Made by a program: the position numbers and the translations under genes. DNA of 64,000 nucleotides, taken from assembly GCF_018069625.1 (NCBI RefSeq), contig NZ_CP072941.1, positions 9,858,001-9,922,000 of the forward strand. The letters are read 5' to 3'. This stretch comes from Streptomyces yatensis (GTDB lineage: Bacteria > Actinomycetota > Actinomycetes > Streptomycetales > Streptomycetaceae). This document shows positions 1 through 64,000 of this stretch, piece after piece. Position 1 is the first letter of the stretch; each line of letters begins with the position of its first letter. The notes beneath the pieces are model-generated. The model saw only the letters and a list, made by a program, of their open reading frames with translations, ran no database searches and had not been told where the DNA came from.

Positions 1-2
1 CC

Positions 3-926
3 GCGGGCCACCCCGACCTGATCGTCACCTTCGGCGGCGACGGCACCTTTCTGCGCGGCGCCCGGCTCGCGGCCGTGAACGGGGCCGCCGCGCTGGGGGT
101 GAACGTGGGGCGGGTCGGCTTCCTCACCGAGATCACGGTCGATCAGGTGGCGGACGCGCTGGACGCCGTCCACGACGGCCGTGCCACGATCGAGGAGCGG
201 ATGCTGCTCACCCTGCGGGCGTCCCGGCCGCTGGAGATGCCCGAGGGCATGGAGGCGCTGCTGCGGTACGGGCGGGGCCCCTTGCCGCCCCCGCCCAAGG
301 TCCGCCCCGGCCAGGGACCCGAGGAGGTCGGCTGGGGCATTCCGCTGGATGTCATCGCCGTCAACGACGTGGTCTTCGAAAAACTCGCCCGCGACCGGCA
401 GGCGGGGCTCGGCGTGTATGTGTCCGGGCAGTTGCTCGCCTCGTACTCGGCCGACGCGATCATCGTGGCCACCCCGACCGGCTCCACCGCGTACAGCTTC
501 GCCGCCGGCGGGCCGGTGGTCTCCCCGCATATGGACGCGGTGGTCTTCACCCCGGTCGCCCCGCACATCGCCTTCGACCGCACCGTGGTGGCCGCGGTGG
601 ACGAGGCCGTCGCCGTGCGGGTCCTGCCGACCTCGGGGCGGGTGGCGGTCAGCCTCGACGGGCAGTTGCGCGGCGTGCTGGATCCGGGCGACTGGGTGGC
701 CGCCTACCGGGCACCGAACCGGCTGCGGCTGGTGCGGCTCGCGCCGACGCGGTTCTACCACCGGCTGCGGGACCGCTTCCGGCTGGCCGACTCGCCCGCC
801 ACCGACGCGGCCCCGCCGTTCTACCACCCCCGCACCCCGGTCCCCCCGGACCTGGCGCATCTGCGGCTGGCCTTCGATCCCCTGCCCACGGAGCCCCTGC
901 CCCCGGAGGCGGAACACGGGGAGTGA
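3..926 (+). CDS. nadK: NAD kinase (5' end outside window)
   Basis: Phosphorylates NAD to NADP with ATP in the cytoplasm. The reading frame is already open at the window edge, so the N-terminus is missing. The ATP/Mg-binding GGDGT motif is encoded at 33-47, followed by the NVGRVGFLTE strand and the conserved NAD-binding ATPTGSTAYSFAAGGPVVSP segment. The central part carries a proline- and glycine-rich insert of about 25 residues (encoded near 262-340) that I do not expect in typical bacterial NAD kinases. There is also a long proline-rich tail after the last conserved strand. The stop overlaps a possible GTG at 923 of the next frame, but the downstream gene more likely starts at 971. Streptomyces often carry more than one NAD kinase, and this insert suggests a secondary paralogue (inference). 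Confidence 0.93.
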   Translation, partial: AGHPDLIVTFGGDGTFLRGARLAAVNGAAALGVNVGRVGFLTEITVDQVADALDAVHDGRATIEERMLLTLRASRPLEMPEGMEALLRYGRGPLPPPPKVRPGQGPEEVGWGIPLDVIAVNDVVFEKLARDRQAGLGVYVSGQLLASYSADAIIVATPTGSTAYSFAAGGPVVSPHMDAVVFTPVAPHIAFDRTVVAAVDEAVAVRVLPTSGRVAVSLDGQLRGVLDPGDWVAAYRAPNRLRLVRLAPTRFYHRLRDRFRLADSPATDAAPPFYHPRTPVPPDLAHLRLAFDPLPTEPLPPEAEHGE

Positions 927-970
927 CGCCGAAGATGCGGGGCGCCCACCCCGATGCCAGGCTGAGTGAT

Positions 971-1561
971 GTGACAGCTCACGCTTTTCACAGCGATCTC
1001 ACGCTGCGTGTCAACGGGGCTGACCGCCCCCTCACCCTCGACCACCGGGTGACCCTGCTGGACGCCCTGCGCGAACACCTGGCGCTGACCGGGGCCAAGA
1101 AGGGGTGCGACCACGGGCAGTGCGGGGCCTGCACCGTCCTGATCGACGGGGAGCGGGTCAACAGCTGCCTGGTGTTCGCCGTGGCCGCCCAGGGCCGCGA
1201 CATCACCACCATCGAGGGGGTGGCCGGGCTCGCCGCCACGGAAGAACTCCATCCGCTGCAGCGGGCGTTCCTGGAACACGACGGCTTCCAGTGCGGCTAT
1301 TGCACCCCGGGCCAGATCTGTTCCGCGATCGGCGCGCTCACCGAGGCCGGGCGCGGCTGGCCCAGCCATGTCACCGAGGACATGGCGGCCGGGGTCGGCG
1401 CGCCGGGCGACCTGGACGCCGACGAGATCCGGGAGCGGATGAGCGGCAACCTGTGCCGCTGCGGGGCCTACCCCGGCATCGTGGCCGCCATCCGCGAGGT
1501 CGCCGGGGCCGACGGCGGCGGGGCCCCGGCCCGCGCCGGTGCGGCGGGAGGGGCGCGATGA
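971..1561 (+). CDS. Aldehyde oxidoreductase, 2Fe-2S subunit (PaoA/XdhA-like)
   Basis: Electron-transfer subunit of a molybdenum hydroxylase of the xanthine dehydrogenase family. The N-terminal plant-ferredoxin cluster has Cys46, Cys51, Cys54 and Cys66 (CDHGQCGAC then NSC). The second 2Fe-2S domain has CGYC and CRC. The linker between them (PSHVTEDMAA...DEIRERMSGNLCRCGAY) resembles the PaoA/YagT branch rather than classical XdhA. GTG at 971 is chosen because the residues after it match family N-termini; a GTG at 923 overlapping the NAD kinase stop is the alternative. No Tat signal is visible, so the complex should be cytoplasmic, unlike E. coli PaoABC. The stop overlaps the next start in an ATGA junction, indicating translational coupling. 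Confidence 0.93.
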   Translation: MTAHAFHSDLTLRVNGADRPLTLDHRVTLLDALREHLALTGAKKGCDHGQCGACTVLIDGERVNSCLVFAVAAQGRDITTIEGVAGLAATEELHPLQRAFLEHDGFQCGYCTPGQICSAIGALTEAGRGWPSHVTEDMAAGVGAPGDLDADEIRERMSGNLCRCGAYPGIVAAIREVAGADGGGAPARAGAAGGAR

Positions 1562-2556
1562 AGCCGTTCGCCTACGAGCGCGCCACCGACCCCCAGGCCG
1601 CCGCCACGCTCGTGGCCGACTCCACCGAGACGGTGTATCTGGCCGGTGGCACCAACCTGGTGGACCTGATGAAGCTCGGGGTGACCGAGCCCGCCATGCT
1701 CGTCGACATCACCCAGCTCCCGTACGACACCATCGAGCACCGCCCCGACGGCGGTGTGCTCATCGGGGCGCTGGTCGGGGGCAGCCGGCTCGCCGGAGAC
1801 CCGGGCGTGCGCGAGCGCTTCCCCGCCCTGGCCGAAGCGCTGCTGTCCGGGGCCTCCGGGCAGCTGCGGACGGTGGCCACCACCGGCGGCAATCTGCTGC
1901 AGCGCACCCGCTGTGTGTACTTCCAGGACGTCACCAAACCCTGCAACAAGCGGCAGCCGGAAACCGGCTGTTCGGCCATCCAGGGCCTCCACCGCGACCT
2001 GGCCGTGCTCGGCACCTCCGACTTCTGCGTGGCGAGCCACCCCTCGGACATGGCGGTGGCGATGGCCGCGCTCGACGCGGTCGTCCATCTGCGGCGGGTG
2101 AACGGCAGCCCCCGCGCGGTGCCGCTGAACGAGTTCTATCTGCTGCCCGGTGACACACCGGACCGCGAGACGGTGCTGCAACCGGGTGATCTGATCACCG
2201 GTGTCGAGCTGCCACCGCCCCCCGAGGGCGCCGCCATGTCCTACCGCAAGGTCCGCGACCGCTGGTCCTACGCGTTCGCGGTGGTGTCGGTGGCCGCCGT
2301 GGCCGCCACGGACCCCGACGGCACACTGCGCGAGATCCGGCTGGGGCTCGGCGGCGTGGGCACCCGCCCCTGGCGGGCCCGCGAGGCCGAGCGGCTGCTC
2401 CTGGGCCGGCAGCCGACCGAGGAGACCCTGCGGGAGGCGGCACGGGCCGAGTTCGCCGCGGCGCGCCCGCTGCCGCAGAACGCATTCAAGATCGACCTCG
2501 CCGTGGATGTCATCACCTCGGCCGTGCGCGACCTCGTGGGAGGGCAGCGTCGATGA
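1558..2556 (+). CDS. Aldehyde oxidoreductase, FAD subunit with extra Fe-S loop (PaoB-like)
   Basis: FAD-binding middle subunit (332 residues) that passes electrons from the 2Fe-2S clusters to an acceptor. FAD-binding signatures AGGTNLVDLMK near residue 30 and TGGNLLQRTRC near 110 are present. Between them and the SHPSD motif lies an insert with Cys119, Cys129, Cys138 and Cys157. Such a loop carries an additional 4Fe-4S cluster in PaoB-type and 4-hydroxybenzoyl-CoA-reductase-type subunits and is absent from ordinary xanthine dehydrogenases. This assigns the enzyme to the PaoABC type (established family knowledge plus visible cysteines). It overlaps both neighbours by four bases, so all three subunits are probably made from one message. 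Confidence 0.92.
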   Translation: MKPFAYERATDPQAAATLVADSTETVYLAGGTNLVDLMKLGVTEPAMLVDITQLPYDTIEHRPDGGVLIGALVGGSRLAGDPGVRERFPALAEALLSGASGQLRTVATTGGNLLQRTRCVYFQDVTKPCNKRQPETGCSAIQGLHRDLAVLGTSDFCVASHPSDMAVAMAALDAVVHLRRVNGSPRAVPLNEFYLLPGDTPDRETVLQPGDLITGVELPPPPEGAAMSYRKVRDRWSYAFAVVSVAAVAATDPDGTLREIRLGLGGVGTRPWRAREAERLLLGRQPTEETLREAARAEFAAARPLPQNAFKIDLAVDVITSAVRDLVGGQRR

Positions 2557-4655
2557 CCACGCTCCAGCGGACCGTGGGCGCGGAGGTGACCCGTGTCGAA
2601 GGACGCGAGAAGGTCACCGGTACCGCGCTCTACGCCTATGAGTACCCGGTGCCGGACGCCCTGTACGCGTGGGCGGTGCAGTCCACCATCCCGCGCGGCA
2701 GGGTGCGCGCCGTCGACACCGGCGCGGCGCTGGCCCTGCCCGGCGTGGTCGCCGTGCTCGACAGCCACAATGTCTTCCGGCTGCGCCCTACCGACGCCCC
2801 CGAACTCGCCGTGCTGCAGTCCGCCGACGTCGCCTACCGGGGGCAGATCGTGGCGGCCGTGGTGGCGGACACCTTCGAGACGGCCCGTCAGGCCGCGGCG
2901 GCCCTGCGGATCGAGTACGACGTGGACGACCACGACGCCGAGCTGATGGACGGCGATCCACGCATCTTCGTCCCCGACACGGTCAACGGCGGCTACCCGG
3001 GCCAGACGGAGACCGGCGACGTGGCGGCCGCCCTCGCCGCGGCGCCGGTCGTCCTCGACGCCACGTACACCACGCCTGCGGAGCACACCAGCGCGATGGA
3101 ACCGCACGCCACCATCGCGGTCTGGGACGGGGACTCGCTCACCCTCTACAACGGCGACCAGGGCCCCTGGATGACGGCCGGCAGGGTGGCCGAGCTGTTC
3201 GGCCTGCCCGAGGGCGCCGTCCGGATCGTCGCCGACCACACCGGCGGCGGCTTCGGCTCCAAGGCGATTCCCCGCCCGCCCACGGTGCTCGCCGCGCTGG
3301 CCGCCCGCGCGGTGGGCCGCCCGGTCAAGGTGGCGGCCACCCGGCAGCAGATGTTCACCATGGTCTCGTACCGGACGCCCACCCTGCAGCGCATCCGGCT
3401 CGGCGCCGAACGGGACGGCCGGCTCACCGCCATCTGGCACGACGCGCTGCAGCAGAGCTCCACACTCAGCCCGTACTGCGAGCAGACCGTCACCCCCACC
3501 CGCGTCATGTACGCCGCGCGCCACCGCCGGACCACCCATCGCCTGGCGCAGCTGGATGTGCCGACACCCTCGTGGATGCGGGCCCCCGGCGAGGCGCCCG
3601 GGATGTTCGCGCTGGAGAGCGCGATGGACGAACTGGCCGTGGAACTGGGCATGGACCCCATCGACCTGCGGGTGGCCAACGAGCCGTCCGTGGAGCCGGA
3701 GAGCGGTCGCCCCTTCAGCAGCCGCAATCTGGTGGCGTGTCTGCGGGAGGGCGCGGCGCGCTTCGGCTGGGCGGGTCGCGACCCCGCGCCGGGGCGCCGC
3801 CGGGAGGGGCGCTGGCTGGTCGGCACCGGAGTCGCGGCGGGCAACTACCCCGCCCTCACCTGGCCCTCCACCGCGACGGCCCGAGCCGAGCCCGGCGGAG
3901 GTTTCACCGTACGGATCGCCGCGGCCGACATCGGCACCGGGGCCCGCACCGCGCTGACCCAGGTGGCGGCGGACGAACTCGGTGTGGAGATCGACCGGGT
4001 CGCCCTCGACATCGGCCGCAGCGCCTACGGCCAGGCACCGTGGGCGGGCGGCTCGATGGGCCTGAGCTCCTGGGGATGGGCGGTGTCCAAGGCGTGCCGG
4101 GCGCTGGCCAAGCGGCTCGACGAGGTCTCCGGCGCGATCCCGCCCGGCGGGCTGGAGGAGCGGGTGGACACCGCCGAGGACGTCGAGGCGCGCCGGGAGT
4201 TCTCCCGCCACGCCTACGGCGCCCAGTTCGCTGAGGTGCGGGTGGACGCCGTCACCGGCCAGGTGCGGGTCGACCGGCTGCTGGGGATGTTCGCCGCCGG
4301 GCGCATCATCAACCCCCGGACGGCGGGCTCGCAGCTGCGCGGCGCCATGTGCATGGGACTGTCGATGGCGCTGTACGAAAACCTGGAGACGGACCCGCGG
4401 TTCGGTGACTTCGCCAACCACGACCTCGCCACCTACCACATCGCCGCCCACGCCGATGTGCGGGACATCCAGGCGCACTGGATCGATGAACACGATGACG
4501 AGCTCAACCCGATGGGCAGCAAGGGCGTCGGGGAGCTGGGCATCGTCGGCACGGCGGCGGCTGTCGCCAACGCGGTCTACCACGCCACGGGGGTGCGGGT
4601 CCGCGATCTGCCGATCACGCTGGAGCGGGTGCGCGCGGGGCTGTCCGCCCACTGA
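2553..4655 (+). CDS. Aldehyde oxidoreductase, molybdenum-cofactor subunit (PaoC/XdhB-like)
   Basis: Catalytic large subunit (700 residues) binding molybdopterin-cytosine-dinucleotide-type cofactor and the aldehyde or heteroaromatic substrate. Family hallmarks are the N-terminal R(V)EGREKVTGTALYAYE segment, HTGGGFGSK in the cofactor-binding part, MRAPGEAPGMFALE, and the C-terminal KGVGELGIVGTAAAVANAV, where the glutamate of GxGELG is the expected catalytic base. The length is normal for this subunit type. No xdhC/mocA-like maturation gene follows, so insertion factors must be encoded elsewhere. Substrate cannot be read from sequence; aromatic aldehyde oxidation is the best guess from PaoABC homology. 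Confidence 0.92.
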   Translation: MTTLQRTVGAEVTRVEGREKVTGTALYAYEYPVPDALYAWAVQSTIPRGRVRAVDTGAALALPGVVAVLDSHNVFRLRPTDAPELAVLQSADVAYRGQIVAAVVADTFETARQAAAALRIEYDVDDHDAELMDGDPRIFVPDTVNGGYPGQTETGDVAAALAAAPVVLDATYTTPAEHTSAMEPHATIAVWDGDSLTLYNGDQGPWMTAGRVAELFGLPEGAVRIVADHTGGGFGSKAIPRPPTVLAALAARAVGRPVKVAATRQQMFTMVSYRTPTLQRIRLGAERDGRLTAIWHDALQQSSTLSPYCEQTVTPTRVMYAARHRRTTHRLAQLDVPTPSWMRAPGEAPGMFALESAMDELAVELGMDPIDLRVANEPSVEPESGRPFSSRNLVACLREGAARFGWAGRDPAPGRRREGRWLVGTGVAAGNYPALTWPSTATARAEPGGGFTVRIAAADIGTGARTALTQVAADELGVEIDRVALDIGRSAYGQAPWAGGSMGLSSWGWAVSKACRALAKRLDEVSGAIPPGGLEERVDTAEDVEARREFSRHAYGAQFAEVRVDAVTGQVRVDRLLGMFAAGRIINPRTAGSQLRGAMCMGLSMALYENLETDPRFGDFANHDLATYHIAAHADVRDIQAHWIDEHDDELNPMGSKGVGELGIVGTAAAVANAVYHATGVRVRDLPITLERVRAGLSAH

Positions 4656-4661
4656 GCGGCC

Positions 4662-4820
4662 GCCCGGCCGTCGTGGCTCCCGGGGACGCCCGCCCGTCGC
4701 CGCTCCTGGGGCTGTCCGGGCGGTCGGGGCTCGCGGGGTCGCCCGGCCGTAGTGGCTCCGGGCTGCCCGGCCTGCCGCCGATCCCGGCGATGCCCGGTCC
4801 TGTCGTGGCTTCCCGGGGCC
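4662..4820 (+). repeat. Degenerate 24-29 bp tandem repeats after the oxidoreductase operon
   Basis: About six imperfect copies of a unit resembling gcccggccgtcgtggctc cc-ggggac lie head to tail, starting seven bases after the stop codon at 4655. Copies begin near 4662, 4688, 4714, 4741, 4765 and 4792. There is no convincing gene in the 228-base interval. The repeats end just before a strong hairpin. Confidence 0.55.
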
Positions 4821-4839
4821 GACAGGCCCGCGGCCCCCG

Positions 4840-4870
4840 GGGTGTCCCGCGGTGACGGCGCGGGACACCC
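4840..4870. terminator. Strong hairpin between convergent genes
   Basis: Perfect 11-base arms gggtgtcccgc (4840-4850) and gcgggacaccc (4860-4870) around a nine-base loop. It lies between the oxidoreductase operon and the convergent protease gene ending at 4884, and could terminate both. No U-tract is present, as is usual in Streptomyces. Confidence 0.75.
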
Positions 4871-4883
4871 GGGTCGCGTGGGG

Positions 4884-6101
4884 TCAGCCGTTCTCGGCAG
4901 CCCCACCGGCGCCGTCCGCGCCCGCGCCGTCATCGGCCGCCCCGCCGTCATCGGCGCCGCCGTCCGCCGCGCCGCCGCCTCCGGCCGCGCCGCCGTCCCC
5001 GATCTGCGCACCGACCGCCTCCAGCGCGGTCGTCACCGGCTGGAAGAAGGTCTCACCGCCGGAGGTGCAGTCGCCGCTGCCGCCGGAGGTCAGACCGATG
5101 GCGTTGCCGTCCGCGCTGAACAGCGGGCCGCCGCTGTCGCCGGGCTCCGCGCAGACATCGGTCTGGATGAGCCCGCTGACCGTGCCCTCGGGGTAGTTGA
5201 CCGTCGCGTCCAGACCGGTGACCGAGCCGTCGTTGAGCCCGGTGGTGCTGCCCATGCGCTGCACCTGCTGGCCCACCGTGGCCTCGGCGGCCCCGACGAT
5301 GTCCACGTTCTGGCCGCCGGTGTTCACCGTGGACGGGGCCTCGGTGTTGGCGTCGTCGTAGGTGACCAGCGCGAAGTCGCCGTCACCGGGGAAGGTGGCG
5401 TCCTGCACGGTGCCGATCGGCGCGCCGTTCTGGGAGTCCGACCACTGCTCGGCGGCGACGCCGCAGTGGCCGGCGGTGAGGAACGCCGGGGCGCCGCTGT
5501 CCGTGGTGACGTTGAAGCCGAGCGAGCAGCGCGCGCCACCGCCGAAGATGGCGTCGCCGCCCGCGACGAAGGGCTTGAACTCGCCCGTGGACTTCTTGAG
5601 GGTGGCCATGCCGTCGCCCAGCGACTTCACGGTGGACTCGAGGGTGTCCCACTTCGCCCCGGTGACGGTGGAGTCGGCCGTGACCCGCAGCTCATTGGTC
5701 TTGGGGTCCACCGACCAGGCGGTGCCCGGGATGGTGGCCTTGGTCTTGAGCGTCTTCGCGGCGGTCCGCAGCGCCTTGGTGCTGTTGTCAACGCTTCTGG
5801 CCACCGCGCCGGCGCTCTTGACCTCGACGTTCACATTGTTGTTGTCGCCGACGACATTGACGATGACCTGCTGCTTGTCCTTGTCGTAATAGGCCCCGCC
5901 GAACGCCTCGCCCAGCTGTGACGCCAGCTGCGCCGCGATGTCCGCGGCCGAGGCGGCGTCCACCTTCTTCGGCTGGGCGGCCTCGGTCTTGTCGTCCTGT
6001 GAGGCGTTGGCGTTGGGCAGCAGTATCGCGGCAGCCGCGACGGCGGCGGCCCCGGCCCCCGCGAACACGATCTTTCGCTTGGGTACGCGTTTATGGCTCA
6101 A
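4884..6101 (-). CDS. Secreted S1 serine protease, streptogrisin/alpha-lytic type
   Basis: Extracellular chymotrypsin-fold protease made as a pre-pro-enzyme (405 residues). A basic start and hydrophobic segment (about residues 8-34, ending NANA) form the signal peptide. Residues about 50-180 are the pro-domain that assists folding. The mature enzyme starts near residue 183, with His212 in LTAGHC, Asp242 in GDFALV and Ser323 in GDSGGPL, plus cysteine pairs around them. The C-terminus ends in an unusual low-complexity Ala/Gly/Asp-rich tail of roughly 40 residues that could be a linker or wall-associated extension. TTG at 6101 is chosen because it is in frame and lies about eight bases from an AGGAGG Shine-Dalgarno; the ATG at 6105 is out of frame. 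It is monocistronic. Confidence 0.9.
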   Translation of the reverse strand: MSHKRVPKRKIVFAGAGAAAVAAAAILLPNANASQDDKTEAAQPKKVDAASAADIAAQLASQLGEAFGGAYYDKDKQQVIVNVVGDNNNVNVEVKSAGAVARSVDNSTKALRTAAKTLKTKATIPGTAWSVDPKTNELRVTADSTVTGAKWDTLESTVKSLGDGMATLKKSTGEFKPFVAGGDAIFGGGARCSLGFNVTTDSGAPAFLTAGHCGVAAEQWSDSQNGAPIGTVQDATFPGDGDFALVTYDDANTEAPSTVNTGGQNVDIVGAAEATVGQQVQRMGSTTGLNDGSVTGLDATVNYPEGTVSGLIQTDVCAEPGDSGGPLFSADGNAIGLTSGGSGDCTSGGETFFQPVTTALEAVGAQIGDGGAAGGGGAADGGADDGGAADDGAGADGAGGAAENG

Positions 6102-6211
6102 CTCATGACCTCCTGTTGGGGGGTTACGGGATCCGCTCATCCGCGACGAGCACGACCCGGCAGTGGATACGGGCGGCGCACGAGTTGCGTTCAGAGAGAT
6201 TGAGGAGATCT

Positions 6212-7342
6212 TTACGCGGCGCCCCCACCGGTCCGGTGGGCCAGCTCCTGGCGGACCAGCGGCAGCAGCTCGCGGCCGTAGCCGACGGCGTCGTCCAGCG
6301 GGTCGTAACCACGGATCAGCAGGGTCGTGACGCCGATGTCCACATAGTCCAGCAGCGCCTTCGCGACCGTCTCCGGGGTGCCGACCAGCGCCGTGGAGTT
6401 CCCCGCGGCCCCGGTGGCGGCCGCGGTCGCCGTCCACAGCGCCCGGTCGTGGAGTTCACCCCGGGCGGCGGCGGCCAGCAGCCGCTGGGAGCCGACGTTC
6501 TGCGGGTCCGTGCCCCCGGTCGTGGGTGAGCCGAGCGCCTCACGGCCCCACCGGGAGGAGGTGAAGGAGCCCGCCGGGCCATGGGCCCTGATGGTGTCGA
6601 GGATCCGGTGCGCCCGCTCCCACGCCTGCTCCTCGGTCGCGCCGAGGATGGGCCGGAAGGACACGCTGATACCGGGTGGCTCGGTCCGGCCCGCGGCCTT
6701 GGCGGCCCGGTGCACGGAGGCGATCTGCTCCGCCGTCTCGGCCAGCGGTTCGCCCCACAGCGCGAAGGTGTCCGCGTGCCGGCCGCCCACGGCGTACGCC
6801 GCCTCGGAGGAACCACCGAAGTACAGCGGGATGCGTGGCCGCTGATGGGGGCGGACCTCGGCGTGGAAGTCCTCGAAGCGGTAGAAGCGGCCGTCGTGTC
6901 CGAACGGCTCCTCATCCGTCCACGCCCGCTTCAGGATCTCCAGATACTCATCCGTGCGGGCGTAACGGTCGTCCTTGCCCAGAAAGTCGCCGTCCCGCCG
7001 CTGCTCGGCGTCCCGCCCGCCGCTGATGATGTGCACGGCGACCCGCCCGCCGGAGAACTGGTCGAGGGTGGCGAACGTACGGGCGGCCAGGGTGGGGGCC
7101 ACGAAGCCGGGCCGATGGGCCACCAGCAGCCCGAGCCGTTCGGTGCGCGCGGCGACATACGCGGCCACCTGGGCGCCGTCGGGGGTGGCGGAGCCGTAGC
7201 CGATCAGCACCCGGTCGAAGCCCGCGTCCTCATGGGCGCGGGCGAACCGCAGGGTGTACTCGGCGTCCACGACGGGGCCGCGGGCCGGGTGGATCTCGGA
7301 CACCTCATGGGTGCCGATCATTCCGATGAACTCGACGGACAT
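6212..7342 (-). CDS. LLM-class FMN-dependent monooxygenase (SsuD-like)
   Basis: 376-residue flavin-dependent oxidoreductase of the bacterial luciferase/alkanesulfonate monooxygenase family, which uses FMNH2 and O2 to attack organic substrates, commonly releasing sulfite from C-S bonds. Family features are the N-terminal EFIGMIGTHEVSEIHP strand, HRPGFVAPTLAARTFATLDQFSGGRV and the NIISGG-like VHIISGGRDAEQ flavin site, then IPLYFGGSSEAAY and the C-terminal LLIRGYDPLDDA. ATG at 7342 follows a ggagaaagg ribosome site. It is the last gene of a minus-strand operon with a peptide-type ABC importer. A partner flavin reductase is not encoded here. Sulfonate or other organosulfur use is inferred from the family and from the upstream leader peptide. 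Confidence 0.9.
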   Translation of the reverse strand: MSVEFIGMIGTHEVSEIHPARGPVVDAEYTLRFARAHEDAGFDRVLIGYGSATPDGAQVAAYVAARTERLGLLVAHRPGFVAPTLAARTFATLDQFSGGRVAVHIISGGRDAEQRRDGDFLGKDDRYARTDEYLEILKRAWTDEEPFGHDGRFYRFEDFHAEVRPHQRPRIPLYFGGSSEAAYAVGGRHADTFALWGEPLAETAEQIASVHRAAKAAGRTEPPGISVSFRPILGATEEQAWERAHRILDTIRAHGPAGSFTSSRWGREALGSPTTGGTDPQNVGSQRLLAAAARGELHDRALWTATAAATGAAGNSTALVGTPETVAKALLDYVDIGVTTLLIRGYDPLDDAVGYGRELLPLVRQELAHRTGGGAA

Positions 7343-7385
7343 CGTCAGCCTTTCTCCGAGGGGCGGGAAGTGGCCGGGGGAATGG

Positions 7386-8438
7386 TCACCGCCCGGCTTC
7401 CTTGTCTGTTTCTCCGGCGGCCGCCACCAGCTCCGGCGGCCCTGGCGCGGTGGCCGGGGGAGTCGCCCCGGCCACCAGCTCACGCCACTGGGGCACCCGG
7501 TGGCAGGCGGCGGTGCGCCCCGGGCCCACCGGGGCCGGCGCGGGCGCGGTGCGGCAGGAGCCGGTGACGAACGGGCAGCGGTGGCCGAAGACACAGCCCT
7601 CCCGCGCCGTCCAGGAGGGCGGTTCGGCCGACGGGCGCAGCGCCGTCGCGCCCGGCCCGCCCCCGCCCCGTACGCTCGGCGCGGAGGCGATGAGCAGCGC
7701 GGTGTACGGATGCAGCGGCCGGCCGAACACCTCCCGTACGGGCCCCTGCTCCACCACCCGGCCGCGGTAGAGCACCGCCACCCGGTCGGCGATGCCCGCC
7801 AGCGAGCTGAGGTCGTGCGAGATGACGACGACGGCCATCCCGCGCTCGGTGCGCAGCCGGTCCAGCAGCCGCAGCACCCGGTTGCGGTTGGAGGCGTCCA
7901 GGGCGCTCACCGGCTCATCGGCGATCAGCAGCCGGGGCCGGATGACGATCGCCCGCGCGAGCAGCACCCGCTGGCGCTGACCGCCGGAGATCGCGCCGGG
8001 CAGCCGATCGCCGAGGCGTGCCGCGTCCAGGCCCACCGTCTCCAGCGCCCCGTCCACCTGTGCGGCGATCTCCGTGTCGCCGAGATCCCCCGCGACGGCG
8101 AGCGGTTCGGCCACCGCCCGGCGGACCGTCAGCTCCGGGTCCAGGGCCCGCAGCGGATCCTGGAACGCGTAACTCAGCCGCCCCGAACGGCGGAACGCCC
8201 GCAGCGCGCGCCCCCGCAGCCCGGAGATCTCGCGCCCGTCGAAGACCACCCGGCCCGAGCGCGGCGGGACCAGGCCCACGGCCGTACGGGCCAGCGTGGT
8301 CTTGCCGGAGCCGGTCTCCCCGATGACCCCGACGATCTCGCCCTCGGCCACGGACAGCTCCACACCGTCCAGCACCGGCCGCGCGTCCCGCCGGCCGAAG
8401 GCCACGGTCAGTCCGGAGATCTCCAGCAGCCCGCTCAT
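7386..8438 (-). CDS. Peptide-type ABC importer ATPase 2 (DppF-like)
   Basis: 350-residue ATPase that energises import through the inner-membrane permeases encoded upstream. Walker A is GETGSGKTTLA near residue 40, the signature is ISGGQRQRVLLARA, and Walker B is LLIADEPVSALD. A C-terminal oligopeptide-transporter extension contains the cysteine pattern CVFGHRCPF...C...C that in Dpp/Opp ATPases marks the OppF/DppF C-terminal domain. ATG at 8438 overlaps the stop of the partner ATPase in an ATGA junction. Confidence 0.92.
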   Translation of the reverse strand: MSGLLEISGLTVAFGRRDARPVLDGVELSVAEGEIVGVIGETGSGKTTLARTAVGLVPPRSGRVVFDGREISGLRGRALRAFRRSGRLSYAFQDPLRALDPELTVRRAVAEPLAVAGDLGDTEIAAQVDGALETVGLDAARLGDRLPGAISGGQRQRVLLARAIVIRPRLLIADEPVSALDASNRNRVLRLLDRLRTERGMAVVVISHDLSSLAGIADRVAVLYRGRVVEQGPVREVFGRPLHPYTALLIASAPSVRGGGGPGATALRPSAEPPSWTAREGCVFGHRCPFVTGSCRTAPAPAPVGPGRTAACHRVPQWRELVAGATPPATAPGPPELVAAAGETDKEAGR

Positions 8439-9511
8439 ACCGCCACCTCCCGGGTGCCGTGCGCACCGGCCCGCGACCGCTCGATCTCCTCGCCGCGCAC
8501 ACACCGCACCCGCCGCCCGTCGGTGGTCTCGCGCAGCGGCACCGGACCGCGGCGGCATTCGGGCGCGGCGAACGCGCAGCGGTCGGCGAACCGGCAGCCC
8601 GGCAGCCGCGCACCCACCTCGGGCGGTGCGCCGGGGATCACCTCAAGCTCGCGCCGCTCAAAGTCGCCGACCGTGGCCACGCGCAACAGCGCCTCGGTGT
8701 ACGGATGCAGGGGGTCGTTCAGCACCCGCTCGGCCGGGCCGTCCTCGACCAGCTCCCCGGCATACGCCACCAGGATCCGGTCGCACACCTCGGCGATCAC
8801 CGACAGATCGTGGCTGACCAGCAGCAGCGCCAGATCCCGCTCGGCGCGCATCCGGGCCAGCAACTCCAGGACCTCGGCCTGGACCACCACATCCAGCGCG
8901 GTGGTCGCCTCGTCGGCCACCAGCAGATCCGGGGCGCAGGCCACCGCGACGGCGATCAGCACACGCTGCAGCATCCCGCCGGACAGCTCGTGCGGATGGC
9001 GCCGGGCGACCTCGGCGGGGTCGTGCAACCCGACGGCGGCGAACAGCTCGACGGCCCGCTCAGCGGCCCGCGCGCGGTCCAGCCCCAGCTTCACCCGCAG
9101 CACCTCGGTCAGCTGACGCCCCACGGTCAGCGCGGGGTTGAGATACGAGGCGGGGTCCTGGAAGACGGCGCCCACCCGGGTGCCCCGTACGCGGTCCCAC
9201 TCCCGGCGCGACAGCCCGGTCAGCGCCTCACCGGACAGGGCGATCTCGCCCTCGGACACCGCGCAGCCGGGCGGCAGCAGTCCGAGCACCGACCGGCAGA
9301 TGAGGGTCTTGCCGCTGCCGGACTCGCCGACCAGGCCGACGGCCTCACCGCGGCCCACGGTGAACGACACATCGCGTACGGCCGTCAGCCGTCCGGACGC
9401 GACGGTGACGCCGAGTCCCTCGACCGCCAGCGCGGCGGGCCGTCGGCCCAGGGCGCCGGAGCCGTCGGGGCCGCCGGGCGTGGCGGGGTCAGGCGACGGG
9501 GAGTGCGGCAT
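8435..9511 (-). CDS. Peptide-type ABC importer ATPase 1 (DppD-like)
   Basis: 358-residue first ATPase of the importer. After a proline-rich N-terminus it shows Walker A GESGSGKT near residue 65, the signature LSGGMLQRVLIA and Walker B LLVADEATTALDVV. The C-terminal oligopeptide_HPY-type region GCRFADRCAFAAPEC is present. It overlaps the permease gene by 23 bases and the second ATPase by 4, so the five transporter genes form one tightly coupled unit. Confidence 0.92.
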   Translation of the reverse strand: MPHSPSPDPATPGGPDGSGALGRRPAALAVEGLGVTVASGRLTAVRDVSFTVGRGEAVGLVGESGSGKTLICRSVLGLLPPGCAVSEGEIALSGEALTGLSRREWDRVRGTRVGAVFQDPASYLNPALTVGRQLTEVLRVKLGLDRARAAERAVELFAAVGLHDPAEVARRHPHELSGGMLQRVLIAVAVACAPDLLVADEATTALDVVVQAEVLELLARMRAERDLALLLVSHDLSVIAEVCDRILVAYAGELVEDGPAERVLNDPLHPYTEALLRVATVGDFERRELEVIPGAPPEVGARLPGCRFADRCAFAAPECRRGPVPLRETTDGRRVRCVRGEEIERSRAGAHGTREVAV

Positions 9512-10412
9512 CGGCCTGCTCCTTGGTGGTGTCGGGGGTGTCGGGAGTGGCGCCCGGGGAGCCGGTGGCCGGATCCGGTGCGCCGCCGGGCAGCAACTCG
9601 TCCGCCCCGGCGTCCCGTACGGCATCGGCCAGCAGGTTGAGCGCACCGGCGGTGATGACGATCAGCGCGGCCGGGAACACCGGTGCCCAGATCTGCTGGG
9701 TGAGGAAGCCCAGATCGGTGGCGAGCATGCCGCCCCAGGTGGCGGCGGGAGGCTGCACACCGACCCCGAGGAAGGTCAGCGAGGAGACCACCAGCAGACA
9801 GGTGGCCAGCGCGTGGGCGGCGGTGACGATGACCGTCGGCAGGACCTTGCTCCAGATGTGGGTGCGCAGCACCCGCCCGACCGAGGCGCCGAACAGCTCG
9901 GCCGACTCCACGTACTGGGCGTGCCGCAGGCTCAGCGCGGCGGCGCGGGTCATCCGGAAGAACAGCGGGGCGTAGAGCACCCCGAGCGCCAGCATGGCCT
10001 GGTGCATCCCGTTGCCCAGCGCGCCCACCACCGCGATGGCGAACACGGTGAACGGCAGTGTCATCAGCGCGTCGACCGCACGCTGGGCGATCCACTCGCC
10101 CACCCGCCCCATCCACAGCGAGGCCAGTCCGGTCGGCACCCCCACCGCCATCGCGGCGGCCACCGCCTCCACGGCGCCCGCCACCGAGCGGCCACTGCCC
10201 TCCAGCAGCCGGCTGAGCACATCGCGGCCCAGATAGTCGGTGCCCAGAAGATGGCCGGGGCCGGGGCCGCGCAGCATGTTCCGGGGGTGCTGGGCCAGCG
10301 GGTCGTGCGGGGCGAGCCGGCCGCCGAACGCCGCCAGCAGCGCGATGGCCAGCAGCACCAGCAGCGCCACCTTGGCGGACGGATGTCCCCAGGCGCGTCG
10401 CAACGTCCTCAT
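9489..10412 (-). CDS. Peptide-type ABC importer permease 2 (DppC-like)
   Basis: 307-residue inner-membrane permease. The N-terminal membrane span (ALLVLLAIALLAAFGG) is followed by the family motif HDPLAQHPRNMLRGPGPGHLLGTDYLGRDVLSRLLEG, typical of DppC/OppC. Further spans follow, with the EAA-type coupling loop (ESAELFGASVGRVLRTHIWSK). ATG at 10412 overlaps the stop of the upstream permease by four bases. Confidence 0.92.
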   Translation of the reverse strand: MRTLRRAWGHPSAKVALLVLLAIALLAAFGGRLAPHDPLAQHPRNMLRGPGPGHLLGTDYLGRDVLSRLLEGSGRSVAGAVEAVAAAMAVGVPTGLASLWMGRVGEWIAQRAVDALMTLPFTVFAIAVVGALGNGMHQAMLALGVLYAPLFFRMTRAAALSLRHAQYVESAELFGASVGRVLRTHIWSKVLPTVIVTAAHALATCLLVVSSLTFLGVGVQPPAATWGGMLATDLGFLTQQIWAPVFPAALIVITAGALNLLADAVRDAGADELLPGGAPDPATGSPGATPDTPDTTKEQADAALPVA

Positions 10413-11428
10413 CGGCGCGTCACCTCCCGGCGCCGGGCGGCCGGATTCAGCGCGAGCAGCGCCGCGTTGACGGCCACGTTGACGACCAGGACCACCGCGA
10501 TGGTCACCAGCAGCGTCCCCTGGATCACCGGGATGTCGTGCTGCTCCGCCGACTGCAGGGTGAGCTGGGCGAGACCGGGCAGCGCGAAGATCTGCTGGGT
10601 GACCACCGCACCGCCGAGCAGCATCGGCACGCTCATCCCGAGCGCGGTGAGCGCCGGTCCGGCGGCGTTGCGCAGGGCATGGCCGAACACCACCCGCCGG
10701 GCGGGCAGCCCGCGCATCACCGCGCCCGTCACGTAGTTCTCCCGCAACGTCCCCACCAGCGAGGTGCGCAGCTGACGGGCGATGGCGGCAGCGGCCTCCA
10801 GGCTCAGCGCCAGCGCGGGCATCACGGTGTACCGCAGCCACTGCGCGGGGTCCATGTCCAGCGGCACATAGCCACCGGACGGCAGCCACCCCAGCTTCAG
10901 CGAGAACACCGTGACCAGCGCGATGGCCACGACGAAACCGGGCAGGGTGCCGAGCAGCGCGCACAGCGCGGTGACGGTGCGGTCCAGCCGTCCGCCGGCC
11001 CGGAGCGCGGCGGCGACACCGGCGGCCCCGCCCAGCACCACGGCCATCAGCAGCGCGAGCCCGGCGATGGACAGATCCACCGGCATCGCCTGCCGGATGC
11101 TGTCGGCCACCGGGACCGTGGTGAACCACGAGCGCCCCAGGTCCCCGGTGAAGGCGTGCCCCAGCCACGACACGTACTGCTCCCACAGCGGCCGGTCGAG
11201 GCCGAACCGCTGGTTCATCCGGGCGATGTCGGCGGGCGTCGCCGTCTCGCCGAGCACCGCCGCCGCCGGATTGGCCCCGGAGAGCGCGCCGAGACCGAAG
11301 GTGAGCACGGAGGACAGCAGGAACACCGTGCCCGCCGTGGCGAGGAGGCGGCCGAGCGAGCGCGGGAGACGGGCGGCCCGTACGGGCTTGCGCCGTGTGC
11401 GCGCGAGGTGCGGAGCGAGCGCGGTCAT
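10409..11428 (-). CDS. Peptide-type ABC importer permease 1 (DppB-like)
   Basis: 339-residue permease with six predicted membrane segments. It has the DppB-type N-terminal span near residues 25-50, a periplasmic region with NPAAAVLGETATPADIARMNQRFGLDRPLWEQYVSWL, and the GAVMRGLPARRVVFGHALRN coupling loop. It pairs with the downstream DppC-like protein. Its start overlaps the stop of the substrate-binding protein gene in an ATGA junction. Confidence 0.92.
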   Translation of the reverse strand: MTALAPHLARTRRKPVRAARLPRSLGRLLATAGTVFLLSSVLTFGLGALSGANPAAAVLGETATPADIARMNQRFGLDRPLWEQYVSWLGHAFTGDLGRSWFTTVPVADSIRQAMPVDLSIAGLALLMAVVLGGAAGVAAALRAGGRLDRTVTALCALLGTLPGFVVAIALVTVFSLKLGWLPSGGYVPLDMDPAQWLRYTVMPALALSLEAAAAIARQLRTSLVGTLRENYVTGAVMRGLPARRVVFGHALRNAAGPALTALGMSVPMLLGGAVVTQQIFALPGLAQLTLQSAEQHDIPVIQGTLLVTIAVVLVVNVAVNAALLALNPAARRREVTRR

Positions 11429-13002
11429 CCGGCCGCCACCCCCTCGAACCGCTGCACCACCGGGAGCGAGGGGATGGCGGAGACGGAGGACGTACGGGCC
11501 AGCGCGCGCGGCACCGTGTAGAGGAACACATTCGGCATCGTGCGCACCGCCACCGCGGTGGCCGCCCGCAGCACCTGCGGATAGCGCGGCGACTCCAGCG
11601 GGGTGCGGCGCACCGCGGCCACGGCCGCGTCCAGTTCGGGCGTCGTACGGCGGGAGGGGTTCATCAGCCCCTCCGCGCCGAAGAGCACCTGCATCGCCTG
11701 CACCGGCGACTCCCGCCCGGCGAACTGGTCGAGGTACAGCGCACGGGAGTGCTGGACGTACACCACCTGGGACGCCCGCGCCTCCGGGATGACCTCGATC
11801 CGGGCCCGGAACCCGGCCCGGTTCAGCTGCGCCTGCAACTGCTCGGGCGCGCCCTGCGGCTGGGCGGTGGTGATGGTCACCTCGACGCCGTCGTGGTATC
11901 CGGCCTCCCGCAGCAGTGCGCGCGCCCGCTCCGGGTCATGCCGGTACACCGCGCCGAGCGCCGGGTCGAAGCCCGTATAGCCGGGCGGGAAGGGCTGGTG
12001 GTCCACCTCGCCATGGCCGAACTGTTCGCTGTCCAGCAGGGCCTGGCGGTCCACGGCGTACTTCAGGGCCTCGAGGACGGCGGGGTCGTCGAAGGGCTTC
12101 ATGGCGGTGTTCACATCCAGGACGCGCACCACCATCGAGGGGATGAGCTGCACCGTGAAACCGGCCTCGCGTGCCGCCTCGACCTGGCTGAACGGGATCT
12201 GGGCCACATTGAGCCGCCCCGACTGGAGCGCGGCGAGCGCCGTGGTCTCATCGGGCTTCGGATACGCCTCGAAGCGCTCGACCGCGATGTGTTCGGCGTT
12301 CCAGTAGCCGGGGTCGCGGCGCAGGCTCGCCATCGAGTTCTGGGTGTAGGACACCAGCCGGAACGGGCCGTGGCCGACCGGCCTGGTGGCCAGCCGCGCC
12401 TCGTCCTTCCCGAACGCGGTGGGGCTGACCACCATGCCGGTCTTCCCGGCCAGCAGTGCGGGCAACTGGTAGTCGGCCTCGGTGAGTTCGAGGACCACGG
12501 TGTGCGGGTCGGGGGCCCGTACCGTGTCGATGCTGGTCAGCTGGGAGGCGATCAGGGACTTGGGGTGGTTCTTGCCGCGCTCGAGACTCTTCTTGACGGC
12601 CTCGGCGTTCACCGGGGTGCCGTCGGCGAACCCCAGGCCACGGCGGAGGGCGAAGGTGAGGCGGCGCCCGTCGTGGGAGTAGCGCCAGGAGGAGGCGAGC
12701 GCGGGCCGGGCGCCGCCCTTGGCGTCGAGTTGGGTCAGCCCGGAGTAGACGAGCGACAGCAGATGGACATCCCAGCCCTTGGAGGAGAACACCGGGTCCC
12801 AGGTGGAGGGCAGGTCCCAGCCCCAGCGCAGGGTCTCGCCCCCGCCACCCGCCCCGGTCGTCGCCACCCCGCCACAGGCGGACAGCAGCAGGGAGCCGCC
12901 CGCCCCCAGCGCGAGCCCGAGCACGGAGCGCCGGTCAGGGGCGGGGCGCGGTGGCGGATCGGGCGAACGGCGGACGGGACGCGGCGGGGCGGCGGAGGTC
13001 AT
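11425..13002 (-). CDS. ABC importer substrate-binding lipoprotein (SBP_bac_5/DppA-like)
   Basis: 525-residue extracellular binding protein of the peptide/nickel family (cluster C). The N-terminus has RRSVLGLALGAGGSLLLSACGG, giving a twin-arginine-like stretch plus a lipobox cysteine, so it is likely a lipoprotein. The body has the family pattern TLRWGWDLPSTWDPVFSSKGWDVHLLSLVYSGLTQLD and the conserved Y..R.PEL-type C-terminal lobe. Related proteins carry peptides, opines, glutathione or sulfur compounds. First gene of the transporter; the upstream 390 bases hold a leader peptide of the sulfur type, which points to a sulfur-containing ligand (inference). Confidence 0.9.
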   Translation of the reverse strand: MTSAAPPRPVRRSPDPPPRPAPDRRSVLGLALGAGGSLLLSACGGVATTGAGGGGETLRWGWDLPSTWDPVFSSKGWDVHLLSLVYSGLTQLDAKGGARPALASSWRYSHDGRRLTFALRRGLGFADGTPVNAEAVKKSLERGKNHPKSLIASQLTSIDTVRAPDPHTVVLELTEADYQLPALLAGKTGMVVSPTAFGKDEARLATRPVGHGPFRLVSYTQNSMASLRRDPGYWNAEHIAVERFEAYPKPDETTALAALQSGRLNVAQIPFSQVEAAREAGFTVQLIPSMVVRVLDVNTAMKPFDDPAVLEALKYAVDRQALLDSEQFGHGEVDHQPFPPGYTGFDPALGAVYRHDPERARALLREAGYHDGVEVTITTAQPQGAPEQLQAQLNRAGFRARIEVIPEARASQVVYVQHSRALYLDQFAGRESPVQAMQVLFGAEGLMNPSRRTTPELDAAVAAVRRTPLESPRYPQVLRAATAVAVRTMPNVFLYTVPRALARTSSVSAIPSLPVVQRFEGVAAG

Positions 13003-13232
13003 GACGGGACGTCGCCTTTCGTGGTGTCAACTGCCCCCGGACGGCCATGAGCACACGGCCGCACACGTCCGCGCACGACAGCGAGGACACGCGGACGGGC
13101 AGCGGTCATGAAGGCCGGAGGCGGTGGGGCCCGGGGAGGAAAGCGAGGGGAACGAGCGGCACGAGGCGCTCGGGACGTGGCAGATCGCGGCGGCGGACCG
13201 CGTCGGCGGATTCCGTCAGCGAAGGAGGGCGA

Positions 13233-13307
13233 TCAGCGACAGATGGCGCTGGCGGTGCGCCGGAAGTCCACGTATCGGCACACCACACCGGGGTGCGTCG
13301 TCAGCAT
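13233..13307 (-). CDS. Leader peptide, actinobacterial sulfur-operon type (24 aa)
   Basis: A 24-codon frame starting ATG at 13307 and ending TGA at 13233. Its second half reads RYVDFRRTASAICR-stop. This matches the pattern R-x-H-V-D-L-x-R-x-x-S-A-x-C-R shared by small leader peptides found upstream of sulfonate and cysteine-related operons in Streptomyces. Cysteines are at positions 10 and 23. The predicted promoter puts the transcription start at or one base from the ATG, so the message would be leaderless. It lies 230 bases upstream of the importer operon, consistent with attenuation by ribosome stalling at cysteine codons. Family match is from memory; regulation is inference. Confidence 0.72.
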   Translation of the reverse strand: MLTTHPGVVCRYVDFRRTASAICR

Positions 13308-13343
13308 GTGCCCATGGTGCGGGGCGAGGACCGGCGAAGTCAA
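13308..13343 (-). promoter_or_regulatory. Promoter of the leader peptide / importer operon
   Basis: On the minus strand, -35 TTGACT (13343-13338) and -10 CACCAT (13319-13314) are 18 bases apart, and the leader ATG lies six bases after the -10 element. A leaderless transcript is expected. The -10 element is weak. Confidence 0.5.
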
Positions 13344-13345
13344 TG

Positions 13346-13361
13346 GACACCTTTAGGTGTC
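13346..13361. promoter_or_regulatory. Perfect 16-bp palindrome, candidate operator
   Basis: gacacct-tt-aggtgtc, with perfect seven-base arms, sits two bases upstream of the -35 element of the leader promoter. Position and symmetry fit a dimeric activator or repressor site. The Rrf2 protein encoded 1 kb upstream or a distant regulator could bind it (inference). Confidence 0.5.
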
Positions 13362-13394
13362 TCATCGGGTAAGACGGCTACCACCTGGGACTTT

Positions 13395-14330
13395 TCAGCC
13401 CTGACGGGCGGTGAGCACCGGATGGGCGGCGGCCTCGTCCGGATGCAGCCACAGCGGCCCGCCCGCCGTCTCCACCCGTACGGCCGCGGGTGGCGGAGTG
13501 GTCCGGCCCGTCAGCAGCGACAGGTCGGGCCCGGTCAGGCTGCGGTGCTCCGCCAGGGCCTCCTCGGGACCGATGAGGGCCGCCTGCCAGAGATGACCGG
13601 GGGCCACCGTGCGCAGCGCCGCCGTGTACTCGGCCACGCTCCGCCACCCCGGGGCGGCCACGCGCCCGCCGGGGCCGGAGAACACCAGTGTGGGCAGCGC
13701 GTAGCGCACCCCGTCGTCGGTTTCCTTGACGCCCGTGCCATGCGGCCCCGGGGCGCGGAAGGCATACGCCTCCGGGATCGGGTCGCGGGCCTCGGCGTGG
13801 TCCTGCCGGACGGCCGCCACCACCGACGGCTCGCCCATCTGCGCGCCCAGCCGCCCCACATCGACACCGTCGAGCCCCGCCAGGGCGTCGAGCACCCGCT
13901 CCGCCGTATCGGCCGGAGTACCCAGTACGAACGTGGTCTCGCGCAGCCGCCGCAGCACCCGCTCCGCGGCGATCGCGCCCTGCCGCTCGGCCGCCTTCGC
14001 GGCGAGCGAGGCCGGCCGGCTGGTGGCCGCCACCCAGCGCAGCCGATGAGCGTAGGGCGCCCGCGTATGGCGGGCGATATCGGCGATATAGCGGCTGTAC
14101 CAGGCGGTCTCGGCCGCGGGATCCGGTGCCGGATCGTCGCCGTCGTCGAAGAGGATGCCGAACACCCGGCGCCAGCGGGCCCGCCCCGCGGTCAGCGCCC
14201 GCAGGTGGCGGAACGCGGGCTCGGAGCCCCACGCCCACGGGCAGGCCGGATCGGTGTACTCCACGATCTCGACGTCCCCGCCGCCGTCCGCCCCGGTGCT
14301 CCCGGGCCGGTCCGGGCTCGCGGGCGTCAT
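13395..14330 (-). CDS. DsbA-family thioredoxin-fold protein (FrnE-like)
   Basis: 311-residue cytoplasmic protein with a thioredoxin-fold start, VEIVEYTDPACPWAWGSEPAFRHLRAL, near residue 20. The usual CxxC of disulfide oxidoreductases is replaced by a single cysteine followed by PWAW. This is common in the FrnE/DsbA-like proteins of actinobacteria, so classical thiol oxidation cannot be assumed. The helical insert and the C-terminal GVKETDDGVRYALPTLVFSG cis-proline-type strand are present. It overlaps the Rrf2 gene by four bases (ATGA) and is therefore co-expressed with it. A role in thiol or mycothiol chemistry is suggested by the regulator context but not shown. Confidence 0.8.
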   Translation of the reverse strand: MTPASPDRPGSTGADGGGDVEIVEYTDPACPWAWGSEPAFRHLRALTAGRARWRRVFGILFDDGDDPAPDPAAETAWYSRYIADIARHTRAPYAHRLRWVAATSRPASLAAKAAERQGAIAAERVLRRLRETTFVLGTPADTAERVLDALAGLDGVDVGRLGAQMGEPSVVAAVRQDHAEARDPIPEAYAFRAPGPHGTGVKETDDGVRYALPTLVFSGPGGRVAAPGWRSVAEYTAALRTVAPGHLWQAALIGPEEALAEHRSLTGPDLSLLTGRTTPPPAAVRVETAGGPLWLHPDEAAAHPVLTARQG

Positions 14331-14737
14331 GCCGCCAGCCGCTCGCGGACCAGATCGCTCAGGGCGGTGGAGGTCAGCACCTGGCGCACATGGTCCTCCA
14401 GCCCACGCCACACCCCGGGCAGTCCGGCCGCCGGGCCGGGGTAGCCGAGGTCGTCCAGCCGCTCGCCGCGCAGCGTCAGAAACGCCCCGTCCACGGCGAG
14501 CACGATGTCCGCGAGGGTCATCTCGGCGGGGTCGCGGGCCAGCCAGTAGCCACCCTCGCAGCCACGCTGACTGCGCACCAGGCCGGCCTGGCGCAGATCC
14601 CGGAAGACCCCCTTGAGGAACCGGAAGGGGATGTCCTGGGAGGTGGCTATCGCCTCACAGGTGAGTGGCCTGCCCGCGTCCGCGGCCAGCTCCGCCAGCG
14701 CCCGGACCGCGTAGTCCGCCTTCGCCGAGATCTGCAT
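14327..14737 (-). CDS. Rrf2-family transcriptional regulator
   Basis: 136-residue winged-helix regulator with the canonical Rrf2 start MQISAKADYAVRALAELA and the SQRGCEGGYWLARDPAEMTLADIV wing. Cysteines occur only at residues 27 and 60. The three-cysteine cluster near residues 90-105 that binds Fe-S in IscR and NsrR is absent, so it is closer in this respect to CymR, the cysteine-metabolism repressor. ATG at 14737 is preferred over an upstream in-frame ATG at 14764 because the predicted -10 element places transcription start at the former. Divergent from the cupin gene and coupled to the DsbA-like gene. Confidence 0.9.
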   Translation of the reverse strand: MQISAKADYAVRALAELAADAGRPLTCEAIATSQDIPFRFLKGVFRDLRQAGLVRSQRGCEGGYWLARDPAEMTLADIVLAVDGAFLTLRGERLDDLGYPGPAAGLPGVWRGLEDHVRQVLTSTALSDLVRERLAA

Positions 14738-14752
14738 ACGGCCATTATGCAG
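14732..14752. promoter_or_regulatory. Inverted repeat over the Rrf2 promoter and start codon
   Basis: ctgcat (14732-14737) and atgcag (14747-14752) form perfect six-base arms with a nine-base spacer. The repeat contains the Rrf2 start codon and overlaps the minus-strand -10 element CATAAT (14749-14744), which lies six bases before the ATG. This is a good geometry for autorepression of a leaderless gene. Confidence 0.55.
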
Positions 14753-14796
14753 CGTGGATTCCATGGTGTTGTGCCTGGTGGGAGAAAGGACACCTG

Positions 14797-14826
14797 TTGA
14801 CATCCATTGCCGGGGCTTTCTACGGT
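14797..14826 (+). promoter_or_regulatory. Promoter of the cupin gene (leaderless)
   Basis: Consensus -35 ttgaca (14797-14802), an 18-base spacer and -10 tacggt (14821-14826). The predicted start of transcription is at or next to the ATG at 14834, with no ribosome-binding site before it. Confidence 0.65.
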
Positions 14827-14833
14827 CGGTGTC

Positions 14834-15349
14834 ATGACGACGCCCGGCGGCGACCCCGCGCAGCAGCACGACGCGTTCCATCCGCATCTGAGGGATCTGA
14901 AGGCCACCGCCCCCGACAGTCCGCTGCGGATGCGGCTGCACCACATCCGCACCGAGGACGTCGACCCCGGCACCGCCCAGACCGAGGGCATGCGGCGGTT
15001 CGCCGCGATCAGCGGTCAGTCGGTGGGGTCCGAGCGGCTCTGGATGGGCCAGACGCATGTGGCGCCGGACACCGCCTCCGCCAATCACCACCACGGCGAG
15101 TCCGAGACGGCCATCTTCGTGGTGCGGGGCCACCCCGAGTTCGTCTTCGCGGAGGAGCGGGACGGACGTGTCGAGGAGGTCCGGCTGCGCACCCGCCCGG
15201 GTGACTACATCTTCGTCCCGCCGTTTGTGCCGCACCGGGAGGAGAACCCGGACCCCGACGACGAGGCGGTGGTGGTCATCGCCCGCAGCACTCAGGAGGC
15301 CATCGTGGTCAACCTGCCGGAGCTGTATGTGCTGGAGCCGGGGGAGTAG
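14834..15349 (+). CDS. Cupin-domain protein
   Basis: 171-residue single-domain cupin. The metal-binding motif 1 is NHHHGESETAIFVVRGHPEFVF and motif 2 is RPGDYIFVPPFVPHREENPD, giving the usual His/Glu/His metal set. The fold serves enzymes and small-molecule binders alike, so the reaction is unknown. ATG at 14834 is set by the promoter geometry, which predicts a leaderless message. Divergent from the Rrf2 regulator and thus possibly under its control through the shared 97-base intergenic region (inference). Confidence 0.82.
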   Translation: MTTPGGDPAQQHDAFHPHLRDLKATAPDSPLRMRLHHIRTEDVDPGTAQTEGMRRFAAISGQSVGSERLWMGQTHVAPDTASANHHHGESETAIFVVRGHPEFVFAEERDGRVEEVRLRTRPGDYIFVPPFVPHREENPDPDDEAVVVIARSTQEAIVVNLPELYVLEPGE

Positions 15350-15404
15350 CCGTCCGCGTGGACACGTGGCGTGCGGGTGGCCGCGTCCAATCGGCGATGG
15401 CCGT

Positions 15405-15429
15405 GCATTTCGCCGACGCTCGTGGGTAA
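15405..15429 (+). promoter_or_regulatory. Candidate sigma-B-type stress promoter
   Basis: gcat (15405-15408), 15-base spacer, gggtaa (15424-15429) fits the GNNT-N14-16-GGGTAY pattern of Streptomyces general-stress sigma factors. It lies about 50 bases upstream of the small acidic protein gene. The last position is A rather than C or T. Confidence 0.4.
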
Positions 15430-15480
15430 TCGCCCCTGCTGTGCCCCCTCCATCGACGAATCGACGAAAGGAGCGGCATC

Positions 15481-15735
15481 GTGAGCGACGACCGGCGACC
15501 GGAGGACCGCGAAGAGCGCGAGGAGCGCGAGGACCGGGGCGCGATCCCCAGGGACCTCCCCGACCAGCAGGCGCAGGACGGCCCCGACCACCTGGACGTG
15601 GCGGGCGCCGGCCAGGAGCCGGATCTGGGGGACGACGTCCCCGAGACGGATGAGTCCGGCACGGGACGGCAGGGGAAGCCGCAGACCGGAAGCGTGCACC
15701 CCGAGCGGCCCGTCCCGGACGAGCCCTCGGGGTGA
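15481..15735 (+). CDS. Small acidic hydrophilic protein (84 aa), unknown function
   Basis: 84-residue protein with almost no hydrophobic residues, rich in Asp, Glu, Arg, Pro and Gly, beginning with EDREEREEREDR-type charged repeats. No domain is recognisable and it should be intrinsically disordered, similar in composition to hydrophilins and stress-induced proteins. GTG at 15481 follows a clear AAAGGAG ribosome site seven bases upstream. A sigma-B-like promoter precedes it. A stress-protective role is inference from composition and promoter only. Confidence 0.75.
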   Translation: MSDDRRPEDREEREEREDRGAIPRDLPDQQAQDGPDHLDVAGAGQEPDLGDDVPETDESGTGRQGKPQTGSVHPERPVPDEPSG

Positions 15736-15761
15736 GCGCCCCCGGTGTGAGACGGGGCGGG

Positions 15762-16358
15762 TCAGGTACCGGCGGGGCGGGCGCGGACATGGATGCGCTC
15801 GCCCTGCGCCCCGAACAGGGACAGGAACTCCACCGGCTGGTCCCCGGCGTTGGCGAAGCCATGGGGCGTGCGGGTGTCGAATTCGGCGGCCTCACCGGAT
15901 GTGAGCACCAGGTCGTGCTCGCCCAGCGCCAGCCGTAGCCGCCCCGAGAGCACATAGAGCCACTCATAGCCCTCGTGCACCCGCTGCTCCAGCGGTTCGT
16001 CGCGCCCGCCCGGCGGCCGGGGCGGCATGATCTGCTTGTAGGCGTGCAGCCCGCCCAGATAGCGGGTCAGCGGAACGAACGTCTGGCCCTGCCGGGTGAA
16101 CGGCCGCGGATGGACCCGGGGATCCCCGGTGGCCGGCGCCCCCACCAGCTCGTCCAGCTGCACTCCGTACGCCTTGGCCAGCGGCAGCAGCAGCTCCAGG
16201 GTCGGCTTGCGCTGTCCCGCCTCCAGTCGCGACAGGGTGCTCAGCGAGATCCCGGTCGTCTCGCTGAGCTGGGCCAGTGTGGTGCCACGGGTGCGCCGCA
16301 ACGCCCGCAGCCGGGGTCCTACGGCGGTCAGTACCTCGGTGAGGTCTTCGTCGGCCAT
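15762..16358 (-). CDS. XRE-family regulator with C-terminal cupin
   Basis: 198-residue regulator. A helix-turn-helix occupies about residues 12-66 (LRALRRTRGTTLAQLSETTG then LSTLSRLEAGQRKPTLELLL), and a cupin_2 sensory domain follows (about 110-190: HEGYEWLYVLSGRLRLALGE, then EFDTRTPHGFANAG). Such proteins repress or activate neighbouring metabolic genes in response to a small ligand. It is divergent from the methyltransferase gene. The ATG at 16358 lies nine bases after its -10 element, so the mRNA is probably leaderless, and an inverted repeat covers the -10, suggesting autoregulation. Confidence 0.9.
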   Translation of the reverse strand: MADEDLTEVLTAVGPRLRALRRTRGTTLAQLSETTGISLSTLSRLEAGQRKPTLELLLPLAKAYGVQLDELVGAPATGDPRVHPRPFTRQGQTFVPLTRYLGGLHAYKQIMPPRPPGGRDEPLEQRVHEGYEWLYVLSGRLRLALGEHDLVLTSGEAAEFDTRTPHGFANAGDQPVEFLSLFGAQGERIHVRARPAGT

Positions 16359-16366
16359 ACCGTTTA

Positions 16367-16395
16367 TTTGCTACCCCGGCAAAGAAGTTTGTCAA
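16367..16395 (-). promoter_or_regulatory. XRE gene promoter with overlapping inverted repeat
   Basis: Minus-strand -35 TTGACA (16395-16390), 16-base spacer and -10 TAGCAA (16373-16368). The inverted repeat tttgc...gcaaa (16367-16371 and 16379-16383) spans the -10 element. It lies between the divergent XRE and methyltransferase genes, so one site could control both. Confidence 0.5.
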
Positions 16396-16448
16396 GTGGT
16401 CGCGGCCGTGTGCACTCTCCTGCCAGGAACGAAGGGAGCGCATCCGAC

Positions 16449-17096
16449 ATGACCACCGATCCGCACACCATCTCGCCGGACACCTCGCCCGAGGAGTTCT
16501 GGGACACCTTCTACAGCGCCGAGGACCGCGTCTGGAGCGGCAAACCCAATGCCGCTCTGGTGCGCGAGACCACCGGGCTGCCCCCTGGCCGCGCGCTGGA
16601 TCTCGGCTGCGGTGAGGGCGGCGACGCGATCTGGCTCGCCCGGCAGGGCTGGCGGGTCACCGCCGTCGACGTCTCACAGGTGGCGTTGGACCGCGCCGCC
16701 GGACACGCGGCGTCGGAAGGTGTCGGCGACCACATCGAATGGCAGCGGCACGACCTGTCCGAGTCCTTCCCGGAGGGCACGTTCGACCTCGTCTCCGCCT
16801 ACTTCTTCCACTCCCGGCTGGAACTGCCCCGGGACCAGATCCTGCGCACCGCGGCGGGGGCCGTCGCACCGGGCGGAGTGCTGCTGATCACCGGACACGC
16901 CGCATTCCCGTCCTGGGCGCCGGACCCCGGTCCGGAGTTCCACTTCCCCACGCCCGAGGAGGTGCTCGCCGGGCTCGACCTCGCGGACGGGGAGTGGGAC
17001 GTCCTCGTCAGCGAGGTCCATGTGGAGAACATGACCGCTCCCGACGGGCAGCCGGCCACCCGCACCGACAACACCCTCAAGGTCCGCCGCCGCTGA
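16449..17096 (+). CDS. Class I SAM-dependent methyltransferase
   Basis: 215-residue soluble methyltransferase. Motif I is LDLGCGEGGDA (about residues 50-60), motif II TAVDVS, and motif III FDLVSAYFFHS, as in TehB/UbiE-like small-molecule methyltransferases. The N-terminal EEFWDTFYSAEDRVWSGKPN box is common in thiol- and selenium/tellurite-directed methyltransferases of this size. The substrate cannot be fixed. ATG at 16449 follows a gaagggag ribosome site. Transcribed divergently from the XRE-cupin regulator, which is the likely controller. Confidence 0.88.
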   Translation: MTTDPHTISPDTSPEEFWDTFYSAEDRVWSGKPNAALVRETTGLPPGRALDLGCGEGGDAIWLARQGWRVTAVDVSQVALDRAAGHAASEGVGDHIEWQRHDLSESFPEGTFDLVSAYFFHSRLELPRDQILRTAAGAVAPGGVLLITGHAAFPSWAPDPGPEFHFPTPEEVLAGLDLADGEWDVLVSEVHVENMTAPDGQPATRTDNTLKVRRR

Positions 17097-17122
17097 CGGC
17101 GGCCCCGCGGTCCACCCGGGAA

Positions 17123-17143
17123 CCGGTCCGCCCTCCGGACCGG
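17123..17143. terminator. Hairpin between convergent genes
   Basis: ccggtccg (17123-17130) and cggaccgg (17136-17143) form perfect eight-base arms around five bases, between the methyltransferase and the acyltransferase. Confidence 0.5.
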
Positions 17144-17177
17144 CCCGCACTCAGGAACCGGCCCGCACTCAGGAACC
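17142..17177 (+). repeat. Two exact 18-bp tandem copies across a stop codon
   Basis: ggcccgcactcaggaacc occurs twice in direct contact (17142-17159, 17160-17177). The second copy contains the stop codon (17169-17171) and the last residues of the acyltransferase gene, so the duplication copied the gene end into the intergenic spacer. Confidence 0.85.
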
Positions 17178-18227
17178 GGTGCGCCGGAACGCCCAGTCCA
17201 TGCGTGGCTCCAGCAGCGAGCGCAGGACCCGTCGCACCGGTCCCGTGCACAGCACAGTGATCATGAGCACCGCGGCCGCGGTGACGGCGAGCTCCCCGAG
17301 CGGGGTGTGCAGCCAGGGATGGTCGTACCAGTCCCAGAAACGGGATGACTTGATGATGAAGCCGTGCAGCAGATAGCCGTACAGCGTGCCCGAACCGAGT
17401 GCGGTGAACCAGGTCCGGCGCCCCGGCACCCAAGCCAGGAAACAGGCCGTCAGCACCAGCGCCAGACCGAAGAGGGCGGGTGTGGTGAGCAATCCGGCCC
17501 AGGACGGTACGCCATCCAGCGCCGCCACGCTCTTGCGGTGGTAGAACCACTCCGCGTCCATCCAGGGCGCCACCGCGTACGCCGTGCACAGCGCGAAGGC
17601 CGCCACCGGAAGGGCGATCAGCCGGGCCCGCCGGGTCCGCAGCCGGGAGAAGTGGTCCGGTCGCAGGGTGAGTCCGACCACGAAGAACGGGAGGAACGCC
17701 AGCACCCGCTGCAGGCCGAGATCCCCACCGGCCTCGGGCGAAATCGAGGCCAGCGCGGCCACCGCCAGCGCGACCGGCACCGGATGGCGCAGCGCGAGCC
17801 ACAGCGGGGTGGTGATCCGCCAGATGAACAGCGCGGCCAGGAACCACATCACGTACCAGGGGTCGAGCAGGCTGATCGGATAGCCCGGATCGTCCTGTGC
17901 CCAGCGGTAGAAGAGCGTGTACGCGACCTCGAAGACCACATACGGCACGACGACACCCGTGAGCAGCCGTTTCACCCGGCCCGGCGCCATGTCGAAACTC
18001 CGCGAGAAGTATCCCGATATGAGGGCGAACGCGGGCATGTGGAACGCGTAGACCAGCAGGTAGATCGCGGTGGCCGCCCGGCTGCCGTAGGTGAGCGGCT
18101 CCCAGGCGTGGCCGCACGCCACCAGCACGATGGTGAGGTACTTCGCATTGTCGAAGTACGGGTCGCGCGTCCGGCCGCCCGACGCGCCGCCCTCGCGGGG
18201 TCGTGGGACGGCCGGGGGTGTGGTCAC
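17169..18227 (-). CDS. Acyltransferase-3-type membrane protein
   Basis: 352-residue integral membrane protein with about ten hydrophobic segments. It opens with the acyltransferase-3/fucose 4-O-acetylase signature PYFDNAKYLTIVLVACGHAW and contains YAFHMPAFALISGYFSR, the usual conserved loop. Members O-acylate sugars or cell-envelope and antibiotic glycosides using acyl-CoA at the membrane. GTG at 18227 is chosen because of an AGGAGA element 11 bases upstream and the cytosolic charged start that follows. The acceptor is unknown, and no glycan cluster is adjacent. Confidence 0.85.
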   Translation of the reverse strand: MTTPPAVPRPREGGASGGRTRDPYFDNAKYLTIVLVACGHAWEPLTYGSRAATAIYLLVYAFHMPAFALISGYFSRSFDMAPGRVKRLLTGVVVPYVVFEVAYTLFYRWAQDDPGYPISLLDPWYVMWFLAALFIWRITTPLWLALRHPVPVALAVAALASISPEAGGDLGLQRVLAFLPFFVVGLTLRPDHFSRLRTRRARLIALPVAAFALCTAYAVAPWMDAEWFYHRKSVAALDGVPSWAGLLTTPALFGLALVLTACFLAWVPGRRTWFTALGSGTLYGYLLHGFIIKSSRFWDWYDHPWLHTPLGELAVTAAAVLMITVLCTGPVRRVLRSLLEPRMDWAFRRTGS

Positions 18228-18421
18228 ACGGGTGGAGGTCTCCTGCTGCACAGCTTCTCCCGGATCCCTTCGATCGAGCCGACAGTCGAATCCTGGTCGC
18301 CTGCCCCGCTCTGCCCGTCCCATGCGGGGCCAGGACCCGGATCCCAGTACGTGCGGCCCGGCCGCGGCGTTCACCGGCGGGCGGCACGTCCGGGGGTCCG
18401 CTCATGAACTCGGCCGCCACT

Positions 18422-19123
18422 TCAGGACACGGGGAGCCGGTCCAGCGAGGTCAGCTCGGTGTGTGCGGACGCGAACAGCAGGGCGACGGCCAGAGCGCCC
18501 GGATCCGGGACGCCGCGGGCGTGGTCGCCGGTATAGCTGGCCCGCCCGCGCCGGGCGCGCAGATCCGTCGTGGAGCGGGCGCCCCGATGGGCCGCCACCG
18601 CGGCCACATGGAGCGCGTACGCGGGATCGGCGGTGGGTTCACAGGAGGCGAGCGCCCGCGCCGCGGGCACGAGGGCGTCCACCATCGTCTTGTCGCCCAC
18701 CTCGGCCTCGCCCACCCGCTGGATGGCGGCCGCCCCCGCGGCGGTGCCCAGGGCCAGCGCGGCGGTCCCGGGCGGGTCGGCGGCCATCCCCAGCGCGTCG
18801 GCGAGCTCCTGGAAGAGCAGCCCGAACAGGGGACCGCTGGTGCCGCCGACATCGTCGAGGAAGACCCGTGCGGCAGCGTCGAGCGGCGCGTCCGGGCCCC
18901 TTTGGTTTCGCTCACCGTTCCCCGCGCCCGCCGCCAGGGCGTCCAGCGCGCGGCGGACACCGTCCATCCCGGTGACCAGGTTGCCGCCGAAGTCCCCGTC
19001 GCCCGCCTTCTGGTCGAGCGCGGTGAGCTCGGGTTCCACGGAGCGTACGGTGGCGGCGAAGCGCGTCAGCCAGTCCATGACGGTGGCGTGCGTAAGGCCC
19101 TTCGGGCCGGGCTGATCGGACAT
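18422..19123 (-). CDS. dhaL: Dihydroxyacetone kinase L subunit
   Basis: 233-residue ADP/ATP-binding subunit of dihydroxyacetone kinase. The metal-nucleotide site is DQKAGDGDFGGNLVTGM near residue 38, with the aspartates expected to hold Mg ions. The VGGTSGPLFGLLFQ and ADPAYALHVAA... segments are typical of DhaL. It follows dhaK in the same orientation after 103 bases filled with a 19-bp tandem repeat. No dhaM (phosphotransferase donor) is present, so either a distant donor or direct ATP use has to be assumed. ATG at 19123. Confidence 0.9.
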   Translation of the reverse strand: MSDQPGPKGLTHATVMDWLTRFAATVRSVEPELTALDQKAGDGDFGGNLVTGMDGVRRALDALAAGAGNGERNQRGPDAPLDAAARVFLDDVGGTSGPLFGLLFQELADALGMAADPPGTAALALGTAAGAAAIQRVGEAEVGDKTMVDALVPAARALASCEPTADPAYALHVAAVAAHRGARSTTDLRARRGRASYTGDHARGVPDPGALAVALLFASAHTELTSLDRLPVS

Positions 19124-19150
19124 GAGCGGGGCAACTCCTCGGGGCGGTGG

Positions 19151-19226
19151 CGGGGTCAACGGGGCCGGACGGGGTCAACGGGGCGGAACGGGGTCAACGG
19201 GGCCGGACGGGGTCAATGAGGCGGGG
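19151..19226 (+). repeat. Four 19-bp tandem repeats between dhaK and dhaL
   Basis: Units begin at 19151, 19170, 19189 and 19208. The consensus is cggggtcaacggggccgga; the first and third copies are identical and the fourth is degenerate. The array ends exactly before the dhaK stop codon (19227-19229). Confidence 0.85.
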
Positions 19227-20225
19227 TCACAGGGGCCAGGCGGGGGTGCGGGCGGGGGCGTCCCACAGCCGCAGCGCCTCCGCGTCGGTGGCGAACAGGG
19301 TCAGCGAGAAGCCCCGCATGTCCAGGGCGCTCACGAAGGTGCCGGTCAGGGACCGGTCCAGGCCCACGCCGCGGTCGTCGAGGGCCTTGGCGACGGCGTG
19401 GCGGATGCCGTACAGCTCCAGCGAGGTGATCGACCCCAGCCCGTTGACCAGGGCGAGCACCCGTGTCCCCGCGGTGTCGGGCAGCGCGGCCAGCAACTGG
19501 TCCGTCATGGTCTCGACCAGCTTGCCGAGCGGTGCGTGCGGGGTGGTCCCCTCGGCCCGCTCGCCGTGGATGCCGACCCCGAACTCCAGGATGTTGTCGG
19601 GAAGGGCGAAGGCCGGTGCCCCGGAGGCGGGTGTGTTGTGGGCGGCCGAGGCGACGGCGAGGCTGCGGGCCCGCCGGGTCACATCGGTGCCGAGGGCGAC
19701 CAGGTCCTCCAGGCCGCGCCCCTCGTCGGCGGCGGCGCCGAGGATCTTCTCGATGATCAGGGTGGCGCCGGTGCCGCGCCGGCCGACCGCGATGTCATCG
19801 GAGTCGCTGGCGATGTCGTCGTCGATGAGAACACGTGCGCAGCGGATGCCCTCATGGGCGAGGCGCTCGGCGGCGATGCTGAAGTTGATGCGGTCACCGG
19901 TGTAGTTCTTCACGATGTGCAGCACACCGTCGGGCCGGGCGACGGCCCGGCTGGCCTCGAAGATCTGCCGGTTGTGGGGCGAGGCGAAGATCCGCCCGGG
20001 GCAGGAGGCGTCCAGCATCCCGGTCCCGAGGAAGCCGGAGTGCAGGGGCTCATGGCCGGAACCGCCTCCCGAGACCAGCCCGACGCGGCGGGTGGGTGCG
20101 CAGTGGCGGGTGCGGAAGTATCCGTGGTCGGGGTGGTAGGCGACGAGATCGGCATGGGCGGCGGCGAAGCCCGCGAGCGCGTCGGGAACGAGAGACTCGG
20201 GCGAGTCGCGGAAGTACTGGGGCAT
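19227..20225 (-). CDS. dhaK: Dihydroxyacetone kinase K subunit
   Basis: 332-residue substrate-binding subunit that holds dihydroxyacetone as a covalent hemiaminal. GGGSGHEP at residues 53-60 and His220 in [13 protein letters not shown], the covalent substrate-binding histidine, are both present. Length is normal for DhaK. Transcribed with dhaL on the minus strand. It is divergent from the broken acdS gene. ATG at 20225. Confidence 0.93.
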
Positions 20226-20520
20226 GAACTCGGCTCCCTGGGCGAGTGGGGCGGACGGGGTGGACTCGGCGGTCGAGCGCCGTCTCGGCGCCAGCGGAAT
20301 GAGGGCTCAGGAACAGATCGTCTCCGCGACCCGGCGGCAGGGTGCTCAGGCTGGACAGCAGCGGGACCCCAACGGCCTACAGGCATACGCCGGTCGTGTG
20401 CCGTGGGGGAGGCATTGGGGAGGTTCCGGCTCGTGTGCCGGCGGGGAGCGGCGGGGCAGGGATCGACGGACATCCGGCACACCCCCGCGGGCATCCGGCA
20501 CCACCCCTGAGGAGTCACCC
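20226..20520. other. Spacer upstream of dhaK and the acdS remnant
   Basis: About 295 bases with no convincing gene. It holds the dhaK promoter region and two copies of catccggcac (near 20470 and 20491). A good ribosome site, gaggag, lies at 20509-20514. ACC deaminase genes are often preceded by a divergent Lrp-type acdR gene; none is visible here. Confidence 0.6.
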
Positions 20521-21197
20521 ACGTCCCTCGATGACTTCGAACGTCACCCCCTGCTGTTCGGTCCCAGCCCCATCCACCCCCTGGACCGGCTGAGCGAACG
20601 TCTCGACGGGGCGCGGATCTGGGCCAAGCGCGAGGACTGCAACAGCGGGCTGGCCTACGGCGGCAACACGACCCGCAAGCTGGAGTACCTCGTCCCCGAC
20701 GCGCTCCGGAAGGGCGCGGACACCCTGGTGAGCATCGGCGGTGTGCAGTCCAACCACACCCGCCAGGTCGCCGCAGCGTCACCGGCTCCACCCAGGCGGG
20801 CATGATCGCGGGCTTCGCGGGCCAGGACCGCCCCCGCCGGGTCCTGGGCATCGACGCCTCCGCCAAGGTGGCCGAGACCCATGCCCGGGTGGCGAAGACC
20901 GCACGTGAGACCGCCGCTCTGATCGGCCTCGGCCGGGAGCTGCGCGATGCGGAGATCACCGTGCTGGAGGGCTGGGCCGGGGACCTCTACGGTGTCCCGG
21001 TCGACTCCACCCTCGACGCGATCCGGCTCACCGGAAGCCTCGAAGGGGTGATCCTCGACCCGGTCTACGAGGGCAAGTCGATGGCCGGGCTCATCGACCT
21101 GGTCCGCGACGGCGAGATACCCAAGGACTCCCATGTGCTCTACGCCCACCTCGGCGGCCAGCCCGCGCTCAACGCCTACAGCGGCGCCTTTCGCTGA
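20521..21197 (+). pseudogene. acdS: 1-aminocyclopropane-1-carboxylate deaminase remnant
   Basis: The intact enzyme (about 338 residues) uses pyridoxal phosphate to split ACC, the ethylene precursor of plants. Three lesions are visible. The codon six bases after the gaggag ribosome site is ACG (20521) where family members start SLDDFERxPLLFG with a Met. The pyridoxal-phosphate lysine of GGNKTRKLEY (Lys51) is Thr here: [10 protein letters not shown], codon 20668-20670. After [10 protein letters not shown] the frame jumps directly to [15 protein letters not shown], losing about 110 residues and shifting from frame 1 to frame 3 near 20776. The 3' half (to AHLGGQPALNAYSGAFR) is otherwise well preserved, so the loss is recent. 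Confidence 0.9.
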
Positions 21198-21346
21198 CCG
21201 GTCCGAAAGCAGGCGGAAAAGGAGGCGGGAAAGGAGGAGCGCGAGGTGATGCGCGGGCCACCACCGGGGTACCCGAAGCGCGGCCCGGGCCACGCGGCCC
21301 CGTGGCCTCCCCACCCCCGCGAGACCAGGGAGCCAGGGTGACGGAC

Positions 21347-22144
21347 ATGAACACCGGGAACGACCGGCAGGCCGGGAGCGCCGCGCCCCCCGACGGCCCG
21401 CTGTCGGGCTGCGCGGCGCTGGTGACCGGCGCGTCCAGCGGCATCGGAGCGGCCACCGCCCTGGCGCTGGCCCGGGAGGGAGCCGATCTCGCACTGGTGG
21501 CCCGCCGCACCGAACGGCTGGAGGACCTGGCCGCCACCCTCCGGAAGGAGGGCCGCTCGTGCGCCGTCCTCACGGCAGACCTGCAGAGCGCGGAGCAGGC
21601 CCGTCAGTGCGTCGAGGACGCGGCGGAGCAGTGCGGACGGCTCGATGTGCTGGTGAACAACGCCGGCTATGTGGCCACCGGCACGGTCGAGGAGAGTGAC
21701 CCCGAGGCCTGGGAGCGGATGATCGCCCTCAACATCGAGGCCGTCCTGCACACCTCCCGGCAGGCGCTGCCGCATCTGCTGCGAACGGCGTCCGAGGGCC
21801 CGCGCGGGGTGGCGGACCTGGTGAACGTCAGCTCGGTGGGCGGCCGGGTGGCGCGGCCCGGCAACAGCGTCTACTCGGCCACCAAACACGCGGTGGGCGC
21901 CTTCAGCGAGGCCATGCGCCAGGAGGTGACCGCCCGCGGTGTCCGGGTGGGGCTGGTCGAACCGGGCATGACCGCCACCGAGATGACGGCCGGCAACAGG
22001 ACGGCCACCGTCGCACGCGGCATGGCGCGCGTGTCCTGGCTGCATCCCGAGGACATCGCCCGGGCGATCACCTTCATGGTCGTCCAGCCCGCGCATGCCG
22101 CCGTCAACGAAATCATGGTGCGCCCCACCGCCCAGGAGCACTGA
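21347..22144 (+). CDS. SDR-family oxidoreductase
   Basis: 265-residue NAD(P)-dependent short-chain dehydrogenase. The Rossmann motif is [11 protein letters not shown], the structural motif is VNNAG, and the catalytic set is Ser in VNVSSVGG with YSATK (Tyr-x-x-x-Lys). The arginines after the second strand (ARRTERL) favour NADP. ATG at 21347 follows agggtgac; GTG at 21338 is an in-frame alternative that would add three residues. Substrate unknown. It ends in a strong terminator, so it is probably monocistronic. Confidence 0.88.
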   Translation: MNTGNDRQAGSAAPPDGPLSGCAALVTGASSGIGAATALALAREGADLALVARRTERLEDLAATLRKEGRSCAVLTADLQSAEQARQCVEDAAEQCGRLDVLVNNAGYVATGTVEESDPEAWERMIALNIEAVLHTSRQALPHLLRTASEGPRGVADLVNVSSVGGRVARPGNSVYSATKHAVGAFSEAMRQEVTARGVRVGLVEPGMTATEMTAGNRTATVARGMARVSWLHPEDIARAITFMVVQPAHAAVNEIMVRPTAQEH

Positions 22145-22160
22145 CCCGCCTGCCCCCGCC

Positions 22161-22206
22161 GCCCCGCCCGCCCCGTTGCGCCACGGCCTGAGGGGGCGGG
22201 CGGGGC
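22161..22206. terminator. Long hairpin after the SDR gene
   Basis: Perfect 14-base arms gccccgcccgcccc (22161-22174) and ggggcgggcggggc (22193-22206) with an 18-base loop, 16 bases after the SDR stop codon. Confidence 0.75.
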
Positions 22207-22279
22207 GTGCCGATCTCGGCCCGGCTTGGCTCCCGTCCGGCCCCGCACGGCTCCCGCGGAAGCGTGCGCGAGGGATTTA

Positions 22280-22306
22280 CAACGTTGGAAATTCTCTTTA
22301 ACGTTG
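22280..22306. promoter_or_regulatory. Paired LacI-type operator half-motifs
   Basis: caacgttg (22280-22287, a perfect palindrome) and taacgttg (22299-22306), 19 bases apart centre to centre, inside an A/T-rich island 60-85 bases before the glycosidase start. AACGTT-centred palindromes are typical binding sites of LacI-family sugar regulators in Streptomyces. Confidence 0.55.
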
Positions 22307-22365
22307 CGCCACGCACGGCCCGGGCCGCTCTTCCCCCCTTCACCACTCCTCCCGAGGGAGCGTGC

Positions 22366-23538
22366 ATGACCACGCCGTACCGAAGACACCTCCTGCCCGC
22401 TCTGCTGACCCTCCTGACCGTCCTGGGCTCGCTCCTGGCCGTCCAGGCGCCCCCGGCCGCGGCCGCCTCCGGCACCCTGCTGCGCGACGGCACCGGCCTC
22501 TACCCCCGCGCCGTGCGGCTCGCGCACAACGGCGCCGCCAACGGCCGCGTCCTCGCTTCGGTCGTCACCTTCCGCGGCTCGGACGGGATCGGCGCCATCT
22601 ACGAGAGCACCGACGACGGCGCCACCTTCCGCCAGGTGGGCGAGGTGGCCGACCCCGAGGCGTCGGGCGGACAGGGCGAATGCTGCGCCACCCTGTACGA
22701 ACTGCCTCGGGCCGTCGGCGGCATGCCCGCCGGGACCCTGCTGTGGTCCGCCTCCATCGGCCAGGACGAGCCGGACCGCCGGATGGCCATCCGGGTCTTC
22801 CGCAGCAACGACCGGGGCCGCACCTGGTCCTATCTGTCCACCGTGGCCACCGCCCCCAACACCAAGGGCCTGTGGGAGCCGGAGTTCTCCATCGATTCCA
22901 GCGGGCGCCTGGTGGCCCACTACTCGGACGAGACCGACCCCGCCCACAGCCAGAAGCTGATCGCCGCCCGCAGCGCGGACGGGATCACCTGGCAGGGCCA
23001 CCACGCCACCGTCGCCAGCAACCTCGCCTCCGACCGGCCCGGTATGCCCATCGTGCGCAAGCTGCCCGACGGGCAGTACTTCATGGCGTACGAGATCTGC
23101 GCCGCCCAGGGGCAGTACTCATGTGTGGTCCACTACCGGACCTCGCGGGACGGCTGGAACTGGGGCGACCCCGCGCACCTGGGCTACCGTCCGGAAACCG
23201 CCGACGGCAAGTACTTCACCCACACACCGAACCTCGCCTGGGCCCCCGAGGCCGGCAATCCCCGGGGCAAGCTGTTCCTCATCGGCCAGGTGCTGAACAA
23301 CGCCGACGGCAGCACCGCCGCCGGCAGCGGGGCCACCGTGTGGACCAACAGCAACGGTGGCACCGGGGCGTGGCGTTCGATCCCCGCACCGGTGCGGGTG
23401 GACTCCAAGGTGGTCGACTGGTGTCCCAACTACAGCTCGGCGCTGCTGCCCTCGGCGGACGGCAGCCGGGTGTTGGAGATCGCCACGGACTACGTGGGCA
23501 CCGTGTGCAAGCCCTACTTCGCCACCGGGGGGAGCTGA
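22366..23538 (+). CDS. Secreted BNR/sialidase-fold glycosidase-like protein
   Basis: 390-residue exported protein. The signal peptide covers about residues 1-34 (ends PPAAAAS). The rest has the six-bladed sialidase-type fold, recognised from Asp-box-like motifs ESTDDGATF, SNDRGRTW and SRDGWNW, and conserved WSA.., EPEF.. and YE.C elements of the exo-alpha-sialidase/BNR-repeat group. Related Streptomyces proteins act on arabinans or other plant glycans, so sialic acid need not be the substrate. ATG at 22366 follows cgagggag. Two LacI-type motifs upstream suggest sugar-regulated expression. Confidence 0.85.
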   Translation: MTTPYRRHLLPALLTLLTVLGSLLAVQAPPAAAASGTLLRDGTGLYPRAVRLAHNGAANGRVLASVVTFRGSDGIGAIYESTDDGATFRQVGEVADPEASGGQGECCATLYELPRAVGGMPAGTLLWSASIGQDEPDRRMAIRVFRSNDRGRTWSYLSTVATAPNTKGLWEPEFSIDSSGRLVAHYSDETDPAHSQKLIAARSADGITWQGHHATVASNLASDRPGMPIVRKLPDGQYFMAYEICAAQGQYSCVVHYRTSRDGWNWGDPAHLGYRPETADGKYFTHTPNLAWAPEAGNPRGKLFLIGQVLNNADGSTAAGSGATVWTNSNGGTGAWRSIPAPVRVDSKVVDWCPNYSSALLPSADGSRVLEIATDYVGTVCKPYFATGGS

Positions 23539-24071
23539 CCGGGTGAACGCCCGCTGACCGAAGCGGTGTTTTCCCTGCCCGGGATCCCGTCCGGCCGTTC
23601 GGGGCCGGTGCCGGCGTGGTGCGGACGACCGTCTCCACCAGGGCACCGGCCTCGGCGCGAGTCCGCGTGCCGAGCCGTTCGCCGGGCGGCGGCGTGCTCG
23701 GTCCGCGAACGGCATGACCACCCACTCGGGCTCCCGCCTCCTCCGCGTGGGCGTCCGGCGTTGGCCCGGCCAGGTGACGGACACCGGCCGGGCCATGACC
23801 CGAACGCCGTACGGCGGTGACCCGGGCAGCGGGCCCGTGCCGCGCGCCGCGGCGTGGCCACCACACGTCGCGCGGCCGGTGCACCGCACCCCAAGCCACG
23901 CGGCTGACCTGCGCGAACGGGCTGGGCGGTGGCGAGGTGGCGAGGCCTCGCGCGGACGGAAGACACGTGGCCGGGGCCGCTTCCCGGCGCTCCGGACGCC
24001 CGCCATCCAGCCGACGGCACGGGCCGTGTGGGTGCTCGACCTGCCCCGTTCCGGATGACAGCGTGGCCGAC
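23539..24071. other. 533-base stretch without a supported gene
   Basis: Several long open frames exist on both strands, but none has recognisable family motifs, a ribosome site or coherent codon use. The stretch is slightly repetitive in ccggcc-type words. I see no RNA gene or mobile-element remnant. It holds the upstream region of the membrane aminopropyltransferase-like gene. Confidence 0.6.
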
Positions 24072-26117
24072 ATGGAGCACAGCCCAGGACCGCAAAACGT
24101 GCGCGCGAGGCTGCTGCTGGCCAGCGCCACCATGCTCTTCGTCGAGCTCGCGCTGATCCGGTGGACCGGCGCCAATATCGTCCATCTGAGCTATTTCTCG
24201 AACTTCATCCTCTTGGGCTCGTTCCTCGGGATCGGCCTGGGATTCCTCATGCCCGCCGGGCGTGGGCAGTGGCTCACCCGCTGGGCGCCCATCCCGCTCG
24301 CCGTTCTCGTCGTCCTGGTACGCGAGTTCCCCGTGCAGGTGCGGCAGACCAGCGGCGAGGTCATCTACTTCACCGCCGTGAAGACCACCGGTCTGCCCCA
24401 GTGGGTGACCCTGCCGGTGCTCTTCGGACTGACCGCGCTGATCATGATGGCGATCGGGAAGATGACGGCCGATCAGTTCCGTCAGCTGCCCTCGCTGGAG
24501 GCCTACCGCTACGACCTGCTGGGCTCGCTCACCGGCTCGGTGTCTTTCGCGCTGCTCTCCTGGCTGCGCGCACCGTCGGTGGTGTGGGGCGTGCTCGCCG
24601 CGGTGGCCCTGCTGACCCTGGGCGGCTTCCGCAACAGCATCCGGTACGCGGTCCCGCTCGCCTTGATGGTGGCCGTCCTGGCGCTGGAGACGGCGGCCAG
24701 CGGCATCTCCTGGTCCCCGTACTACAAGATCGAGGTGACCAGGCCGACCACCGGCAGCCGGGACTACAAGATCTCCGCCAATGGCGTACCGCACCAGTCC
24801 ATCGCCCCGCTGAAGGTGCTCGGACGACCCGGCTCCCCGTACGAGCAGCCCTACCGCGAGACCCCGCGGAACTCCCACCGCCGGGTGCTGGTCATCGGCG
24901 CCGGCAACGGCAACGACGTGGCGATGGCGCTCGCCCACGGTGCCCAGCGGGTGGACGCCGTGGAGATCGACCCCCGGCTGCAGGAGATCGGTGCGTCACT
25001 GCATCCGGCCCGGCCCTACGCCAACCCCCGGGTGCACGTGCACATCAACGACGGCCGGGCCTTCCTCGAACGCACCAAGACCCGCTACGACCTGGTCGTC
25101 CTCGCCCTGCCGGACTCCCTGACCCTGGTGTCGGGCGCCAGCAACCTGCGCCTGGAGAGCTATCTGTTCACCCGGCAGGCATTCGAGGCGGCACACCGCC
25201 ACCTCGCCCCCGGCGGCGCGTTCGCCATGTACAACTACTACCGGCAGAACTGGCTCATCGACCGGTTCGGCTCCACACTCACCTCCGTCTTCGGACACGC
25301 CCCCTGCATCACCCACTACGGAGGCAAGAAGGCGGCCATCCTGGTGGCCGGTGTCACCTCCAGCGACCAGTCCTGCACCGCCTCCGCCTGGCGCCCCTCG
25401 GGCCCGGTGCCCTCGGCCGCCAGCGACGACCATCCGTTCCCGTATCTGCTGCACCGCACCATCCCCACCCTCTACATCGGGGTCCTGGGGGCGATCCTGC
25501 TGGTGACCCTGGTGTCGGTACGGCTGACCGGGGTCCGGCTGCGGCGCACCGCCCGTTACGTGGACATGTTCCTGCTCGGTGCGGCGTTCATGCTGCTGGA
25601 GACCAAGAACGTGATCGGCTTCGCCCTCTACTTCGGCACCACCTGGCTGGTCAACGCCATGGTCTTCGCGGGGGTGCTGGTCGCCGTGCTGTGCGCGGTG
25701 GAGGTGCGGCGCAGGCTGCGCCGGGTCAATCAGCTCGTGCTGCAGCTGATGCTCTTCGCCAGTCTCGCGATCGCCTGGCTGATCCCGTCCCATCTGGTGC
25801 TGGGACTGCCCTTCGCCCCCCGGCTGGCCGCCGCGATCGCGCTGGCCTTCGCCCCCATCTTCTGTGCCAACCTCATCTTCTCCGACCGGCTGGCGGCGGC
25901 CTCCGACCCCACGGCGGCCTTCGGCGCCAATCTGCTGGGCTCCCTGTTCGGCGGCACCCTGGAGTATCTGGCCCTGCTCACGGGCTATCAGGCGCTGCTG
26001 CTGGTCGTGGCGGTGCTGTACGCGGGTGCCTGTGTCGCCATGCGCTTCACCCGCCGCGGCTCCGGCGATGTCACCAGCCATGAACCACTCACGGTGCAAA
26101 CGGCGCCACGCCCCTGA
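24072..26117 (+). CDS. Membrane protein with spermidine-synthase-like domain
   Basis: 681-residue polytopic protein. About six membrane segments occupy residues 10-210. A cytosolic spermine/spermidine-synthase-like Rossmann domain follows (about 225-430), with VLVIGAGNGND at 272-282, AVEIDPRLQEIG near 296 and INDGRAFLERT near 330. Another set of about six membrane segments runs to residue 665. The gate-keeping loop has the acidic D in LPDSLTLV. Membrane-embedded members of this fold are widespread in actinobacteria and their product is generally unproven; polyamine synthesis is only one possibility. GTG at 24063 is an in-frame alternative start. Confidence 0.85.
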   Translation: MEHSPGPQNVRARLLLASATMLFVELALIRWTGANIVHLSYFSNFILLGSFLGIGLGFLMPAGRGQWLTRWAPIPLAVLVVLVREFPVQVRQTSGEVIYFTAVKTTGLPQWVTLPVLFGLTALIMMAIGKMTADQFRQLPSLEAYRYDLLGSLTGSVSFALLSWLRAPSVVWGVLAAVALLTLGGFRNSIRYAVPLALMVAVLALETAASGISWSPYYKIEVTRPTTGSRDYKISANGVPHQSIAPLKVLGRPGSPYEQPYRETPRNSHRRVLVIGAGNGNDVAMALAHGAQRVDAVEIDPRLQEIGASLHPARPYANPRVHVHINDGRAFLERTKTRYDLVVLALPDSLTLVSGASNLRLESYLFTRQAFEAAHRHLAPGGAFAMYNYYRQNWLIDRFGSTLTSVFGHAPCITHYGGKKAAILVAGVTSSDQSCTASAWRPSGPVPSAASDDHPFPYLLHRTIPTLYIGVLGAILLVTLVSVRLTGVRLRRTARYVDMFLLGAAFMLLETKNVIGFALYFGTTWLVNAMVFAGVLVAVLCAVEVRRRLRRVNQLVLQLMLFASLAIAWLIPSHLVLGLPFAPRLAAAIALAFAPIFCANLIFSDRLAAASDPTAAFGANLLGSLFGGTLEYLALLTGYQALLLVVAVLYAGACVAMRFTRRGSGDVTSHEPLTVQTAPRP

Positions 26118-26131
26118 GCGCCCCTCCCCCC

Positions 26132-26164
26132 GCCGCCCCCGGCCGCCTTCCGGCCGGGGGCGGC
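26132..26164. terminator. Strong hairpin between convergent genes
   Basis: Perfect 13-base arms gccgcccccggcc (26132-26144) and ggccgggggcggc (26152-26164) with a seven-base loop, between the membrane protein gene and the convergent lipoprotein gene. Confidence 0.8.
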
Positions 26165-26190
26165 CGCGTTGGTGGCGCGCGCCGCCGCTC

Positions 26191-27264
26191 TCACTCGAAC
26201 ATGACGTAATCCGGGCGTGGCCGCAGGGCCAGCACCTCTTCCGGGGTCATCAGCCGGCTCCCCTCGGTGTCCTCCTCGTAGAAGAGCTTGAAGCCGGTGC
26301 GCACGCCCTCGGGCTGGTTCCTGACCAACTGCCGCCAGGTGTCCCGCTTCATGCCCGGCGATCCGATGCCGTCCGCGCTCTTGATGACCACCACACCGGG
26401 CTGCGGGCGCAGCGCGGACTGGTCGCTGACGACGGACACGGCCACCTGGTGGAAGACGAGCGGCTTCTGCGGCAGATCGTGTTCGTCGATGATCCCGGAG
26501 AGATAGCGGGCCACATCGGTGAGCTCCTTGCCGCTGGTGTGGCCGTAGGTGTTCCCCGGCACCTCGCCCGGGCCCATCTCCCACTCCGGGTCCAGGGCTA
26601 TGCCGACATCGGGATGGACCAGCCATTCGCGCAACGCCTTGACCTCGCCGAGGACCGACGCCCGGCCCGGCTGGATGTTCAGCAGCAGCAGGGCGCGGTG
26701 GCGCTTGGCCGCGTCGTGGAAGCGGCGGATCGTGTCGGGGGAGGTGCGTGAGCGGTAGGTGCCGTCGGGGCCCGCGCTGCTGTTGGCGACGGTCGCGAGG
26801 AGTTCGAGCACCGGCTGCGGTTCGCGGTCCGCGGCGTAGGCGCGGGCGGTCTTCTCGATCTGGCGCACCTGGTCGTCGAGGTCCCCCATGCCGAGCCGGC
26901 CGAGCGCGGCCGCCCCGGGCAGTCCGCAGTAGCCCACCAGGCGGTAGCGGGACAGCTCCCGGCCGCCCCGGGGCAGCTCGGGCCGCGGTTTCGGGGTGGG
27001 GGAGGGGGAACTCTTCGATGGAGTGGCGGACGGGGAGTGCTTCGTCTTGCCGGAGCCCTGCGGGCCCGCTCCGGAGGACGAACCGGCCGACTCCTCGCCG
27101 CAGCCGGCGAGCAGGCCGATCCCGGCCGCCGCGGCCACCGAGAGCATGCCGCGCCGGGTCGGTGGCGGTGTCCCCGATCCTCCGCCGCCGTCGCCGTGCC
27201 GCAGGGCGTCCTGCCCGGCCGATGCCCTGTCGGTTGCCGGCATTCCGGGTGTGCTGTGAGCCAC
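26191..27264 (-). CDS. Secreted lipoprotein with TIM-barrel-like domain, function unknown
   Basis: 357-residue exported protein. After a charged N-terminus, RRGMLSVAAAAGIGLLAGCGEE gives an Arg-Arg pair, hydrophobic core and lipobox cysteine, so it is likely a Tat or Sec lipoprotein. A Ser/Pro/Lys-rich linker (about residues 55-90) precedes a globular domain with RYRLVGYCGLPG, IALDPEWEMGPGEVPGNTYGHTSG and VVVIKSADGIGSPGMKRDTW. The repeated strand-Asp/Glu pattern looks like a glycosidase-type barrel, with the EWE acidic pair as possible catalytic residues (inference). GTG at 27264 follows a ggaggg ribosome site. Confidence 0.78.
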   Translation of the reverse strand: MAHSTPGMPATDRASAGQDALRHGDGGGGSGTPPPTRRGMLSVAAAAGIGLLAGCGEESAGSSSGAGPQGSGKTKHSPSATPSKSSPSPTPKPRPELPRGGRELSRYRLVGYCGLPGAAALGRLGMGDLDDQVRQIEKTARAYAADREPQPVLELLATVANSSAGPDGTYRSRTSPDTIRRFHDAAKRHRALLLLNIQPGRASVLGEVKALREWLVHPDVGIALDPEWEMGPGEVPGNTYGHTSGKELTDVARYLSGIIDEHDLPQKPLVFHQVAVSVVSDQSALRPQPGVVVIKSADGIGSPGMKRDTWRQLVRNQPEGVRTGFKLFYEEDTEGSRLMTPEEVLALRPRPDYVMFE

Positions 27265-27521
27265 GTTCCCTCCGTCCGCGGTGCCGGGTCGGTGGACCGG
27301 GCACCGGTCTGTTGTGCGGGCCGATGGGTTGTCCGTGCCAGGCAGCCTGTCCGGTATGACGAAGGCGAAACGGAATAGTGTCCACCGGGCGGAGGGCATG
27401 CGTCGCTTTCAGTCCGGGAAGACGATCGGTGGCTGGGTGCGAGAAGGTGCGAACGAGGGCGGCCGGGCCCCCGATGGGCTCAACGCGCCCTGAAATGGAA
27501 CCTCTTGAGACCCCTGGCCGG

Positions 27522-28490
27522 TCAGGCGGGCGGGTTCAGTCGGCGGATCGGCGCCCCGTCCAGGTAGGCGCGGATGTCCTCCACCACATCGCCGTAGAAC
27601 CGCTCGTAGTTGCCCCGGGTGACATAACCGAGGTGCGGGGTGGCCAGCAGATTCGGCAGGGTACGGAACGGGTCGCCCGGCGGCAGTGGCTCCCGTTCGA
27701 ACACATCGACCCCCGCGCCCGCGATCCAGCCGTCCCGCAGCGCCTCCGCGAGTGCCGCCTGGTCCACGATCGCCGCGCGGGAGGTGTTCACCAGAAGCGC
27801 CGTGGGGCGCATCCGCCTCAGCTCCGCCGCGCCCAGCAGCCCCCGGGTGCGGTCGCTGAGCACCAGATGCACCGAGACGATGTCGCTGGTCTCCAGCAAC
27901 TCCTCCTTGGAGCCGGCCGGCCGCACCCCCTCCGCCTCCGCGCGCTCGGCCGTGAGATTCTCGCTCCAGGCGGCCACCTCCATGCCGAAGGCCCGGCCGA
28001 CCCGCGCCACCTGGGTGCCGATCCGCCCCAGACCCAGCAACCCCAGGCGGCGGCCGTGCAGATCGGTGCCGACGGTGCTCTGCCACGGCCCGCCGTCCCG
28101 CAGCGCCGTGTTCTCCGGCACCACATGGCGGGCGAGTCCCAGGATCAGCGCCCAGGTGAGCTCGGTGGTCGGTTCCGAGCCGCCGCCGGTGCCGCATACG
28201 GTGACGCCGTGGCTGGCGGCGGCCTCCAGGTCGACCGACGCGTTGCGCATCCCCGTGGTCACCAGCAGCTTCAGCCGGGGCAGCCGGGCGAACAGCGATG
28301 CGGGAAAGGGCGTGCGCTCCCGCATGATGACCACGATCTCGCAGTCCCAGATCGCCTCGGCCACCGCGTCCTCACCGGCGAGGTGCTCATGGACCGGCAC
28401 CACGTCCACCGCGTCGAGCACACCGGACCAATCGGCCGCCGACAGCGCCACGTCCTGATAGTCGTCGAGCACGGCGCAGCGCAGCTTCAT
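27522..28490 (-). CDS. D-2-hydroxyacid dehydrogenase family protein
   Basis: 322-residue NAD-dependent dehydrogenase interconverting 2-oxo and D-2-hydroxy acids, or a phosphoglycerate-dehydrogenase-like enzyme. The nucleotide-binding motif is LGLLGLGRIGTQVARVGRAFGM. The catalytic arginine is in VNTSRAAIVD, the glutamate in VFEREPLPPGDPF, and the histidine in ATPHLGYVTRGNYE. The ligand-binding N-terminal domain has MRNASVDLEAAASHGV. Length and architecture are normal. It is not in an obvious operon. Confidence 0.9.
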   Translation of the reverse strand: MKLRCAVLDDYQDVALSAADWSGVLDAVDVVPVHEHLAGEDAVAEAIWDCEIVVIMRERTPFPASLFARLPRLKLLVTTGMRNASVDLEAAASHGVTVCGTGGGSEPTTELTWALILGLARHVVPENTALRDGGPWQSTVGTDLHGRRLGLLGLGRIGTQVARVGRAFGMEVAAWSENLTAERAEAEGVRPAGSKEELLETSDIVSVHLVLSDRTRGLLGAAELRRMRPTALLVNTSRAAIVDQAALAEALRDGWIAGAGVDVFEREPLPPGDPFRTLPNLLATPHLGYVTRGNYERFYGDVVEDIRAYLDGAPIRRLNPPA

Positions 28491-28787
28491 GGGACTACCT
28501 CTGTTTCCTCGGACGGGTACGGTGTTTCTACCACCCGTGTGAAGCCACCCCGAAAACCGGGGCCTGACACGTCGTCACCGCGTTTGCGGCGCCACCCTTC
28601 CGGATGACATCGGTCGTGGGATCGCGGTGTGACTGGCGTGTGTTTTCACCGAAAGTTGGCTTCTCAAGGGGTGCTGAGACACGTGTGGTTGTTTTGCGTA
28701 GTGGCACACAGGGCACCGCACCGTCTGAACAGCAGGCATAATCACAGCTGCGATGGGCGCAGACGCCCAGAAAGGGGACGAAGTGAA
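28491..28787. other. Divergent upstream region
   Basis: 297 bases between the divergent dehydrogenase and histone-like genes, with no coding sequence. A possible -10 element cataat lies at 28737-28742, about 45 bases upstream of the histone-like GTG, but no good -35 hexamer is visible at the right distance. Confidence 0.5.
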
Positions 28788-29609
28788 GTGAACGCGTTGA
28801 GCGCGGACAGCAGTGTGGGTTCGACCATTGAGGTACTGGAGGCCGAGCTCCCCCAACTGCAGAAGCAACAGGAGGCACTCAAGGGTGATTTGGAGGCCGT
28901 CACCAAGCGGCTGGAGGCGGTCAGCACTGCCCTGAGCAGCCTGCAGACGCTCTCCATCGCCACGGCCTCCGAGCAGGTCGTGGACGGCGCCCCGGTGGCG
29001 GTGGCGAAGCCCGTGGCCGAGGCCACCCCGGCCGAGCCGGCCGCGGAGCCGGCCACCGAGGCCACCGCCGAGACCGAGCCGGAGACCGCCGAGGACACGG
29101 CCTCCACCGGCCGTACCTCCGCCGCCACGCGCAAGGCGGCCATCGGCCGTCAGCGCAGCAGGGGCAAGGCGGCCAAGGCGCCGGCCACCGGGCGGGCCAC
29201 CAAGACGGCGGGCAAGAAGACCGCCGCCGCCAAGAAGACCGCCGCGAAGGCCGCGACGAAGGCTCCCAAGGCCACCAAGGCCACGGTGAAGGCCACCACC
29301 AAGGCCACCGCGAAGGCCACCGCGAAGCCCGCCAAGGCCACCAAGGCCGCCGCCGAGAAGCCCGCGGAGAAGGCCACCAAGGAGACGGCCACCACCTCCG
29401 AGCGCTCCACGGGGCTCGCCGACAGCGTGCTGGCCGCGCTGCGCAAGGCCGGCCGTCCCATGCGGGCCTCCGAGGTCAACGACGCCCTGGGCCGCGAGGA
29501 GACCCGCACCAATGTGAACTCGGTGCGCAACACCCTCGAGCGGCTGCGCTCCTCGGACCGGGCCCAGCGTTCCGGCCGTGGCCTGTACGAGGCCTCGGCC
29601 ACCAGCTGA
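28788..29609 (+). CDS. Histone-H1-like protein: coiled coil, Lys/Ala tail, winged helix
   Basis: 273 residues in three parts. Residues about 10-60 form a leucine-heptad coiled coil (IEVLEAELPQLQKQQEAL). An acidic Ala/Glu/Pro linker follows. Residues about 120-205 are a basic Lys/Ala/Thr repeat of the eukaryotic histone H1 tail type (KKTAAAKKTAAK, KATKATVKATTKATAK). The C-terminal 65 residues look like a small winged helix (LADSVLAALRKAGRPMRASE then VRNTLERLRSSDRAQR). This design suggests an oligomeric nucleoid or DNA-bridging protein. GTG at 28788 follows AAAGGGGAC. I do not know a characterised orthologue. Confidence 0.85.
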   Translation: MNALSADSSVGSTIEVLEAELPQLQKQQEALKGDLEAVTKRLEAVSTALSSLQTLSIATASEQVVDGAPVAVAKPVAEATPAEPAAEPATEATAETEPETAEDTASTGRTSAATRKAAIGRQRSRGKAAKAPATGRATKTAGKKTAAAKKTAAKAATKAPKATKATVKATTKATAKATAKPAKATKAAAEKPAEKATKETATTSERSTGLADSVLAALRKAGRPMRASEVNDALGREETRTNVNSVRNTLERLRSSDRAQRSGRGLYEASATS

Positions 29610-29617
29610 GGGTGCCG

Positions 29618-30310
29618 TCAGTTCACCGCCACCCATGTGTAGCGGTGTTCGGGACGGCCGGTGTCCCCGTACTTGAGGGTGAGGCTGATGCGGCCCGCAT
29701 GTTCGAGGTACTTCAGATAGCGCTGGGCCGTGGAGCGGCTGATGCCGGTGCGCTCCGCCACTTCGTGGGCGGAGAGCGGCTGGTCGGCCTGGTCCAGGAC
29801 CCGCCGTATGAGGTCGACGGTGGGTGCGGAGTGGCCTTTGGGGAGGGCGGGGCCGGAAGTGTCGGCGGCTGCGAAGGCGCCGAAGATCCGGTCCACCCTC
29901 TCCTGGCCGGTCTCGCCGCGCCCGCCGACGCCCTCGAGGGTGCGGCGCAGCCCCGCGTAGCCGTCCAGCTTGGCCCGTAGCCCGGCGAAGCTGAACGGCT
30001 TGACCAGGTACTGCAGTGCGCCATGGCGCATGGCGGCCTGGACGGTGGCCACATCGCAGGCGGCCGTCACCATGATGACGTCGGCGTGGTGGCCGAGCTG
30101 GCGCATCCGCCGCACCAGGGTCAGCCCGGTCTCGTCCGGCAGATAGTGGTCGAGCAGGACGAGGTCGACCGGGGTGCGTTCGAGGGTCGCGAGGGCCTGG
30201 GCGGCGGTGTGGGCGCGGGCGGTGACCCGGTAGCCGGGCACCTGGGCCACATACGCGGCGTTGATCTCGGCGACGTGGAAGTCGTCGTCCACGACAAGAA
30301 CGTCGATCAT
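29618..30310 (-). CDS. Response regulator, CitB/DctR type
   Basis: 230-residue regulator with an N-terminal receiver (Asp8-Asp10 acidic pocket, phospho-acceptor Asp54 in VLLDHYLPDE, Lys in YLVKPF near 109). The C-terminal helix-turn-helix (VAERTGISRSTAQRYLKYLE) is of the CitB/DcuR/DctR class. It overlaps the sensor kinase stop by four bases. With the kinase it forms a carboxylate-sensing type pair and lies beside a divergent NitT/TauT-type importer, its probable target (inference). Confidence 0.92.
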   Translation of the reverse strand: MIDVLVVDDDFHVAEINAAYVAQVPGYRVTARAHTAAQALATLERTPVDLVLLDHYLPDETGLTLVRRMRQLGHHADVIMVTAACDVATVQAAMRHGALQYLVKPFSFAGLRAKLDGYAGLRRTLEGVGGRGETGQERVDRIFGAFAAADTSGPALPKGHSAPTVDLIRRVLDQADQPLSAHEVAERTGISRSTAQRYLKYLEHAGRISLTLKYGDTGRPEHRYTWVAVN

Positions 30311-31995
30311 CGTGACTCTCCTGCTGCGGTGAACTCATGAGTGGGTGTGTCGTCCCCGGTGAGGGCCTCGGGCAGGACGACGGTGAACACCGCCCCGCCA
30401 CCCGCCCGGGCGGTGACCCGGGCCATGCCTCCGTACCGCTCGGCCAGCCGCCGTACCAGCGCGAGTCCGATGCCACGGCCGCGCGGCGATACCGTGGCGG
30501 GCCCCTCGTGGGCGTCGGGCCCGGCGTCCGGGGAGCCGGTGCGGGCGGGCCGTTTGGTGGACCAGCCCTCGGTGAAGATGTGTTCGCGCATCCCCGGTGG
30601 CACCCCCGGACCGGTGTCGCTCACCCGCAGTACGGCGGTGGTGCCCTCGGCCCTCAACTCGACCTCGATGAACGGGGCGGGGGAGGGGCGTGAGGCCACC
30701 GCGTCCAGCGCGTTGTCGATGAGGTTGCCGAGCACGGTCACCAGGTCGCGCGGATCGACCACCCGCCCGGGCAGCAGCGTCGCGGGCGAGATGCGCAGGG
30801 CCACTCCGCGCTCGGCCACGATGGCCGACTTGCCGACCAGCAGCGCCGACAGCAGCGGATCGTGCACCCGTTCGGAGATCTGCTCGGCCGAGGCACGCCG
30901 GGCGTTGGTGAGCTCGGCCACGAACTGTGCCGCGCGTTCGTGCAGTCCCAGCTCCAGCAGCCCCAGCAGGGTGTGCAGCCGGTTGGCGTGTTCGTGGTCC
31001 TGAGCGCGCAGCGCGTCCAGCAGCCCGCGGGTGCTGTCCAGCTCACGGCCCAGCAACTCCAGCTCGGTGCGGTCGCGCAGGGTCGCCACCGCCCCGCCGT
31101 CCTCGGTCGGCATGCGGTTGGCCACCAGCACCCGGGCGCCGCTGACCGTCAGCAGATCCGCCCCGTCCACCCGCCCCGCCAGCACATCGGTGGTACGGCC
31201 CGGTGGCAGTGACTCCTCCAGGGTGCGGCCGGTGGCGTCCGGGCGGATCCCGAGCAGCCGCCCGGCCTCGTCGTTGATCAGGCGGATCCGGCCCTGCCGG
31301 TCGAAGGCCACGACCCCTTCGCGGATGCCGTGCAGCATCGCCTCCCGCTCGTCCAGCAGCGCCGAGATGTCGGCGAACGCGACACCGTGGGTACGGCGGC
31401 GCAGTTGGCGCGAGACCGCGATCGCCGCCAGGACACCCACCCCGAGCGCCGCCCCCGCGTACAGCAGCAGCCGGGGCACCGCCGCCAGCAGTTGGTCGCG
31501 CACACTGCCGTAGCCGATGCCCACCGACACCGCCCCGACGATCCGTCCGTCCCGGGAGCGCAGCGGCACCTTGGCGCGGGCCGAGCGGCCGAGCGTGCCC
31601 ACGTCGATCTGCAGCACCTCCCGGCCCGAGAGCGCCTCGCCCGGATCGGTGGAGACGTGTTCGCCGATCCGGGCGGTGGTGGTGTGCGACCAGCGCACCC
31701 CCCGGGGGTCCATCACCACGATGTACAGCGCCCCGGTGGCCCGGCGGATCCGTTCGGCCGCCCGCTGCACCGGACCCGAGGGGGTGGGCTCGGTGGCGGT
31801 GAGGTCCCGCGCGATGTCCGGATCGGCCGCGGTGGTCTGGGCGATGGCGAGCGCCTGGTGCATCGCCTGGTTGTCGATCTCGGAGCTGAGCGGGGCCAGG
31901 AACAGCGCGGTCGCCAGCACCATCACCCCGGCGGTGATGGACAGCTGCGCGGCGAGAACCTGGCCGGAGACACGCCGGGGCCATCGGATGCGCAT
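30307..31995 (-). CDS. Sensor histidine kinase, CitA/DcuS type
   Basis: 562-residue membrane kinase. The first membrane segment covers about residues 13-35, the extracytoplasmic PAS-like sensor about 36-172, and the second segment about 176-195. A cytoplasmic PAS domain follows (about 210-310). The phospho-acceptor is His334 in QDHEHANRLHTLLGLLELG, the box typical of CitA/DcuS kinases. The ATPase domain has GNLIDNALDA, DTGPGVPP and GRGIGLALVRRLAERYGG. Ligands of this class are usually di- and tricarboxylates. ATG at 31995. Its response regulator follows in an overlapping frame. Confidence 0.92.
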   Translation of the reverse strand: MRIRWPRRVSGQVLAAQLSITAGVMVLATALFLAPLSSEIDNQAMHQALAIAQTTAADPDIARDLTATEPTPSGPVQRAAERIRRATGALYIVVMDPRGVRWSHTTTARIGEHVSTDPGEALSGREVLQIDVGTLGRSARAKVPLRSRDGRIVGAVSVGIGYGSVRDQLLAAVPRLLLYAGAALGVGVLAAIAVSRQLRRRTHGVAFADISALLDEREAMLHGIREGVVAFDRQGRIRLINDEAGRLLGIRPDATGRTLEESLPPGRTTDVLAGRVDGADLLTVSGARVLVANRMPTEDGGAVATLRDRTELELLGRELDSTRGLLDALRAQDHEHANRLHTLLGLLELGLHERAAQFVAELTNARRASAEQISERVHDPLLSALLVGKSAIVAERGVALRISPATLLPGRVVDPRDLVTVLGNLIDNALDAVASRPSPAPFIEVELRAEGTTAVLRVSDTGPGVPPGMREHIFTEGWSTKRPARTGSPDAGPDAHEGPATVSPRGRGIGLALVRRLAERYGGMARVTARAGGGAVFTVVLPEALTGDDTPTHEFTAAGESR

Positions 31996-32168
31996 GATGG
32001 GCCCCCTGTCTCCCGTCTCGCCCATCCCGTGTGGTCCCATGTGCGAGCGGTAGTACTTCGTCCGTTTGTGGTGCTGTGAACGCACCGTAAGGGCGCCCGG
32101 GGCGTATGCCCAGTCTCCGTGGCGTTTTCGTTGCCGGGGCGCGAGCAAAACGAGCAGAACGCGGTTTG

Positions 32169-32193
32169 TGGGCGCAACGGCGGGTTGTGCCCA
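32169..32193. promoter_or_regulatory. 25-bp inverted repeat between kinase and importer genes
   Basis: tgggcgcaac (32169-32178) and gttgtgccca (32184-32193), pairing at nine of ten positions around five bases. It lies 44 bases upstream of the importer ATPase start within a 241-base divergent region, next to a short direct repeat cgagcaaaacgagcag near 32141. Candidate binding site for the adjacent response regulator. Confidence 0.5.
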
Positions 32194-32236
32194 GAAGACT
32201 GCCGCTGTGGCCCGGGTCACTTCTAGCCTCCCGGCC

Positions 32237-33052
32237 ATGAGCAGCCACACCAGCCCCGCCATCGAGCTGCGGGGAACGAGCAAGGCGTTCCGGACACCGT
32301 CCGGGGCCCTCCACACCGCGGTCAGGGATCTCGACCTGACGGTTGGGCACGGTGAGTTCGTCGCCGTCGTCGGGCCCACCGGTTGCGGAAAGTCCACGAC
32401 ACTGACGCTGGTCAGCGGGTTGGAGGAGCCCACCGAGGGCGAGGTGCTGGTGGCCGGTGAGCCGGTCCGCGGCATCGCCTCCAACGTCGGCTTCGTCTTC
32501 CAGCAGGACGCGGTGTTCCCCTGGCGCAGCGTGCTGTCGAATGTGATGGCCGGCCCGCGGTTTCGCGGTGTGCCCAAGCCGGAGGCGAAGGAGCGGGCCC
32601 GTGAGTGGCTGGCCCGGGTCGGCCTCTCCTCCTTCGAGGACCGCTATCCGCATCAACTGTCGGGCGGTCAGCGCAAGCGCGTGGCGCTCGCGTCGACCTT
32701 CGTCAACGACCCCGAGATCCTGCTCATGGACGAGCCGTTCTCGGCGCTCGATGTGCAGACCCGCGCGCTGATGTCGGACGAACTGCTGGAGCTGTGGGCG
32801 GGGACCGGCGCCTGCGTCGTCTTCGTCACCCACGACCTGGAGGAGTCCATCGCCCTGGCCGACAAGGTCGTCGTGATGACGGCCGGACCGGCCACCGTCA
32901 AGGAGGTCTTCGAGATCGATCTGCCCCGGCCCCGCAAGGTCGAGTCGGTGCGGCTGGAGCCGCGGTTCGTGGAGATCTACCGGGAGATCTGGTCCTCGCT
33001 CGGCGAAGAGGTCCGCATCACCCGTGAGAGGGGTGCCGTCGATGATGCCTGA
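32237..33052 (+). CDS. NitT/TauT-family ABC importer ATPase (first system)
   Basis: 271-residue ATPase of the SsuB/TauB/NrtD group. Walker A GPTGCGKST near residue 50, the Q-loop region VFQQDAVFPWRSV, the signature LSGGQRKRVALA and Walker B ILLMDEPFSALD are present. The VFPWR motif is characteristic of this importer family. First gene of a three-gene operon, divergent from the two-component system. ATG at 32237 has no clear ribosome site. Confidence 0.92.
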   Translation: MSSHTSPAIELRGTSKAFRTPSGALHTAVRDLDLTVGHGEFVAVVGPTGCGKSTTLTLVSGLEEPTEGEVLVAGEPVRGIASNVGFVFQQDAVFPWRSVLSNVMAGPRFRGVPKPEAKERAREWLARVGLSSFEDRYPHQLSGGQRKRVALASTFVNDPEILLMDEPFSALDVQTRALMSDELLELWAGTGACVVFVTHDLEESIALADKVVVMTAGPATVKEVFEIDLPRPRKVESVRLEPRFVEIYREIWSSLGEEVRITRERGAVDDA

Positions 33053-33917
33053 GACCATCTCCGCCACGGCCGCCCCCGCCCTCGACAAGACACCCGGCAC
33101 GCGCACCAAGGCCCGGGCACGCGCCGCCCGCAACCGCGCGATCCTCGTCCAGACCAGCCGCGCCCTGGTGCTCCTCGGCGTCATCGGGCTGTGGGAATGG
33201 CTGGCCCGCGCCGCCGTCATCGACCCCTTCAACTTCTCGATGCCCTCCAAGATCTGGGACCAGCTCCAGCAGTGGGCGCTGCACGGCACCGCGCAGGGCT
33301 CGCTGTGGGAACAGATCTGGTACACGCTCTACGAGGCGCTCCTCGGCTGGGGCATCGGCGTGGTGGCCGGTGTGGTCCTGGGGATCGCGTTCGGCCGGGT
33401 CGCCTTCCTCGCCGATGTGCTCGGCCCGTACATCAAGGTGCTCAACGCGCTGCCGCGGATCGTCCTCGCACCCATCTTCCTGATCTGGTTCGGGCTCGGC
33501 CCGGCCTCGAAGGTCGCCTCGGCCGTCGTCCTGGTCTTCTTCCCCGTCTTCTTCAACGCCTTCCAGGGCGCCCGGGAGGTCGACCGCAACCTGGTGGCCA
33601 ACTCGCGGATCCTCGGCGCGAGCAACCGCCAGGTCACCCTCCAGGTGGTGATTCCCTCCGCCACCTCGTGGATCTTCACCAGCCTCCACGTCAGCTTCGG
33701 CTTCGCCCTCATCGGCGCCATCGTCGGCGAGTACATCGGCGCCACCAAGGGGCTCGGCCTGCTGGTGTCCTCCTCGCAGGGCACCTTCAACGCCGCCGGT
33801 GTGTACGCCGCCATGGTGATCCTCGCCGTGGTGGCCCTGCTCGCCGAGGGGCTGCTGACCTTCCTGGAGAAGCGGCTCTTCCGCTGGAAGCCCGCCCAGC
33901 CCGGCGAAGACCGCTGA
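33042..33917 (+). CDS. NitT/TauT-family ABC importer permease (first system)
   Basis: 291-residue permease with about six membrane segments and the SsuC/TauC hallmarks WEWLARAAVIDPFNFSMPS near the N-terminus and ALPRIVLAPIFLIWFGLGPASK, then GASNRQVTLQVVIPSATSWIF, the ATPase-coupling loop. ATG at 33042 is chosen (gaggggtg upstream); it overlaps the ATPase gene by 11 bases. A GTG at 33024 could add six residues. Confidence 0.92.
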   Translation: MMPETISATAAPALDKTPGTRTKARARAARNRAILVQTSRALVLLGVIGLWEWLARAAVIDPFNFSMPSKIWDQLQQWALHGTAQGSLWEQIWYTLYEALLGWGIGVVAGVVLGIAFGRVAFLADVLGPYIKVLNALPRIVLAPIFLIWFGLGPASKVASAVVLVFFPVFFNAFQGAREVDRNLVANSRILGASNRQVTLQVVIPSATSWIFTSLHVSFGFALIGAIVGEYIGATKGLGLLVSSSQGTFNAAGVYAAMVILAVVALLAEGLLTFLEKRLFRWKPAQPGEDR

Positions 33918-33978
33918 GCCCCCGCCTTCTTCCTCCCCGCTCATCCCCGCTCATCACCGTTCACAAGGACGTGACCCC

Positions 33979-35010
33979 ATGCGCAGCTGTGCCAAGTTCT
34001 CCGCGGCCGCGGTCGCCGCGGCGCTCGCTCTGACCACCCTCACCGCCTGCGGCGGTGACTCCAGCGCCTCCGGCGGCGAGAACGGCAACGTCAAGATCAT
34101 GGTGGGTGGCCTGGACAAGGTCATCTACATGCCCGCGATGCTCACCCAGCGGCTCGGCTACTTCAAGGCGGAGGGCCTCAAGGTCCAGCTGCTCACCGAG
34201 CCGGCCGGGGTGCAGGCCACCACCTCGCTGGTCGCGGGCGATGTCCAGGGTGTCGTCGGCTTCTACGACCACACCCTCGATCTGCAGGTCAAGGGCAAGC
34301 AGGTGGAGTCCGTCGTCCAGCTCGCCCAGGCCCCCGGTGAGGTCGAGGTGGTGTCCAACAAGGCGGCGGGGGAGATGGCATCCCCCAAGGACTTCAAGGG
34401 CAAGAAGCTCGGTGTCACCGGGCTGGGCTCCTCCACGGACTTCCTGACCAAGTACCTCGCGGTCGACAGCGGCGTGAAGACCAGCGAGTTCACCCCGGTG
34501 GCGGTCGGCGCGGGCCAGACCTTCATCTCGGCCCTCAAGCAGGGCTCCATCCAGGGCGGTATGACGACCGATCCCACGGTCGCCCAGATCGTGGACCAGA
34601 AGATCGGCAAGGTCCTGATCGACATGCGCACACCCGAGGGATCCAAGCAGGCACTCGGCGGCCTGTACCCCTCCTCCTCGCTCTACATGAACACCGACTG
34701 GGTGAACGGCCACAAGGACACGGTGCAGAAGCTGGCCAACGCCTTCGTGAAAACCCTGAAGTGGATGTCCACCCACTCGGCCGAGGACATCGCCACCAAG
34801 ATGCCGAGCGACTACGCGCAGGGCGGCGCGAAGCTCTACGCGGAGGCCATCAAGAGCACCCTGCCGATGTTCACCAAGGACGGGGTCATGCCGGCGGACG
34901 GCCCGGCGACGGTCGAGCGCGTCCTCAAGGCGTTCAACCCCAACCTGAAGAACGCCACGGTGGACCTGAAGAAGACCTACACCACCGAGTTCGTCAAGAA
35001 GGCGGGCTAG
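33979..35010 (+). CDS. NitT/TauT-family ABC importer substrate-binding lipoprotein (first system)
   Basis: 343-residue extracellular binding protein of the SsuA/THI5-like (NMT1) fold. The signal peptide with lipobox LTTLTACGG ends at Cys25. The body shows YMPAMLTQRLGYFKAEGLKVQLL, ATTSLVAGDVQGVVGFYDHTL and KGKKLGVTGLGSSTDF, all standard for the family. The ligand cannot be read directly; nitrate, sulfonates, thiamine precursors and aromatic carboxylates all use this family. The carboxylate-type two-component pair next door favours an organic acid (inference). Confidence 0.9.
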   Translation: MRSCAKFSAAAVAAALALTTLTACGGDSSASGGENGNVKIMVGGLDKVIYMPAMLTQRLGYFKAEGLKVQLLTEPAGVQATTSLVAGDVQGVVGFYDHTLDLQVKGKQVESVVQLAQAPGEVEVVSNKAAGEMASPKDFKGKKLGVTGLGSSTDFLTKYLAVDSGVKTSEFTPVAVGAGQTFISALKQGSIQGGMTTDPTVAQIVDQKIGKVLIDMRTPEGSKQALGGLYPSSSLYMNTDWVNGHKDTVQKLANAFVKTLKWMSTHSAEDIATKMPSDYAQGGAKLYAEAIKSTLPMFTKDGVMPADGPATVERVLKAFNPNLKNATVDLKKTYTTEFVKKAG

Positions 35011-35079
35011 CGCCCCGAGGGCCGAAGCCGAGGGCCGAAACCCGGTGGGGTCCTTCGAGTGGCCCAGCCCTCGACGGGC

Positions 35080-36192
35080 TCAGCCCGACGCCGCCGTCCG
35101 CGCGACCGCCCCGGTCAGCCGGACGGCGGCGTCGTCGGCGAACAGCCGGCGGCCCGCGGCGATACGGCGCTCCCGCCGTACGGAGGGCTCGGTGAGCGCG
35201 TCGAGCAGCCGCACCAGCTCCCACGAGTCCCGCGCATGGTCCGAGAGCCCCAGCACCGCCATCCGCCGGACGCCCTCGCGGCCATGGCCCGGGATGGGGC
35301 GGTAGCCGATCACGGGCACCCCGGTGGCCAGCGCCTCCAGCGCGGTCTGACCGGCCGCGTTGTCCACCACGGCCCGTACGGCGGCCAGCAGACCGGGCAT
35401 GTCCCGCTCCCAGCCGAAGGCCGCCACCTCCGGCCGGCGCGACAGCTCGGCGCGCAGCCGTTCGTCCCGGCCGCACAGCACCACCGGCAGATACCCCGCC
35501 CCGGACACCAGCCGCGCCGTGTCCACCACCCGTGTCCCGGCGCCCCACGCCCCCACGGACACCAGCACCGGCGGCCTCCCGGGCGCGAGCGCACTCAAAT
35601 GCCGCCGCCACCGGGACGCGCCCGGCGCCGGGGCGAAGAAGCGCGATGCCACCACCGGTCCGGTGGCCACCGACGGACGGCCCAGCGCCCGGCGCACCGT
35701 GTCCGCGGCCTCCGGGGTGACACACAGATGCAGATCGTTGCCCGGGTGCAGCCACTGGCGGTGCACCGCGAAATCGGTCACCACGACCGCGCTGGGCATG
35801 TTCAGGGCCCCGCGCACCCGGAGCCTGCCGGTCAGCTGCGCGGCCAGATGGAACACCGGGACGACCACGTCCGGCCGCTCCCGCTCCACCAGGTCCAGCA
35901 GCCGGTCCTCGGCCAGTGCCGCCAGCGGGGCACTGCCCGGCCGGGGGCCCCTGCCGGGGCGGAAGAACGCTCGGTAGATGCCCTCGTACACCACCGGGGC
36001 ACGGCGGATGGTCGTCCGATAGAACGAACGCAGCCCGGCCCCGATCCCATGCGGCAGCAACTCCAGCACATCCGCCCGGCCGGCCCCCTGGCCCAGCTCC
36101 TCCAGCCTGCGTACCAGCTCGGCGGCGACCGCGTCGTGTCCGGCCCCCATCCCGGCGCTCACAACGAGAAAACGTGCCGACGGCTGGTGCAT
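35080..36192 (-). CDS. MGDG-synthase/MurG-like glycosyltransferase
   Basis: 370-residue GT-B glycosyltransferase of the monogalactosyldiacylglycerol-synthase type. The N-terminal FLVVSAGMGAGHDAVAAELVRRL resembles the MGDG-synthase/MurG acceptor loop (GxGH). The donor domain has PVLVSVGAWGAG, LCGRDERLRAEL, AFGWERDMPGLLAAVRAVVDNAAGQTALEALATGVPVIGY, the nucleotide-sugar site. ATG at 36192 follows a strong ggaggt ribosome site. Acceptors are usually lipids or polyprenyl carriers; a cell-envelope glycolipid is likely. Divergent from an SDR-permease-deacetylase operon. Confidence 0.87.
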   Translation of the reverse strand: MHQPSARFLVVSAGMGAGHDAVAAELVRRLEELGQGAGRADVLELLPHGIGAGLRSFYRTTIRRAPVVYEGIYRAFFRPGRGPRPGSAPLAALAEDRLLDLVERERPDVVVPVFHLAAQLTGRLRVRGALNMPSAVVVTDFAVHRQWLHPGNDLHLCVTPEAADTVRRALGRPSVATGPVVASRFFAPAPGASRWRRHLSALAPGRPPVLVSVGAWGAGTRVVDTARLVSGAGYLPVVLCGRDERLRAELSRRPEVAAFGWERDMPGLLAAVRAVVDNAAGQTALEALATGVPVIGYRPIPGHGREGVRRMAVLGLSDHARDSWELVRLLDALTEPSVRRERRIAAGRRLFADDAAVRLTGAVARTAASG

Positions 36193-36327
36193 GACCACCT
36201 CCGATGGTGCGAGGCGCGGCTCCTCATGGCTCACTGGAGGTATCCGCTCCGCACGCCGTCAAACCGCGCGCTCGACGGCCGGTGACCCAGGGCCAGCGGC
36301 CGGTCGGCGGCGAGACAGGGAGATGTC

Positions 36328-37146
36328 ATGATCCGCCCCCTCCCGGACGCACCCCTCGATCGCGGCCACGTGCGGGACACCGGATGCGCCGACCCCACCG
36401 GGACCAGGGTCGCGCTGGTGACCGGTGCCTCCTCGGGCATCGGTGCCGCCATCGCCGACCGGATCGCGACCGAGGGCGGCTGGCGGCTGCTGGTCAGCGG
36501 CCGCCACCGGGAACGGCTCGACCGCGTGGCCGCCAGGACATCGGCCCTCGCCTTCCCCGTCGACCTGGCCGCGCCGGAGGGCCCGGAGGCGCTCGTCCAG
36601 GATGCCCTGCGTGCCGCCGGACGGGTGGATCTGCTGGTGGCGGGGGCGGGCGTGGGCTGGGCCGGTCCGTTCGCCACCATGCCGCCCGCCACCATCGACC
36701 AGGTGGTCCGCGTCGATCTGCTCGCCGCGATGCGCCTGGTGCGCATGGTCGTCCCCCGGATGGAGGCCGAGCGACGGGGACACATCGTGCTGATCGGCTC
36801 GGTGGCCGGGACCGTCGGGGTGCGCGGCGAGGCGGTGTACTCCGCGGCCAAGGCGGCGCTCGGCGTCTTCGCCGACGCACTGCGCTACGAGCTGAGGCGG
36901 GCCGGGGTACGTGTCACCCATGTGGTCCCCGGGGTGGTGGACACCCCGTTCTTCGCCCGGCGCGGCGCCCCCTACGCCCGCCGGCTGCCCCGTCCGCTGC
37001 CGCCCGAGCGGGTCGCCGACGCGGTCTGGGACGCCGTCGAGCGCGGGCGTGACGAGGTGTACGTACCGGCCTGGATGCGGCTGCCCGCGGTGGCCCGCGC
37101 CGTGGCCCCCGGCCTGTATCACCGGTTGGCCGCACGCTTCGGGTGA
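36328..37146 (+). CDS. SDR-family oxidoreductase
   Basis: 272-residue short-chain dehydrogenase. The Rossmann motif is [22 protein letters not shown] replaces the usual NNAG, and the catalytic serine is in [10 protein letters not shown] with YSAAK. A C-terminal extension ([29 protein letters not shown]) resembles the membrane-apposed tail of DltE/retinol-dehydrogenase-like SDRs acting on lipids. ATG at 36328 follows cagggag. It is the first of three genes with seven-base and overlapping junctions, so co-transcription with the permease and deacetylase is likely. Confidence 0.88.
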
Positions 37147-37152
37147 CCCCCG

Positions 37153-38109
37153 GTGAGCGTCCTGGCGGTGTTGCTGGCCCTGCTGTCCGCCCTGGGCAAC
37201 GGCATGGCCTCGGTACTGCAGCGGCGGGCCGCGATGGACCAGGTCCGGGAGGAGCGGGGCGCCCCGGGGCCGAAGCGGAACCTGCTGCGGCTGGCGCGTC
37301 TGCTGCGCCGCCGGTACTGGCTGGCCGGGCTGGCCGCGATGATGGTGTCGGCGGCGGCGCAGGTGGGCGCGCTGGCGGTCGGCCGGCTCTCGGTGGTCCA
37401 GCCGCTGCTGGTCAGCGAGCTGCTGTTCACCCTGGTGGTCGGCAGTCTGGTCTTCCGCCACCGCCCGGACGGCCGGACCTGGCTGTCGTTCGTGATGCTG
37501 GCCGCCGGGCTCGCGCTCTTCCTGGTGGCGGCCGATCCCTCTCATGGTCAGACCACGGCGCAGAACGGCGAGTGGCTGCCCGTGGGCGTGGTGGTGGCCA
37601 TCGCCGTGGGCGCCCTGATCGCGGGGGCCCATGCGCTGCGCGGGCCCCCGCGCGCCGTCGCCCTCGGAAGCGCCACCGCCGCCTGTTTCGCCTGCACGGC
37701 GGCGCTGATCAAGGAGTTGACCGGGCGGTTCTCCGGCGGGGTGGTGGCGGTGTTCACCGACTGGCCGCTGTACGCGGTGTGCGTCGTAGGGCTGCTGAGT
37801 TTCCTGCTGCTGCAGAGCACCCTGCGCGCGGGCACCCTGGCCGCCTCGCAGCCCGCGCTCACCCTCGGCGACGCCCTGGTCAGCATCGCGCTGGGCTGGG
37901 TGCTGTTCGGCGAGCGCGTCGAGCTGGGGCTGCGCATCGTGCCCGAGGTGGCCGGCATCCTGCTGATGGCGGCCGGCATCGTGGGGCTGACCCGCTCGCC
38001 CGCCATGTGCGGCGGCTGGGACCAGGCCGTCCCCGAGCCGTCACGGCAGTCCGGGACACCGCACCCCGGACGGCCGAGGAACCCGGACGGCGGTGAGAGC
38101 ACACCATGA
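37153..38109 (+). CDS. DMT-superfamily (EamA-like) permease
   Basis: 318-residue membrane protein with about nine to ten hydrophobic segments, arranged as two EamA-like halves. The start LAVLLALLSALGNGMASVLQRRAA and repeat 2 motif AASQPALTLGDALVSIALGWVLFGERVELG are characteristic of actinobacterial DMT transporters related to magnesium/NIPA-like or glycan-lipid flippases. The C-terminus is a soluble Pro/Gly-rich tail. GTG at 37153. Export of a glycolipid made by the neighbouring enzymes is conceivable but unproven. Confidence 0.87.
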   Translation: MSVLAVLLALLSALGNGMASVLQRRAAMDQVREERGAPGPKRNLLRLARLLRRRYWLAGLAAMMVSAAAQVGALAVGRLSVVQPLLVSELLFTLVVGSLVFRHRPDGRTWLSFVMLAAGLALFLVAADPSHGQTTAQNGEWLPVGVVVAIAVGALIAGAHALRGPPRAVALGSATAACFACTAALIKELTGRFSGGVVAVFTDWPLYAVCVVGLLSFLLLQSTLRAGTLAASQPALTLGDALVSIALGWVLFGERVELGLRIVPEVAGILLMAAGIVGLTRSPAMCGGWDQAVPEPSRQSGTPHPGRPRNPDGGESTP

Positions 38110-38837
38110 GCGCGCGCCACCGCTCCGGTGTCCTGGTGCGCAACGCGGCGCTGCTGGCGGCGGCCGCGCATATCGCCCCGGCCGGCACCTGGCTGCCCGG
38201 GCCCCGGCGCGCCCTGTTCCCCGCCCTGGCGGGCCGCGGACGGTCCGACCATGTGGCGCTCACCTTCGACGACGGACCCGATCCGCGCACCACCCCGCGC
38301 TTCCTCCGGGTGCTGGACGAGCTGGGCGCCCGCGCCACCTTCTTCGTCCTGGGGGACGGGGTGACGCGCTTCCCGCACACCACGCTGGAGATCGTGCGCC
38401 GGGGCCATGAGCTGGCCGTCCACGGCTGGACCCACAGCCGCCCCTGGCTGCCCACGGTGTCCCGGGACGTCACGGAGGTCGCCCGTGCCGCCCGCGCGAT
38501 ACGGCTGGCCACCGGCGAGGAACCGCTGTGGTACCGGCCGCCGTACGGCATCCTCACCGGCGGCCGCTGGCTGGCGGCGGCACGGGCCGGGCTCACCCCC
38601 GTCCTCTGGTCGGCCTGGGGGCGCGACTGGTCCGCGGACGCCACCGCGCGGTCGGTGTTCGCCGCCGTACGGCGTGATCTGTGCGGCGGTGCCACCGTGC
38701 TGCTGCACGACACCGACCGCGCCGCGGCCACGGGCTGCTGGCGCGCCACGCTGGCCGCGCTGCCCGGGGTGGTGGCGGAGTGCCGGGCCGCGGGTCTGGA
38801 GGTGGGGCCGCTGGCCGAGCACGGGATACGGCGATGA
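38106..38837 (+). CDS. Polysaccharide deacetylase (NodB homology, CE4)
   Basis: 243-residue carbohydrate esterase that removes N- or O-acetyl groups from sugars. Motif 1 is LTFDDGPDP (two Asp, catalytic base and metal), motif 2 is VHGWTHSRP (metal His pair), motif 3 is YRPPYGIL, and the late HD is VLLHDTD. A short hydrophobic N-terminus (AALLAAAAHIAPAG) could anchor it in the membrane. ATG overlaps the permease stop (ATGA). Its 3' end is duplicated in the spacer after it. Confidence 0.9.
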   Translation: MSARHRSGVLVRNAALLAAAAHIAPAGTWLPGPRRALFPALAGRGRSDHVALTFDDGPDPRTTPRFLRVLDELGARATFFVLGDGVTRFPHTTLEIVRRGHELAVHGWTHSRPWLPTVSRDVTEVARAARAIRLATGEEPLWYRPPYGILTGGRWLAAARAGLTPVLWSAWGRDWSADATARSVFAAVRRDLCGGATVLLHDTDRAAATGCWRATLAALPGVVAECRAAGLEVGPLAEHGIRR

Positions 38838-38889
38838 GATCAGCCGGTGGGGCCGCCGGCCGAGCACGGTTACGCCGATGAGGTCAGCC
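38801..38889 (+). repeat. 45-bp imperfect tandem duplication of the deacetylase 3' end
   Basis: Positions 38801-38845, encoding the last residues and stop of the deacetylase, are repeated at 38846-38889 with about five changes. The second copy runs into the stop codon (38884-38886) of the convergent fumarase gene. Confidence 0.85.
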
Positions 38890-40353
38890 GTCGCGCAGGC
38901 GGGCCATCTTCCGGGGGTCCACGATGCGGTCGAAGTCCTCGGCGCTGATATGGCCGCTGGCGATGGCCGCCTCGCGCAGGGTCGTCCCCTCGGCCGCGGC
39001 CTTGTGGGCGATCTCGCCGGCCTTGTCGTGGCCGATCTCCGGGGACAGCGCCGTGACCAGCATCAGCGAGCGGGCGAGATGCTCGTCGATCCGCTCGCGG
39101 TTCAGCTCGATGCCCTCGACGCAGTACACCCGCAGCTTCTCGCAGGCGTCGGCGAGGATGCGGGCGGAGTGCAGGAAATCGCTGATGACCAGCGGCCGCG
39201 CCGCGTTGAGCTGGAAGTTGCCCCGGGTGCCCGCGTGTGCGACGGCGCTGTCGTCGGAGAGCACCTGGGTGCACACCATCATCATGACCTCGCACTGGGT
39301 CGGGTCGACCTTGCCGGGCATGAGGGAACTGCCGGGCTCGTTGGCGGGCAGGGTGAGCTCCCCGATCCCGCCGCGAGGGCCGGAGGCGAGCCAGCGGAGA
39401 TCGTCGGCGATCTTCATCAGCGGGACGGCGAGGCCCCGCAGCCCGGCGGAGGCGGCCACCATGGTGTCCACACCGCTCTGGGCCGCGAAGGAGTTGGACG
39501 CCACCTTGAACGGATGCCCGGTGGCCCCGGCGATCTCCCGGGCCACCGCCGGTCCGAACCCCTCGGGGGCGCCCAGCCCGGTGCCGACCGCGGTGCCGCC
39601 GATGGCGACCTGGTACAGATCCGGCAGGGTGGCGCGCAGCCGCTCCAGCGCGTCGGAGAGCTGGGCGGCGTAGCCGGACCACTCCTGTCCCACCGAGAGG
39701 GGGACCGCGTCCTGAAGGTGGGTGCGGCCGGTCTTGACGACGTCGTACCAGGCGCGGGACTTGGCGGCGATGGCCTCCTGCAGCAGGCTGACCTGCGGCA
39801 GCAGCGGGTCGTGCAGGATGCGCACGGCGGCGATGTGCATGGCCGTGGGAAAGGTGTCGTTGGCGGACTGGCCCAGATTGACGTGGTCGTCGGGATGCAC
39901 CGGATCCTTGCTGCCGAGGACGCCGCCGACCAGCTGGATCGCGCGATTGCTGATGACCTCGTTGACGTTCGTATTGGTCTGGGTGCCGGACCCGGCCTGC
40001 CATACATACAGCGGGAAGTGGTCGTCCAGCGCACCCGAGATCACTTCGTCGGCCACATGCGCGATCAGATCGGCCTGCCACCCCGCCAGCCGCCCCTCCC
40101 GGCCGTTGACCAGCGCGGCGGCCTTCTTGACATAGCCGTAGGCGTGGTAGACCGCCTTGGGCATACGGTCGTCACCGATCGCGAAGTGGACCAGGGCGCG
40201 CTGGGTCCGGGCGCCCCAGTAGCGGTCGGCGGGGACCTCGACGGTCCCCAGCGCGTCCGTCTCACGCCGGGTGCCGGTGGCGTCGATGCGGGTGGGGAGG
40301 TCCCGCACCCTGGGGGTGCCTCGGGCGCCCCGGCGCCTGTGGGGCGTGTTCAT
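38884..40353 (-). CDS. fumC: Class II fumarate hydratase
   Basis: 489-residue member of the fumarase/aspartase superfamily, interconverting fumarate and malate. The signature loop is GSSLMPGKVDPTQCE with the catalytic serine, and the PTQCE ending is fumarase-like rather than aspartase-like. SGTQTNTNVNEVISNRA and KTGRTHLQDAVPLS, the substrate-site segments, are present. The VD in place of the usual VN is an uncommon variant. ATG at 40353 follows gggagag. The N-terminal 25 residues (basic, Arg/Gly-rich) are an extension. Confidence 0.85.
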   Translation of the reverse strand: MNTPHRRRGARGTPRVRDLPTRIDATGTRRETDALGTVEVPADRYWGARTQRALVHFAIGDDRMPKAVYHAYGYVKKAAALVNGREGRLAGWQADLIAHVADEVISGALDDHFPLYVWQAGSGTQTNTNVNEVISNRAIQLVGGVLGSKDPVHPDDHVNLGQSANDTFPTAMHIAAVRILHDPLLPQVSLLQEAIAAKSRAWYDVVKTGRTHLQDAVPLSVGQEWSGYAAQLSDALERLRATLPDLYQVAIGGTAVGTGLGAPEGFGPAVAREIAGATGHPFKVASNSFAAQSGVDTMVAASAGLRGLAVPLMKIADDLRWLASGPRGGIGELTLPANEPGSSLMPGKVDPTQCEVMMMVCTQVLSDDSAVAHAGTRGNFQLNAARPLVISDFLHSARILADACEKLRVYCVEGIELNRERIDEHLARSLMLVTALSPEIGHDKAGEIAHKAAAEGTTLREAAIASGHISAEDFDRIVDPRKMARLRDG

Positions 40354-40588
40354 CGCGTGCTCTCCCAGACGGATGGCAGCCCATCCATACGCACACTCCG
40401 CATCACCGCTGTTGCACTCCCCGCCAGTGTCGCTCCGCACCGCCCCGGCCGCATCCGGCACCGGAGTGGCCGCGGGCGCCCGCCAGGTCAGGCGCCGTGG
40501 CGGGAGGCAGTAGCCGGTGGGAAGCCGGGAGGGCGAGCTTCCCATCCCTTACGCGGCCCGGCCGCGGAAGTCCGCGGGCGACGCGACG

Positions 40589-41539
40589 TCAGATACGGGT
40601 GCGCAGCCGGATGAGGGTGCCGTCCGCGTCGGCCTGCATCTGTACGACGTCGCACAGCATGCGCACGCCCCACAGCCCGAATCCGGGCTCGGCGTCGGCC
40701 GGCGGGGTGAAGCCCCACAGCGCGTCCGGGTACCAGTGGCCGGGCCCGGAGATCTCGCAGACCAGATCGCCGTCATGAATCCAGGTGCTCAGCCGTGCCG
40801 GGGCCTCGCCGTGCCGGATCGCGGTGGTGGACACCTCGCTCACGGCCCCGACCATGTTGCGCAGCGCGTCATGGCCCATGCCGTGCCGGCTCGCCCGCTC
40901 GGCGACGAAGGTGCGCACGGCGTCCAGATCGGTCGAGACGATCGACATCGACTCGGCTATGCGCGGGGCGGGCGGCAGGGGACGCCGGTCGCAGGTGGCG
41001 CTGAACGGGCCGGGGTCGGTGTAGGCGTCGCTGCGCTCCGGCCCATGGCCGTCGATGATCTCGGGGTGGGTCTGGCGCGCGTACGCGAGGATCTCGGGGT
41101 GCAGCAGCCGCCGGTCGTAACAGCAGATCGCGCGGGCGCCGGAGTGGGCGAAGGCCGCGTTGACGATCGACTCGTAGCGCGCCCACTCCACCACCTCGAG
41201 CGGGGTGCGGCCCTGCCACACCGGTTCGGCGATCACCCGGACCCGGCGCGGCTTCTCGGCCTTCACGAAGGAGTCATAGGCGGCGATGGTCTTGACCGGG
41301 TGCCGGTACCAGCTGAGCGCCTCCTCGAACTGCACCGCCTTGGCGTCCTGCCCGAGCGCGTCCCGCAGCGCGTCGATGTTGGAGGAGGCGGCGACGACGG
41401 CCACGGCGTCGTCCGCCTCCAGGCCCTCGCGGAGGAAGGGGACGCAGACGTCGACGACTTCGTCCTCGTCGCGATAGAGGAATCCGCGATGCATCATCGC
41501 ATCGCGGTGGTCCGCGACAGGACTGCTCGGGCTGGTCAT
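40589..41539 (-). CDS. MEDS-domain sensor with anti-sigma-type ATPase domain
   Basis: 316-residue regulator. Residues about 12-170 form a MEDS/DcmR-type sensory domain (HRGFLYRDEDEVVDVCVPFLREGLEADDAVAVVAA, then ICCYDRR). Residues about 190-316 are a HATPase_c_2 domain of the RsbW/SpoIIAB type, with the N-box region MVGAVSEVSTTAIRHG and FGLWGVRMLCDVVQMQ. The usual asparagine of the N-box is not evident, so kinase activity is uncertain. Streptomyces have many such proteins that tie sigma-factor control to signals. ATG at 41539 follows ccagggagg. Divergent from the hydrolase gene. Confidence 0.85.
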   Translation of the reverse strand: MTSPSSPVADHRDAMMHRGFLYRDEDEVVDVCVPFLREGLEADDAVAVVAASSNIDALRDALGQDAKAVQFEEALSWYRHPVKTIAAYDSFVKAEKPRRVRVIAEPVWQGRTPLEVVEWARYESIVNAAFAHSGARAICCYDRRLLHPEILAYARQTHPEIIDGHGPERSDAYTDPGPFSATCDRRPLPPAPRIAESMSIVSTDLDAVRTFVAERASRHGMGHDALRNMVGAVSEVSTTAIRHGEAPARLSTWIHDGDLVCEISGPGHWYPDALWGFTPPADAEPGFGLWGVRMLCDVVQMQADADGTLIRLRTRI

Positions 41540-41656
41540 CGGGCCTCCCTGGGGCTCGGCCGGCGAAAACACTTCAGGTGCGTCATCGAATTTCCGGACG
41601 GTATAGCGCAGTCTGCCACTTCTCCGGCCCGGTGCGCAGCCCGTTCCGGCCATACG

Positions 41657-41685
41657 TGGACGGCATCCTGACGGTGCATTAGCAT
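41657..41685 (+). promoter_or_regulatory. Promoter of the alpha/beta hydrolase gene (leaderless)
   Basis: -35 tggacg (41657-41662), 17-base spacer, -10 tagcat (41680-41685). The GTG at 41694 is eight bases further on, so transcription should begin at or next to the start codon. Confidence 0.5.
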
Positions 41686-41693
41686 CCTCGGGC

Positions 41694-42575
41694 GTGACAG
41701 AGCTGAAGAACATCAACGCAAATGGACTTGATTTCGGGTATTTCGAAGCGGGCCCGGCCGACGCCCCATTGGCGCTCTGCTTGCACGGCTTCCCGGACAC
41801 CGCGCACTCCTGGCGTCATCTGCTTCCCGCGCTCGCGGGCGCGGGCTACCACGCCGTCGCGCCCTTTCTGAGGGGCTACGCCCCCTCCGGCATACCGGCC
41901 GACGGCGCCTACCAGGCGGGTGCGATCGCCGCCGACGCCAACGCGCTCCACGAGGCATTCGGCGGCGACGGTGACGCCGTGCTCATCGGCCACGACTGGG
42001 GCGCCATCGCCACGTACGGCGCCACCGGCAGCGCCCCCGAGCGCTGGCGGCGCGCGGTCACGATGTCGGTGCCCCCGCTGGGCGGGGTGCTGGCCGACTT
42101 CTTCAACTATGACTACGGCCAGTTCAAGCGCTCCTTCTACATCTTCCTGTTCCAGACGCCGCTGGCCGAGGCCGGTGCGGCGGCGCACGACATGGCCCTG
42201 ATCGACGGCCTGTGGCGCGACTGGTCGCCCGGCTACGAGGACGCCGCCGAGGACATCGCGCACGTCAAGGAGAGCCTGCGGGACCCGGCCCATCTCGCCG
42301 CCGCGATCGGCTACTACCGGGCCCTGTTCGACCCGACGCGCCATGTGGCGGCGTACGCGGCCGAGCAGGAGGCCGTCACGGCCACCGGGGAGACCCCCAT
42401 CCTCTATCTGCACGGCACCGACGACGGCTGCATCGGCGCCGATGTCGTCAAGGGGGCCGAGGACCACCTCCCGGCGGGCTCGCGCAGGGAACTGGTCGAG
42501 GGCACCGGGCACTTCCTCCACCTGGAGGCGCCCGAGCGGATCAATCGGGAGGTCCTGGCCTGGCTCGCCGGGTGA
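41694..42575 (+). CDS. Alpha/beta hydrolase, epoxide-hydrolase-like
   Basis: 293-residue soluble hydrolase. HGFPDTAHSWRHLLPALA (about residues 31-48, oxyanion HG-x-P) and nucleophile Asp101 in IGHDWGAIA favour the epoxide hydrolase or dehalogenase branch rather than a serine esterase. The acid lies near ILYLHGTDDGCIG and the catalytic His is in VEGTGHFLHLEAPE. GTG at 41694 is supported by the promoter position. Substrate unknown; monocistronic as far as visible. Confidence 0.88.
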   Translation: MTELKNINANGLDFGYFEAGPADAPLALCLHGFPDTAHSWRHLLPALAGAGYHAVAPFLRGYAPSGIPADGAYQAGAIAADANALHEAFGGDGDAVLIGHDWGAIATYGATGSAPERWRRAVTMSVPPLGGVLADFFNYDYGQFKRSFYIFLFQTPLAEAGAAAHDMALIDGLWRDWSPGYEDAAEDIAHVKESLRDPAHLAAAIGYYRALFDPTRHVAAYAAEQEAVTATGETPILYLHGTDDGCIGADVVKGAEDHLPAGSRRELVEGTGHFLHLEAPERINREVLAWLAG

Positions 42576-42797
42576 CCGGGCGGCCCTCGGCGCGCGCCTT
42601 GCTGCCACATGGCGTGTGACCAGGGTCTTTCCCATCTCGGAACGCGGTACGGCCGCGGCGGGGATCTCGGTCGGGGCGGACCCGGTCGAGCCGCCGCGGC
42701 CGTCGCTTTACCGCCGGTATACCGCCGCTGGTCCGCCCTCTTCCATGCTGGGCGCATCGCTACAGCCGCCCGGTAGGGACGCGTCTGGAGAGGGCCT

Positions 42798-43121
42798 GTG
42801 AACGTCGACCAGCAGCATCAGCCTCGCACCGAGGACGAACCCCTCTACGCCTGGAGCACCTTCCAGCTCTGCGGCGGGGTGGAGGGGTCCGGCCCGAGCG
42901 GCACCTGCCGGGCCGAACACACCGCTCGCACCTGTCTGGAAGCGGCACTCCAGGCCACCGCGACCCATTCCGGGGCGTACTCCTGGGGGCAGCTCAGCCG
43001 GGTGTCCGCCGATGTCGGGCTGCCCTTCCACCTATGGGCGCGGGATCCGGTCGCCTGGGCCGAACCGGGGCCCAGCAAGACGGTCACCTGGCGTCCGGGC
43101 GCGGCTCCGCATCCGCAGTGA
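42798..43121 (+). CDS. Hypothetical protein (107 aa)
   Basis: 107-residue soluble protein of unknown function with Trp- and Ala-rich blocks (EPLYAWSTFQLCGG, HTARTCLEAALQATATHSGAYSWGQLSRV). The helix-rich middle and three cysteines are the only features. GTG at 42798 follows ggagagg, a good ribosome site. No domain recognised. The downstream methyltransferase gene begins 51 bases later, so the two may be co-transcribed. Confidence 0.65.
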   Translation: MNVDQQHQPRTEDEPLYAWSTFQLCGGVEGSGPSGTCRAEHTARTCLEAALQATATHSGAYSWGQLSRVSADVGLPFHLWARDPVAWAEPGPSKTVTWRPGAAPHPQ

Positions 43122-43172
43122 TCCGGGACCGTCCGCGGTGAGGCGAGGCAGTGCTATGGGTAAGGAATCACG

Positions 43173-44009
43173 ATGAAGAGCAGCGGACCCGGGATAGGGC
43201 TCCTCAGGGCAAGGGCGTGGCGGCCCGCCGACCATGGCCGTCTCGCGGTCAGCGAGGCGAATCCGGCCAGGGTCTACAACTATCTGGTCGGCGGTAAGGA
43301 CAATTACCTCGCCGATTACGAGCAGGCCCAGCGATTTCTCGGAGTCGCACCGGAAGTCCGCGATACCGCGCTCTCCAATCGGAGATTCCTGCACCGCGCC
43401 GTCCGTCATCTCGCCGCCAGTGGAATCAGCCAATTCCTGGATATCGGCGCGGGATTGCCGGCGAATCCGAATGTGCACGAGATCGCCCAGGGCGTGAATC
43501 CCCGGGCCCGTGTGGTCTACGCCGACAACGACCCCATCGTGGCCAGCCACGGTCAGGCCCGCCTCTCCGTCTCCGGCACCACCATGGTCAGGGCCGATGT
43601 CCGCTCGCCCGACGACCTCCTGGCCCATGAGGAGCTGCGCCGGCTGCTCGACCCCGCACAGCCGGTCGCCATCCTGCTGACGCTCGTTCTCGACTACATC
43701 GAGGACATGGCGAATCCCGTCGGCATCGTCCGCCGGCTCATGGACTGGGCCGCGCCGGGCAGTTGTCTGGTCCTCTCCCACGCCACCGGTGACTTCACCC
43801 TCGACACCGACCGGGAATGGGAGATCATCAGCTTCGGGGACCCCGTCAGCCTGGTCGCCCGCGACCATGCCGGGATCATGGAATTCTTCACCGGCCTCGA
43901 CCTGCTCGCCCCCGGCCTGGTGCAACTGCCCTCCTGGCGCCCGGGCATCGGCGCCGAGTCCGACCCGAGCCGGGTATGGGCCTACGGCGGGGTGGCCCGC
44001 AAGCCCTAA
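43173..44009 (+). CDS. DUF574-type SAM-dependent methyltransferase
   Basis: 278-residue protein of the Streptomyces-expanded Methyltransf_19/DUF574 family. The N-terminal box ANPARVYNYLVGGKDNYLADYEQAQRF is the family signature, followed by the SAM site QFLDIGAGLPANPNVHEIAQ, VVYADNDPIV and LTLVLDYIEDMANPVGIVRRLMD. These proteins often lie near conservon and signalling genes, and their substrate is unknown. The 5' half has more A/T at third codon positions than its neighbours. ATG at 43173. Confidence 0.9.
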   Translation: MKSSGPGIGLLRARAWRPADHGRLAVSEANPARVYNYLVGGKDNYLADYEQAQRFLGVAPEVRDTALSNRRFLHRAVRHLAASGISQFLDIGAGLPANPNVHEIAQGVNPRARVVYADNDPIVASHGQARLSVSGTTMVRADVRSPDDLLAHEELRRLLDPAQPVAILLTLVLDYIEDMANPVGIVRRLMDWAAPGSCLVLSHATGDFTLDTDREWEIISFGDPVSLVARDHAGIMEFFTGLDLLAPGLVQLPSWRPGIGAESDPSRVWAYGGVARKP

Positions 44010-44060
44010 CCTCGCCCCCGCGGCCCCCCCCAGTGCCTGCGCTCGCCCCGGATCCCGCCT

Positions 44061-44122
44061 CAGCGCGGGCCGGGGCCGATCTTTCGGCGCGGTCCGGGTT
44101 CAGCGCGGGCCGGGGCCGATCT
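44061..44122 (+). repeat. 22-bp direct repeat duplicating the AfsR-type gene end
   Basis: cagcgcgggccggggccgat followed by ct occurs at 44061-44082 and again at 44101-44122. The second copy contains the stop codon and last six codons of the minus-strand regulator gene. Confidence 0.88.
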
Positions 44123-46874
44123 GCAGGGTCATACAGGCGGGGAAGAGCCCGCTCCAGGTGTGCCCGCGCCAGCTCTCGTAGGTACCGGGCCGCTGCCACA
44201 CGGGCAGGGCCTGGTCCATATGGGCCCGGCCCTCGACGAACCTGCCCTGTTCCATATAGGTGATCCCGATCTCGTAGAGGGCGAAGCCCTCATGGTGGAT
44301 GTTGCCCGTGCGGCGGGCGTACTCCAGGCTCTCCTTGAAACAGGTCAGGGCGTCCTCGGGACGGCCCATGCCCCGGTGGGCGCGGCCGAGATTGCCCAGC
44401 CCGATCACCTCGGCCGGCAGATCCCCGGCCTCCCGGGCGAGGGCCAGCTGCCGCTCCTGCACCGTGATGGCCTCCTCGAACAGGCCCAGTTCGCACAGCG
44501 CGTCCGCGAGATTACAGGCGGAGCGCGACTCGCCCTCCCGGTGGCCCAGTGCGCGCCAGATCTCCAGCGCCGACTCCAGCGCGACCCGCACCTCGTCATA
44601 GCTGTGCTGCAGCCAGTACGCGGCGGAGAGGCCGTCCAGCGCCCATGCCTCGCTCTCCGGGTCGCCCAGGCGGCGGGCGGTCCCGATGGCCAGCTCGTTG
44701 ACCGTCTGCAGATCCTGGGCGTGGGCCCGGGGGAAGAGGAACCACTGGAGCGCCCGCGCCAGCCGCAGCCCGAGGCGGGCGATCGGCTCGGGCTGGGCGG
44801 GCTCGGCCGCGTGGGCGACGGCGGCCAGCAGATTGGGGAGTTCGGTCTTCAGCCAGCTCTCGGCCTCGTCCTGGCCGGTCAGCGGGATCACCGGACCCTC
44901 GCCGGGCTGCCGGGGCCAGGGGCGGAGCGGGTCGAGCAGGGTGACCGCCTGCTGGGCGGTGGCCGCGTAGCAGGACAACGCCCGCTGCAGCGCCGCCGAG
45001 CGCTCCGCCTCGGGCTCCTCCTGCTCCGCCTGCTCCGACGCGAACAGCCGCAGCAGATCGTGCATGTGATAGCGGACGGAGTCCCGGCTCTCCAGGAGCT
45101 GGGCGTCGACCAGCCGCTCCAGCGCGTTCTCGGTGCGGTCGGCGGGCAGGTCCAGCAGCGCGGCGGCCACCGGCAGGCTCACGTCGTGCCCGTGCACCAC
45201 GCTGAGCAGCCGGAAGGCGCGGACCGCGTCCAGGTCGTCGGAGCGCCGGCCGAGCCGGAACGCCTCGTAGCTCACCTGGAAGCTGATGCGGACGGCCAGA
45301 TCGCCGAAGCGCAGCTCGTCCAGCCGGCCGCGGGCGTCGGTCAGCTTGGCCACGAGGGTGCGCAGCGGCCACGCGGGGCGGGCGGCCAGCCGGGCGCCGG
45401 CGATCCGCAGCGCCAGCGGCAGCCCGCCGCACAGCCGGGTGATCTCCGCCGCCTCCGCGGGCTCGGCCCGCACCCGCTCCGCGCCGACGACCCGCTCCAG
45501 CAGCGCCACCGCCTGGTCCTGGGGGAGCACATCCAGATGCAGATGGGTGGCGCCCTCAAGAGTGGTCAGCATCTCCCGGCTGGTGACCAGCGCGGCGCAG
45601 CCCGGCCCGGCGGGGATCAGCGGCCGCACCTGGTCCACACTCGCGGCGTTGTCGAGGATCACCAGCAGCCGCCGGCCCGCCGCCAGCGAACGGAACTGCG
45701 CGGACGCCTCGTCGGTGTCGCCCGGCACGCTCGAGCCGTCCACGCCGAGGGCGCGCAGGAACCGGCCGAGCACCTCGCCGGGGTCCAGGGCCGACTGCCC
45801 GGCGGTCGCCCCGTACAGATCCACATAGAGCTGGCCGTCGGGGAAGCGGTCGGCGAGCTGGTGCGCGGCGTGAATGGCCAGGGTCGACTTGCCGACCCCG
45901 CCGGTGCCGTCGATGGCCGCGAGCACCACGGACCGCCCGCCCTCTCCCGCCTCCGGGCCCCCGGCCGCGTCCATCAGCGCCTGGATCACCGCGACCTCGC
46001 CATGGCGGCCGGTGAACGTGGGGCTGGCGGGCGGCAGTTGGCGAGGCCCCCGGGGGGCCTGGCGGGGAGCGGCGGGCGCGGGGCGGTCCGCCTCCGGGGC
46101 GATCGGCGCCATCAGGGAGGCGTCGGCGTTGAGGATCCGCTCGTGGAGACCGCGCAGCGGCGGGGTCGGCTCGACCCCGAGCTCCTCACTCAGCAGCCGG
46201 TGCAGATCGCGGTAGGCGGCCAGGGCGTCGGCCTGCCGGCCGGACCGGTACAGGGCCAGCATCAGCCGGCCGCGCAGCTCCTCACGGAACGGATGCTCGG
46301 CGGTCAGCGCCTCCAGCTCGCCCAGGACGGCCGTATGCCGCCCGCACCGCAGGTCGGCGTCGATCCGGGCGTCCACGGCCTGCAGCCGGCACTCCTCGAG
46401 CCGGGTGGCCTCCGCCGCCACCGCGGGGGTCGGGGGCACATCGGCGAAGGGGGCGCCGCGCCACATCGCCAGCGCCTCGCGCAGCCGCTCCGCCGCGGTC
46501 TCGGGCGCCTCCCGGTCCAGGCTCCGCCGCCCCTCCTCGACCAGCTGCTCGAAACGGTGGGCGTCGAACTCGGCGGCTTCCACCGTCAGTCGGTAGCCCT
46601 GCGCCTTGTACCCCTGCTTCTCGGTGACCAGGGTCCGCCCGGCCTCGTCGCCCAGCGTCTGGCGGAGCCGGGAGACATAGGTCTGCAGCAGCTTGGTGGC
46701 GCTCTGGGGCGCCCGGTCCTCGCCCCAGAGCTCGTCCAGGAGGCGCTCGGTGGAGACGGTCTGGTTGGCGTGGCACAGCAGCACCGCGAGCAGCGTCCGC
46801 CACTTGGCCGGCCCCAGGGAAGTCCACCCGTCGCCGTCGCGCAGCTCAAGCGCCCCCAGGACCCGGTATCGCAC
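44100..46874 (-). CDS. AfsR/SARP-type transcriptional regulator with NB-ARC and TPR
   Basis: 924 residues. An OmpR-like winged helix occupies about 1-95 (TKLLQTYVSRLRQTLGDE), and a bacterial transcriptional activation domain about 100-250. The NB-ARC ATPase has its P-loop GTGGVGKST at 323-331, Walker B-like RLLVILDN, and GLPLALRIAGARLA. Tetratricopeptide repeats run from about 690 to the end (LGNLGRAHRGMGRPEDALTCFKESLEYARRTG). This is the AfsR architecture that activates small downstream genes or antibiotic pathways. No afsS-like gene or biosynthetic cluster is adjacent, so the target is distant or unknown. GTG at 46874 follows ggaaggtg. Confidence 0.93.
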   Translation of the reverse strand: MRYRVLGALELRDGDGWTSLGPAKWRTLLAVLLCHANQTVSTERLLDELWGEDRAPQSATKLLQTYVSRLRQTLGDEAGRTLVTEKQGYKAQGYRLTVEAAEFDAHRFEQLVEEGRRSLDREAPETAAERLREALAMWRGAPFADVPPTPAVAAEATRLEECRLQAVDARIDADLRCGRHTAVLGELEALTAEHPFREELRGRLMLALYRSGRQADALAAYRDLHRLLSEELGVEPTPPLRGLHERILNADASLMAPIAPEADRPAPAAPRQAPRGPRQLPPASPTFTGRHGEVAVIQALMDAAGGPEAGEGGRSVVLAAIDGTGGVGKSTLAIHAAHQLADRFPDGQLYVDLYGATAGQSALDPGEVLGRFLRALGVDGSSVPGDTDEASAQFRSLAAGRRLLVILDNAASVDQVRPLIPAGPGCAALVTSREMLTTLEGATHLHLDVLPQDQAVALLERVVGAERVRAEPAEAAEITRLCGGLPLALRIAGARLAARPAWPLRTLVAKLTDARGRLDELRFGDLAVRISFQVSYEAFRLGRRSDDLDAVRAFRLLSVVHGHDVSLPVAAALLDLPADRTENALERLVDAQLLESRDSVRYHMHDLLRLFASEQAEQEEPEAERSAALQRALSCYAATAQQAVTLLDPLRPWPRQPGEGPVIPLTGQDEAESWLKTELPNLLAAVAHAAEPAQPEPIARLGLRLARALQWFLFPRAHAQDLQTVNELAIGTARRLGDPESEAWALDGLSAAYWLQHSYDEVRVALESALEIWRALGHREGESRSACNLADALCELGLFEEAITVQERQLALAREAGDLPAEVIGLGNLGRAHRGMGRPEDALTCFKESLEYARRTGNIHHEGFALYEIGITYMEQGRFVEGRAHMDQALPVWQRPGTYESWRGHTWSGLFPACMTLQIGPGPR

Positions 46875-47069
46875 CCGTCACCTTCCCTCGGCTCGCCAAC
46901 TGACCACTTGGCAACGGTTATACCTCCGATGTGGCCGCCGCCGTGCATCGTTTCATCCGCCCGGAGCGAGTCCGCGCCGGGTGCGGGCCGCGCGGATGAC
47001 CGAAAATCGTCGCACAAGGGGCCACCGTGGGTCGGCCGCGGTCAGCACGGCCGGTCGCGTCGGCCAGGG

Positions 47070-48005
47070 TCAGAACGGCCGGTCGCCCTCGATGGCGACG
47101 CGTTCGGCGACCCTGCGGTGCGGGGCGTAGTCGTTGACCGCGTAGTGCTGCGTGGCGCGGTTGTCCCAGAACGCGATGTCGCCCGGCTGCCAGTGGAAAC
47201 GCACCTGGTACTCCGGGACATGCGCCTGCCGGCACAGGAAGCTCAGCAGCCGGTCGCTCTCCTCCCGCTCCATCCCGGTGATCCGGGTGGTGAAGGAGGT
47301 GTTGACGAAGAGCATCCGCCGGCCGGTCTCGGGATGGGTGCGCACGACCGGGTGCTCCACCGGCGGGAACATCTCCTGGAACGGTGCCAGCCGTTCGGGC
47401 CCGTAGAAGCGGGAGAAGCCGGGGATGAAGTCGTGGACGGCGGTGGCGCCGTCGATGCGGTCCTTCACCTCGGCCGGGAGGTTGTCGTACGCCGCCGCCA
47501 TGTCCGCCCACAGGGTGTCCCCGCCCACCGGCGGCACCTCGCGCAACTGCAGCACGGCGCCGAGCGCGGGCCGGGTGCGGAAGGTGACGTCGGTGTGCCA
47601 GATGTTCTCGAAGGTCGGCGTGGCGCCGGAACCCTTGTCGAAGCGGACGACATCCTCGCTGGTACCGGCGGCCAGCAGCGGATTGGTCTCCAACTCGCCC
47701 CAGTGGCGGGCGAATCCGCGCTGCCGCTCCGGGGTGAGGTGCTGGCCGCGGAAGAAGAGCACCTTCCACTCCAGCAGGGCCCGGTTCAGGTCCTCGCGCA
47801 GCGCGGGCTCCAGCGGCCGGGACAGGTCAAGCCCGCGGATCTCGGCCCCGATGACGCGTCCGAGGGGCGCGACCTCGAACCGCTCGTACGGACGCTCCTC
47901 CCACTCCTCGGGCACGCGCCGCAGGATGCGCCGGCCCTCGTACATCCCGTCCGGCGGGACGGGGGCCTCGCGCAGGGTCGCTGGTGTGGTGTCGACGACG
48001 GTCAT
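47070..48005 (-). CDS. TauD/TfdA-family Fe(II)/2-oxoglutarate dioxygenase
   Basis: 311-residue oxygenase that couples 2-oxoglutarate decarboxylation to hydroxylation, typically releasing sulfite or sulfate from taurine, sulfonates or alkyl sulfates. The iron ligands are His137 and Asp139 (WHTDVTF) and His287 (ATQHYAVND), with the 2-oxoglutarate arginine at 298 or 302. The GGDTLWADMAAAYDNLP segment resembles alkylsulfatase AtsK and TauD. A leaderless upstream open frame with a consensus-like promoter precedes it, similar in layout to the sulfur leader at 13.3 kb. A LysR gene lies upstream in the same orientation. Confidence 0.9.
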   Translation of the reverse strand: MTVVDTTPATLREAPVPPDGMYEGRRILRRVPEEWEERPYERFEVAPLGRVIGAEIRGLDLSRPLEPALREDLNRALLEWKVLFFRGQHLTPERQRGFARHWGELETNPLLAAGTSEDVVRFDKGSGATPTFENIWHTDVTFRTRPALGAVLQLREVPPVGGDTLWADMAAAYDNLPAEVKDRIDGATAVHDFIPGFSRFYGPERLAPFQEMFPPVEHPVVRTHPETGRRMLFVNTSFTTRITGMEREESDRLLSFLCRQAHVPEYQVRFHWQPGDIAFWDNRATQHYAVNDYAPHRRVAERVAIEGDRPF

Positions 48006-48225
48006 GGCGTCTCCTCATGCGTGACAACGGTCAGTGGGCAGGTGGGGGGAGATGCCCTCGTGCCGAGGGGGACCACGGGAACGTCGTCCGGATCGTCGCG
48101 ATGTCCGGATCGTCAGTCGTCACGATGTCCGGATCGACAGGGGAATGACCGGCGATCGTCAGAGGAATGACCGGCGTGGCCTCGGGGGCGCGGGGGCGTT
48201 GGCCGCGGGATGCGGAGAGTCCCGA

Positions 48226-48303
48226 TTAGAGGCCCGAGCGCTCACACCCGGTCCGGTCCGGGGCGCGAAGGTGTCCCGTCGAGTCGAACCGGTGCCTGAT
48301 CAT
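48226..48303 (-). CDS. Possible leaderless upstream open frame (25 aa) of the TauD-type gene
   Basis: ATG at 48303 to TAA at 48226. The product begins MIRHRFDSTGHLRAP and has a single cysteine at position 20. It resembles the sulfur leader peptides only loosely (R-H-x-F-D near the start), so family membership is not established. Support comes from promoter geometry: -35 and -10 elements place transcription start at the ATG, as at the 13.3 kb leader. It ends 220 bases before the dioxygenase gene. Confidence 0.42.
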   Translation of the reverse strand: MIRHRFDSTGHLRAPDRTGCERSGL

Positions 48304-48339
48304 GCGGCAATTCTGGAATCTGCCCTGGTGGACTGTCAA
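48304..48339 (-). promoter_or_regulatory. Promoter upstream of the TauD-type gene
   Basis: Minus-strand -35 TTGACA (48339-48334, consensus), 18-base spacer, -10 CAGAAT (48315-48310), then six bases to an ATG. The spacing is identical to that of the leader promoter at 13.3 kb. Confidence 0.6.
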
Positions 48340-48440
48340 TGGGGCCTGCCATGCGTGTGCGGGGAGATGGCTCCTTACCCGGTCGCGCGGTCAGGGGCCG
48401 GGGTGGCGGACGGGGCCGAGGTGGCCGACGTGGCAGACGC

Positions 48441-49322
48441 TCAGCCCGCCAGGGCGGTGCGGGCGCGCTCGACCAGGGCCCGGCCGGCCGGGCCGCTCGG
48501 GCCGTCCGCCCGCCAGGCGAAGGCCAGCCGCCCGCGCAGGGCCGGCCGGTCGATGCGGACCGACCGCAGCCGGTCCGACCGCGCCTCGGCGAACGCACCG
48601 GGCAGGATCGCCGCGCCCAGCCCCCGCTCGGCGAGCTGTGCCAGCACCTCCGGATCGCTGGCCTCGAAGGCGATATGCGGAGTGAAACCGGCGGCCGCGC
48701 ACGCCTCGTCGATCCGGGTGCGCAGCCCGGTGCCGCGCGGCAGGCTGATCAGCGCACGGCCCCGCAGGGTGTCCAGCGAGATGGCCGAGTGCACGGCGAG
48801 CTCATGGCCCGGGCTGACCGCGGCCACGATCGGCTGGTCCGTGATCACCTCCAGCTCGACACCGGCCGGGGTCGTGGCGCCCACGCTGACGATCGCCGCG
48901 TCGAGCCGTCCCGTGCGCAGGCCCTCCAGCAGCTCGTCCGAGGTGGCCTCGGTGAGGGTGATCTCCACCGCCGGGTGGGCGTCGTGGAACTCCGCCAGCA
49001 GCCCCGGCAGATCCACGCTGTGCGAGGTGACCGTCCCGACCGCGACATGGCCGCGCAGCAGCCCGGTCAGCTCGTCGACCGCGAGCCGGGCGCCCTCCAC
49101 CGCCGCGAGCGCGGCCCGTGCGTAGGGGAGCACCGCCGCGCCCGCCTCGGTCAGCCGCACCGAGCGGCCCGAGCGGTCCAGCAGCTGCTCGCCCAGCTCG
49201 CGCTCCAGCCGGCGGATCTGTGCGCTGACCCCGGGCTGGGCCACATGCACCTTCTCCGCGGCCCGGGTGAAGTTCCGCTCCTCGGCCACCGCCACGAAGT
49301 ATTCAAGCTGCCGCAGCTCCAT
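48441..49322 (-). CDS. LysR-family transcriptional regulator
   Basis: 293-residue regulator. The N-terminal winged helix (MELRQLEYFVAVAEERNFTRAAEKVHVAQPGVSAQIRRLERELG) is followed by a CysB/CbbR-type ligand-binding domain (about 90-290: VAVGTVTSHSVDLPGLLAEFHDAHPAVEITLTE). ATG at 49322 lies eight bases after a TAGAAT -10 element (49336-49331), so the transcript is probably leaderless. It may control the TauD-type gene downstream or the divergent SnoaL-monooxygenase pair; LysR proteins most often regulate the divergent neighbour. Confidence 0.92.
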   Translation of the reverse strand: MELRQLEYFVAVAEERNFTRAAEKVHVAQPGVSAQIRRLERELGEQLLDRSGRSVRLTEAGAAVLPYARAALAAVEGARLAVDELTGLLRGHVAVGTVTSHSVDLPGLLAEFHDAHPAVEITLTEATSDELLEGLRTGRLDAAIVSVGATTPAGVELEVITDQPIVAAVSPGHELAVHSAISLDTLRGRALISLPRGTGLRTRIDEACAAAGFTPHIAFEASDPEVLAQLAERGLGAAILPGAFAEARSDRLRSVRIDRPALRGRLAFAWRADGPSGPAGRALVERARTALAG

Positions 49323-49391
49323 AACCAACGATTCTAGCAACCAGACTTACCATCTCTTGGACTTCTGATCGCGCCCGCCGGAGGGTGGAGA

Positions 49392-49446
49392 CAGCCGAAA
49401 GGCAGCCGGAAGACAGCCACAAGGCGGTCGAAAGGCAGTCGAAGGG
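49392..49446 (+). repeat. Five 11-bp tandem repeats before the SnoaL-like gene
   Basis: Units cagccgaaagg, cagccggaaga, cagccacaagg, cggtcgaaagg and cagtcgaaggg follow each other without gaps. The last one supplies the ribosome-binding site for ATG 49455. The 11-bp period is near one helical turn. Confidence 0.8.
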
Positions 49447-49454
49447 AGTCGACC

Positions 49455-49832
49455 ATGACCGAGACCCGTGCCCGCGCCACCACCCCCGAGGATCTGGCCC
49501 GGCTGTTCGTGGAGCGCGCCAACGCCGGTGACGCCGAGGGGCTGGCCGAGCTGTACGAGCCCGACGCGGTGCTCGCCTACCCGCCGGGTGCCACGACCGT
49601 CGGCCGGGAGGCGATCCGCGCCGTGTGCGAGCGGATGCTGGCGCACGCCCCGCGCCCCTTCCAGGAGGAGGAGGCGCTGCCGACCGTCCGCTACGGCGAT
49701 CTGGCCCTCACCTCGACCCGGCCCGCCGACCACACCGGCGGCCGGGTGCAGGTGGCCCGCCGCCAGCCGGACGGCACCTGGCTGCGCATCATGGACCGCC
49801 CCGAGATCCGCCCCGGGGCCGGAGCCGAGTGA
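49455..49832 (+). CDS. SnoaL-like/NTF2-fold protein
   Basis: 125-residue single-domain protein of the cone-shaped NTF2/SnoaL fold. ARLFVERANAGDAEGLAELYEPDAVLAYPPG is the typical first helix and strand, and GGRVQVARRQPDGTWLRIMDRPEI the last strands. Members are small isomerases, cyclases or binding proteins. It is coupled to the FAD monooxygenase gene (stop and start share one base), so the two may act on the same compound. Probably controlled by the divergent LysR protein. Confidence 0.82.
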   Translation: MTETRARATTPEDLARLFVERANAGDAEGLAELYEPDAVLAYPPGATTVGREAIRAVCERMLAHAPRPFQEEEALPTVRYGDLALTSTRPADHTGGRVQVARRQPDGTWLRIMDRPEIRPGAGAE

Positions 49833-51034
49833 TGACTGTGCTCATCGCCGGGGCCGGGATCGGCGGGCTGGCCGCCGCCCTGAGCCTCCACGCGGCCGGT
49901 GTCGGGACGGCGGTCGTCGAGAGCGCCCGGGAGATCCGGCCACTCGGCGTCGGGATCAATCTGCTGCCGCACGCCGTGCGCGAGCTCATCGAACTCGGCC
50001 TGGGCGACGAGCTCGCCGCCATCGGCGTGGCCACCGCCGAGAACGTGTACGCCGACCGGTTCGGCCGCCGGGTCTTCACCGAACCGCGGGGCATGGCCCA
50101 GGGCTACCGCTGGCCGCAGTACTCGGTCCACCGCGGGGAGCTGCAGCGGCTGCTCCTCGCGGCGGTCCGCGAGCGCCTGGGCGCGGACGCGGTCCGCACC
50201 GGGGCGCGGGTCGTGGGATGCGACGGCTCCGCGGAGGGGGCGGGGGAGCGGGGCGGCGTGCGCGTACGCATCCTCGACCGGGCGACGGGGACGGTCGAGG
50301 AGAGCGCCGCGCGGGCGCTGATCGGCGCCGACGGGCTGCACTCGGCGGTCCGCGCCGCGCTCCACCCGCAGGACGGTCCGCTGCTGTGGTCGGGCATCCG
50401 GATGTGGCGGGGCACGACGCGAGCCGAGCCGTTTCTCACCGGGCGCTCGATGGTGATCGTGCGCGACGGGGACGCCGAATTGGTCGCGTATCCGATCGGC
50501 GGCGGCCGGGTGAACTGGGTCTGCCAGGTGCGGGTGTCCGAGCCCGGGCCGCTCACCGGGGACGCTGCCTGGAACCGGGCGGGCCGGCTCGCCGATGTGC
50601 TGCCGTACTTCGACCACTGGCGGCTCGGTTGGCTGGATGTGTCCGGTCTGCTGGTGAACAGCGGCGAGATCCTCGAGTACCCGATGGTCGACCGCGAGCC
50701 ACTGCCGTGGTGGGGGAGCGGCCGGGTGACCCTGCTCGGCGACGCCGCACATCCGATGTATCCGGTGGGGGCCAACGGCGCGTCCCAGGCCGTCGTGGAC
50801 GCCCGCGTCCTCGCCCGCGAACTCGCGCGAACGGACGCTGTGCCGACCGCGCTGGCCCGCTACGAGACCGAGCGCCGCGAGGCGACGGCGGCCGTCGTCC
50901 GGGCGAACCGGGCCATGAACCGGGCCGGTGCGCGGACCCCCGAGGAGCTCGCCCGCGTCACCGACACCTACCGCGACACCACCGGAGGCGATGTCCGCAC
51001 ACTCAACGCCCGCGCCTCCCTGAGCTGCCCGTGA
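49832..51034 (+). CDS. FAD-dependent aromatic-type monooxygenase
   Basis: 400-residue group A flavin monooxygenase using NAD(P)H and O2 to hydroxylate a ring or oxidise a similar substrate. The FAD site is VLIAGAGIGGLAAALSLHAAG, the second flavin motif is VTLLGDAAHPMYPVGANGASQAVVDARVLA, and the DG motif is LIGADGLHSAVR. The family includes salicylate hydroxylase, zeaxanthin epoxidase-like and secondary-metabolite hydroxylases. ATG at 49832 follows directly on the SnoaL-like gene, implying coupled translation. Confidence 0.92.
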   Translation: MTVLIAGAGIGGLAAALSLHAAGVGTAVVESAREIRPLGVGINLLPHAVRELIELGLGDELAAIGVATAENVYADRFGRRVFTEPRGMAQGYRWPQYSVHRGELQRLLLAAVRERLGADAVRTGARVVGCDGSAEGAGERGGVRVRILDRATGTVEESAARALIGADGLHSAVRAALHPQDGPLLWSGIRMWRGTTRAEPFLTGRSMVIVRDGDAELVAYPIGGGRVNWVCQVRVSEPGPLTGDAAWNRAGRLADVLPYFDHWRLGWLDVSGLLVNSGEILEYPMVDREPLPWWGSGRVTLLGDAAHPMYPVGANGASQAVVDARVLARELARTDAVPTALARYETERREATAAVVRANRAMNRAGARTPEELARVTDTYRDTTGGDVRTLNARASLSCP

Positions 51035-51268
51035 GCCGTCCGGCCGACCGGGACGGAGGCGGCGGACGGAGCGCACCGCGCCGGCCGCCGCCGCACCGCG
51101 GCCGGGGTGATGCCGTCTCCACGGCGCCGACCCGGCCCGGTCGTTGGGCCGGACGCCAGCGTTGGCGCCCTCCTGATGCCGCGCTTAGCGTGGACATCAG
51201 ACAGCGGTCTTCACGAGGCGGTCCGACGTGGCGACGTGCCGGACCACTCCTGGTGCGGGAGGTCGGGA

Positions 51269-52411
51269 ATGGACTCCGTCTCCTTCCTTCTGGTGGCCGT
51301 CATCCTCACGGCACTGGCCTTCGACTTCACCAACGGCTTCCACGACACCGCCAATTCGATGGCCACGTCCATCGCCACGGGGGCGCTGTCGCCCCGGATC
51401 GCCGTCTGCGTCGCCGCGGTGCTCAATCTGGCCGGGGCGTTTCTCTCCACGGAAGTGGCCAAGACGATCTCCAATGGCATCGTCGACGACGCCAAGGTCT
51501 CCCCGGTCATGATTTTCGCGGGGCTGATCGGGGCGATCCTGTGGAATCTGATCACCTGGCTCGCCGGGCTGCCGTCGAGTTCCTCGCACGCCCTGTTCGG
51601 CGGGCTGATCGGCGCGGTGTGGGTGGGCGCCGGGGAATCCGCGGTGCGCTTCACCGCGATCGTGGAGAAGATCCTGATTCCGGCGGTCGCCTCACCGATC
51701 GTGGCCTGTGCGGTGGCCATGCTGGCGACCTATCTCGCCTATGTGATCACCCAACGGGCGGCCGCCCCCGCGGCACGCAAGGGGTTCCGCGCGGGCCAGG
51801 TGGGATCCGCCTCCCTGGTGGCCCTCGCCCACGGCACCAATGACGCGCAGAAGACGATGGGGGTCATCACGCTGACCCTCATCGCCGGCGGTGTGCTCGG
51901 CCACGGCTCCGGGCCCCCGTGGTGGGTGGTGCTCGCCGCGGGCCTGGCGATCTCGCTCGGCACCTATGTCGGCGGATGGCGGATCATCCGGACCATGGGG
52001 AAGGGGCTGACCGACATCCAGCCACCCCAGGGCTTCGCCGCCGAGACCAGCGCCACCGCGGTGATCCTGGCCTCGTCACATCTGGGCTTCCCGCTGTCCA
52101 CCACCCAGGTGTGCACGGGCAGCATCCTGGGGGCCGGGCTCGGCCGCAGACTGGCCCATGTGCGCTGGGGGATCGCCGGGCGGATCGCCGTGTCCTGGCT
52201 GCTGACCCTGCCCGCGGCGGCGGCCGTGGGAGGTGTCGCGGCCTGGGTGGCGGGCCGGGGCAACGCGGGGGTGGCCCTGGTGGCGGGCGTCGCCGTGGCC
52301 GCGGCGGTGGGCTTCTACGCCCTCTCGCGCCGTCGCCCGGTGAACCCGGACAACGTGAACGAGCCGGGCGTCCCCGAGCCCGCCGAGCCCACCCTGGACA
52401 GCACCGTCTGA
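51269..52411 (+). CDS. Pit-family low-affinity inorganic phosphate transporter
   Basis: 380-residue proton-coupled phosphate (metal-phosphate) symporter. The two PiT signature repeats are present: FDFTNGFHDTANSMAT near residue 18 and ALAHGTNDAQKTMGV near 190, with SSSSHALFGGLIGA and SSHLGFPLSTTQVCTGSILG. About ten membrane segments. ATG at 51269 follows ggaggtcggga. No PHO-box repeat is obvious in the 234 bases upstream. Followed by a small membrane protein gene. Confidence 0.93.
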   Translation: MDSVSFLLVAVILTALAFDFTNGFHDTANSMATSIATGALSPRIAVCVAAVLNLAGAFLSTEVAKTISNGIVDDAKVSPVMIFAGLIGAILWNLITWLAGLPSSSSHALFGGLIGAVWVGAGESAVRFTAIVEKILIPAVASPIVACAVAMLATYLAYVITQRAAAPAARKGFRAGQVGSASLVALAHGTNDAQKTMGVITLTLIAGGVLGHGSGPPWWVVLAAGLAISLGTYVGGWRIIRTMGKGLTDIQPPQGFAAETSATAVILASSHLGFPLSTTQVCTGSILGAGLGRRLAHVRWGIAGRIAVSWLLTLPAAAAVGGVAAWVAGRGNAGVALVAGVAVAAAVGFYALSRRRPVNPDNVNEPGVPEPAEPTLDSTV

Positions 52412-52444
52412 CCCGGGTACGACCGCCACGAGGAGCTGATCCGT

Positions 52445-52684
52445 ATGGGCACCACCTGGGGCACGATCGGCGGGGTCTTCGGGGTCAGCCTCGGGGTCAC
52501 CGTCCTGGTGGTCGTGATGTTCTCCCTCGGCGTCGCCGCCTGGGCCCGCGCCGGTGGCGGCGTACCGTGCCACGGGGCGCGCCGCGGCCGTTCGGACACG
52601 GTGGCGGCGGCCGCTGCGGTGGTGTGTTTCGCCGCCTGCCTGGCGATCGCCGCCTACGGAATCGACCTGATCATTCCCGGCTGA
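52445..52684 (+). CDS. Small two-span membrane protein (79 aa)
   Basis: 79-residue protein with two hydrophobic segments (about 7-32 and 52-74) separated by a basic loop with one cysteine. It lies 33 bases after the phosphate transporter, same strand, with a ggag-type ribosome site. Such small proteins commonly accompany PiT genes in Streptomyces, suggesting an accessory role (inference from position). Confidence 0.75.
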   Translation: MGTTWGTIGGVFGVSLGVTVLVVVMFSLGVAAWARAGGGVPCHGARRGRSDTVAAAAAVVCFAACLAIAAYGIDLIIPG

Positions 52685-52761
52685 GCCCGCTTGCGACAAT
52701 GGAACGCAACCGAGCACCGCCCGCATCGCGGTGCTCTTGTCCACGCGGGAGACCACGCACG

Positions 52762-53604
52762 GTGTCATATCCGACCGAAACCCCCTCCTCCGGCCAGACC
52801 GCCGCGGACCGCACCGCCCTGCGGGCCGACTGCGGCAGCTGCTTCGGGCTGTGCTGTGTCGCCCTGCCCTTCGCCGCCTCCGCGGACTTCGCGATCGGCA
52901 AGGGCGCGGGGGAACCCTGCCGTAACCTCCGGTCCGACTTCCGCTGCGGTATCCACACCCGGCTGCGGGAAGAGGGCTTCAAGGGCTGCACGGTCTACGA
53001 CTGCTTCGGCGCCGGGCAGAAGGTCTCCCAGCTCACCTTCGAGGGCCGCGACTGGCGGCGGCACCCCGGGACGGCCTCCGAGATGTTCGCCGTCCTCCCC
53101 ACCATGCGCCACCTCCATGAGCTGCTCTGGTACCTCACCGAGGGCCTGACGCTGCCGGCCGCCCGGCCCGTCCACGGCGCGCTGCGCCGGGCGCTGCGGG
53201 AGACGGAGCGCCTCACCCACCAGAGCGCCTCCGAGCTGATGGAACTCGATGTGGCGGCCCACCGCGACAGCGTCAATCAGCTGCTGCTGCGGACGAGCGA
53301 GCTGATACGGGCCCGGATCCCGGGCAAGAAGAAGAACCGCAGGGGAGCCGATCTCATCGGCGCCGACCTGAGGGGAGCCGATCTGCGGGGCGCCAACCTC
53401 CGCGGGGCCTGCCTCATCGCGGCGGACCTCACCCGCGCCGATCTGACGGCGGCCGATCTGATCGGGGCCGACTTCCGCGACGCCGACCTGAGCGCGGCCG
53501 ACCTCCGGGAAGCCATCTTCCTCACCCAGGCCCAGTTGGCCGCGGCCAAGGGCGACGCCGCCACCCGGCTGCCGCCGTCCCTCACCCGCCCCGCGCACTG
53601 GTGA
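52762..53604 (+). CDS. Pentapeptide-repeat protein with N-terminal cysteine cluster
   Basis: 280 residues. The N-terminal third has a cysteine-rich region (CGSCFGLCC, CRNL, FRCGIHTR, GCTVYDCFG) resembling YkgJ-type metal or Fe-S cluster-binding proteins. A helical middle follows. The C-terminal region (about 205-265) is a right-handed pentapeptide helix of about twelve A(D/N)LxX units such as GADLRGADLRGANL. Pentapeptide proteins can mimic DNA and protect gyrase, but the cysteine domain is unusual for that role. GTG at 52762. Confidence 0.85.
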   Translation: MSYPTETPSSGQTAADRTALRADCGSCFGLCCVALPFAASADFAIGKGAGEPCRNLRSDFRCGIHTRLREEGFKGCTVYDCFGAGQKVSQLTFEGRDWRRHPGTASEMFAVLPTMRHLHELLWYLTEGLTLPAARPVHGALRRALRETERLTHQSASELMELDVAAHRDSVNQLLLRTSELIRARIPGKKKNRRGADLIGADLRGADLRGANLRGACLIAADLTRADLTAADLIGADFRDADLSAADLREAIFLTQAQLAAAKGDAATRLPPSLTRPAHW

Positions 53605-53644
53605 TCCCCTCCTCGCCACCGCGCGGTGTGCGACCCTGACTGCC

Positions 53645-54820
53645 ATGTCCGACACCGTCGACGCGCCCGTGATCCGCAGCGATGAACCCGGATCGTTCGC
53701 CCGGAGTGTGCTGGCCGAGCGCCATCCCGCACTGATCGAGAAGGTGCGCGACGCCTTCCCCTACGGTCCGAAGCAGCACCGCGCCCTCGACGCGCTGCGC
53801 GACAACGCCGCCGAGGGCACCATCACCCCGCTCCCGCCCACCGCGTACGACCACGACCGGTGGGCGGAATGGGGCCGGGAGCACTTCGGCCGGTCCTGGT
53901 TCGACGTGCCGTTCCTGTGGGCGGAGAGCTACTTCTACCGCAGGCTCCTGGAGGCCGTGGGCTACTTCGCCGACGGCCCCTGGCGGGGCGTCGACCCGTT
54001 CCGCCCCTTCAAACAGGCCGAGCTGCACACCCCTGAGGCCGAGGCCGAACTGGCCACCCTCGACGACATCCTGCGCAAGCCCGCCGGGGAACAGGCCGAC
54101 GCGCTGGTGCACGGCTCGCTGTGGGGCAACCGCGCGGACCTGGGCTTCCGCATCTCCTCAACGGCCGCGGCCGCGAGCGGCCCCGACACCCCGCCGCTGG
54201 TCGCGGACGACTCCGAGGCGCTGTGGTCCCTGCTGCCCGTCGGCTCCCCGGCCACGCTGTGCGTGGTGGCGGACAACGCCGGGCGGGAACTGCTCCCCGA
54301 CCTCGTCCTCATCGACCATGTGCTCCACCACGGGCGCGCCGAGCGGGTGGTGCTGCAGGTGAAGCCGTATCCGTACTACGTCTCCGACGCCACCACCGAG
54401 GATGTCGTCGACTGCCTGCGCCGGCTTGTGCGGGCGGAGGGCGCCGCGGCCGGAACCGGCAGACGGCTCTGGGCCGCCATGGGCGACGGGCGCCTCACGG
54501 TGCGGGCGCATGACTTCTTCCGCGCCCCGCTGCCGTACGAGGAGATGCCCGGCGATCTGCGGAGTGAGTTCGCCGAGGCCACGCTCACCGTCTTCAAGGG
54601 CGATCTGAACTACCGACGCCTCGTCGGCGACCGGCTGTGGCCCCCGACCACCTCCTTCGCCGACCGCACCGCGTACTTCCCCGGCCCGGTGGCCGCGCTG
54701 CGCACCCTGAAGTCGGATGTCATCGTCGGCCTCGACGAGCGGACCGTGGCCGCGCTGGACGCGCATGAGGATCACTGGCGCACCAGCGGCGCCCACGCGC
54801 TGATCCAGGTACGGCGGTAA
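53645..54820 (+). CDS. ARMT1/DUF89-family damage-control phosphatase-like protein
   Basis: 391-residue protein of the DUF89/ARMT1 group, metal-dependent phosphatases that hydrolyse damaged phosphometabolites. The diagnostic motifs are CVVADNAGRELLPDLVLIDHVL (Asp-Asn metal site), VFKGDLNYRRLVGDRLWPPT and RTLKSDVIVGL near the C-terminus. The N-terminal helical domain (FDVPFLWAESYFYRRLLEAVGYF) is also typical. Length is normal. It is convergent with the small secreted protein genes across a hairpin. Confidence 0.88.
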   Translation: MSDTVDAPVIRSDEPGSFARSVLAERHPALIEKVRDAFPYGPKQHRALDALRDNAAEGTITPLPPTAYDHDRWAEWGREHFGRSWFDVPFLWAESYFYRRLLEAVGYFADGPWRGVDPFRPFKQAELHTPEAEAELATLDDILRKPAGEQADALVHGSLWGNRADLGFRISSTAAAASGPDTPPLVADDSEALWSLLPVGSPATLCVVADNAGRELLPDLVLIDHVLHHGRAERVVLQVKPYPYYVSDATTEDVVDCLRRLVRAEGAAAGTGRRLWAAMGDGRLTVRAHDFFRAPLPYEEMPGDLRSEFAEATLTVFKGDLNYRRLVGDRLWPPTTSFADRTAYFPGPVAALRTLKSDVIVGLDERTVAALDAHEDHWRTSGAHALIQVRR

Positions 54821-54823
54821 CGC

Positions 54824-54858
54824 GCGCTCCCCTCGCCCCGGAGGGCTGAGGGGAGCGC
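54824..54858. terminator. Hairpin between convergent genes (copy 1)
   Basis: Perfect 11-base arms gcgctcccctc (54824-54834) and gaggggagcgc (54848-54858) around 13 bases, between the ARMT1-like gene and the first small secreted protein gene. Confidence 0.78.
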
Positions 54859-54898
54859 AAGGGGCCGGCGACCGTGGCCGCCGTACCATTTCCCGGCG

Positions 54899-55165
54899 TT
54901 ACCCGCGGATCAGGTTGGCGCAGGTGCTGCCGATCTCCATGTCACCGCTGGCGCCGCCGACGCCGCCGAGGGAGCTCGTGGCGCCGGTGGAGGTGTCGCA
55001 CTCGTTGGTCTGGAAGATGAAGCTGGAGAGGTTGACGCTGGTGGGGGTGTCGACGCCCCTGTCGTAGCTGCCGCCGTTGCCGTAGGCGGCCGCGGTGCCG
55101 GTGCCGAGGAGCGCCAGGGTGCCGGCGGTCGCGGCGAGCAGGGCGGCCTTCTTCGCGATCTGCAT
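54899..55165 (-). CDS. Small secreted protein A (88 aa)
   Basis: 88-residue exported protein of unknown function. The signal peptide MQIAKKAALLAATAGTLALL... ends after GTAAA (about residue 27). The mature part has about 60 residues, is rich in Gly, Ser and Thr, begins YGNGGSYDRGVDTPTS and holds two cysteines (TNECDTS, GSTCAN) likely to form a disulfide. It is not a chaplin or rodlin by motif. It forms a tandem pair with the next gene, sharing promoter, signal peptide and the first half almost unchanged. ATG at 55165 follows ggagg. Confidence 0.82.
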   Translation of the reverse strand: MQIAKKAALLAATAGTLALLGTGTAAAYGNGGSYDRGVDTPTSVNLSSFIFQTNECDTSTGATSSLGGVGGASGDMEIGSTCANLIRG

Positions 55166-55297
55166 GGATTCCTCCGTGTTGGGTCGCAGAGCGATATATC
55201 TGACGATCAGATTTAACGGAGAAAAGCGGGAGAAAGTCGGGTAAGCGCACCGGAGAGTGGCCCGACTGGCCCACCGACTATCCGGCCGAATGGGAAA

Positions 55298-55331
55298 CGC
55301 TCCCCTCGCCGCCGGAGCGGTGAGGGGAGCG
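55298..55331. terminator. Hairpin after small secreted protein B (copy 2)
   Basis: Ten-base arms cgctcccctc (55298-55307) and gaggggagcg (55322-55331), the same hairpin as at 54824-54858. The terminator was therefore duplicated along with the gene. Confidence 0.75.
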
Positions 55332-55372
55332 CCCTGGTTCAGCGACCGTGGCCGCCGAGGTCTCGCCGGAGG

Positions 55373-55633
55373 TCAGCCAATGGAGTTGATGCAGGTGCTA
55401 CCGATCTTCATCTCACCGCTCGGAGCAGCGGCGGCGGTGGAGGCGGTGGTGCCGGTGGAGGTGTCGCAGTCGTTGCTCTGGAAGATGAAGCTGGAGATGT
55501 CGAAGCTGGTGGGGGTGTCGACGCCCCTGTCGTAGCTGCCGCCGTTGCCGTAGGCGGCCGCGGTGCCGGTGCCGAGGAGCGCCAGGGTGCCGGCGGTCGC
55601 GGCGAGCAGGGCGGCCTTCTTCGCGATCTGCAT
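55373..55633 (-). CDS. Small secreted protein B (86 aa), paralogue of A
   Basis: 86-residue exported protein. It is identical to copy A through the signal peptide and the first mature residues (to DTPTS), then diverges: FDISSFIFQSNDCDTSTG, an Ala/Thr-rich stretch and KIGSTCINSIG. The two cysteines are kept. The 5' untranslated region is also the same as in copy A. The starts are 468 bases apart. The pattern suggests a recent tandem duplication or gene conversion of the 5' part, with variation confined to the mature C-terminal half. Function unknown; a surface or spore-coat role is only a guess. Confidence 0.82.
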   Translation of the reverse strand: MQIAKKAALLAATAGTLALLGTGTAAAYGNGGSYDRGVDTPTSFDISSFIFQSNDCDTSTGTTASTAAAAPSGEMKIGSTCINSIG

Positions 55634-55842
55634 GGATTCCTCCGTGTTGGGTCGCAGAGCGATATATCTGACGATCAGATTTAACGGAGAAAAGAGGGCG
55701 AAAGTCGGGTAAGCGCACCGTGGAGTGCCCCGGACGGCGTACGTCATCCCCTCCGGTGTCAGTCGGTCCCCGCGGGGGTGTCCGACCCGGATGGCAGTAT
55801 CGCCCCCGCACGCCGTCCGCCCTCCAGGAAAGTGAGCCCCGC

Positions 55843-56511
55843 ATGGCGCCGTCCCCCCGTGAACTCGCCGATCTGCCCTTCGCCGACCATCTGCGGCCGT
55901 TCGACGGAGCCTTGGCGGAAGGGGGCGACTACGACACCGTTCATCTGGACGGCGACGCGTTCGACGGGGCCACCTGCGACAACGCCCGGTTCCTGGAATC
56001 CGCGTTCTCCTCGGTGACCTTCACCGGGGGCCGTGGTCGCGGGGCCCGGTTCAACGAGGTGTGGCTGGACGGGGTGCGATGGGTCGGCACCGATCTGGCG
56101 GACACCGACTGGCTGGACGGCGAGCTGGGCGGCTGTGTGCTGGTCGGCCTGGAGATGTTCTCCGCGCGGCTGCACCGGGTGGTCTTCCACCGGTGCAAGC
56201 TCGAATCGGTGAATCTGCGCACCGCCACGCTGCGGAACGTCACCTTCGTGGACTGTCTGCTGCGCGATGTCGACCTCGGCGGTGCGGAGCTGACCGAGGT
56301 GGCGTTTCCGGGGTCGGCGCTGGAGGGTGTGCGGTTCGGCAAGGCACGGATGGCGAAGGTCGATCTGCGGGGGGCCACCCGGCTGGAGATCGCCGATGGC
56401 TATGACGCGCTGGGCGGCGCCACCATCGGCAGCGGGCAGCTGATGGAGCTGGCGCCGATGCTCGCCGACGCCCTGGGGATCGCGGTCCGGGACCGTGGGG
56501 CCGCACGGTGA
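55843..56511 (+). CDS. Pentapeptide-repeat-like protein (222 aa)
   Basis: 222 residues forming a beta-helix with weak pentapeptide periodicity throughout (VHLDGDAFDGATCDNARFLE, TDLADTDWLDGEL, VNLRTATLRNVTFVDCLLRD). The leucine or phenylalanine at each turn centre is conserved and the small residue at the preceding position is common. No other domain. ATG at 55843 follows aggaaag. Role unknown; family members include gyrase-protecting proteins, but most are uncharacterised. Confidence 0.82.
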   Translation: MAPSPRELADLPFADHLRPFDGALAEGGDYDTVHLDGDAFDGATCDNARFLESAFSSVTFTGGRGRGARFNEVWLDGVRWVGTDLADTDWLDGELGGCVLVGLEMFSARLHRVVFHRCKLESVNLRTATLRNVTFVDCLLRDVDLGGAELTEVAFPGSALEGVRFGKARMAKVDLRGATRLEIADGYDALGGATIGSGQLMELAPMLADALGIAVRDRGAAR

Positions 56512-56539
56512 CCCCCCACGTCCCAGGGCGGCCGGGAGT

Positions 56540-57322
56540 TCACTGAGGGATCAGCCAGGGCTGCTGCGGCAGCGGACTCCCCGTCTCGATCAGCGACTTC
56601 AGGTTGGAGAGCACCGCGGCCCAGCCACCGGCCGCCGCGGTCCGCTCGGCCTCGTCGGCCAGGTTCTCATGGGTCACGGTGAGCCGGACGATGTCGCCGT
56701 GCGGCTGGATGTCGAAGGTGACCCGGGAGGGCTCGGCGGCGGCATCCGCGTCGGGCGCGGCCCAGGTGGTCACCAGCCGGGTGGGCGGTGAGCTCTCCAC
56801 GACCGTGCCGACGACATCGGCGGTGCCGGAGCCGTCCGTCCGCTGATGCTCCCACGGGGAGCCGACCTGCCAGTCCGACACATTGCTGTGGCCCCAGTAC
56901 TCGGCCGTGAGGTCGGCGTCGGTCAGCGCGTGCCAGACCTTCTCCGGTGTGCTCTCGATATAGATGACGTACACGAACGCCGGCTTGTCGGCCATCGCTT
57001 CCTCGGCTTTCTCGGCTAGTTGTTTCACCCGGCTCAGCGCGCGCAGTCGCGGGCGCTCGAACTTGTCGATCCAGCGCTCCTGGATCTCATGGAGGGGGAC
57101 GGGGTTGAGGTAATGGAGTTTTTCGCGGCCCCGCCGCACCGTGCTGACCAGATTCGCGGCCTCCAGGACCGCCAGATGCTGGGTCGCGGACTGACGGGTC
57201 ATCTCCAGCCGCCGGCACAGCTCGCCCAGCGTCTGGCCGTTGTGCTCATGCAGCATGTCCAGCAGATACCGCCGGGTCTGGTCGGCCAGCGCCTTGAAGA
57301 CCTTGTCCATCTCTGAGCTCAC
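56540..57322 (-). CDS. ArsR-family regulator fused to an SRPBCC/AHSA1 domain
   Basis: 260 residues. The ArsR winged helix covers about 5-85 (VFKALADQTRRYLLDMLHE, LCRRLEMTRQSATQHLAVLEAANLVS). No metal-binding CxC motif is present in helix alpha-3 (ELCRRLE), so it is not a standard metal sensor. After a short linker, an activator-of-Hsp90-ATPase-like hydrophobic-ligand pocket domain follows (about 115-250: VYVIYIESTPEKVWHALTDADLTAEYW). A hydrophobic small molecule could be sensed directly. GTG at 57322 is five bases after the -10 element, so it is leaderless. A long palindrome lies in its promoter. Confidence 0.88.
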   Translation of the reverse strand: MSSEMDKVFKALADQTRRYLLDMLHEHNGQTLGELCRRLEMTRQSATQHLAVLEAANLVSTVRRGREKLHYLNPVPLHEIQERWIDKFERPRLRALSRVKQLAEKAEEAMADKPAFVYVIYIESTPEKVWHALTDADLTAEYWGHSNVSDWQVGSPWEHQRTDGSGTADVVGTVVESSPPTRLVTTWAAPDADAAAEPSRVTFDIQPHGDIVRLTVTHENLADEAERTAAAGGWAAVLSNLKSLIETGSPLPQQPWLIPQ

Positions 57323-57327
57323 ACCGC

Positions 57328-57357
57328 ACGTTATGCAGGCGATTGCCTGCATGTCAA
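57328..57357 (-). promoter_or_regulatory. ArsR-SRPBCC promoter with operator palindrome in the spacer
   Basis: Minus-strand -35 TTGACA (57357-57352) and -10 TAACGT (57333-57328) are 18 bases apart. Between them, atgcaggc (57333-57340) and gcctgcat (57345-57352) form perfect eight-base arms around gatt. An ArsR dimer bound there would block RNA polymerase. Confidence 0.7.
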
Positions 57358-57396
57358 TCCGGACGGTGTGACGGCCCCCGTTCGCGTGATCGCGCG

Positions 57397-57903
57397 CTAT
57401 CGCCTGCGGATCGCGCCGCGGATGAACGCCGCCTGCCCGGCGTGCTCCAGATCGTCCGCGATCACGCTGACCAGCCGGACGCCGAGGGTCACCGCCGGGG
57501 TCCACCGCTCGTCCACGATCCGGTCGAGATCGGAGTCGCGGAGGCCGCGCACGAAGGCCAGCGTGTTCTCGTGGACGGCGTCGTAGTACCCGGCGAGCAG
57601 CTCGGCGTCCGCCCGTACCGCCGCCACGTCCTTGCTCCGGTGGCCGTAGCCGGTGGCGTCCGGCGGGAACGGCAGATCGAACCGCTCGGCCCAGCCCTCG
57701 GACGTCCACAGCTGCTCGGTGCCCGCCGCATCGGCGATGTGGTCGTCCTGGACCCGGGTCAGATGCCACACCAGCCAGGCGATCGAATTGGCCCCGCTGT
57801 CGAGCCGTACGGCCAGCTCGTCCTCGGAAAGTCCGTCCACGGCCGCCTGCACCTCCTCGCGCACCCGCTCAAAGGCGTCGGCCAGCAGATCGGCGCTGTT
57901 CAT
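57397..57903 (-). CDS. DinB/DUF664-family protein (possible mycothiol-dependent enzyme)
   Basis: 168-residue four-helix-bundle protein. Histidines at 47 (AWLVWHLTRVQDDHI) and 154 (DDLEHAGQAAF) match the DinB metal triad, with His55 or nearby residues as the third ligand. In actinobacteria many DinB-like proteins are mycothiol- or bacillithiol-dependent transferases or maleylpyruvate isomerases. The leading MNSADLLADAFERVREEV is typical of DUF664. Same strand as the ArsR fusion gene, 74 bases upstream of it. Confidence 0.85.
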   Translation of the reverse strand: MNSADLLADAFERVREEVQAAVDGLSEDELAVRLDSGANSIAWLVWHLTRVQDDHIADAAGTEQLWTSEGWAERFDLPFPPDATGYGHRSKDVAAVRADAELLAGYYDAVHENTLAFVRGLRDSDLDRIVDERWTPAVTLGVRLVSVIADDLEHAGQAAFIRGAIRRR

Positions 57904-58248
57904 TCACGGCTCCCTCGCTCGTGGTGACCTTCCGGCCATGGTTTCACCCCGCGGCGCGGGCCGAGGGGCGCCGACTCGCCGGGACGCGACGCACACGGCC
58001 GGGACGAGGGGGAAGCAGCGGTCGAGCACCACCTGGTCGCCGCGTTCGCCTTCGCCGTCGGCAGACCGAATCGGCCACGGGCGAAGCAGCACGGGCCCGT
58101 CGCGCCGCCGCTGTTAGCTTTCCCCCATCCGGCTCGGCGCCCAAGAAGGCCCAAGAAGGCCCAAGAAGGCCCGGGTGCCCCCGAGCGCCCGGGGCCCCAA
58201 GAGCCCGGGAACCCCCAAGAACACGGTCGAGGACAAGGGAGCGCGACG
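57904..58248. other. 345-base spacer with a short tandem repeat
   Basis: No supported gene. Three perfect copies of ccaagaaggc stand in tandem at 58141-58170, with further ccaag-like words to 58225. The stretch is the divergent upstream region of the DinB-like and dienelactone hydrolase genes. Confidence 0.6.
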
Positions 58249-58980
58249 ATGGTGACGACCAGGCGAATCGAATACCCCGTGGACGGCACGACCATGGTGG
58301 GCCATCTGGCGCTGCCCGGGGGAACGGACCGGCGCCCCGCCGTGCTGATCGCCCACGAGGGCCCCGGCCTCACCGATCATCAGCGCGAGCGCGCCGACCG
58401 GCTCGCCGAACTCGGCTATGTCGCCTTCGCCCTCGACTACCACGGCGGCGGACGGTTCATCGAGGACCGCGAGGAGATGTTCGCGCGGGTCGACGAGCTG
58501 CTGGCGGACCCCGATCGCATGCGCGCCCTCGGCGGAGCCGGGCTCGCCGTGCTGACCGCCGAACCCAGGGCCGACACCTCGCGGCTCGCCGCCATCGGCT
58601 ACTGCCTGGGCGGCACCATGGCCCTCGAACTCGCCCGCGGCGGCGCGGACCTCAAGGCCGTGGTCGGCTTCCACCCCAGTCTGACGACCACTCGCCCCGA
58701 GGACGCCGCCAACATCACCGGCAAGGTCCTGGTCTGCGTGGGGTCGGAGGATCCGATCATCCCGGTCGAGCAGCGGCTGGCCTTCGAGGAGGAGATGCGG
58801 GCCGCCGGAGTGGACTGGCGCATGACCATCCACGGCGGCGCCCTGCACAGCTTCACCCACCCCGACCTCGACCCCGATCCCACGACCCGCCCGGGCATCG
58901 GCTACCACCGGGCCTCCGCCGAACGGGCCTGGCGGGCCATGCTCGACCTGTTCGACGAGGTGTTCCCGACCATGGTGTGA
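58249..58980 (+). CDS. Dienelactone hydrolase family protein
   Basis: 243-residue alpha/beta hydrolase. The catalytic triad is Cys119 (AIGYCLGGTMAL), Asp168 (VGSEDPIIP) and His200 (GGALHSFTHPD). Cys as nucleophile is the dienelactone hydrolase hallmark. True dienelactone hydrolases open a lactone in chloro-aromatic breakdown; most family members act on other esters. ATG at 58249 is preceded by agggagcg. Only 29 bases separate it from the importer gene, but a separate promoter is possible there. Confidence 0.9.
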   Translation: MVTTRRIEYPVDGTTMVGHLALPGGTDRRPAVLIAHEGPGLTDHQRERADRLAELGYVAFALDYHGGGRFIEDREEMFARVDELLADPDRMRALGGAGLAVLTAEPRADTSRLAAIGYCLGGTMALELARGGADLKAVVGFHPSLTTTRPEDAANITGKVLVCVGSEDPIIPVEQRLAFEEEMRAAGVDWRMTIHGGALHSFTHPDLDPDPTTRPGIGYHRASAERAWRAMLDLFDEVFPTMV

Positions 58981-58995
58981 ACAGCTGACGACCCC

Positions 58996-59001
58996 TATCG
59001 T
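58996..59001 (+). promoter_or_regulatory. Possible -10 element before the second NitT/TauT importer
   Basis: tatcgt at 58996-59001, eight bases upstream of the ATG at 59010, with only a weak -35 (tggtgt, 58973-58978). It would give a leaderless transcript. Read-through from the hydrolase gene is the alternative. Confidence 0.35.
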
Positions 59002-59009
59002 GAAATGCC

Positions 59010-59993
59010 ATGAGAGTCCAACTGCGCTTCCGCTCGGCAAAGTTGGCCGCGACCGCCACGGTCACCGCCGTGCTTCTCGCCGGATGCGGCGGCTCCGATG
59101 AGGAGTCCGGGGCCCGGGGCGGGCCGGAGAAGAAGACGATCACGGTCGCCGGCCTGCCGCTCGCCGATGTGGCCGCGCTGCACATCGCCATCGATCGGGG
59201 GCTCTTCGAGAAGGAGGGGCTGAACGTCCGCGTCCAGCCGGTCCAGCAGAGCGTCCAGGCACTGCCCGCGCTCGCCCACGGCCAGGTGGACGTCATCGGC
59301 GGCGCCAACTTCGTGACGTTCCTCCAGGCCCGTGAGAAGGGCACCCTGGCCACCCGGGTGCTGGCCGAGGGCGCGCGCAACGCCCCGCACATGATGGATG
59401 TCCTGGTGCCCGCCGACTCCAAGATCAAGGGGCCACGGGACCTCAAGGGCAAGAAGATCGCGGTCAACATCCTCAACAACATCCAGTCGCTCACCCTCAA
59501 CGCCGTCCTCGACAAGGCCGGGGCCGGGCTGCCCGAGTACCGGCAGGTCCCGTTCCCGCAGATGGGCTCGGTGCTGGAGCGGGGCCAGGTGGACGCGGTG
59601 CACGCCGCCGAGCCGTTCCTCACCGCGCTCAAACGCGAGCTGAAGGCCCGTACCGTGATCGACGGCAACGCGGCACCCACCGCCGGACTGCCGCTCAGCG
59701 GCTATGTCACCACCGACACGTTCATCGACAAGTACCCGAAGTCCGCCGCCGCGTTCCAGCGCGCCATCACCGCCGCCCAGGCCGTCGCCGCCAAGGACCG
59801 TGGCGCCGTGGAGAAGGCGCTGCCCGGCTATACGAAGATCAAGCCGTCGGAGGCCGCCGCCATCGGCCTGCCCGCCTACCCGGCCACCTCCAGCGCCGCC
59901 CAGCTCAAGCGGCTCATCTCGCTGATGCGGGCACAGAAGCTGCTCACCAAGGACCTGGACCCCGCCGCCGTCCTCTACCAGCCCGCCAGGTGA
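59010..59993 (+). CDS. NitT/TauT-family ABC importer substrate-binding lipoprotein (second system)
   Basis: 327-residue binding protein of the SsuA/THI5-like fold. The signal peptide ends in the lipobox VLLAGCGG (Cys near residue 26). Family segments are VAGLPLADVAALHIAIDRGLFEKEGLNV, ALAHGQVDVIGGANFVTFL and KGKKIAVNILNNIQSLT. First of five genes that form one compact cluster with two permeases, a benzoylformate decarboxylase homologue and an ATPase. The ligand is unknown; an aromatic 2-oxo acid is suggested by the enclosed enzyme gene. Confidence 0.9.
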   Translation: MRVQLRFRSAKLAATATVTAVLLAGCGGSDEESGARGGPEKKTITVAGLPLADVAALHIAIDRGLFEKEGLNVRVQPVQQSVQALPALAHGQVDVIGGANFVTFLQAREKGTLATRVLAEGARNAPHMMDVLVPADSKIKGPRDLKGKKIAVNILNNIQSLTLNAVLDKAGAGLPEYRQVPFPQMGSVLERGQVDAVHAAEPFLTALKRELKARTVIDGNAAPTAGLPLSGYVTTDTFIDKYPKSAAAFQRAITAAQAVAAKDRGAVEKALPGYTKIKPSEAAAIGLPAYPATSSAAQLKRLISLMRAQKLLTKDLDPAAVLYQPAR

Positions 59994-60799
59994 GCCCCGC
60001 GACGGCCGGGCGGAAGCGCACCGGGCGGACCAGGGACGCGCTGCTCGGCGCCGTCGGCGTGCTCGTGGCCTTCGCCGCCTGCGAGGTCCTCAGCCGTTCC
60101 GGGATGGTGCGGCGCGCGTTCCTGCCGCCCGCCTCCGAGGTGCTGGTACGGGCCGTCGAACTCGGCGGCGACACCGCCTTCCTGAACGGCGTCGGGGCCA
60201 CCCTCGAGGCATGGGCCACCGGGCTCGCCCTGGCCTGCGCCCTGGCGATCCCCCTCGGGCTGCTGCTGGGCAGTGTGCCGGCGGCCGGGCAGGCCGCGCG
60301 GGTGCTGATCGAGTTCCTGCGCCCGGTGCCGTCGGTGGCCCTGATCCCGCTGGTGTCACTGCTGCTCGGCGCCGGCAGCGAGACGACGGTCGCCCTGGTC
60401 ACCTACGCCTGTGTCTGGCCCGTGCTGTTCAACACCGTCTACGGGCTCGGCGAGACCGATCCGCTGGCCGAGGAGACGCTGCGCGCCTTCGGCTTCGGGC
60501 GGCTCGCCGTCCTGCTGCGGGCCGGTCTGCCCTCGGCCGCCCCCTTCATCGCCGCCGGGGTGCGCATCGCGGCGGCCACCGCCCTGATCCTCGCCGTGGC
60601 CGGCGAGATCCTCGCCGGATTCGGCGAGGGGCTGGGCACCTTCATCGCCCAGGCGGGCATGGCCACCGACGGCACCCGCGATGTGCTGGCCGGTGTGGTG
60701 TGGGCGGGAGCGCTCGGCCTCGTCGTCAATCTGGCGCTCACCGCGGTCGAACGGCGGTTGTTCCCCTGGGCGCCCGAGCACCGCGGGAGCCGCGTATGA
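59990..60799 (+). CDS. NitT/TauT-family ABC importer permease 1 (second system)
   Basis: 269-residue permease with about six membrane segments and the family motifs GVGATLEAWATGLALACALAIPLGLLLG, LRPVPSVALIPLVSLLLGAGSE and the coupling loop EETLRAFGFGRLAVLLRAGLPSAAPFI. GTG overlaps the binding-protein stop by four bases. A second, different permease follows, so the channel is probably a heterodimer. Confidence 0.9.
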   Translation: MSPATAGRKRTGRTRDALLGAVGVLVAFAACEVLSRSGMVRRAFLPPASEVLVRAVELGGDTAFLNGVGATLEAWATGLALACALAIPLGLLLGSVPAAGQAARVLIEFLRPVPSVALIPLVSLLLGAGSETTVALVTYACVWPVLFNTVYGLGETDPLAEETLRAFGFGRLAVLLRAGLPSAAPFIAAGVRIAAATALILAVAGEILAGFGEGLGTFIAQAGMATDGTRDVLAGVVWAGALGLVVNLALTAVERRLFPWAPEHRGSRV

Positions 60800-61617
60800 C
60801 CGCGCAGGCCACCTCGCTCCGCACCGTCCGGCGGCTGCCCCGGACGCTCGCGCTGCGCCTCGGCGTGCCGGTGGTGGCGGTGGTGCTGTGGCAGCTCGCC
60901 GCGCGGGCCCACGGCAGTGTGTTCTTCCCGACCCCCGCCCGGATCGTCGAGCACGGCTATCACCTGTGGTTCTCCGGCCCCGCAGGACGGGCGTTCCTCA
61001 CCGACGCGGCGGTCCGCGATCTGCTGCCCAGCCTCGGCCGGGTGCTCGCCGGATTCGCCCTCGCCGCGGCCGGTGGCATCGTGCTGGGGCTCGCCCTGGG
61101 CCGCTCGCGCACCGTGTACGCGCTGTGCGACCCGGTGCTGCAGTTCGCCCGCGCCGTGCCCCCGCCCGCGCTGGTGCCCGTCTTCGTCGTCGTCTTCGAC
61201 CTCGGCACGCCGATGCAGCTCGCCTCGATCGTCTTCGGCGCCATCTGGCCCGTACTGATCAACACGGCAGAGGGCGTCCGCGGCATCGACCCGCTGCGGC
61301 TGGACGTCGCCGCCACCGTACGGATGCGGCCCGCCGAGCGGATCGTGCTGCTGTATCTGCCCGCCGCGCTACCGCGCATCTTCGCCGGGCTGCGGCTGAG
61401 CCTGTCGCTCTCGCTGATCCTGATGGTGTTCTCGGAGCTGCTGCCCGGCACCGCCGACGGCATAGGTTTCCAGCTCACGGACGCCCAGACCCGCTCCGAT
61501 CTGCTCACGGTGTGGGCGGTGATGGTGCTGCTCGGCGCGCTCGGCCATCTGCTCAACAGCGTGCTGCTCACCGTCGAACGCATCGCTCTCGGCAGACACC
61601 GTGCCGCGCACCGCTGA
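60796..61617 (+). CDS. NitT/TauT-family ABC importer permease 2 (second system)
   Basis: 273-residue permease, clearly homologous to the preceding one but longer at the N-terminus. Motifs are LLPSLGRVLAGFALAAAGGIVLGLALG, FARAVPPPALVPVFVVVFDLG and the coupling loop DVAATVRMRPAERIVLLYLPAALPRI. ATG overlaps the previous gene by four bases. Two unlike permeases in one NitT/TauT-type operon are less common than a single homodimeric one. Confidence 0.9.
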   Translation: MTAQATSLRTVRRLPRTLALRLGVPVVAVVLWQLAARAHGSVFFPTPARIVEHGYHLWFSGPAGRAFLTDAAVRDLLPSLGRVLAGFALAAAGGIVLGLALGRSRTVYALCDPVLQFARAVPPPALVPVFVVVFDLGTPMQLASIVFGAIWPVLINTAEGVRGIDPLRLDVAATVRMRPAERIVLLYLPAALPRIFAGLRLSLSLSLILMVFSELLPGTADGIGFQLTDAQTRSDLLTVWAVMVLLGALGHLLNSVLLTVERIALGRHRAAHR

Positions 61618-61662
61618 CGACCCGTATCGCGGATCCCCGCACCCAGCCGAGGAGGTGGCCCC

Positions 61663-63294
61663 ATGGCCGCGCCCCCCGCTCACCCACCGACCACCACGGT
61701 CCGCGACGCGGTGCTGGCACTGTGCCGCGCCACCGGCATGACGACCGTCTTCGGCAACCCCGGCTCCACCGAACTGCGGATGTTCCGCGACTGGCCCGAG
61801 GACTTCCGCTATGTGCTCGGACTGCAGGAGTCGACCGCCGTCGCCATGGCCGCGGGCCACGCCCTGGGCACCGGGCGGGCGGCGCTGGTCAGCCTGCACT
61901 CCGCCGGGGGCGTCGGCCACTCCCTGGGCGCGGTGTTCAACGCCTACCGGGACCGGGTGCCGGTGGTGATCATCGCGGGCCAGCAGTCCCGTGCGCTGCT
62001 CCCGCTGCGGCCCTTCCTCGGCGCCGACGAACCGGCCCGGTTCCCGCGCCCGTACGTGAAGTTCAGCAGGCAGCCGGAGCGCGCCGCCGATGTGCCCGCC
62101 GCGCTCGCCGAGGCACACCGGATCGCCATGAGCCACCCCCGGGGCCCGGTCTTCCTCTCCGTACCGGAGGACGACTGGGACCGCCCCGCCGAGCCGGTCG
62201 CCCCGCGCACCGTCCACGGCGGCTACACCGCCGACCCCGGCGCGCTGGCCGGTCTCGCCCGCGCGCTCGACTCGGCGGCCCGCCCCGCACTGGTAGCCGG
62301 GCCCGGCGTGGACGACGAGCACGCCGTAGGCGAAGTGGCCGAACTGGCCGAACGGCTGCGGGCCGCCGTATGGATCAGCCCGCTCTCCGGACGCTCCGGT
62401 TTCGACGAACGCCACCCGCTCTTCCAGGGCTTTCTGCCACCCGTCGCCGACCAGCTGGCACAGCGGCTGGCCACCTACGATGTGGTGGTCGCGCTCGGCG
62501 CCCCGCTGTTCACCTACCACGTGCACACCGAGAGCCCGCCGCTCGCCGACGGCACCGAGCTCTACCACCTCGACTGCGACCCCGCGCAGGCCGCGTGGCT
62601 CCCCGTGGGCACCAGCATCGTCACCACCCTCCGCCCCGCCCTGCGCACCCTCACCGATCTCGTCCAGCCCTCCGATCGGCCCGCCCCGGAGCCGCGGCCC
62701 GCCCCCGAGCCGCTGCCCGCCCCGGCCGAGGAGATCTCCCCCGAACTGGTGATGGACCTGCTCCGGGAGCGGCTGCCCCGGGACACCGTGCTGGTGGAGG
62801 AGACCCCCAGCCACCGCGACGCCCTCCACGCCCGCCTCCCCATCAGCGGCGCGGGCCGCTTCCTCACCACCGGCAGCGGCGCGCTCGGCTGGGGGCTGCC
62901 GCTCGCGGTCGGACGCGCCCTCGCGGACGGCGAACGGGTGGTGTGCGTGGTCGGCGACGGCTCGGCGCTCTACTCGGTGCAGGCCCTGTGGACCGCGGCC
63001 CGGCACCGCGCCCCGGTGACCTACCTCCTGCTCGACAACGGCGGCTACGGCGCGGTCAAGGCACTGGGCCGCCGCATCGGCATCACACCCGTGCCGGGCA
63101 CCGAGATCGGCGGCATCGACTTCGCCGCGCTCGCCGGGTCCTTCGGCTGCCCGGCCGACCGGGTGGAGCGGCCCGACGACCTTCCCAAGGCCCTCGACCG
63201 GGCCCTGGCCCTCGGCCGTGACGACGGCCCGGTGCTGCTCCGGATCTGGGTCCCCGCCGACGACTCCCCGGCGTACGAGCCCTGGGCCCGGTGA
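61663..63294 (+). CDS. mdlC: Benzoylformate-decarboxylase-like thiamine-diphosphate enzyme
   Basis: 543-residue enzyme of the pyruvate-decarboxylase superfamily that decarboxylates 2-oxo acids, in this branch benzoylformate to benzaldehyde. Active-site residues of P. putida benzoylformate decarboxylase line up: Ser35 (GNPGSTE), cofactor Glu56 (LQEST) and His79 (LHSAGG). A later YHVHTE supplies a histidine where that enzyme has its second catalytic one. The thiamine motif is GDGSALYS then LLDNGGYG. It sits inside a transporter operon, between permease 2 and the ATPase, with 45- and 7-base gaps, so its substrate may be the imported compound. ATG at 61663 follows gaggagg. Confidence 0.85.
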   Translation: MAAPPAHPPTTTVRDAVLALCRATGMTTVFGNPGSTELRMFRDWPEDFRYVLGLQESTAVAMAAGHALGTGRAALVSLHSAGGVGHSLGAVFNAYRDRVPVVIIAGQQSRALLPLRPFLGADEPARFPRPYVKFSRQPERAADVPAALAEAHRIAMSHPRGPVFLSVPEDDWDRPAEPVAPRTVHGGYTADPGALAGLARALDSAARPALVAGPGVDDEHAVGEVAELAERLRAAVWISPLSGRSGFDERHPLFQGFLPPVADQLAQRLATYDVVVALGAPLFTYHVHTESPPLADGTELYHLDCDPAQAAWLPVGTSIVTTLRPALRTLTDLVQPSDRPAPEPRPAPEPLPAPAEEISPELVMDLLRERLPRDTVLVEETPSHRDALHARLPISGAGRFLTTGSGALGWGLPLAVGRALADGERVVCVVGDGSALYSVQALWTAARHRAPVTYLLLDNGGYGAVKALGRRIGITPVPGTEIGGIDFAALAGSFGCPADRVERPDDLPKALDRALALGRDDGPVLLRIWVPADDSPAYEPWAR

Positions 63295-63301
63295 GGCGGA
63301 C

Positions 63302-64000
63302 ATGCTGCGGATCGACCACCTCGGCCACCGCTACGGCGACGGCCCCGATGTGCTCCAGGACATCGAACTCACCGTCCCCGACGGCCAGTTGCTCACCCTC
63401 GTCGGCCCCTCCGGCTGCGGCAAGTCCACCCTGCTGCGCTGCGTCGCCGGCCTCGTCCGCCCCTCCGCCGGGCGGATCACCCTGGACGGGGAGGTGGTGG
63501 ACGGCGTCCCGGACCGGCTCGGTGTCGTCTTCCAGGACTACAGCCGCTCCCTCTTCCCCTGGCTCTCGGTACGGGAGAACGTGGCCCTTCCGCTGCGGCG
63601 GCGCGGCCTGTCCCGCGCGCAGCGCCATGCGGCGGCGGTGGCCATGCTGGAGCAGGTGGGCCTGGCCGACGCCGCCCGCCGCCACCCCTGGCAGCTGTCG
63701 GGCGGAATGCAGCAGCGCGTCGCCCTCGCCCGCGCCCTGGCCGCCCGGCCCGCGCTGCTGCTGATGGACGAGCCGTTCGGTGCGCTGGACGCCCAGACGC
63801 GAGAGGATCTGGAGGATCTGCTGCTGCGGCTGCACCGGGCCCAGGGGATGACGACTGTGCTGGTCACCCATGACATCGACGAAAGTGTCTATGTGGCGGA
63901 CCGGGTGGTGGTGCTGGCTTCGGGCCCGGGCCGGGTGCGGGCGGATCTGCCGGTGGCGCTGCCCGCCGACCGCGACCAGATCGCCACCCGGGGGCTGCCG
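63302..64000 (+). CDS. NitT/TauT-family ABC importer ATPase (second system, 3' end outside window)
   Basis: At least 233 residues of an SsuB/TauB-type ATPase. Walker A GPSGCGKSTLL near residue 40, the Q-loop VVFQDYSRSLFPWLSVREN, the signature LSGGMQQRVALARAL, Walker B LLLMDEPFGALD and the H-loop VTHDIDES are all present. ATG at 63302 is seven bases after the decarboxylase stop, with gtgaggcgg as ribosome site. The reading frame runs off the window without a stop, shortly before the family's normal end. Confidence 0.92.
   Translation, partial: MLRIDHLGHRYGDGPDVLQDIELTVPDGQLLTLVGPSGCGKSTLLRCVAGLVRPSAGRITLDGEVVDGVPDRLGVVFQDYSRSLFPWLSVRENVALPLRRRGLSRAQRHAAAVAMLEQVGLADAARRHPWQLSGGMQQRVALARALAARPALLLMDEPFGALDAQTREDLEDLLLRLHRAQGMTTVLVTHDIDESVYVADRVVVLASGPGRVRADLPVALPADRDQIATRGLP

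What the first reader, a model, noticed from the sequence alone, without database searches (positions are those of the whole stretch)
13233..13343. Sulfur-type leader peptide controls a peptide-type importer and flavin monooxygenase operon
A 24-codon frame ending RYVDFRRTASAICR-stop fits the leader-peptide pattern found before sulfonate and cysteine genes in Streptomyces. It has its own -35/-10 pair placing transcription start at the ATG. Here it precedes a Dpp-type importer, not the usual Ssu system, so it predicts that this unannotatable importer serves sulfur nutrition.
Basis: partly seen in the sequence, partly recalled or inferred. Interest (0 to 1): 0.72.

Follow-up and report, generated by a model that had tools for sequence, protein, structure and literature searches.

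The report
Cysteine-sensing leader guards organosulfur import operon
A 24-codon mini-gene in a Streptomyces genome looks like a cysteine sensor that, together with a neighbouring regulator gene and its DNA switch, decides when the cell makes a peptide-type importer and an oxygenase for scavenging sulfur from organic compounds; it belongs to a known kind of leader but forms a distinct version with a second layer of control.

Summary
The leader is real: MLTTHPGVVCRYVDFRRTASAICR* (13307-13233, minus). It matches NCBIfam NF042934 'putative leader peptide', below cut-off, and its frame is under selection (pN/pS 0.35; 1.95 and 1.22 in shifted frames). Of 246 Streptomyces genomes 30 have it, including all 28 with this binding protein. 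Promoter spacing, kept in 94 of 94 distinct upstreams, puts the start at the leader ATG. Operon relatives carry SsuE and an NtaA/DmoA oxygenase, and most other leaders examined in this genome precede sulfur genes.

The terminal Cys codon is nearly always the rare UGU. The spacer is C-rich without U-runs, favouring Rho-type attenuation; masking of the ribosome site is not a general rule.

Best reading: Rrf2 controls initiation, the cysteine-reading leader controls elongation. No expression data. Known kind, new variant.

The parts
13233..13307 (-). leader peptide ORF, 24 codons, MLTTHPGVVCRYVDFRRTASAICR; Cys10 = TGC, Cys23 = TGT
13346..13363 (.). operator GAGACACC-TAAA-GGTGTC (core palindrome 13346-13361), abutting the -35 box
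13338..13343 (-). -35 hexamer TTGACT
13314..13319 (-). -10 hexamer CACCAT, 6 nt before the leader ATG (leaderless start inferred)
13003..13232 (-). 230-nt C-rich spacer without U-tract between leader stop and first operon gene (candidate Rho loading region; inferred)
11425..13002 (-). family-5 solute-binding lipoprotein (Dpp/Opp/Nik type), SD GAAAGG at 13020-13015
10409..11428 (-). DppB/NikB-type permease
9489..10412 (-). DppC/NikC-type permease
8435..9646 (-). DppD-type ATPase (longest frame; true start probably near 9511, inferred)
7386..8438 (-). DppF-type ATPase
6212..7342 (-). luciferase-like flavin monooxygenase, nearest SsuD/SfnG models but below their cut-offs
14327..14737 (-). CymR-like Rrf2 regulator without a C-terminal Fe-S cysteine cluster; candidate reader of the operator
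13395..14330 (-). DsbA/Thioredoxin_5-like protein with a CPWAW motif, between Rrf2 and operator
14834..15349 (+). divergent cupin gene conserved beside Rrf2
   Evidence: Cupin_2 hit on the L086 homologue

Best explanation
A two-step sulfur control region. Step 1: the CymR-like Rrf2 protein encoded at 14327-14737 binds the palindrome 13346-13363, which abuts the -35 box, and probably represses the promoter when sulfur or cysteine is plentiful (inferred from co-occurrence, adjacency and position). Step 2: transcription starts at the leader ATG (inferred from conserved spacing) and the leaderless mRNA is translated at once (translation supported by selection on the frame). With enough Cys-tRNA the ribosome finishes the 24 codons, the C-rich spacer is exposed, and transcription ends early, probably by Rho. 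When cysteine is short the ribosome halts at the wobble-read UGU two codons before the stop, keeps the start of the spacer covered, and polymerase continues into the importer and monooxygenase genes (inferred). The product is a Dpp-type importer plus a flavin monooxygenase that together scavenge an organosulfur compound; its identity is unknown.
For: Leader: NF042934 hit; in-frame pN/pS 0.35; 30 of 246 genomes have it at E up to 1e-4, including all 28 with the binding protein at E up to 1e-60. Promoter: 94 of 94 distinct upstreams. Operator: 31 sites in 28 of 246 genomes with at most 1 mismatch, 0 in the reversed control; 29 of 31 leader-found loci differ from the 22 fixed bases of operator plus -35 by at most 1. 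Regulator: Rrf2 orthologues at 160 bits or more (my cut; next best 141.7) in 31 of 246 genomes, being all 30 leader genomes plus G232, where the operator-to-reductase block appears deleted. Sulfur role: in relatives SsuE above cut-off (224.5 vs 164.05), NtaA/DmoA above cut-off (490.9 vs 279.7), and an SfnB-like dehydrogenase below cut-off (107 vs 430.9) behind the paralogous leader; other leaders in the genome precede sulfur genes. Cysteine sensing: terminal Cys codon TGT in 70 of 70 distinct leaders vs 98 of 797 (12.3%) background Cys codons, in 148 of 150 printed Streptomyces matches and 91 of 93 printed from other genera (hand counts). Rho: C minus G at least 10 points in 47 of 48 spacers vs 27 of 170 control intergenic regions, no TTTTT in any spacer. 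Separable layers: another Rrf2 clade goes with a different operator at nearly the same place before the same kind of promoter, with a leader in 16 of 30 checked loci.
Against: No transcript, ribosome or expression data. Rrf2 binding is inferred only. C-richness is weaker outside Streptomyces (at least 10 points in 13 of 26) and does not prove Rho loading. Only two cysteines in 24 codons, against the Cys runs described for mycobacterial leaders. The monooxygenase is below the SsuD and SfnG cut-offs, and no reductase was called in the window's own operon. Six leaders end in TGC in the broader checks: 3 of 16 of the second Rrf2 regulon and 3 of 26 from other genera.
Confidence: 0.68

Rival explanations
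1. Translational attenuation: the end of the leader mRNA base-pairs with the ribosome site of the binding-protein gene, and a ribosome stalled at UGU frees it.
For: Mycobacterial cysteine genes are said to be regulated by translation attenuation (passage in PMC13236596). The ribosome site is the best-matching window in L061 and L197 and, counted by hand, within the best tenth of windows in 22 of 48 loci, the window's own (behind 22 of 235) included.
Against: It is the single best window in only 2 of 48 loci and in many ranks in the middle; the 22 of 48 is inflated because the best of about 15 overlapping windows was taken for the ribosome site against single windows elsewhere.
Confidence: 0.15
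2. Nascent-chain arrest: the leader peptide itself, not only its Cys codons, stalls the ribosome in response to a sulfur metabolite, as TnaC does for tryptophan.
For: Eight residues after Met1 (V8, C10, R11, V13, D14, R17, T18, S20) plus C23 are invariant in 70 distinct leaders while synonymous sites vary at R11, D14, R17 and T18; pN/pS 0.35; 24 codons followed by a C-rich spacer without U-tract resembles tnaC (recalled).
Against: A Cys-codon attenuator with extra codon or nucleotide constraint would also look conserved: AGC20, TGT23 and the TGA stop are invariant as DNA and CGC24 nearly so (67 of 70).
Confidence: 0.2
3. The importer serves something other than sulfur (peptides, metal chelates), and the leader is inherited decoration.
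For: The binding protein and permeases score best against glutathione and nickel models, all below cut-off; the substrate cannot be named.
Against: The leader is present in all 28 sampled genomes with the binding protein and the neighbours in relatives include SsuE and NtaA/DmoA enzymes.
Confidence: 0.08
4. Classical attenuator with an intrinsic terminator.
For: Other Streptomyces leaders (trpL1, ilvL) are described that way (PMC8079986 passages).
Against: No terminator-like site in window 12900-13500; no TTTTT in 48 spacers, TTTT in 5; no clear conserved structure by eye in an alignment of 36 spacers.
Confidence: 0.04
5. The frame is a chance ORF and only the operator matters.
For: In the second Rrf2 regulon 14 of 30 checked operator sites lack an intact leader by my rule, and L175 here has a frameshifted leader.
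Against: Frame, start position and peptide are kept across the genus with in-frame selection.
Confidence: 0.02

Closest known systems
NCBIfam NF042934 (cis_reg_atten, 'putative leader peptide')
   Same: C-terminal half matches profile positions 7-19 of 19; same D-(L/F)-x-R-x-x-SA-x-C type of end, same UGU, same C-rich follow-on in Streptomyces
   Different: 19.2 bits, below the cut-off of 27; CRYVD core in place of RRHVDL; tied to one operator and, in the sample, to this operon type and a few oxygenase loci
Cysteine-responsive leaderless short ORFs of mycobacteria (Canestrari et al. 2020; paper not held, known here through passages in PMC9031893, PMC13236596 and PMC9094748)
   Same: leaderless start (here inferred), Cys codons near the stop, sulfur or cysteine operon downstream
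   Different: single terminal UGU rather than a Cys run; leader-to-ribosome-site pairing not a general rule; added Rrf2 operator
CymR (Rrf2 family, cysteine regulator)
   Same: Rrf2 superfamily; CymR is the next-best NCBIfam model (67.9 bits, IscR 65.7), and CymR structure 2y75 is matched at 3.1e-13
   Different: below the CymR cut-off of 195; best structure hit is another BadM/Rrf2 protein (4cic); no test of a partner protein
SsuEADCB / sfn organosulfur systems
   Same: flavin monooxygenase; relatives carry an SsuE-type reductase and an SfnB-like dehydrogenase
   Different: peptide-type (Dpp) importer instead of SsuABC
TIGR04027 oxygenase with TIGR04028 binding protein (Klebsiella KPN_01858/KPN_01854 set; pairing inferred from the numbers in the model names)
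   Same: the L088 relative carries an oxygenase at 291.3 bits to TIGR04027 beside a peptide-type importer; the window's binding protein hits TIGR04028 at 47.9 bits
   Different: both below cut-off (412.9 and 468.5)

Membership tests
NF042934 leader | score at or above curated cut-off (27 bits) | tested here: not met
   19.2 bits; so filed as a relative or sub-type, not a member by the curated rule
NF042934 leader | short translated ORF upstream of sulfur/cysteine genes in actinobacteria | tested here: met
Cysteine-responsive leaderless attenuator | start codon at the transcript 5' end | tested here: inconclusive
   promoter spacing predicts it in 94 of 94 distinct upstreams; no transcript data
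Cysteine-responsive leaderless attenuator | Cys codon next to the leader stop | tested here: met
   Cys23 of 24, TGT in 70 of 70
Cysteine-responsive leaderless attenuator | expression responds to cysteine supply | not testable with these tools
   needs reporter or RNA-seq
Translational (ribosome-site-masking) attenuator | leader end pairs best with the ribosome site | tested here: not met
   best window in 2 of 48 loci; best tenth in 22 of 48, a figure inflated by the way it was taken
Intrinsic-terminator attenuator | hairpin plus U-tract between leader and gene | tested here: not met
Rho-dependent attenuator | C-rich, G-poor untranslated stretch after the leader | tested here: met
   47 of 48 spacers vs 27 of 170 controls
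Rho-dependent attenuator | termination lost on Rho inhibition | not testable with these tools
   bench test needed
CymR | NCBIfam CymR cut-off (195 bits) | tested here: not met
   67.9 bits; filed only as Rrf2 superfamily (101.6 vs cut-off 73.3)
CymR | no C-terminal Fe-S cysteine cluster | tested here: met
   cysteines only at 27 and 60 of the 136-residue window protein
Ssu sulfonate system | SsuABC-type importer and SsuD above cut-off | tested here: not met
   family-5 binding protein; SsuD model 212.5 vs cut-off 518.2

The most novel reading that the evidence does not exclude
Streptomyces controls organosulfur scavenging by a recurrent two-layer module: a sulfur-sensing Rrf2 repressor with a clade-specific operator next to the -35 box, and just downstream a leaderless leader whose nearly invariant, wobble-read terminal UGU (with a conserved nascent peptide) sets a sensitive cysteine threshold for Rho-dependent termination. 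Two Rrf2 clades with two different operators share the same promoter-plus-leader chassis, and the UGU rule extends to other genera of the actinobacterial class.
Probability: 0.4. Interest if true: 0.68.

Novelty: new variant of a known kind. Interest (0 to 1): 0.52.

Why it matters
It gives a likely function (organosulfur nutrition) to a peptide-type importer and oxygenases that family models leave unnamed, and it names the regulator, operator, start site and sensing codon to test. The near-invariant UGU codon, against a background in which UGC makes up about 88% of Cys codons (699 of 797), makes a direct experiment possible: change UGU to UGC and see whether the cysteine threshold moves. If it does, decoding speed rather than the amino acid alone sets the sensor.

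Tried and rejected
Pairing between the leader end and the ribosome site was the favoured idea for a while, because several loci show CUCUGU opposite ACAGAG; the scan of all windows did not bear it out as a general rule (best window in 2 of 48; best tenth in 22 of 48, inflated by taking the best of about 15 windows). Conserved RNA structure in the spacer: a MAFFT alignment of 36 spacers showed by eye only a short block after the stop and otherwise fast divergence; no covariation test was run. Rfam found nothing above threshold in 12900-13500; the one weak match (xerDC, 21.3 bits vs 72.5) lies at 13368-13492, mostly in the DsbA-like gene. The core palindrome alone, with one mismatch allowed, is no more frequent in the genome than its reversed control (43 vs 41 per strand), so only the palindrome joined to the -35 box is specific. 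The pattern ACACCTNNAGGTGT found just the one window site. Paper searches: names for this leader type gave 0 papers; Streptomyces leader with sulfite reductase and cysteine synthase gave 0; UGU or cysteine-codon leaders gave 16, of which the 10 listed showed none on this codon rule by title and abstract start. The open library lacks most subscription papers, so 'not in print' is not claimed.

Row counts and drops: gene maps come from a simple gene finder of my own, which missed the Rrf2 gene in L091 and L100 that one search places there. The 31 leader-found loci are 31 of the 36 matches printed. One search used 107 loci (31 leader-found plus 76 operator-found, partly the same species), 72 distinct leader DNAs, 70 with 24 codons (two longer ones dropped). 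One search gave a usable binding-protein start in 48 of 91 distinct loci, the rest dropped. Of 96 stretches matched in named genomes 80 were returned; 76 had an intact leader by my rule; of the other four, L154 is cut by the end of the fetched stretch, L175 has a frameshifted leader, L186 and L209 have altered Cys leaders. Operator conservation in those 80 is by construction; the independent figure is the 31 leader-found loci. Of the 15 NF042934 matches in the own genome the 10 best were examined, five weak ones not. One search's 33 distinct leaders include the window's and its paralogue. Counts were made by hand from the printed rows (150 of 155 matches printed; further matches, all those of one family among them, were not printed).

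Full report
WHAT IS THERE. On the minus strand, 13307 to 13233 reads MLTTHPGVVCRYVDFRRTASAICR-stop. It lies 230 nt before a tightly packed operon: family-5 binding protein (13002-11425), two permeases, two ATPases and a luciferase-like monooxygenase ending at 6212. The genome is a 10.36-Mb single contig. A scan of named genomes for operator plus -35 matched 96 stretches; the 80 returned are almost all Streptomyces, with a few Kitasatospora and Actinacidiphila and two records named only as actinobacteria.

IS IT MORE THAN CHANCE. NCBIfam's leader model NF042934 hits the peptide at 19.2 bits, below its cut-off of 27. In 246 Streptomyces genomes the peptide is found in 30 at E up to 1e-4 and the binding protein in 28 at E up to 1e-60; the 28 all lie within the 30. 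From the printed coordinates the intact leader sits within about 0.6 kb upstream and in the same direction in 25 of the 28. In G010 it is 12 kb away; in G028 the two are on different small contigs; in G096 the binding-protein match is split and only a partial leader match lies beside it. Where the binding proteins fall to 37-40% identity the leaders stay at 83-88%. Over 70 distinct 24-codon leaders pN/pS is 0.35 in frame against 1.95 and 1.22 in the shifted frames, which is the mark of a translated peptide.

PROMOTER AND OPERATOR. In 94 of 94 distinct upstreams TTGACN is followed after 17 or 18 nt by (C/G)A(G/C/A)(G/C/T)AT and 6 or 7 nt later by the leader ATG; shuffling predicts 1.45. This places the start point at the ATG, so the leader would be leaderless; this is inferred. 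Abutting the -35 box is GAGACACC-N4-GGTGTCCA. Among the 31 loci found by the peptide, 20 match the 22 fixed bases of operator plus -35 exactly, 9 differ by one, 1 by two and 1 by three. Scanned at one mismatch, the core joined to TTGAC occurs 31 times in 28 of 246 genomes, each time at a leader by the printed coordinates, and never in the reversed control. Without the -35 part the palindrome is not enriched in the own genome.

REGULATOR. Between the operator and a divergent cupin gene lie a DsbA-like gene and an Rrf2-family gene (14327-14737). The full order cupin | Rrf2, DsbA-like, leader, binding protein was called in 23 of the 34 stretches mapped, the window included; the others are cut, rearranged, paralogous leader loci or missed calls. 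Rrf2 orthologues of at least 160 bits occur in 31 of 246 genomes: all 30 leader genomes plus G232; the next best score is 141.7. In G232 the cupin and Rrf2 remain, and the DsbA-like start runs straight into what looks like the end of the FMN reductase, so operator, leader and operon appear to have been deleted as a block. The protein's next-best NCBIfam models after the Rrf2 superfamily are CymR (67.9 bits) and IscR (65.7), both below cut-off; it matches the CymR structure 2y75 at 3.1e-13, behind 4cic, 7zpn and 3lwf; and it has cysteines only at 27 and 60, so it lacks the C-terminal Fe-S cysteines of many Rrf2 proteins (that feature from a passage of PMC5015018). In Rhodococcus a CymR/Rrf2 protein was detected only in dibenzothiophene cultures (PMC8557817, passages). 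That this Rrf2 protein reads the operator is an inference.

SULFUR ROLE. In 21 to 23 of the 34 mapped stretches the operon region continues with an NtaA/DmoA-type monooxygenase, an alpha/beta hydrolase and an SsuE-type FMN reductase; the L086 representatives of the monooxygenase and reductase score 490.9 (cut-off 279.7) and 224.5 (cut-off 164.05). Some add an FAD monooxygenase (7 stretches) or a TIGR04027-like oxygenase family (16 stretches, other contexts included). The window's own operon has the SsuD/SfnG-like oxygenase instead and no reductase was called in it. The second copy of leader and operator in this genome (L026; G000:C1:306951-307019) precedes another luciferase-like oxygenase, and in G055 and G165 it precedes an SfnB-like dehydrogenase (107 bits, cut-off 430.9), hydrolase, flavin reductase and oxygenase. 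The other examined leaders of this genome precede a CysM-type cysteine synthase, a sulfite/nitrite-reductase-like protein with PAPS reductase, an SsuC-like permease, a sulfurtransferase-like protein, SfnG and a dicarboxylate-type symporter. One weak candidate (L023) lacks the terminal Cys and gave no NCBIfam hit for its next gene, nor did the first gene behind L019. The window's oxygenase stays below the SsuD and SfnG cut-offs, so the substrate is open.

THE UGU RULE. Cys23 is TGT in 70 of 70 distinct leaders, Cys10 is TGC in 70 of 70, and background genes use TGT for 98 of 797 Cys codons (12.3%). For leaders found by a pattern that leaves the codon open, TGT ends 148 of 150 printed Streptomyces matches and 91 of 93 printed matches from other genera; of leaders read in full, 33 of 33 distinct ones end in TGT. 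Against the rule, 3 of 16 leaders of the second Rrf2 regulon and 3 of 26 from other genera in a broader match end in TGC. The likely reason is that UGU is read by wobble and so is a more sensitive probe of charged Cys-tRNA; this is inference. Other synonymous sites are also fixed (AGC20 in 70 of 70, CGC24 in 67 of 70), so a nucleotide-level signal is not excluded.

HOW ELONGATION IS PROBABLY CONTROLLED. The 48 spacers measured average 47.3% C and 28.8% G; C minus G is at least 10 points in 47 of 48, against 27 of 170 other intergenic regions from the same loci; no spacer has TTTTT, and no intrinsic terminator is predicted in window 12900-13500. Generic Streptomyces leaders are followed by equally C-rich sequence (35 of 35), those of other genera less so (13 of 26). 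This favours Rho-dependent termination, which a 2005 comparison raised, as a weak prediction by its own words, for mycobacterial cys leaders that also lack terminators (PMC1262725, passages). Masking of the ribosome site by the leader end was tested and is not a general rule. Passages of later papers describe the mycobacterial cysteine leaders as attenuators, one of them as translation attenuation; the original paper is not held.

A RECURRENT DESIGN. A different Rrf2 clade (47-49% identical in these three) lies near leaders in three loci inspected (L312-L314), with another palindrome, TTTCCTAT-N8-TAGGRAA, three bases before the -35 box. That element with TTGAC occurs in 51 of 246 genomes at up to one mismatch, 0 in the control. 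Of 30 such loci checked, 16 have a leader at 31-32 nt and 14 do not by my rule. So the operator and the leader are separable layers, and the leader can be lost.

VERDICT. The locus is a new sub-type of a known leader kind with an added Rrf2 layer. What is shown: sequence, selection on the frame, conserved promoter and operator, gene linkage. What is inferred: start site, Rrf2 binding, cysteine response, Rho, substrate class.

Noticed in passing
L280 (G232:C1:1212000-1231000), around 7485-8777: Cupin and Rrf2 genes remain while the DsbA-like start is joined to what looks like the end of the FMN reductase: an apparent clean deletion of operator, leader and operon.
   Followed up: yes
L312, L313, L314 and L315-L344: A second Rrf2 clade with its own palindrome TTTCCTAT-N8-TAGGRAA before a leader promoter, or without an intact leader; 51 of 246 genomes.
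   Followed up: partly
L026 (G000:C1:306951-307019): Second copy of the same operator, promoter and leader in this genome, before another luciferase-like oxygenase.
   Followed up: partly
window 13395-14330 and its homologues: DsbA-like protein beside Rrf2 has a CPWAW (once CPWSW) motif instead of a CxxC in 25 of 26 called homologues (L109 is the miss). It may be an adaptor rather than a disulfide enzyme.
   Followed up: no
L175 (Streptomyces sp. NRRL S-37): Leader with intact operator but the conserved end out of frame: a natural leader mutant.
   Followed up: no
L078 / G070:C56:215478-215540: Inverted partial copy of the leader in the spacer next to a run of N, probably an assembly artefact.
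   Followed up: no
G000:C1:8755797-8756189: Rrf2 paralogue (56% identical) about 12 kb from the leader of the SsuC-like operon.
   Followed up: partly
window 923-4655: Three genes resembling a xanthine dehydrogenase/aldehyde oxidase type enzyme (assigned by eye, not searched), on the opposite strand to the operon.
   Followed up: no
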